Part shown: in pieces, positions 1 through 12,226 of the stretch
Layout of the letters: every line of letters begins with the position of its first letter
How positions within the stretch are numbered: the stretch's first letter is position 1
Assembly (NCBI GenBank): GCA_947304695.1
Contig: CAMZBS010000057.1
Location: 1 to 12,226 of the forward strand
Direction: 5' to 3'
Length of the DNA: 12,226 bases
From: an uncultured Prevotella sp.
Lineage (GTDB): Bacteria > Bacteroidota > Bacteroidia > Bacteroidales > Bacteroidaceae
Position numbers and translations under genes: made by a program
The notes under the pieces: generated by a model
What the model was told of the DNA's origin: nothing
The model's database searches: none
The model's input: only the letters and a program-made list of their open reading frames with translations

Positions 1-111
1 CAACCGCCGCCCCTTCCGCTGGGGGCACAACCGCCGCCCCTTCCGCTCCGGGCACAACCGCCGCCCCTTCCGCTGGGGGCACAACCGCCGCCGCCCCTTC
101 CGCCGGGGTGC
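1..111 (+). repeat. 27-bp in-frame tandem repeat, about four copies
   Basis: Units begin at 1, 28, 55 and 82 with the pattern CAACCGCCGCC-CCTTCCGCT-GGGGGCA. The second unit has CCGGGCA at its end, and the fourth carries one extra GCC codon and a degenerate 3' end. In the reading frame of the host gene each unit encodes nine residues of the type TTAAPSAGG. The array probably continues to the left of the window. It would be a flexible linker lying just before the last helix of the transposase domain, and the near-identity of units suggests slippage-prone copy number. Confidence 0.9.
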
Positions 112-752
112 CTGGGGCGTTAGCTCCGGGCAACAGGCGCCCCCTCTTCGAGCAGGGCTACCACGACCGCATCATCAAGCGCCCGGGCATGCTCGACACC
201 ATCAAGCGCTACATGGCCGACAACCCCCTCCGCGCCCTCATGCGCCGCGCCATGCCCGCCCTTCTTCAGCGCAGCCTCCACCTCCGCATCGCCGGGCGCG
301 ACTACGCCGCCTTCGGATGCCTCTTCCTGCTGAAGCGCGCCGAGAAGGCGCCCGTCTTCTACCACCGCCGCGACCATCTCACCGGTATCCCCACCGAACA
401 GACCCACGCCTTCGCCGCCGACCGCGACCGACAGCTCGCTGAGGCCCGCCAGGGTGTTGTCCTCGTTTCGCCCGCTATCTCCACCCCCGAGCGCATCGTC
501 ATCAACACCGCCATCGACGAGGCCCTCCCGGTCATCAACCTGCAGAAAGAACCCATCGGCCCCTATTGGAAGCCCGAGCGCCGACGCTTCGAGGCCTGCG
601 CACGCGGCACCCTCCTCATCCTCTCCCCCTGGGGCATCGCCGACGAGCTCCCTACCGACTACCAGCGTTTCCACCGCCTCAACGACCTCGCCGCCGAAAT
701 CTGCAATACCACCGATGCCACCATCATCGGCCTCACCGACCTTCAACCATAA
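1..752 (+). CDS. REP-associated tyrosine transposase-like protein, 5' truncated by window edge
   Basis: The frame is open from the first bases of the window to a TAA at 750-752, so the start lies outside. A GTG at 108 could initiate, but it sits inside the continuing frame and would cut the domain, so I reject it. After an Ala/Pro/Ser/Gly/Thr-rich repeat comes PLFEQGYHDRII (141-176) and then YMADNPLRALMRR, which match the end of the Y1/HUH transposase domain. Tyr at 210-212 is the likely catalytic tyrosine. The HUH histidines would be upstream and are not visible. The C-terminal part (about 453-690), with GVVLVSPAIS and ARGTLLILSPW, resembles a Rossmann-like DprA/SLOG-type fold that I associate with Bacteroidetes relatives of this family. 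Inference: a single-strand DNA transposase-like or domesticated protein. GC content is far above the following intergenic DNA. Confidence 0.65.
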   Translation, partial: TAAPSAGGTTAAPSAPGTTAAPSAGGTTAAAPSAGVPGALAPGNRRPLFEQGYHDRIIKRPGMLDTIKRYMADNPLRALMRRAMPALLQRSLHLRIAGRDYAAFGCLFLLKRAEKAPVFYHRRDHLTGIPTEQTHAFAADRDRQLAEARQGVVLVSPAISTPERIVINTAIDEALPVINLQKEPIGPYWKPERRRFEACARGTLLILSPWGIADELPTDYQRFHRLNDLAAEICNTTDATIIGLTDLQP

Positions 753-775
753 ACCGCGAACAGGGGCATTTCCCA

Positions 776-814
776 TGAGGCAGATAGGCACTATCGGTGA
801 GGCAGATAGGCACT
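776..814 (+). repeat. Short direct repeat after the transposase-like gene
   Basis: TGAGGCAGATAGGCACT occurs at 776-792 and again at 798-814, a 22-bp period. ATGAGG also flanks the pair at 775-780 and 819-824. The copies lie 23 bp after the stop codon. They could be a remnant of a REP-like end recognised by the upstream transposase-like protein, but no hairpin is evident. Confidence 0.7.
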
Positions 815-848
815 TTCCATGAGGAAAAAGGTGAAAGTTTGAGCCTCT

Positions 849-870
849 GTGAAAAGTTTGTGAATAGTTT
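849..870 (+). repeat. Left iteron pair
   Basis: GTGAAAAGTTT (849-859) is followed directly by GTGAATAGTTT (860-870). These are two 11-bp units differing at one base, so they lie on the same helix face. A looser copy GTGAAAGTTT is at 831-840. Confidence 0.8.
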
Positions 871-925
871 AATTGTTAAAATCACAAGCTAAACGATTGA
901 TAATAAAGCATTTAAATGTTAAAAG

Positions 926-1010
926 GTGAAAGTTCACGGGTTTTTTCGTAAAACTTTGTTATCAGATTAACTATATACAAAGTTTTAGAGAAAAACCCGT
1001 GAACTTTCAC
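926..1010. repeat. Long inverted repeat, 34-bp arms
   Basis: Arms 926-959 and 977-1010 pair at 31 of 34 positions around a 17-base loop. The outer 20 bp (926-945 with 991-1010) are perfect, and the inner part AAAACTTTGT/ACAAAGTTTT (950-959 with 977-986) is also perfect, with three mismatches between them. The outer end of each arm holds a smaller partial palindrome (GTGAAAGTTCAC). It could extrude as a cruciform, fold in RNA, or end transcription from either side, since runs of T follow GGG in both directions. Confidence 0.9.
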
Positions 1011-1065
1011 AAAAAAGGGCGTAAACGGTTGTTATTCAAATAGTTGCAAAGGTGAAAATTGTTTC

Positions 1066-1098
1066 AAACTTTTCACAAACTTTTCACAAACTATTCAC
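1066..1098 (-). repeat. Right iteron triplet
   Basis: Three abutting 11-bp units on the plus strand: AAACTTTTCAC at 1066-1076 and 1077-1087, then AAACTATTCAC at 1088-1098. On the minus strand they read GTGAAAAGTTT/GTGAATAGTTT, the same units as the left pair. The last units overlap the 3' end of the primase gene and encode its final residues LVNSL plus the stop. Confidence 0.85.
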
Positions 1099-2139
1099 AA
1101 GGTGCCCATTCTTACACTGTTGCAGGTAGTCGGCAATGTCGAACTTGGACTGACCTGCGGGGGCATGCAGACGGCAGAAGTCGCTCACAATGAAGTTGGC
1201 CAGGTCGGCCAGGTCATCGAGCTTCTGCTGCCACTCGTCGACGGCATCGCAGTCGGGCACCACAATGACATTGCGCCCCTGCAGCGGCTGCAGCACGCTG
1301 CGCTTGAGCATGGTCTTGTTGCCAGTGGCCACCCACGTGAACCTGGGAAAGGCCAAGGCCCCGAACAGGGCGTTCTTGGGACTCTCCACGAGCGCTACGA
1401 GGCTGTCGGGATAGCGGCTGAGCAGGTGCTCGCCAAAGAGGCACGACGAGCGGAACACGGCATTGCCGGGCAGGCGGCCCTGGCGCGCCCAGAGGGCTCC
1501 CAGCCAGTAGCAGGAGCCCCGGTCGCTATGGGCAAAGCGTGGCGAGGCGGGGTCGGTGTCGTAGTGCTGCACCTTGAGGTTGCACACGCGCCCGTGCAGG
1601 TCTATGTTGGGAAAGACGGTGCAGTTGTCGTGGCCGTTCATGGCGTAGCAGCCTATGCGGTATTCCTCGCAGACCCACTCCACGGCCTCGGGCAGGAAGA
1701 GTCGCATGAGGCACTGGCAGAGCGAGTTCTCGGGCGACACCAGGGCGTCGACCATTGCCGTGGGTATGTAGGTGTAGTCGGGCTCGGCGGGCTTCACCAC
1801 CGGGCGGGTCATGGGCTTGGGCGCACGGACAGAGGAGGGCATGGAGATGATGCCGAACGTGGACGACAGCCACTGGCATGCCTCAGGGAAGGTCCAGTGC
1901 TCATGCTGCATGACGAAGTCGATGACGCTGCCGCCCTGCCCGCAGCTGAAGCAGTGGCAGCGGTTCTCGCCGGTGCGCTCATAGAGGGCGAGCGAGGGGT
2001 GATTATCGTCGTGCCAGGGACAGAGGGTCTTGCCTACGGTGCCCGAACGGCCTACGTTGTCGCCCAGCCGCCGTGCCACCTCGCTGATGGAGATGGCGTT
2101 GAGACGGCGGATGTCGAAATGTTCGTACTGGCTGCTCAT
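1084..2139 (-). CDS. DNA primase with CHC2 zinc finger and Toprim domain
   Basis: This 351-residue protein is predicted to make RNA primers for a mobile or satellite-type replicon. The N-terminal zinc ribbon of the DnaG/CHC2 type uses C40, H43, C63 and C66 (CPWH and CFSCGQGG). A catalytic Toprim-like domain follows, with the glutamate in LVALVESPKN (E252) and the DxD in VVPDCDA (D296, D298), the metal-binding residues of the fold. CLFGEHLL and WVATGNKTMLK resemble the Bacteroidetes family I remember as DUF6371. There is no helicase domain; that role belongs to the upstream partner, whose stop overlaps this start in an ATGA arrangement, so the two are translationally coupled. The 3' end runs into the iteron array. 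Confidence is high for the domains, moderate for primase activity. Confidence 0.85.
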   Translation of the reverse strand: MSSQYEHFDIRRLNAISISEVARRLGDNVGRSGTVGKTLCPWHDDNHPSLALYERTGENRCHCFSCGQGGSVIDFVMQHEHWTFPEACQWLSSTFGIISMPSSVRAPKPMTRPVVKPAEPDYTYIPTAMVDALVSPENSLCQCLMRLFLPEAVEWVCEEYRIGCYAMNGHDNCTVFPNIDLHGRVCNLKVQHYDTDPASPRFAHSDRGSCYWLGALWARQGRLPGNAVFRSSCLFGEHLLSRYPDSLVALVESPKNALFGALAFPRFTWVATGNKTMLKRSVLQPLQGRNVIVVPDCDAVDEWQQKLDDLADLANFIVSDFCRLHAPAGQSKFDIADYLQQCKNGHLVNSL

Positions 2140-3599
2140 GACTCAAGGGCTACAAGTTTGAAGGACTTCATGCGACTATTGACCACCGGATCATGGCCCA
2201 GGGCCTCCAGACGCTCGATGAACTTGATCTTGCCGAGCGGCCTGAGCGATGCCGTCTGGCAGTAGCTGCGGTATGACTTGTAGAGATCGGCTGCCGGTGT
2301 GGGCACCTCCGAGGGATTGCAGGCCTCGCTGAGGAACAGCCTCACGTTGTCCGACTGCAGGCGGTACTGCTCCAGGGCCTGGTCGCTGATGTCACAGGCC
2401 GAGAACTCGCGGCGCGACATGAGCCCGGGCAGCACGCGGAGCACCCAGCACAGGATGCCGGGCAGCTCCTCCTTGAGCTTGGCCGACAGGCGGCGGTCTA
2501 TCTCCTGCTTGGGAATGGTGACCTGATAGGGCAGAATGAGCAGGCGGCGGAAGAAGCCGAAACTGTTCTCGGCACGGGGCAGGATGTTGAAGGCGGCAAT
2601 GAGCTTGCCATAGTCGGTGGTCTCGCGCGGGTCGCGATACAGGTTCTTGATCATCACCGGCTCGCCCGAGGTCAGCTGCTTGAGCACGTTGGGGTTCAGG
2701 TCCTTGCCGCTCTCGTGCGAGATGTTGAGCATCTTGTGCTCAATGCCCGCCCGCTTCACGTCGTCGTTGGTCAGGTCCGACAGGCTCAGGTAGCTCACGT
2801 TGACCGACCCCAGCAGGGCCTCGATCACATCGAGCGTCACCGACTTGCCGTTGAGTCCCTCACCGTAGAGCAGCAGCATCTTCTCCAGCGAGTGGTCGGC
2901 CATGAGCGAATAGCCAATGTACTCGGCCAGCAGCAGCTGGGCATCGGCAGAGGGCAGCACACGGTCCAGGAACTGCTGCCAGCGGGGGCACTCGGCCTGG
3001 GGGTCGTAGCTGTAGGGCAAGGTGTAGCGGAACAGGTCGGCCTTGCAGTGCTCGCGGAGCGTCACGCTGCCGTTGCTGCAGATGACGAGCGTGCCGTTGC
3101 TCATGTTGAGCCACACCTCGTCGGCGGGAATCGCCTGGTGGCGGTTGGAAGCTAGGTTAAAGGCCACCCCCTCGAAGAGCAGCTTCATAAACGTGGTGTT
3201 CATGCGCAGCGACTCGTCGACACCGCACTTCGCGGCACAGAGGCTCACGAAGTCCTTCCACTGCTGCGGCTTCACCATCTGCCAGTGGCTGCCCGTATAG
3301 CACATTACCGGCTGGTCGCTCCTCAGCCGCTCCACATACTCCGGGCACCACAGCCTGCCCTCGGCAGCAGCTGTCAGCTCGCGTACCACCGTCTCGCGCA
3401 CGGCACTGAGGCTATGGCCCTTGTTGTCGGCCATGAGCCTGAGGATTTCTGATTCATGCGATACCACCCCCGACGCAATCGACGTGAGGGTGAGATCGAC
3501 CAACTGCCGCTCGCGCTTGGGGCGCTGAGCGGCCAACCTGCTGGCTTTCTCGGCCAGTTCTTGCTCCAAGGAGCCTGGGGTTGATGAGTAATTATTCAT
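2136..3599 (-). CDS. SF3-type (D5/P4-like) replicative helicase
   Basis: This 487-residue protein resembles the C-terminal helicase half of phage P4 alpha and D5-type primase-helicases. It shows a Walker A motif in LLLYGEGLNGKS (residues 242-253), a hydrophobic strand ending in acidic MLNISHES (290-297) as Walker B-like, a sensor-type asparagine in AAFNILPR (N338) and a likely arginine finger in FGFFRRLLILPY (351-352). The C-terminal part (about 400-487) is probably a winged-helix DNA-binding domain, as in relatives. The N-terminal 200 residues look like the D5_N region. It is the first gene of a two-gene operon with the primase, together giving the split equivalent of a P4-type replicase. 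It would unwind DNA, probably from the adjacent iteron region (inference). Confidence 0.85.
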   Translation of the reverse strand: MNNYSSTPGSLEQELAEKASRLAAQRPKRERQLVDLTLTSIASGVVSHESEILRLMADNKGHSLSAVRETVVRELTAAAEGRLWCPEYVERLRSDQPVMCYTGSHWQMVKPQQWKDFVSLCAAKCGVDESLRMNTTFMKLLFEGVAFNLASNRHQAIPADEVWLNMSNGTLVICSNGSVTLREHCKADLFRYTLPYSYDPQAECPRWQQFLDRVLPSADAQLLLAEYIGYSLMADHSLEKMLLLYGEGLNGKSVTLDVIEALLGSVNVSYLSLSDLTNDDVKRAGIEHKMLNISHESGKDLNPNVLKQLTSGEPVMIKNLYRDPRETTDYGKLIAAFNILPRAENSFGFFRRLLILPYQVTIPKQEIDRRLSAKLKEELPGILCWVLRVLPGLMSRREFSACDISDQALEQYRLQSDNVRLFLSEACNPSEVPTPAADLYKSYRSYCQTASLRPLGKIKFIERLEALGHDPVVNSRMKSFKLVALES

Positions 3600-3702
3600 A
3601 GCTTGTTAACGTTAAATTTTTAAGTTCTTGTGGCTGAAAAACAGCCGTTGATGGCTAAGGACACCTAAAAAGATTTCCTGAAACAGTCTTCTGATGAAGC
3701 GA

Positions 3703-3780
3703 TTAGAGACGGTGCCGTTTTGATCCGACAACCTTGATGTTCACAGTCCAAAAACCCGCATGATCCAATACTCCTTTCAT
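3703..3780 (-). CDS. Possible 25-residue leader peptide
   Basis: ATG lies about 12 nt after the predicted transcription start of the helicase operon, and TAA at 3703-3705 closes a 25-codon frame starting MKGVLDHAGFWT and ending VGSKRHRL. The C-terminus is basic. A second mini-ORF in another frame (MRVFGL, 3741-3761) has an AAAGGAG sequence (3771-3777) nine bases upstream. I do not recognise either peptide; translation is unproven. Confidence 0.3.
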   Translation of the reverse strand: MKGVLDHAGFWTVNIKVVGSKRHRL

Positions 3781-3797
3781 GGGTGCGGATTCAAATG

Positions 3798-3828
3798 CAA
3801 AGATACTGCTTTATCCTGATACCACAAA
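3798..3828 (-). promoter_or_regulatory. Promoter of helicase-primase operon
   Basis: On the minus strand, TATCTTTG (3805-3798) is preceded by TTTG (3828-3825) with 19 bases between. This matches the Bacteroidetes -7/-33 consensus. A CTGATACCA copy (3816-3824) sits immediately next to the -33 box, so a bound regulator could block RNA polymerase. Confidence 0.7.
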
Positions 3829-3881
3829 GACGGTAGTGGAAGAATTAACAATATTTATACCGCTAAATACTTCCCCAAACA

Positions 3882-3913
3882 TTTGGCGGTTTCAATTATT
3901 TTTCGTATCTTTG
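3882..3913 (+). promoter_or_regulatory. Promoter of membrane protein-peptidase operon
   Basis: TTTG (3882-3885) and TATCTTTG (3906-3913) are 20 bases apart, a good Bacteroidetes sigma-factor match. The leader to the ATG at 3981 is about 60 nt. Confidence 0.75.
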
Positions 3914-3924
3914 TAGGGTAAATC

Positions 3925-3961
3925 GGAGGAATCTGATACCATGGAAAACACCTTTAATTAA
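3925..3961 (+). promoter_or_regulatory. Leader with SD-like sequence, shared motif and 6-codon mini-ORF
   Basis: GGAGGA (3925-3930) is followed after 10 bases by ATG (3941) and a mini-ORF MENTFN ending in TAA (3959-3961). The stretch from 3930 (AATCTGATACCA and the following AAAACAC) closely matches the leader of the HU-like gene. The real gene start at 3981 has no such ribosome binding site. Confidence 0.4.
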
Positions 3962-3980
3962 ACAAACTTTTTAAAAATTT

Positions 3981-4217
3981 ATGAAAAACAAAAACGCACA
4001 ATTCTCCCAGTATGCATGCGCGGTGCTGCTCATCGTGAGCAGCATCGCACTGGTGGCCTATCAGGTGGTCAACATCAGCAATGTGGCCACGGGGCTGCTC
4101 TATTATGTGGCACAGTCGTTCCTGCTCGCAGGATCTCTCTTCGGTCTCGAACACTACATCAAGATTGTAGGCAGAAAACTATTTGAAAAACACCAAACAG
4201 AAAGGATCAACCCATGA
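3981..4217 (+). CDS. Small two-helix membrane protein, holin-like
   Basis: The protein has 78 residues: a short basic N-terminus (MKNKN), hydrophobic helices at about residues 11-31 and 35-57 with a short NISN turn, and a charged C-terminal tail (GRKLFEKHQTERINP). Size, topology and the basic tail are typical of class II holins, but sequence alone cannot show pore formation. The stop overlaps the start of the peptidase gene (ATGA), so the pair is translationally coupled, as in holin-endolysin cassettes. The peptidase lacks a signal peptide, which fits a need for this partner. The ATG at 3981 is preceded by an A/T-rich stretch without Shine-Dalgarno sequence, normal for this phylum. It could also be a membrane anchor or an unrelated small protein. 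Confidence 0.6.
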   Translation: MKNKNAQFSQYACAVLLIVSSIALVAYQVVNISNVATGLLYYVAQSFLLAGSLFGLEHYIKIVGRKLFEKHQTERINP

Positions 4218-4630
4218 AAGACAACGTCGTTCAAGTCATACTCTCACCTCACTTCCGTCTGAGCGAGTTCATCAACCCGGGCAAGTACCCCGACAACATC
4301 CCGCCCATGCAGGCCGTGGTTAACATGGCCTATGGCTGCCAGCACCTGCTGGAGCAGGCCCGCAACGAGGTGGGGCCCATCATCGTCAACTCCGGCTTCC
4401 GCAACGCCGCAGTGAACCGCCTGGTGGGCGGCGTGGCCAACTCTCAACACCTCACCGGCCAGGCAGCCGACATCCGTCCCAAGGACCCGCAGCAGTTCCA
4501 GCGGCTGGTCAGCTTCCTCAAGCACCACGCCCTGACCGACCAGCTGCTCACCGGCAACGGCTGGCTCCACATCTCATGGACGCCCTTCACCACTCCCCGC
4601 CACTGCGTCAGGATAGGGTATTACAAATGA
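4214..4630 (+). CDS. M15-family peptidoglycan peptidase (endolysin-like)
   Basis: This 138-residue single-domain protein matches the M15 (M15_3) zinc carboxypeptidase family. Visible motifs are SGFRNAAVNRLVGG, then SQHLTGQAADI with the zinc-binding His and Asp of the SxHxxGxAxD pattern, an aspartate in LTDQLL as candidate catalytic acid, and the third ligand His in WLHISW. Such enzymes cut D-amino-acid bonds in cell-wall peptides; several phage endolysins belong here. No signal peptide or wall-binding domain is present, so it is cytoplasmic unless released or exported. It overlaps the preceding membrane protein gene by 4 bp. No clear intrinsic terminator follows. An alternative role is wall remodelling during DNA transfer. 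Confidence 0.85.
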   Translation: MKDNVVQVILSPHFRLSEFINPGKYPDNIPPMQAVVNMAYGCQHLLEQARNEVGPIIVNSGFRNAAVNRLVGGVANSQHLTGQAADIRPKDPQQFQRLVSFLKHHALTDQLLTGNGWLHISWTPFTTPRHCVRIGYYK

Positions 4631-4660
4631 GGAAAAACTTTAAAAAAAGTGAGTGAAATA

Positions 4661-4692
4661 TTTGGTAGTCTGAGAATTATTTTGTACCTTTG
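4661..4692 (+). promoter_or_regulatory. Promoter of HU-like gene
   Basis: TTTG (4661-4664) and TACCTTTG (4685-4692) are separated by 20 bases, the same spacing as at 3882-3913. The HU-like gene therefore has its own promoter rather than relying on read-through from the peptidase. Confidence 0.75.
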
Positions 4693-4710
4693 TAACATGA
4701 AAAGATAAGC

Positions 4711-4766
4711 GGGAGGCGGCCACCCGGTGAAGCTGGCCGCAAGAATCTAATACCACAAAAAACACA
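4711..4766 (+). promoter_or_regulatory. HU-like gene leader: hairpin, shared motif and mini-ORF
   Basis: A perfect 7-bp stem GCGGCCA/TGGCCGC (4716-4722 with 4734-4740) encloses an 11-base loop. GGGAGG (4711-4716) precedes a GTG (4727) by 10 bases; that GTG opens a 7-codon frame MKLAARI ending in TAA at 4748-4750. The stop overlaps CTAATACCA (4747-4755). The part after the hairpin resembles the leader at 3929-3952, so the hairpin looks like an insertion into a common leader. Confidence 0.45.
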
Positions 4767-4773
4767 AAGAGTT

Positions 4774-5373
4774 ATGGCAACATTAACGCTTGAACGCTAC
4801 CTGGTACGCAGCACGAAGACTACGGCCTATGGTAAGACCTATGCCCGGGTGAAACAGGGCAAGACCATCGGCATCCGCCGACTGGCCCAACACATTCAGG
4901 ATCACGGCTCGATCTACACGCTCGAAGTCATCAGCGGCGTGCTGGCAGCCGCAGAGCACTGCATCCCCGAACTGCTGCTGCAGGGCTACAACGTGAAGCT
5001 CGAAGGACTGGGCACCTTCCGCCTGCTGGCCTCCAGCAGCGGTGTGATCAAGCCCAGCGACTGGACCATCCAGTCGAACCTGAAGGGTGTGCGCATCGGC
5101 TTCCGCGCCGACCAGAGCAACTACTCGGAATGGACGCGCGATGCCCTGTCGAAGAAGCTGCAGCTGGAGCTGGCTCCCTACGTGGTGCTGAAGGGCCGCA
5201 ACAAGAAGCTGGGTCAGGAGCGCGAGATCCAGTGGCTCGACGACACCATCGTGACCAACGCCGTGACGCCCGACAGCGGCGGCGACGACAACGGCGGCGG
5301 CGGTGACAACGGCGGCGGTGACGACAGCGGCGGTGGCGGTGGCAACAGCGACCCCGTGGAGGAGAGACCCTAA
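4774..5373 (+). CDS. HU-family DNA-binding protein with glycine-rich tail
   Basis: This 199-residue protein matches the Bacteroidetes HU branch called HU-HIG in Pfam (HU domain fused to wHTH, Ig or Gly-rich segments). Residues about 30-125 show the HU pattern: helices around IRRLAQHIQDHGSIYTLEVISGVLAAAEHC written in pieces (IRRLAQHIQDHG, then VISGVLAAAEHCI), followed by GYNVKLEGLGTFRLLASSSG, the turn into the beta arm. A basic region GRNKKLGQ follows. The tail from about residue 167 consists of Gly, Asp, Asn and Ser (SGGDDNGGGGDNGGG) and ends PVEERP. It should bind DNA and may coat or bend the origin region; the role of the tail is unknown. The gene is flanked by its own promoter and a strong terminator, so it is an independent unit, perhaps highly expressed. 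Confidence 0.85.
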   Translation: MATLTLERYLVRSTKTTAYGKTYARVKQGKTIGIRRLAQHIQDHGSIYTLEVISGVLAAAEHCIPELLLQGYNVKLEGLGTFRLLASSSGVIKPSDWTIQSNLKGVRIGFRADQSNYSEWTRDALSKKLQLELAPYVVLKGRNKKLGQEREIQWLDDTIVTNAVTPDSGGDDNGGGGDNGGGDDSGGGGGNSDPVEERP

Positions 5374-5387
5374 GGGGTAGTGAGAAG

Positions 5388-5424
5388 ACTGGGAGGTGTG
5401 ATGATGGCACCTCCCAGTTTTTTT
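5388..5424 (+). terminator. Intrinsic terminator after HU-like gene
   Basis: A perfect 11-bp stem ACTGGGAGGTG/CACCTCCCAGT (5388-5398 with 5408-5418) with a 9-base loop is followed by a run of seven T. It lies 14 bases after the stop codon. Confidence 0.95.
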
Positions 5425-5499
5425 GTTTTCCCCAGCGTGATCTGAACGCCCTCCTATCAGTTTCTTCACGGCTGAGCGCAGTTTATTTGCGATTTATCA

Positions 5500-5529
5500 T
5501 TTGTAATTCATAATTATTTACTACCTTTG
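5500..5529 (+). promoter_or_regulatory. Promoter of membrane protein-hisB-luxR operon
   Basis: TTTG (5500-5503) and TACCTTTG (5522-5529) are 18 bases apart, slightly short of the usual spacing. The leader to the ATG at 5558 is about 20-25 nt, and no other promoter is visible up to 8186. Confidence 0.6.
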
Positions 5530-5557
5530 CGCGGTAATTGAGAAAAAACGACCGTTT

Positions 5558-6514
5558 ATGGATAACAAGAACGAACTGGAACTGCTGCGTACGAGAAGCA
5601 GCAGTGCGGTGATACGCCACGGCTACCGCCTGTTCTCAGGCAACTTCCGCAAGCTGCTGCGCTCCTCATGGGTGGCGGCTGCGGCCTACGCCCTCATCGT
5701 GAGCCTGGCATCGAGCTATTACATCAGTCAGCTGCCTGCCATCGTCATTGCCAGCGTGGCCAACGCCCAGCAACCTGCACTCAGCAACCAGCTGACCATC
5801 ACGGGACTGCTGCTGGCACTGGCCGGACTGCTCATCTACGTGGCAACGGCGGTGCTGTCGTCATACGCCGTGTCGGCCTTTGCCGAGCATCAGGCCAGCG
5901 GAAGCATCTCCTCGGCCACCCGCTGGTATGGCCGACTGGACAGGAAAGCCCTCTGGCCTACCCTGCGCCTCTACGGATGGAACCTCATCGTGATCCTGCT
6001 GATGTCGGTGGTGATGGGAGGCGTGATCTTCATGGCCCAGCGCTACATGGGCCGATGGGCCGGACTGGGACTCCTGGCCACGGCAACGCTCATCATCGTA
6101 GCCCTGACGCTGCCACTGACCTTCACCAACATGAAATACCTGCTCACGCCGAAGGCATCCTATCTGCCCATGCTGGCAGCCACCTACGGCAAGGGACTGC
6201 GCCACTGGGGCCGCATCTTCATCGTCATGCTGGTGGTGGGCATCGTGACCTACGCCTGCATCCTGCTCACCGAGCTGCCCGCCCTGATCCTCTATCTGGC
6301 CAACACGCAGTCGCAGATAGGCCGCCTACAGGGCGACCCCGTGGGCATGCCCGACTACATGCTGTGGATGAACATCGTGGTGTTTGCCATCGCCGGATTC
6401 ATCCAAGCCTACATCTTCCTCTCCACCCTCTATCCCGCCTACTACCTGTACGGCTCGATAGAGACAGAAGAGAAGGAACGCCAAACCCTGACCCCTAACA
6501 CCCAACAGCCATGA
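5558..6514 (+). CDS. Six-helix integral membrane protein of unknown function
   Basis: I do not recognise this 318-residue protein. It has hydrophobic segments at about residues 38-58, 81-105, 141-160, 166-190, 219-247 and 268-292. The N-terminus is hydrophilic and basic ([18 protein letters not shown]), suggesting a cytoplasmic amphipathic segment before the first helix. The C-terminus ([17 protein letters not shown]) is charged and probably also cytoplasmic. No catalytic motif, transporter signature or signal peptide is evident. The internal pattern of short basic segments before helices recalls the loosely defined membrane proteins that precede housekeeping genes in this order. Its stop overlaps the hisB start (ATGA), so expression is coupled to histidine biosynthesis, but a functional link is not shown by the sequence. 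Confidence 0.8.
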
Positions 6515-7581
6515 CCCGAATACTTTTCATTGACCGCGACGGAACACTGGTAGAAGAACCCCACGACGAACAGGTGGATGCCCTGGAGAAGATACGCTTC
6601 ACCGAGGGCGTGTTTCGCAACCTGGGACTGATTCGCAAAAAGACTGACTTCCGCTTCGTGATGGTGTCGAACCAGGACGGACTGGGCACCCCGTCGTTCC
6701 CGGAAGACACGTTCTGGCCTGCCCAGAACTTCATCCTGCAGACCCTGAAGGGCGAAGGCATCACGTTTGACGACATCCTCGTGGACTCGCACTTCCCCGA
6801 AGACAACGCCCCCACCCGCAAGCCACAGACGGGACTGGTGAGGAAATACATGGACGACCCCGAGGTGGACATTGCCAACAGCTACGTAATCGGCGACCGC
6901 GAGACCGACGAGCTGTTTGCACGCAACATTGGCTGCAAGGCGCTCATCCTGGGCAAGGACGGACTGACATGGGACAAGATTGCCGAAATACTCTTTGCCG
7001 GGGAGCGCAAGGCCGAGGTGAAGCGCACCACGAAAGAAACCGACATCGAGGTGAGGCTGGACCTGGACGGCAACGGCAAATGTGAGATAGAGACCGGACT
7101 GGGATTCTTCAACCACATGCTGGAACAGATAGGCAAGCACGGAGGCATGGACCTCTACGTGAGGTGCAACGGCGACCTGAACGTGGACGAGCACCACACC
7201 ATCGAGGACACGGCACTGGCACTGGGCGAGTGTGTGCTGAAGGCACTGGGGTCGAAGCGCGGCATTGAACGCTACGGCTACTCGCTGCCCATGGACGACT
7301 GCATGGCCCACGTATGCCTGGACTTCGGCGGGCGCCCCTGGCTCACATGGGATGCCAGCTTCAAGCGCGAATATGTAGGCGACATGCCCACGGAGATGTT
7401 CTACCACTTCTTCAAGAGCCTGAGCGACGCTGCCCGCATGAACCTCTTCATACGCGCCGAGGGCAACAACGAGCACCACAAGATTGAAGGCATCTTCAAG
7501 GCTTTGGCACGCTCGCTGAAGATGGCCGTGAAGCGCGACATCTATCACTACGAACTGCCGTCGACAAAAGGAATGCTGTAA
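6511..7581 (+). CDS. hisB: Bifunctional histidinol-phosphatase / imidazoleglycerol-phosphate dehydratase
   Basis: HisB catalyses two steps of histidine synthesis: dehydration of imidazoleglycerol phosphate and dephosphorylation of histidinol phosphate. The 356 residues split into an N-terminal HAD phosphatase (about 1-165) and a C-terminal dehydratase (about 166-356). The HAD part shows FIDRDGTLV (nucleophile D8, acid D10), VSNQDG, TRKP (K104) and GDRETD (D129). The dehydratase part shows [17 protein letters not shown] and [13 protein letters not shown], the metal-binding histidine motifs. The loop that binds zinc through cysteines in E. coli HisB reads [14 protein letters not shown] here, with His but no Cys. 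The gene is downstream of a membrane protein and not next to hisG, hisD or hisC within this window. It overlaps its upstream neighbour and is followed by a regulator whose ribosome binding site covers its stop. Confidence 0.97.
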
Positions 7582-7587
7582 GGAGGA
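7580..7587 (+). promoter_or_regulatory. Strong ribosome binding site overlapping hisB stop
   Basis: AAGGAGGA begins on the last two bases of the hisB TAA and lies two bases before the ATG at 7590. This is unusually canonical for the phylum and supports translational coupling, though the spacing is short. Confidence 0.6.
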
Positions 7588-7589
7588 GA

Positions 7590-8186
7590 ATGACTGTTCA
7601 GAAGCCGAAGATTGCCATTGTAGACCCCAACACGCTGGCCGTGCTGGGACTGAGGCAGCTGCTGCAGAACGTGATGCCCATCATGGGCATTGAGACGTTC
7701 GGCTCGATGGCCGAACTGGAGGCTAACCACCCCGAACAGTTCGCCCACTACTTCGTGGCCATGAACATCGTGCTCGAGAACCGCCCCTTCTTCATGGAAC
7801 ACTGCCGGAAGACCATCGTGCTCACGCTGTCGCTCGACGGCGGAAAGCAGCTGACGGGCTTCCACTCGCTATGCATCAACGTGCCGGAACACGAACTGGT
7901 GCGCTCACTGCTCGTGATGCAGCAGTACGGCCACCACAACGGCCGCAACCTGCCCCCCATGCCCGCCATTCTGCAGCAGAAGATTCTGAGCGACCGCGAG
8001 ATAGAGGTGATGACGCTGATTGTGCAGGGCCATATAAACAAAGAGATTGCCAGCCTTCTGAACATCGGGCTGGCAACCGTTATCACTCACCGGAAAAACA
8101 TCATGGAGAAGCTGGGGCTGAAAAGTGTCTCAGCACTCACCATCTATGCCGTGACACACGGCTATGTAGACATCAACCGGATTTAA
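7590..8186 (+). CDS. LuxR/NarL-type regulator with degenerate receiver domain
   Basis: This 198-residue protein has the two-part build of NarL/FixJ response regulators. The C-terminal helix-turn-helix (about 133-190) is clear: LSDREIEVMTLIVQGHINKE, then IASLLNIGLATVITHRKNIMEKLG and SALTIYAV. The N-terminal half folds like a receiver (KIAIVDPNTLAVLGLRQLL), but the phosphoacceptor aspartate expected near residue 57 is absent (HYFVAMNIVLE), and the usual conserved lysine near residue 97 is replaced (SLCINVPE). It is probably not controlled by phosphorylation. Instead it may respond to a ligand, protein partner or its amount. It is the last gene of the operon behind hisB, whose stop codon overlaps its ribosome binding site. 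Target genes cannot be read from the sequence. Confidence 0.85.
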   Translation: MTVQKPKIAIVDPNTLAVLGLRQLLQNVMPIMGIETFGSMAELEANHPEQFAHYFVAMNIVLENRPFFMEHCRKTIVLTLSLDGGKQLTGFHSLCINVPEHELVRSLLVMQQYGHHNGRNLPPMPAILQQKILSDREIEVMTLIVQGHINKEIASLLNIGLATVITHRKNIMEKLGLKSVSALTIYAVTHGYVDINRI

Positions 8187-8191
8187 TTCAA

Positions 8192-10135
8192 TCATCCGTT
8201 CATCGACATGAGGAACTCCTCGTTGTTGCGCGACTGAACCAGGCGGTCACGCACGGTGTTCATGGCCTCGATGGGGTTCATCTCGCTGATGAACTTGCGG
8301 ATGATCCACATGCGGTTGAGCGTCGTCGGGTCTTGCAGCAGGTCGTCACGACGCGTGCTCGACTGAACAAGGTCGATGGCCGGGAACACGCGCTTGTTGG
8401 ACAGCGAACGAGACAGCTGCAACTCGGAGTTACCCGTGCCCTTGAACTCCTCGAAGATCACCTCGTCCATCTTGGAACCAGTGTCGATGAGGGCCGTGGC
8501 AATGATGGTGAGCGAACCGCCACCCTCAATGTTACGGGCGGCACCGAAGAAGCGCTTGGGCTTCTGCAGGGCGTTGGCATCGACACCACCCGTGAGCACC
8601 TTGCCAGAAGCAGGCGACACGGTGTTGTAGGCACGGGCCAGACGGGTGATTGAGTCAAGGAAGATGACCACGTCGTGGCCGCACTCCACCATGCGCTTGG
8701 CCTTCTCAAGCACGATACCGGCAATCTTCACATGGCGGTCGGCAGGCTCGTCGAAGGTCGAGGCAATGACCTCGGCATTGACCGTGCGGCTCATGTCGGT
8801 GACCTCCTCAGGACGCTCGTCGATGAGCAGCATCATGATGTAAGCCTCGGGATGGTTGGCGGCAATGGCGTTGGCAATGTCCTTCATCAGGATGGTCTTA
8901 CCGGTCTTGGGCTGGGCCACGATGAGCGCACGCTGTCCCTTGCCGATGGGCGAGAAGAGGTCGACGATGCGGGTCGAGGGATTGGTGGTCGAAGGATCGC
9001 CGCACAGTTTGAACTTCTCCTCGGGGAACAACGGTGTGAGATGCTCGAAGCTCACACGGTCGCGCACCTCGGACGGCTCGCGGCCATTGATCATCTTGAC
9101 CGTAGACAGGGCAAAATACTTCTCGCCGTCATGGGGCGGACGCACGGTGCAGTCAACCACATCGCCGGTCTTCAGACCGTATTTCTTGATCTGCTGCGGA
9201 GCCAAGTAGATGTCGTCGGGCGAAGAGAGGTAGTTGTAGTCGCTGGAGCGCAGGAAACCGTAGCCGTCCTGCATGATCTCGAGCACGCCGTTGCCGGAAA
9301 TGAGATCACCGAAGTCGTAGCTCTCCTCCGTCGGGGCAGCGGGTGCCGTCACAACAGGCTGATAGACAGGCTCGGCATGCTGAACGACAGGACGGTCGAA
9401 GATGTCGAGCGTGGGGATGGCTGCCTGGTCCTCAATGGGCAGGTCGACAACGGCAATGAAATCGGTGCCATCGCCAGGATCGCCCTCCCAAACACCGTCG
9501 GGATTGGCCTCATAGTCGGGAAGAGGCTCCTGCTGCGACACGCGCTGAGCCATCTTCTCCTGCAGCTGCTCCAGCAGGCCCAGGTCGGGCTCGTCGTCCT
9601 CATTGCTGGGAATTGTGTCGACACCATCCGATTCGGGCACCACATCGTCCAAGACTTCCTCCACGGGAGCTTCGGCCCCCATGTCCTGAATGGCCTTGGC
9701 TGCCTCTGCGGCTGCGATGGCAGCCAGCTCAGCCTTCGACTTGCGTCCGCGATGCTTTGGGAATACGGGCTGCGGGTCGGCAACGGGTGCTGCGGGTGCT
9801 TCACTGTCCTGAGCGGGCTGGCTCTCCGGGTCGCCCACAGGCTCGTCGCTGAAAAGCGAAGGGGCTTCCACGCTCTTCGGCTTCTGGTTGATGACATCGA
9901 AGTTCTCGCCCTCCTTGCCGTTCACCGTATAGACCTTGTCGGTGTCTTTCTTGGCGATGCGCGTTCTCTTGCGCTTGGGCGAACTGTTCGTTGCACTATC
10001 TATTGCTGCCTGGTCTAAGATGGCATAAATAACTTTCTCCTTGTCGTCGTCCTGAGATACTGACACGCCAAGCTCTGCCGCAATACTAAACAGCTGAGCC
10101 GGCTCTAACTGTTCTAATTGTTCTTTTGTATACAT
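8192..10135 (-). CDS. rho: Transcription termination factor Rho with long acidic N-terminal insert
   Basis: Rho is a hexameric RNA helicase that ends transcription. The 647 residues are far longer than E. coli Rho (419). Residues 1-45 form the SAP-like Rho_N helices. About 50-270 is a low-complexity acidic/Ala/Pro insert typical of Bacteroidetes Rho, containing basic [10 protein letters not shown] (54-63) and an AT-hook-like KHRGRKSK (127-134). The RNA-binding OB fold follows (about 280-350, GYGFLRS). The ATPase core has Walker A QPKTGKT (408-414), the catalytic-glutamate region [10 protein letters not shown], Walker B VVIFLDS (D494), and a Q-loop region [16 protein letters not shown]. All catalytic elements are intact. 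Transcription starts upstream near 10232. The stop is five bases from the convergent regulator gene, leaving no room for an intrinsic terminator. Confidence 0.97.
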
Positions 10136-10231
10136 ACTATAATCTGTGTATCCTACTGTTTCAAAGTGGAAATGTTGTTGGGTTGTAACGTTTCACAGAC
10201 GCGGAAACGCTGGGTGAAATAAATTCGGATG

Positions 10232-10264
10232 CAAAGGTAATAAAAAAAAGTGACAAGAGAAAAG
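10232..10264 (-). promoter_or_regulatory. Probable rho promoter
   Basis: TACCTTTG on the minus strand (10239-10232) matches the -7 box. The -33 region (TTTTC around 10260-10264) is only a weak match and overlaps the 7-bp repeat block. The leader is about 90 nt, long enough for autoregulation. Confidence 0.45.
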
Positions 10265-10335
10265 TGATAAGTGATAAGTGTTGGCGGATTTGCAAACTTT
10301 AACAGTCCCCCCCTCTCACTTATCACTTATCACTT
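10262..10335. repeat. Inverted repeat of 7-bp tandem units between kinase and rho
   Basis: AAGTGATAAGTGATAAGTG (10262-10280) is the exact reverse complement of 10317-10335, a perfect 19-bp stem with a 36-base loop. Each arm is built from a GTGATAA unit. It begins 9 bases after the kinase stop, so it may end kinase transcription. It also overlaps the possible -33 box of rho. The whole gap 10136-10343 holds nothing else I can recognise. Confidence 0.85.
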
Positions 10336-10343
10336 ATCGCATA

Positions 10344-11486
10344 TCACTTCTTCAACGGCATGAGCACACTGAACGTGGAGCCTTCGCCCAGGGCAGACTC
10401 GACCATGACGTCGCCACCATTCTTGCGGGCAAAGTCGGCACAGAGCTGCAAGCCCAGGCCGGAGCCTTCCTCGCCGCCGGTGCCGTAGGTGGTCTCACCC
10501 TTATGGAAGATGCTGTCGATGCGCTCAGGAGCAATGCCCACACCGTGGTCACGCACGCTGACCTTGGCAAAATCGCCTTCGGGGTGCATGGTAATCTCGA
10601 TGGTGGAGCCCTCGGGGCTGAACTTCACGGCATTCGACATGAAGTTGCGAACCACCGTCTTCAACATATCGTTGTCGGCACGTACTACCAGCGGCTGGGT
10701 GGTGCCTGTATATTCCAGTTTGATGTTCTTGGTCTGGGCAATCATCTCGAAGATGTCGACCACACCGGGAATGATGTCGTTCAGGTCCAGATCCGGCAGC
10801 ACCACGGTCAGACGACCCGTCTGGCTCTTGGTCCATTTCAGCAGGTTGTCCAGCAGGTCGTGTACCTCCTCACTCTCGCGGTTGGCCTTATCCAAAAGCT
10901 CGTACAGCTCAGGTCCCACAAGGTCGGCCGACATGGTAGACACCACCAGGTTGAGCACCATGCGGATGGAAGCCATGGGTGAGCGCAGATCGTGGGCAAT
11001 GACCGAATACATCTTGTCGCGGTTGGAGATGGTGGCACGCAGTTCCTCGTTCTGCTGCTGAATGAGCCGCTTGGCTGCCACCAGGGCTATCTGGTGCATC
11101 ACACGCACCACCAGTTCTTCCTTGTTGAACGGCTTGGTCAGGAAGTCATTGGCTCCCACCTGGAAGCCGTGAACCAGGTCGCTCGGATTGTTAAGGGCGG
11201 TGAGGAAGATGATGGGGATTTCGGCCGTCTCAGGATCTTTCTTCAAGATAACAGCAGTATCGAATCCCGAAATGTCGGGCATCATGACATCAAGGAGTAT
11301 CAGGTCGGGCTTCTCGGCCTTGGCCTGCTCTATGCACATGTTGCCGCAGTTTGCCGTACATACCTGAAACTTCTCATTGGTAAGCAGAATCTTCAACAGC
11401 AGGACATTGCTGACCACGTCGTCGACAATCAGGATCTTATAGTCCGATCTGTTGATTTTTGCCTCAAGTTTATCTCCTAAATCCAT
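10344..11486 (-). CDS. Hybrid sensor kinase: receiver, HisKA and HATPase domains
   Basis: This 380-residue cytoplasmic protein is a signalling kinase with its receiver at the N-terminus. Residues 16-137 form the receiver (KILIVDD with D22/D23, phosphoacceptor D66 in LLDVMMPD, T96 and K118 in FLTKPF). A coiled coil (about 138-155) leads to HisKA with phosphorylatable H165 in VIAHDLRSP. The HATPase has N281/N285 in NFMSNAVKFSPEG, DHGVGI (D313) and GSGLGLQLC (341-349). There is no membrane segment, so the input probably arrives by phosphorylation of the receiver. I chose ATG at 11486 because the promoter at 11518-11549 would place transcription start downstream of the upstream TTG at 11531. No partner response regulator is adjacent; the LuxR-type protein at 7590 lacks a phosphoacceptor, so it is an unlikely target. 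Confidence 0.9.
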   Translation of the reverse strand: MDLGDKLEAKINRSDYKILIVDDVVSNVLLLKILLTNEKFQVCTANCGNMCIEQAKAEKPDLILLDVMMPDISGFDTAVILKKDPETAEIPIIFLTALNNPSDLVHGFQVGANDFLTKPFNKEELVVRVMHQIALVAAKRLIQQQNEELRATISNRDKMYSVIAHDLRSPMASIRMVLNLVVSTMSADLVGPELYELLDKANRESEEVHDLLDNLLKWTKSQTGRLTVVLPDLDLNDIIPGVVDIFEMIAQTKNIKLEYTGTTQPLVVRADNDMLKTVVRNFMSNAVKFSPEGSTIEITMHPEGDFAKVSVRDHGVGIAPERIDSIFHKGETTYGTGGEEGSGLGLQLCADFARKNGGDVMVESALGEGSTFSVLMPLKK

Positions 11487-11517
11487 ATATTGTTTATGGT
11501 ATTTTATTTTCGGTTTG

Positions 11518-11549
11518 CAAAAATAACGCAATTATTTGTAATCGCCAAA
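11518..11549 (-). promoter_or_regulatory. Promoter of the hybrid kinase
   Basis: On the minus strand, TTTG (11549-11546) and TATTTTTG (11525-11518) are 20 bases apart, a full match to the Bacteroidetes consensus. The leader to ATG at 11486 is about 25 nt. Confidence 0.7.
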
Positions 11550-11601
11550 CAAAATTTCCTTTTTTTTAGTCAGCATGCGAAAAAGAGACATCATAACCAC
11601 T

Positions 11602-11633
11602 AAAAAGTCCCGACGCCATAGGCATCGGGACTT
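11602..11633 (-). terminator. Intrinsic terminator of rplI
   Basis: Stem AAGTCCCGA/TCGGGACTT (11605-11613 with 11625-11633) extends through an inner GCC/GGC pair around an ATA loop. Read on the minus strand it ends in a T run (plus-strand A at 11602-11606). It lies about 40 bases after the rplI stop. A small AT-rich palindrome ATATCA-AAAA-TGATAT (11641-11656) lies between. Confidence 0.9.
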
Positions 11634-11669
11634 CCCGTTTATATCAAAAATGATATGCTTTACAGCGGT

Positions 11670-12203
11670 TTATTCTGCTGCGGGTGCTTCTTCTTCCTCC
11701 TGCACGGGAGCCTCAACGGGAGCCTCCTCAACGGGAGCTGCAGGTGCCTCCTCAACGGGGGCATTCTCAGCCACAACCGTGACAGGAATCTCGACGACAA
11801 CCTCCTTGTGGAAGTGAACGAGGGCCACATAATCGCCCACCTTCTTGATGTCGCGCATGGTGATGATCTTGCGGTCGACCTCGTGACCCAGCTTCTTCAG
11901 CTCCTCAGCCACAGTGGCAGTGTTGACAGAGCCGTAGAGCTGACCCGTAGCACTGACCTTGGCAACGATCTTCAGAGCCACGCCGTTCAGGGCATTGCCC
12001 TTCTCCTCGGCAGCAGCCTTCTGGGCAGCCAGCTTGTGAGCCTGCTGCTTGAGGTTCTCAGCGAGAATCTTCTTAGCCATGGGTGAAGCAATCACGCCCT
12101 TTCCCTGGGGAATGAGGTAGTTGCGGCCATAGCCAGACTTCACGTTCACAATATCGTTCTTAAATCCCAGACCGATAATATCTTCTTTCAGTATAATTTC
12201 CAT
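11670..12203 (-). CDS. rplI: Ribosomal protein L9 with acidic C-terminal tail
   Basis: L9 binds 23S rRNA at the base of the L1 stalk in the large ribosomal subunit. The N-terminal domain (1-about 50) carries the family signature GYGRNYLIPQGKG (residues 24-36). A long connecting helix and the C-terminal domain follow to about residue 147. At 177 residues it is about 28 longer than usual L9. The extra part is a repetitive Ala/Pro/Val/Glu tail (EEAPAAPVEEAPVEAPV, ending in EEEEAPAAE), probably disordered. The gene has a strong Shine-Dalgarno sequence and an intrinsic terminator. It is usually last in the rpsF-rpsR-rplI operon, and the window edge fits that. Confidence 0.97.
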   Translation of the reverse strand: MEIILKEDIIGLGFKNDIVNVKSGYGRNYLIPQGKGVIASPMAKKILAENLKQQAHKLAAQKAAAEEKGNALNGVALKIVAKVSATGQLYGSVNTATVAEELKKLGHEVDRKIITMRDIKKVGDYVALVHFHKEVVVEIPVTVVAENAPVEEAPAAPVEEAPVEAPVQEEEEAPAAE

Positions 12204-12211
12204 ATCTTCTG

Positions 12212-12219
12212 TCCTCCTT
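12212..12219 (-). promoter_or_regulatory. Ribosome binding site of rplI
   Basis: AAGGAGGA on the minus strand, eight bases before the ATG at 12203. Canonical Shine-Dalgarno sequences are rare in this phylum, so this suggests strong translation. Confidence 0.75.
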
Positions 12220-12226
12220 ATTTTAC
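12218..12226 (-). CDS. Possible last codons of rpsR
   Basis: GTA AAA TAA on the minus strand would encode a C-terminal Val-Lys and stop. Its position just before rplI is where rpsR (ribosomal protein S18) is expected. Nine bases cannot identify a gene; this rests on conserved gene order only. Confidence 0.3.
   Translation of the reverse strand, partial: VK

What the first reader, a model, noticed from the sequence alone, without database searches (positions are those of the whole stretch)
829..1098. Symmetric iteron-hairpin structure beside a helicase-primase operon: candidate new origin type
The sequence shows two 11-bp units facing inward on the left (849-870), three identical-type units facing inward on the right (1066-1098) and a 31/34-matched inverted repeat at the centre (926-1010). 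Eleven-base spacing places units on one helix face, as for an initiator oligomer. P4-like helicase-primases recognise iterons near their own gene. Inference: this is the cis-acting origin of the helicase-primase module, bound by the helicase or the HU-like protein.
Basis: partly seen in the sequence, partly recalled or inferred. Interest (0 to 1): 0.8.

Follow-up and report, generated by a model that had tools for sequence, protein, structure and literature searches.

The report
Prevotella-like helicase-primase replication origin, SaPI-like
Next to a helicase-primase gene pair in a Prevotella-like chromosome lies a symmetric set of short repeats that is very probably the DNA site where that helicase starts copying DNA, much like the start sites of known phage satellites; in related helicases the repeats and the helicase's DNA-reading end change together.

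Summary
In detail: two plus three 11-bp units face inward around a 31/34 inverted repeat, beyond chance. Relatives show one conserved block: inward iterons at both ends, an inner iteron pair and an AT-rich core; part of the loci (5 of 26 exactly, the window among them) have an IHF-consensus-like site in one spacer. The iteron word changes from locus to locus, but the four sites of a locus agree (0 of 20000 permutations for each of six site pairs). In four of five divergent loci that looked repeat-less, the block sits between helicase and primase, directly after the helicase. In a sibling helicase family the iterons track the C-terminal domain far more than other parts (partial r 0.46); in the window's own family this is not significant (p 0.08). 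Best reading: the replication origin of this module, bound by the helicase's C-terminal winged helix, as in SaPI/PICI/SCCmec rep-ori modules. It is a new variant of a known kind, without the islands' other genes as far as scanned. Replication and binding were not tested.

The parts
849..870 (+). outer iteron pair, 2 x 11 bp (849-859, 860-870); 'R' site in helicase orientation
890..902 (-). IHF-consensus-like site TATCAATCGTTTA (minus strand) in the spacer between inner and outer iteron; consensus WATCARNNNNTTR is recalled
   Evidence: exact in 5 of 26 loci (offset 20 in four, 19 in one), shuffle mean 0.2, max 2 of 300
926..959 (+). left arm of the central inverted repeat; holds inner iteron M' (926-937 GTGAAAGTTCAC)
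950..986 (.). AT-rich core with short inverted repeat AAAACTTTGT / ACAAAGTTTT (950-959, 977-986); candidate melting site (inference)
977..1010 (-). right arm of the central inverted repeat; holds inner iteron M (999-1010)
1066..1098 (-). outer iteron triplet, 3 x 11 bp; overlaps the last codons of the primase gene; 'L' site in helicase orientation
1084..2139 (-). primase-like protein, 351 aa: DnaG-type CHC2 zinc ribbon (PF01807) + DUF6371 (PF19898)
2136..3599 (-). D5/P4-type helicase, 487 aa (D5_N PF08706, DUF5906 PF19263, TIGR01613); C-terminal winged helix from about residue 418 = proposed iteron reader
4774..5373 (+). HU-HIG DNA-binding protein (PF18291), candidate architectural partner
3981..4630 (+). 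small protein (3981-4217) and M15 peptidase (4214-4630); neighbours, membership in the module uncertain

Best explanation
The region is the replication origin (ori) of the helicase-primase module. Shown: a symmetric block directly after the operon, with element-specific iterons at four positions facing inward around an AT-rich core, conserved in relatives. Inferred: the helicase binds its own iterons through its C-terminal winged helix, two hexamers assemble head to head on the two sides, an IHF/HU-type protein (perhaps the linked HU-HIG protein) bends the spacer at 890-902, the AT-rich core melts, and the CHC2 primase primes both strands. It works like a SaPI/PICI rep-ori module.
For: Same layout in aligned relatives (25 loci, 26). 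Own-word hits lie 66-67 bp apart on both sides in L018, L019 and L014; in L005, L012, L013 and L015 the left distance is 66-67 and the right one 77 or 87-88. All six pairs of site positions are more alike within than between loci, 0 of 20000 permutations each, with no such effect in the wrong orientation. Inner pair found once per genome, at the module, in 4 of 12 genomes, reversed-pattern control 0. The block goes with the helicase: after it, not after the primase, in four of five divergent loci. L011 and L015 share one 88% identical stretch, helicase through block, yet all four iterons differ. Sibling ~405-aa family, 46 loci: iteron distance against the C-terminal domain, partial r 0.456, p 0.0003 (floor); the other three regions 0.055, -0.011, -0.103; L135 and L136 differ at 30 of 412 residues, 16 of them in residues 382-411, and their iterons differ. 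C-terminal domain modelled as a winged helix (pLDDT 78-89 per block from residue 421); RFX DNA-binding domain among the fold matches. Published D5-type relatives bind repeats after their gene by the C-terminal domain.
Against: In the window's own family the iteron-to-C-terminal link is not significant (partial r 0.158, p 0.08; 26 loci). In the sibling family all regions correlate before control (r 0.28-0.55), and a sliding window at 81-110 keeps a weaker partial link (r 0.194). Individually 21 of 38 loci pass the inverted-arm test after the primase at p<=0.05, plus 4 of 4 tested after the helicase. No replication, excision or circular form was tested; no integrase among the 30 proteins scanned with Pfam. 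The helicase core was modelled poorly (mean pLDDT 59.7) and no fold match reached E 0.001.
Confidence: 0.78

Rival explanations
1. A recombination (attP-like) site: arm-type repeats plus a bending site around a core where a tyrosine recombinase acts.
For: Arm-like inward repeats, an IHF-like site and a central short inverted repeat resemble such intasomes (resemblance recalled).
Against: No recombinase among the 30 proteins scanned in the window and in flanks of relatives; iterons track the helicase in the sibling family.
Confidence: 0.07
2. A structured RNA, terminator or autoregulatory element at the operon end; the paired arms are RNA stems.
For: L can pair with R and M with M'; most aligned relatives carry a 44-nt terminator-like hairpin between L and M.
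Against: L and M are direct copies and co-vary, which stems do not need; no terminator-like site at 700-1200; Rfam gives 13 sub-threshold rows (12 miRNA, 1 plastid 3' UTR), all far under their gathering scores; the block lies downstream of the genes.
Confidence: 0.06
3. End of a transposable element or MITE, unrelated to replication.
For: Sibling helicase genes are bracketed by inverted copies of their blocks, like terminal inverted repeats.
Against: In the window family 13 of 17 loci show no further copy of their iteron in the locus; no target duplication seen by eye in 17 sibling units; the inner pair is single per genome and at the module in the 4 genomes that have it.
Confidence: 0.06
4. 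A relic origin: once an ori, now inert in a degraded satellite. This overlaps the best explanation, so the odds are not exclusive.
For: Single copy, no mobility genes found, and one relative (L021/G017) has a broken primase frame.
Against: Both reading frames are open in the window and the four sites are kept in step across loci.
Confidence: 0.15

Closest known systems
SaPI5/SaPIbov1 and PICI pri-rep-ori replication modules
   Same: Self-loading helicase (D5/Primase_Cterm type in SaPI5); ori directly after the gene; two iteron sets around an AT-rich region; C-terminal domain of Rep reads iterons (passages of PMC7581432 and PMC6092414). Helicase-family profile matches 7ola 'DNA primase' at E 4.2e-14 (that 7ola is SaPI5 Rep is recalled).
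   Different: Primase is DnaG-type CHC2 + DUF6371, not the AEP type named for SaPIs; symmetric build with an inner iteron pair; IHF-like site in part of the loci; HU-HIG gene linked; no int, xis, repressor or terS seen among the proteins scanned.
SCCmec pattern-2 operon (Cch2, CCPol-MP)
   Same: Cch2 contains a Primase_Cterm (D5_N) domain and binds direct repeats in the region after its gene through residues 400-538.
   Different: Three 5-nt direct iterons; inverted repeats there were not needed for binding; different primase.
Phage P4 alpha and its ori site
   Same: Helicase with a cognate ori site; SF3 class and iterons recalled.
   Different: Alpha is one fused protein and its ori and crr lie apart (recalled); here helicase and primase are separate and one block was found.

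Membership tests
SaPI/PICI-type rep-ori replication module | self-loading D5/SF3-type helicase initiator | tested here: met
   by family only: PF08706, PF19263, TIGR01613 over cut-off; 7ola E 4.2e-14; self-loading not testable
SaPI/PICI-type rep-ori replication module | ori directly downstream of the rep/pri genes | tested here: met
   position of the block; that it is an ori is inferred
[quoted passage not shown]
SaPI/PICI-type rep-ori replication module | C-terminal domain of the helicase reads the iterons | tested here: inconclusive
   window family p 0.08; sibling family strong; no binding assay
SaPI/PICI-type rep-ori replication module | drives autonomous replication | not testable with these tools
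   needs a plasmid test
PICI (whole island) | integrase, excisionase, divergent repressor, sometimes terS | tested here: not met
   none among 10 window proteins and 20 flank proteins of relatives scanned with Pfam; not every ORF was scanned, and the window ends close to the block
P4 alpha replicon | primase, helicase and origin binding fused in one protein (recalled) | tested here: not met
   two separate genes

The most novel reading that the evidence does not exclude
Bacteroidales chromosomes carry a large, fast-diversifying guild of minimal replicons that consist of little more than a D5/SF3 helicase and its private iterons, each with its own helicase-iteron code. The window module is the rep-pri-ori form; the sibling form is a 1.6-1.9-kb unit with the helicase gene between two inverted ori blocks, in some genomes in several copies with different codes, and it may spread by replication from its ends without any recombinase of its own.
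Probability: 0.25. Interest if true: 0.85.

Novelty: new variant of a known kind. Interest (0 to 1): 0.58.

Why it matters
It places a SaPI-like origin module, with a natural series of re-coded helicase-iteron pairs, in the chromosomes of a common gut and rumen lineage. The dozens of natural variants make it possible to work out how the helicase C-terminal domain reads its iterons from sequence comparison, and they raise a direct question: what do these replicons copy, and when?

Tried and rejected
Own-genome searches failed: no whole genome is held for the window. A viral-contig scan with the single helicase protein gave one distant locus, L001 (30%), and an exact search for a double unit gave none. 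Phage and plasmid records hold only relatives under 60% identity, so a prophage or plasmid home was not pursued. The partial Mantel test within the window family was not significant. The wing-residue rule (H with [GT][GT]GA, N with [GT][GT]TA) was framed after reading the data: H 22 and 3, N 2 and 13, Fisher 3.9e-6, six of 46 loci set aside (three ambiguous, three with another residue); column 392 ranked first of the helicase columns tested; of 7 independent contrasts 5 agreed, 1 was neutral and 1 reversed. The IHF-like motif was also chosen after inspection; with one mismatch it is found in 10 of 26 loci (shuffle mean 2.8, max 8), at offset 19-20 in nine and at 12 in L045. One search was a first covariation test whose left part could include half of the hairpin; one search replaced it. 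The repeat count had no control; at least two direct copies also occur in 169 of 230 shuffles, so I use at least four (38 of 46 against 22 of 230). Literature: searches on HU-HIG, P4-family/iteron terms with Prevotella, smalltalk, HU/amidase/DUF4248, VirE/amidase/HU, SF3 iteron TIR elements and Prevotella satellites listed nothing on this module as far as shown (listings; passages of one listed paper, PMC10434189). PMC7581432 and PMC6092414 were seen in passages only.

Rows left out: one search used 26 loci that I judged alignable, leaving out L016, L026, L027, L028, L030, L032, L033, L046, L047, L048, L050, L057 and L058, besides L001, L006, L023, L024 and duplicate loci of the same places; one search left out L016 (contig end) and L057, which one search tested; one search used 46 of 50 sibling loci, dropping L092, L100, L117 and L134 as near-identical or other.

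Full report
What is there. The window is, by its relatives, a Prevotellaceae-like chromosome piece. On the minus strand lie a D5/P4-type helicase (2136-3599) and a CHC2 zinc-ribbon primase (1084-2139); on the plus strand a small protein, an M15 peptidase and an HU-HIG protein (3981-5373); further right are a hisB-like gene, rho and rplI. The finding sits between the primase's 3' end and a convergent gene.

Relatives. A scan of genome contigs with a 20-sequence helicase alignment gave 23 loci, L002-L024. The primase has one match above 60% identity in each of 18 of 18 genomes searched (in G017 in two pieces); weaker matches of 28-45% identity are also listed there. It is patchy: 9 of 201 and 16 of 398 genomes at E<=1e-40, 14 of 299 and 8 of 139 at E<=1e-60, in overlapping samples. 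Of the window's flanking housekeeping proteins, the hisB-like one and its neighbour turn up in one other locus, L015, about 6 kb from the module. Same-strand DNA similarity between loci usually starts near the helicase start and ends within about 450 bp of the primase end (further in L002/L003/L022); L011 and L015 have one stretch over 300 bp, 2.9 kb at 88%, from the helicase through the block. So helicase-primase-block behaves as one transferable unit.

The block. Alignment of the DNA after the primase (25 loci, 26) shows, in helicase orientation: outer iterons (often two, 11 bp apart), a 44-nt hairpin in most, inner iteron M, an AT-rich stretch with short inverted repeats, inner iteron M' reversed, a spacer that is 53 nt in 24 of 26 loci and 52 in two as cut from the alignment, and outer iterons reversed. 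Exact word positions are L018 42/108 and 186/252, L014 43/109 and 183/249, L019 35/102 and 180/246; elsewhere the right-hand distance is 77 or 87-88. The window keeps this plan but lacks the strong hairpin and has a longer inner repeat. The spacer holds an exact match to the IHF consensus (recalled) in 5 of 26 loci, the window among them, at offset 19-20, against a shuffle mean of 0.2; with one mismatch 10 of 26 against 2.8. The other 16 loci have none. Thirteen of 17 loci show no further copy of their own iteron in 11-17 kb. The inner pair of the commonest word occurs once per genome, at the module, in 4 of 12 genomes, and not at all in the other 8, with no match in the reversed-pattern control.

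Co-variation. The iteron word differs between loci (GAGTTTTT, TAGTTTTT, GGGTTTTT, ACATTTTG, GGAAAGTTT, GTGAAAAGTTT and others). For each of the six pairs of site positions, sites of one locus resemble each other more than sites of different loci: 0 of 20000 permutations reach the observed sum, and the wrong orientation shows no such effect (26 loci that I judged alignable). L and M are direct copies, which RNA stems would not need.

Exceptions. Five divergent loci (L028, L030, L032, L033, L058; 43-51% primase identity) show no block after the primase. Longer pieces show that in four of them the block lies between helicase and primase, with its own iterons (CAGGGAGTTTT, GGTGGTGAAAG, AGGGAGTTTAA and CAGGGTGTTTT types) on both sides of an AT-rich core; L058/L163 has only 35 nt there and no block. 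L016 shows none in the 390 nt to its contig end. An individual test of the inverted arms passes at p<=0.05 in 21 of 38 loci after the primase and in 4 of 4 tested after the helicase. The 17 that fail after the primase are L002, L003, L007, L020, L021, L022, L028, L029, L030, L032, L043, L044, L046, L047, L048, L057 and L058; L028, L030 and L032 pass after the helicase, and ten of the rest (L002, L003, L007, L020, L021, L022, L029, L043, L044 and, by eye, L057) still show the layout. Two that pass after the primase, L033 and L050, show no clear block there by eye.

Who reads the iterons. The helicase model has a poor core but a confident C-terminal winged helix (pLDDT 78-89 per ten-residue block from residue 421). 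In the fold search no match reached E 0.001; the top rows are full-length ASFV primase-helicases at about 20 A rmsd, and rank 8 is the RFX DNA-binding domain on DNA (prob 1.00, E 0.025, 74 columns), presumably on the C-terminal domain, the aligned range not being printed. In the window family, iteron distance is not significantly tied to any protein region (C-terminal partial r 0.158, p 0.08). The sibling family answers better. Of 12 genomes with the window module, 11 hold further D5 helicases. The ~405-aa family has iterons right after its stop codon: at least four direct copies of the best 9-mer in 38 of 46 loci against 22 of 230 shuffles. All regions of this helicase correlate with the iterons before control (r 0.28-0.55). 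After control for the other regions only the C-terminal domain does (r 0.456, p 0.0003, the floor of the test); in sliding windows 81-110 also keeps a weaker link (r 0.194), and 1-30 and 301-330 marginal ones. Column 392 in the wing ranks first for a base in the iteron (rule made after seeing the data). L135 and L136 differ at 30 of 412 residues, 16 of them in residues 382-411, and have quite different iterons.

Comparison with the known. [quoted passage not shown] Cch2 of SCCmec binds repeats after its gene with residues 400-538 (PMC7581432, passages). In E. [quoted passage not shown] The window block meets these layout features. It differs in its DnaG-type primase, its symmetry with an inner pair, the IHF-like site and the linked HU-HIG gene. 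In at least 13 of 20 genomes an HU-HIG match lies within 4.1 kb of the primase, in all 13 on the block's side and in 12 on the same strand (listed rows, a cut list; the model also rings in ordinary HU of control genomes). By my estimate from 291 matches in about 61 Mb, about 0.5 such cases would be expected by chance. In the window the HU-HIG gene is on the other side.

Verdict. An origin of the SaPI/PICI kind, in a lineage where my searches listed no report of one, and with a new build; replication and binding remain to be shown.

Noticed in passing
L099-L101, L106-L108, L114, L116, L117, L119-L158: Sibling ~405-aa D5 helicase genes are mostly bracketed by inverted iteron blocks of about 100 bp: 43 of 47 loci have an inverted copy upstream (score >=14; 17 of 182 comparisons with other loci reach this). 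Seventeen printed units span 1.6-1.9 kb; no target duplication by eye. G014 alone holds three copies with two iteron words.
   Followed up: partly
L100 4810-5370, L101 4900-5450 (helicase orientation): Paralogue pairs share DNA beyond the right block, through a small downstream gene, so the moving unit may be larger than block to block.
   Followed up: partly
L095, L104, L115: Some larger (about 600-745 aa) D5 helicases also show short inverted or direct repeats right after their stop codon, by eye; not analysed.
   Followed up: no
window 765-830: Three 22-bp tandem repeats (GGCATTTCCCATGAGGCAGATA type) beside the block; several relatives have other short tandem or palindromic repeats in a like place, by eye.
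   Followed up: no
window 3-752: Convergent gene of uncertain family (PF13524 under cut-off) with a repeat-rich stretch at 1-110; matches to it also lie near the module in L021 and L165.
   Followed up: no
L021 (G017:C23): The primase frame is broken by in-frame stops, while the block after it still shows iteron-like words by eye.
   Followed up: no
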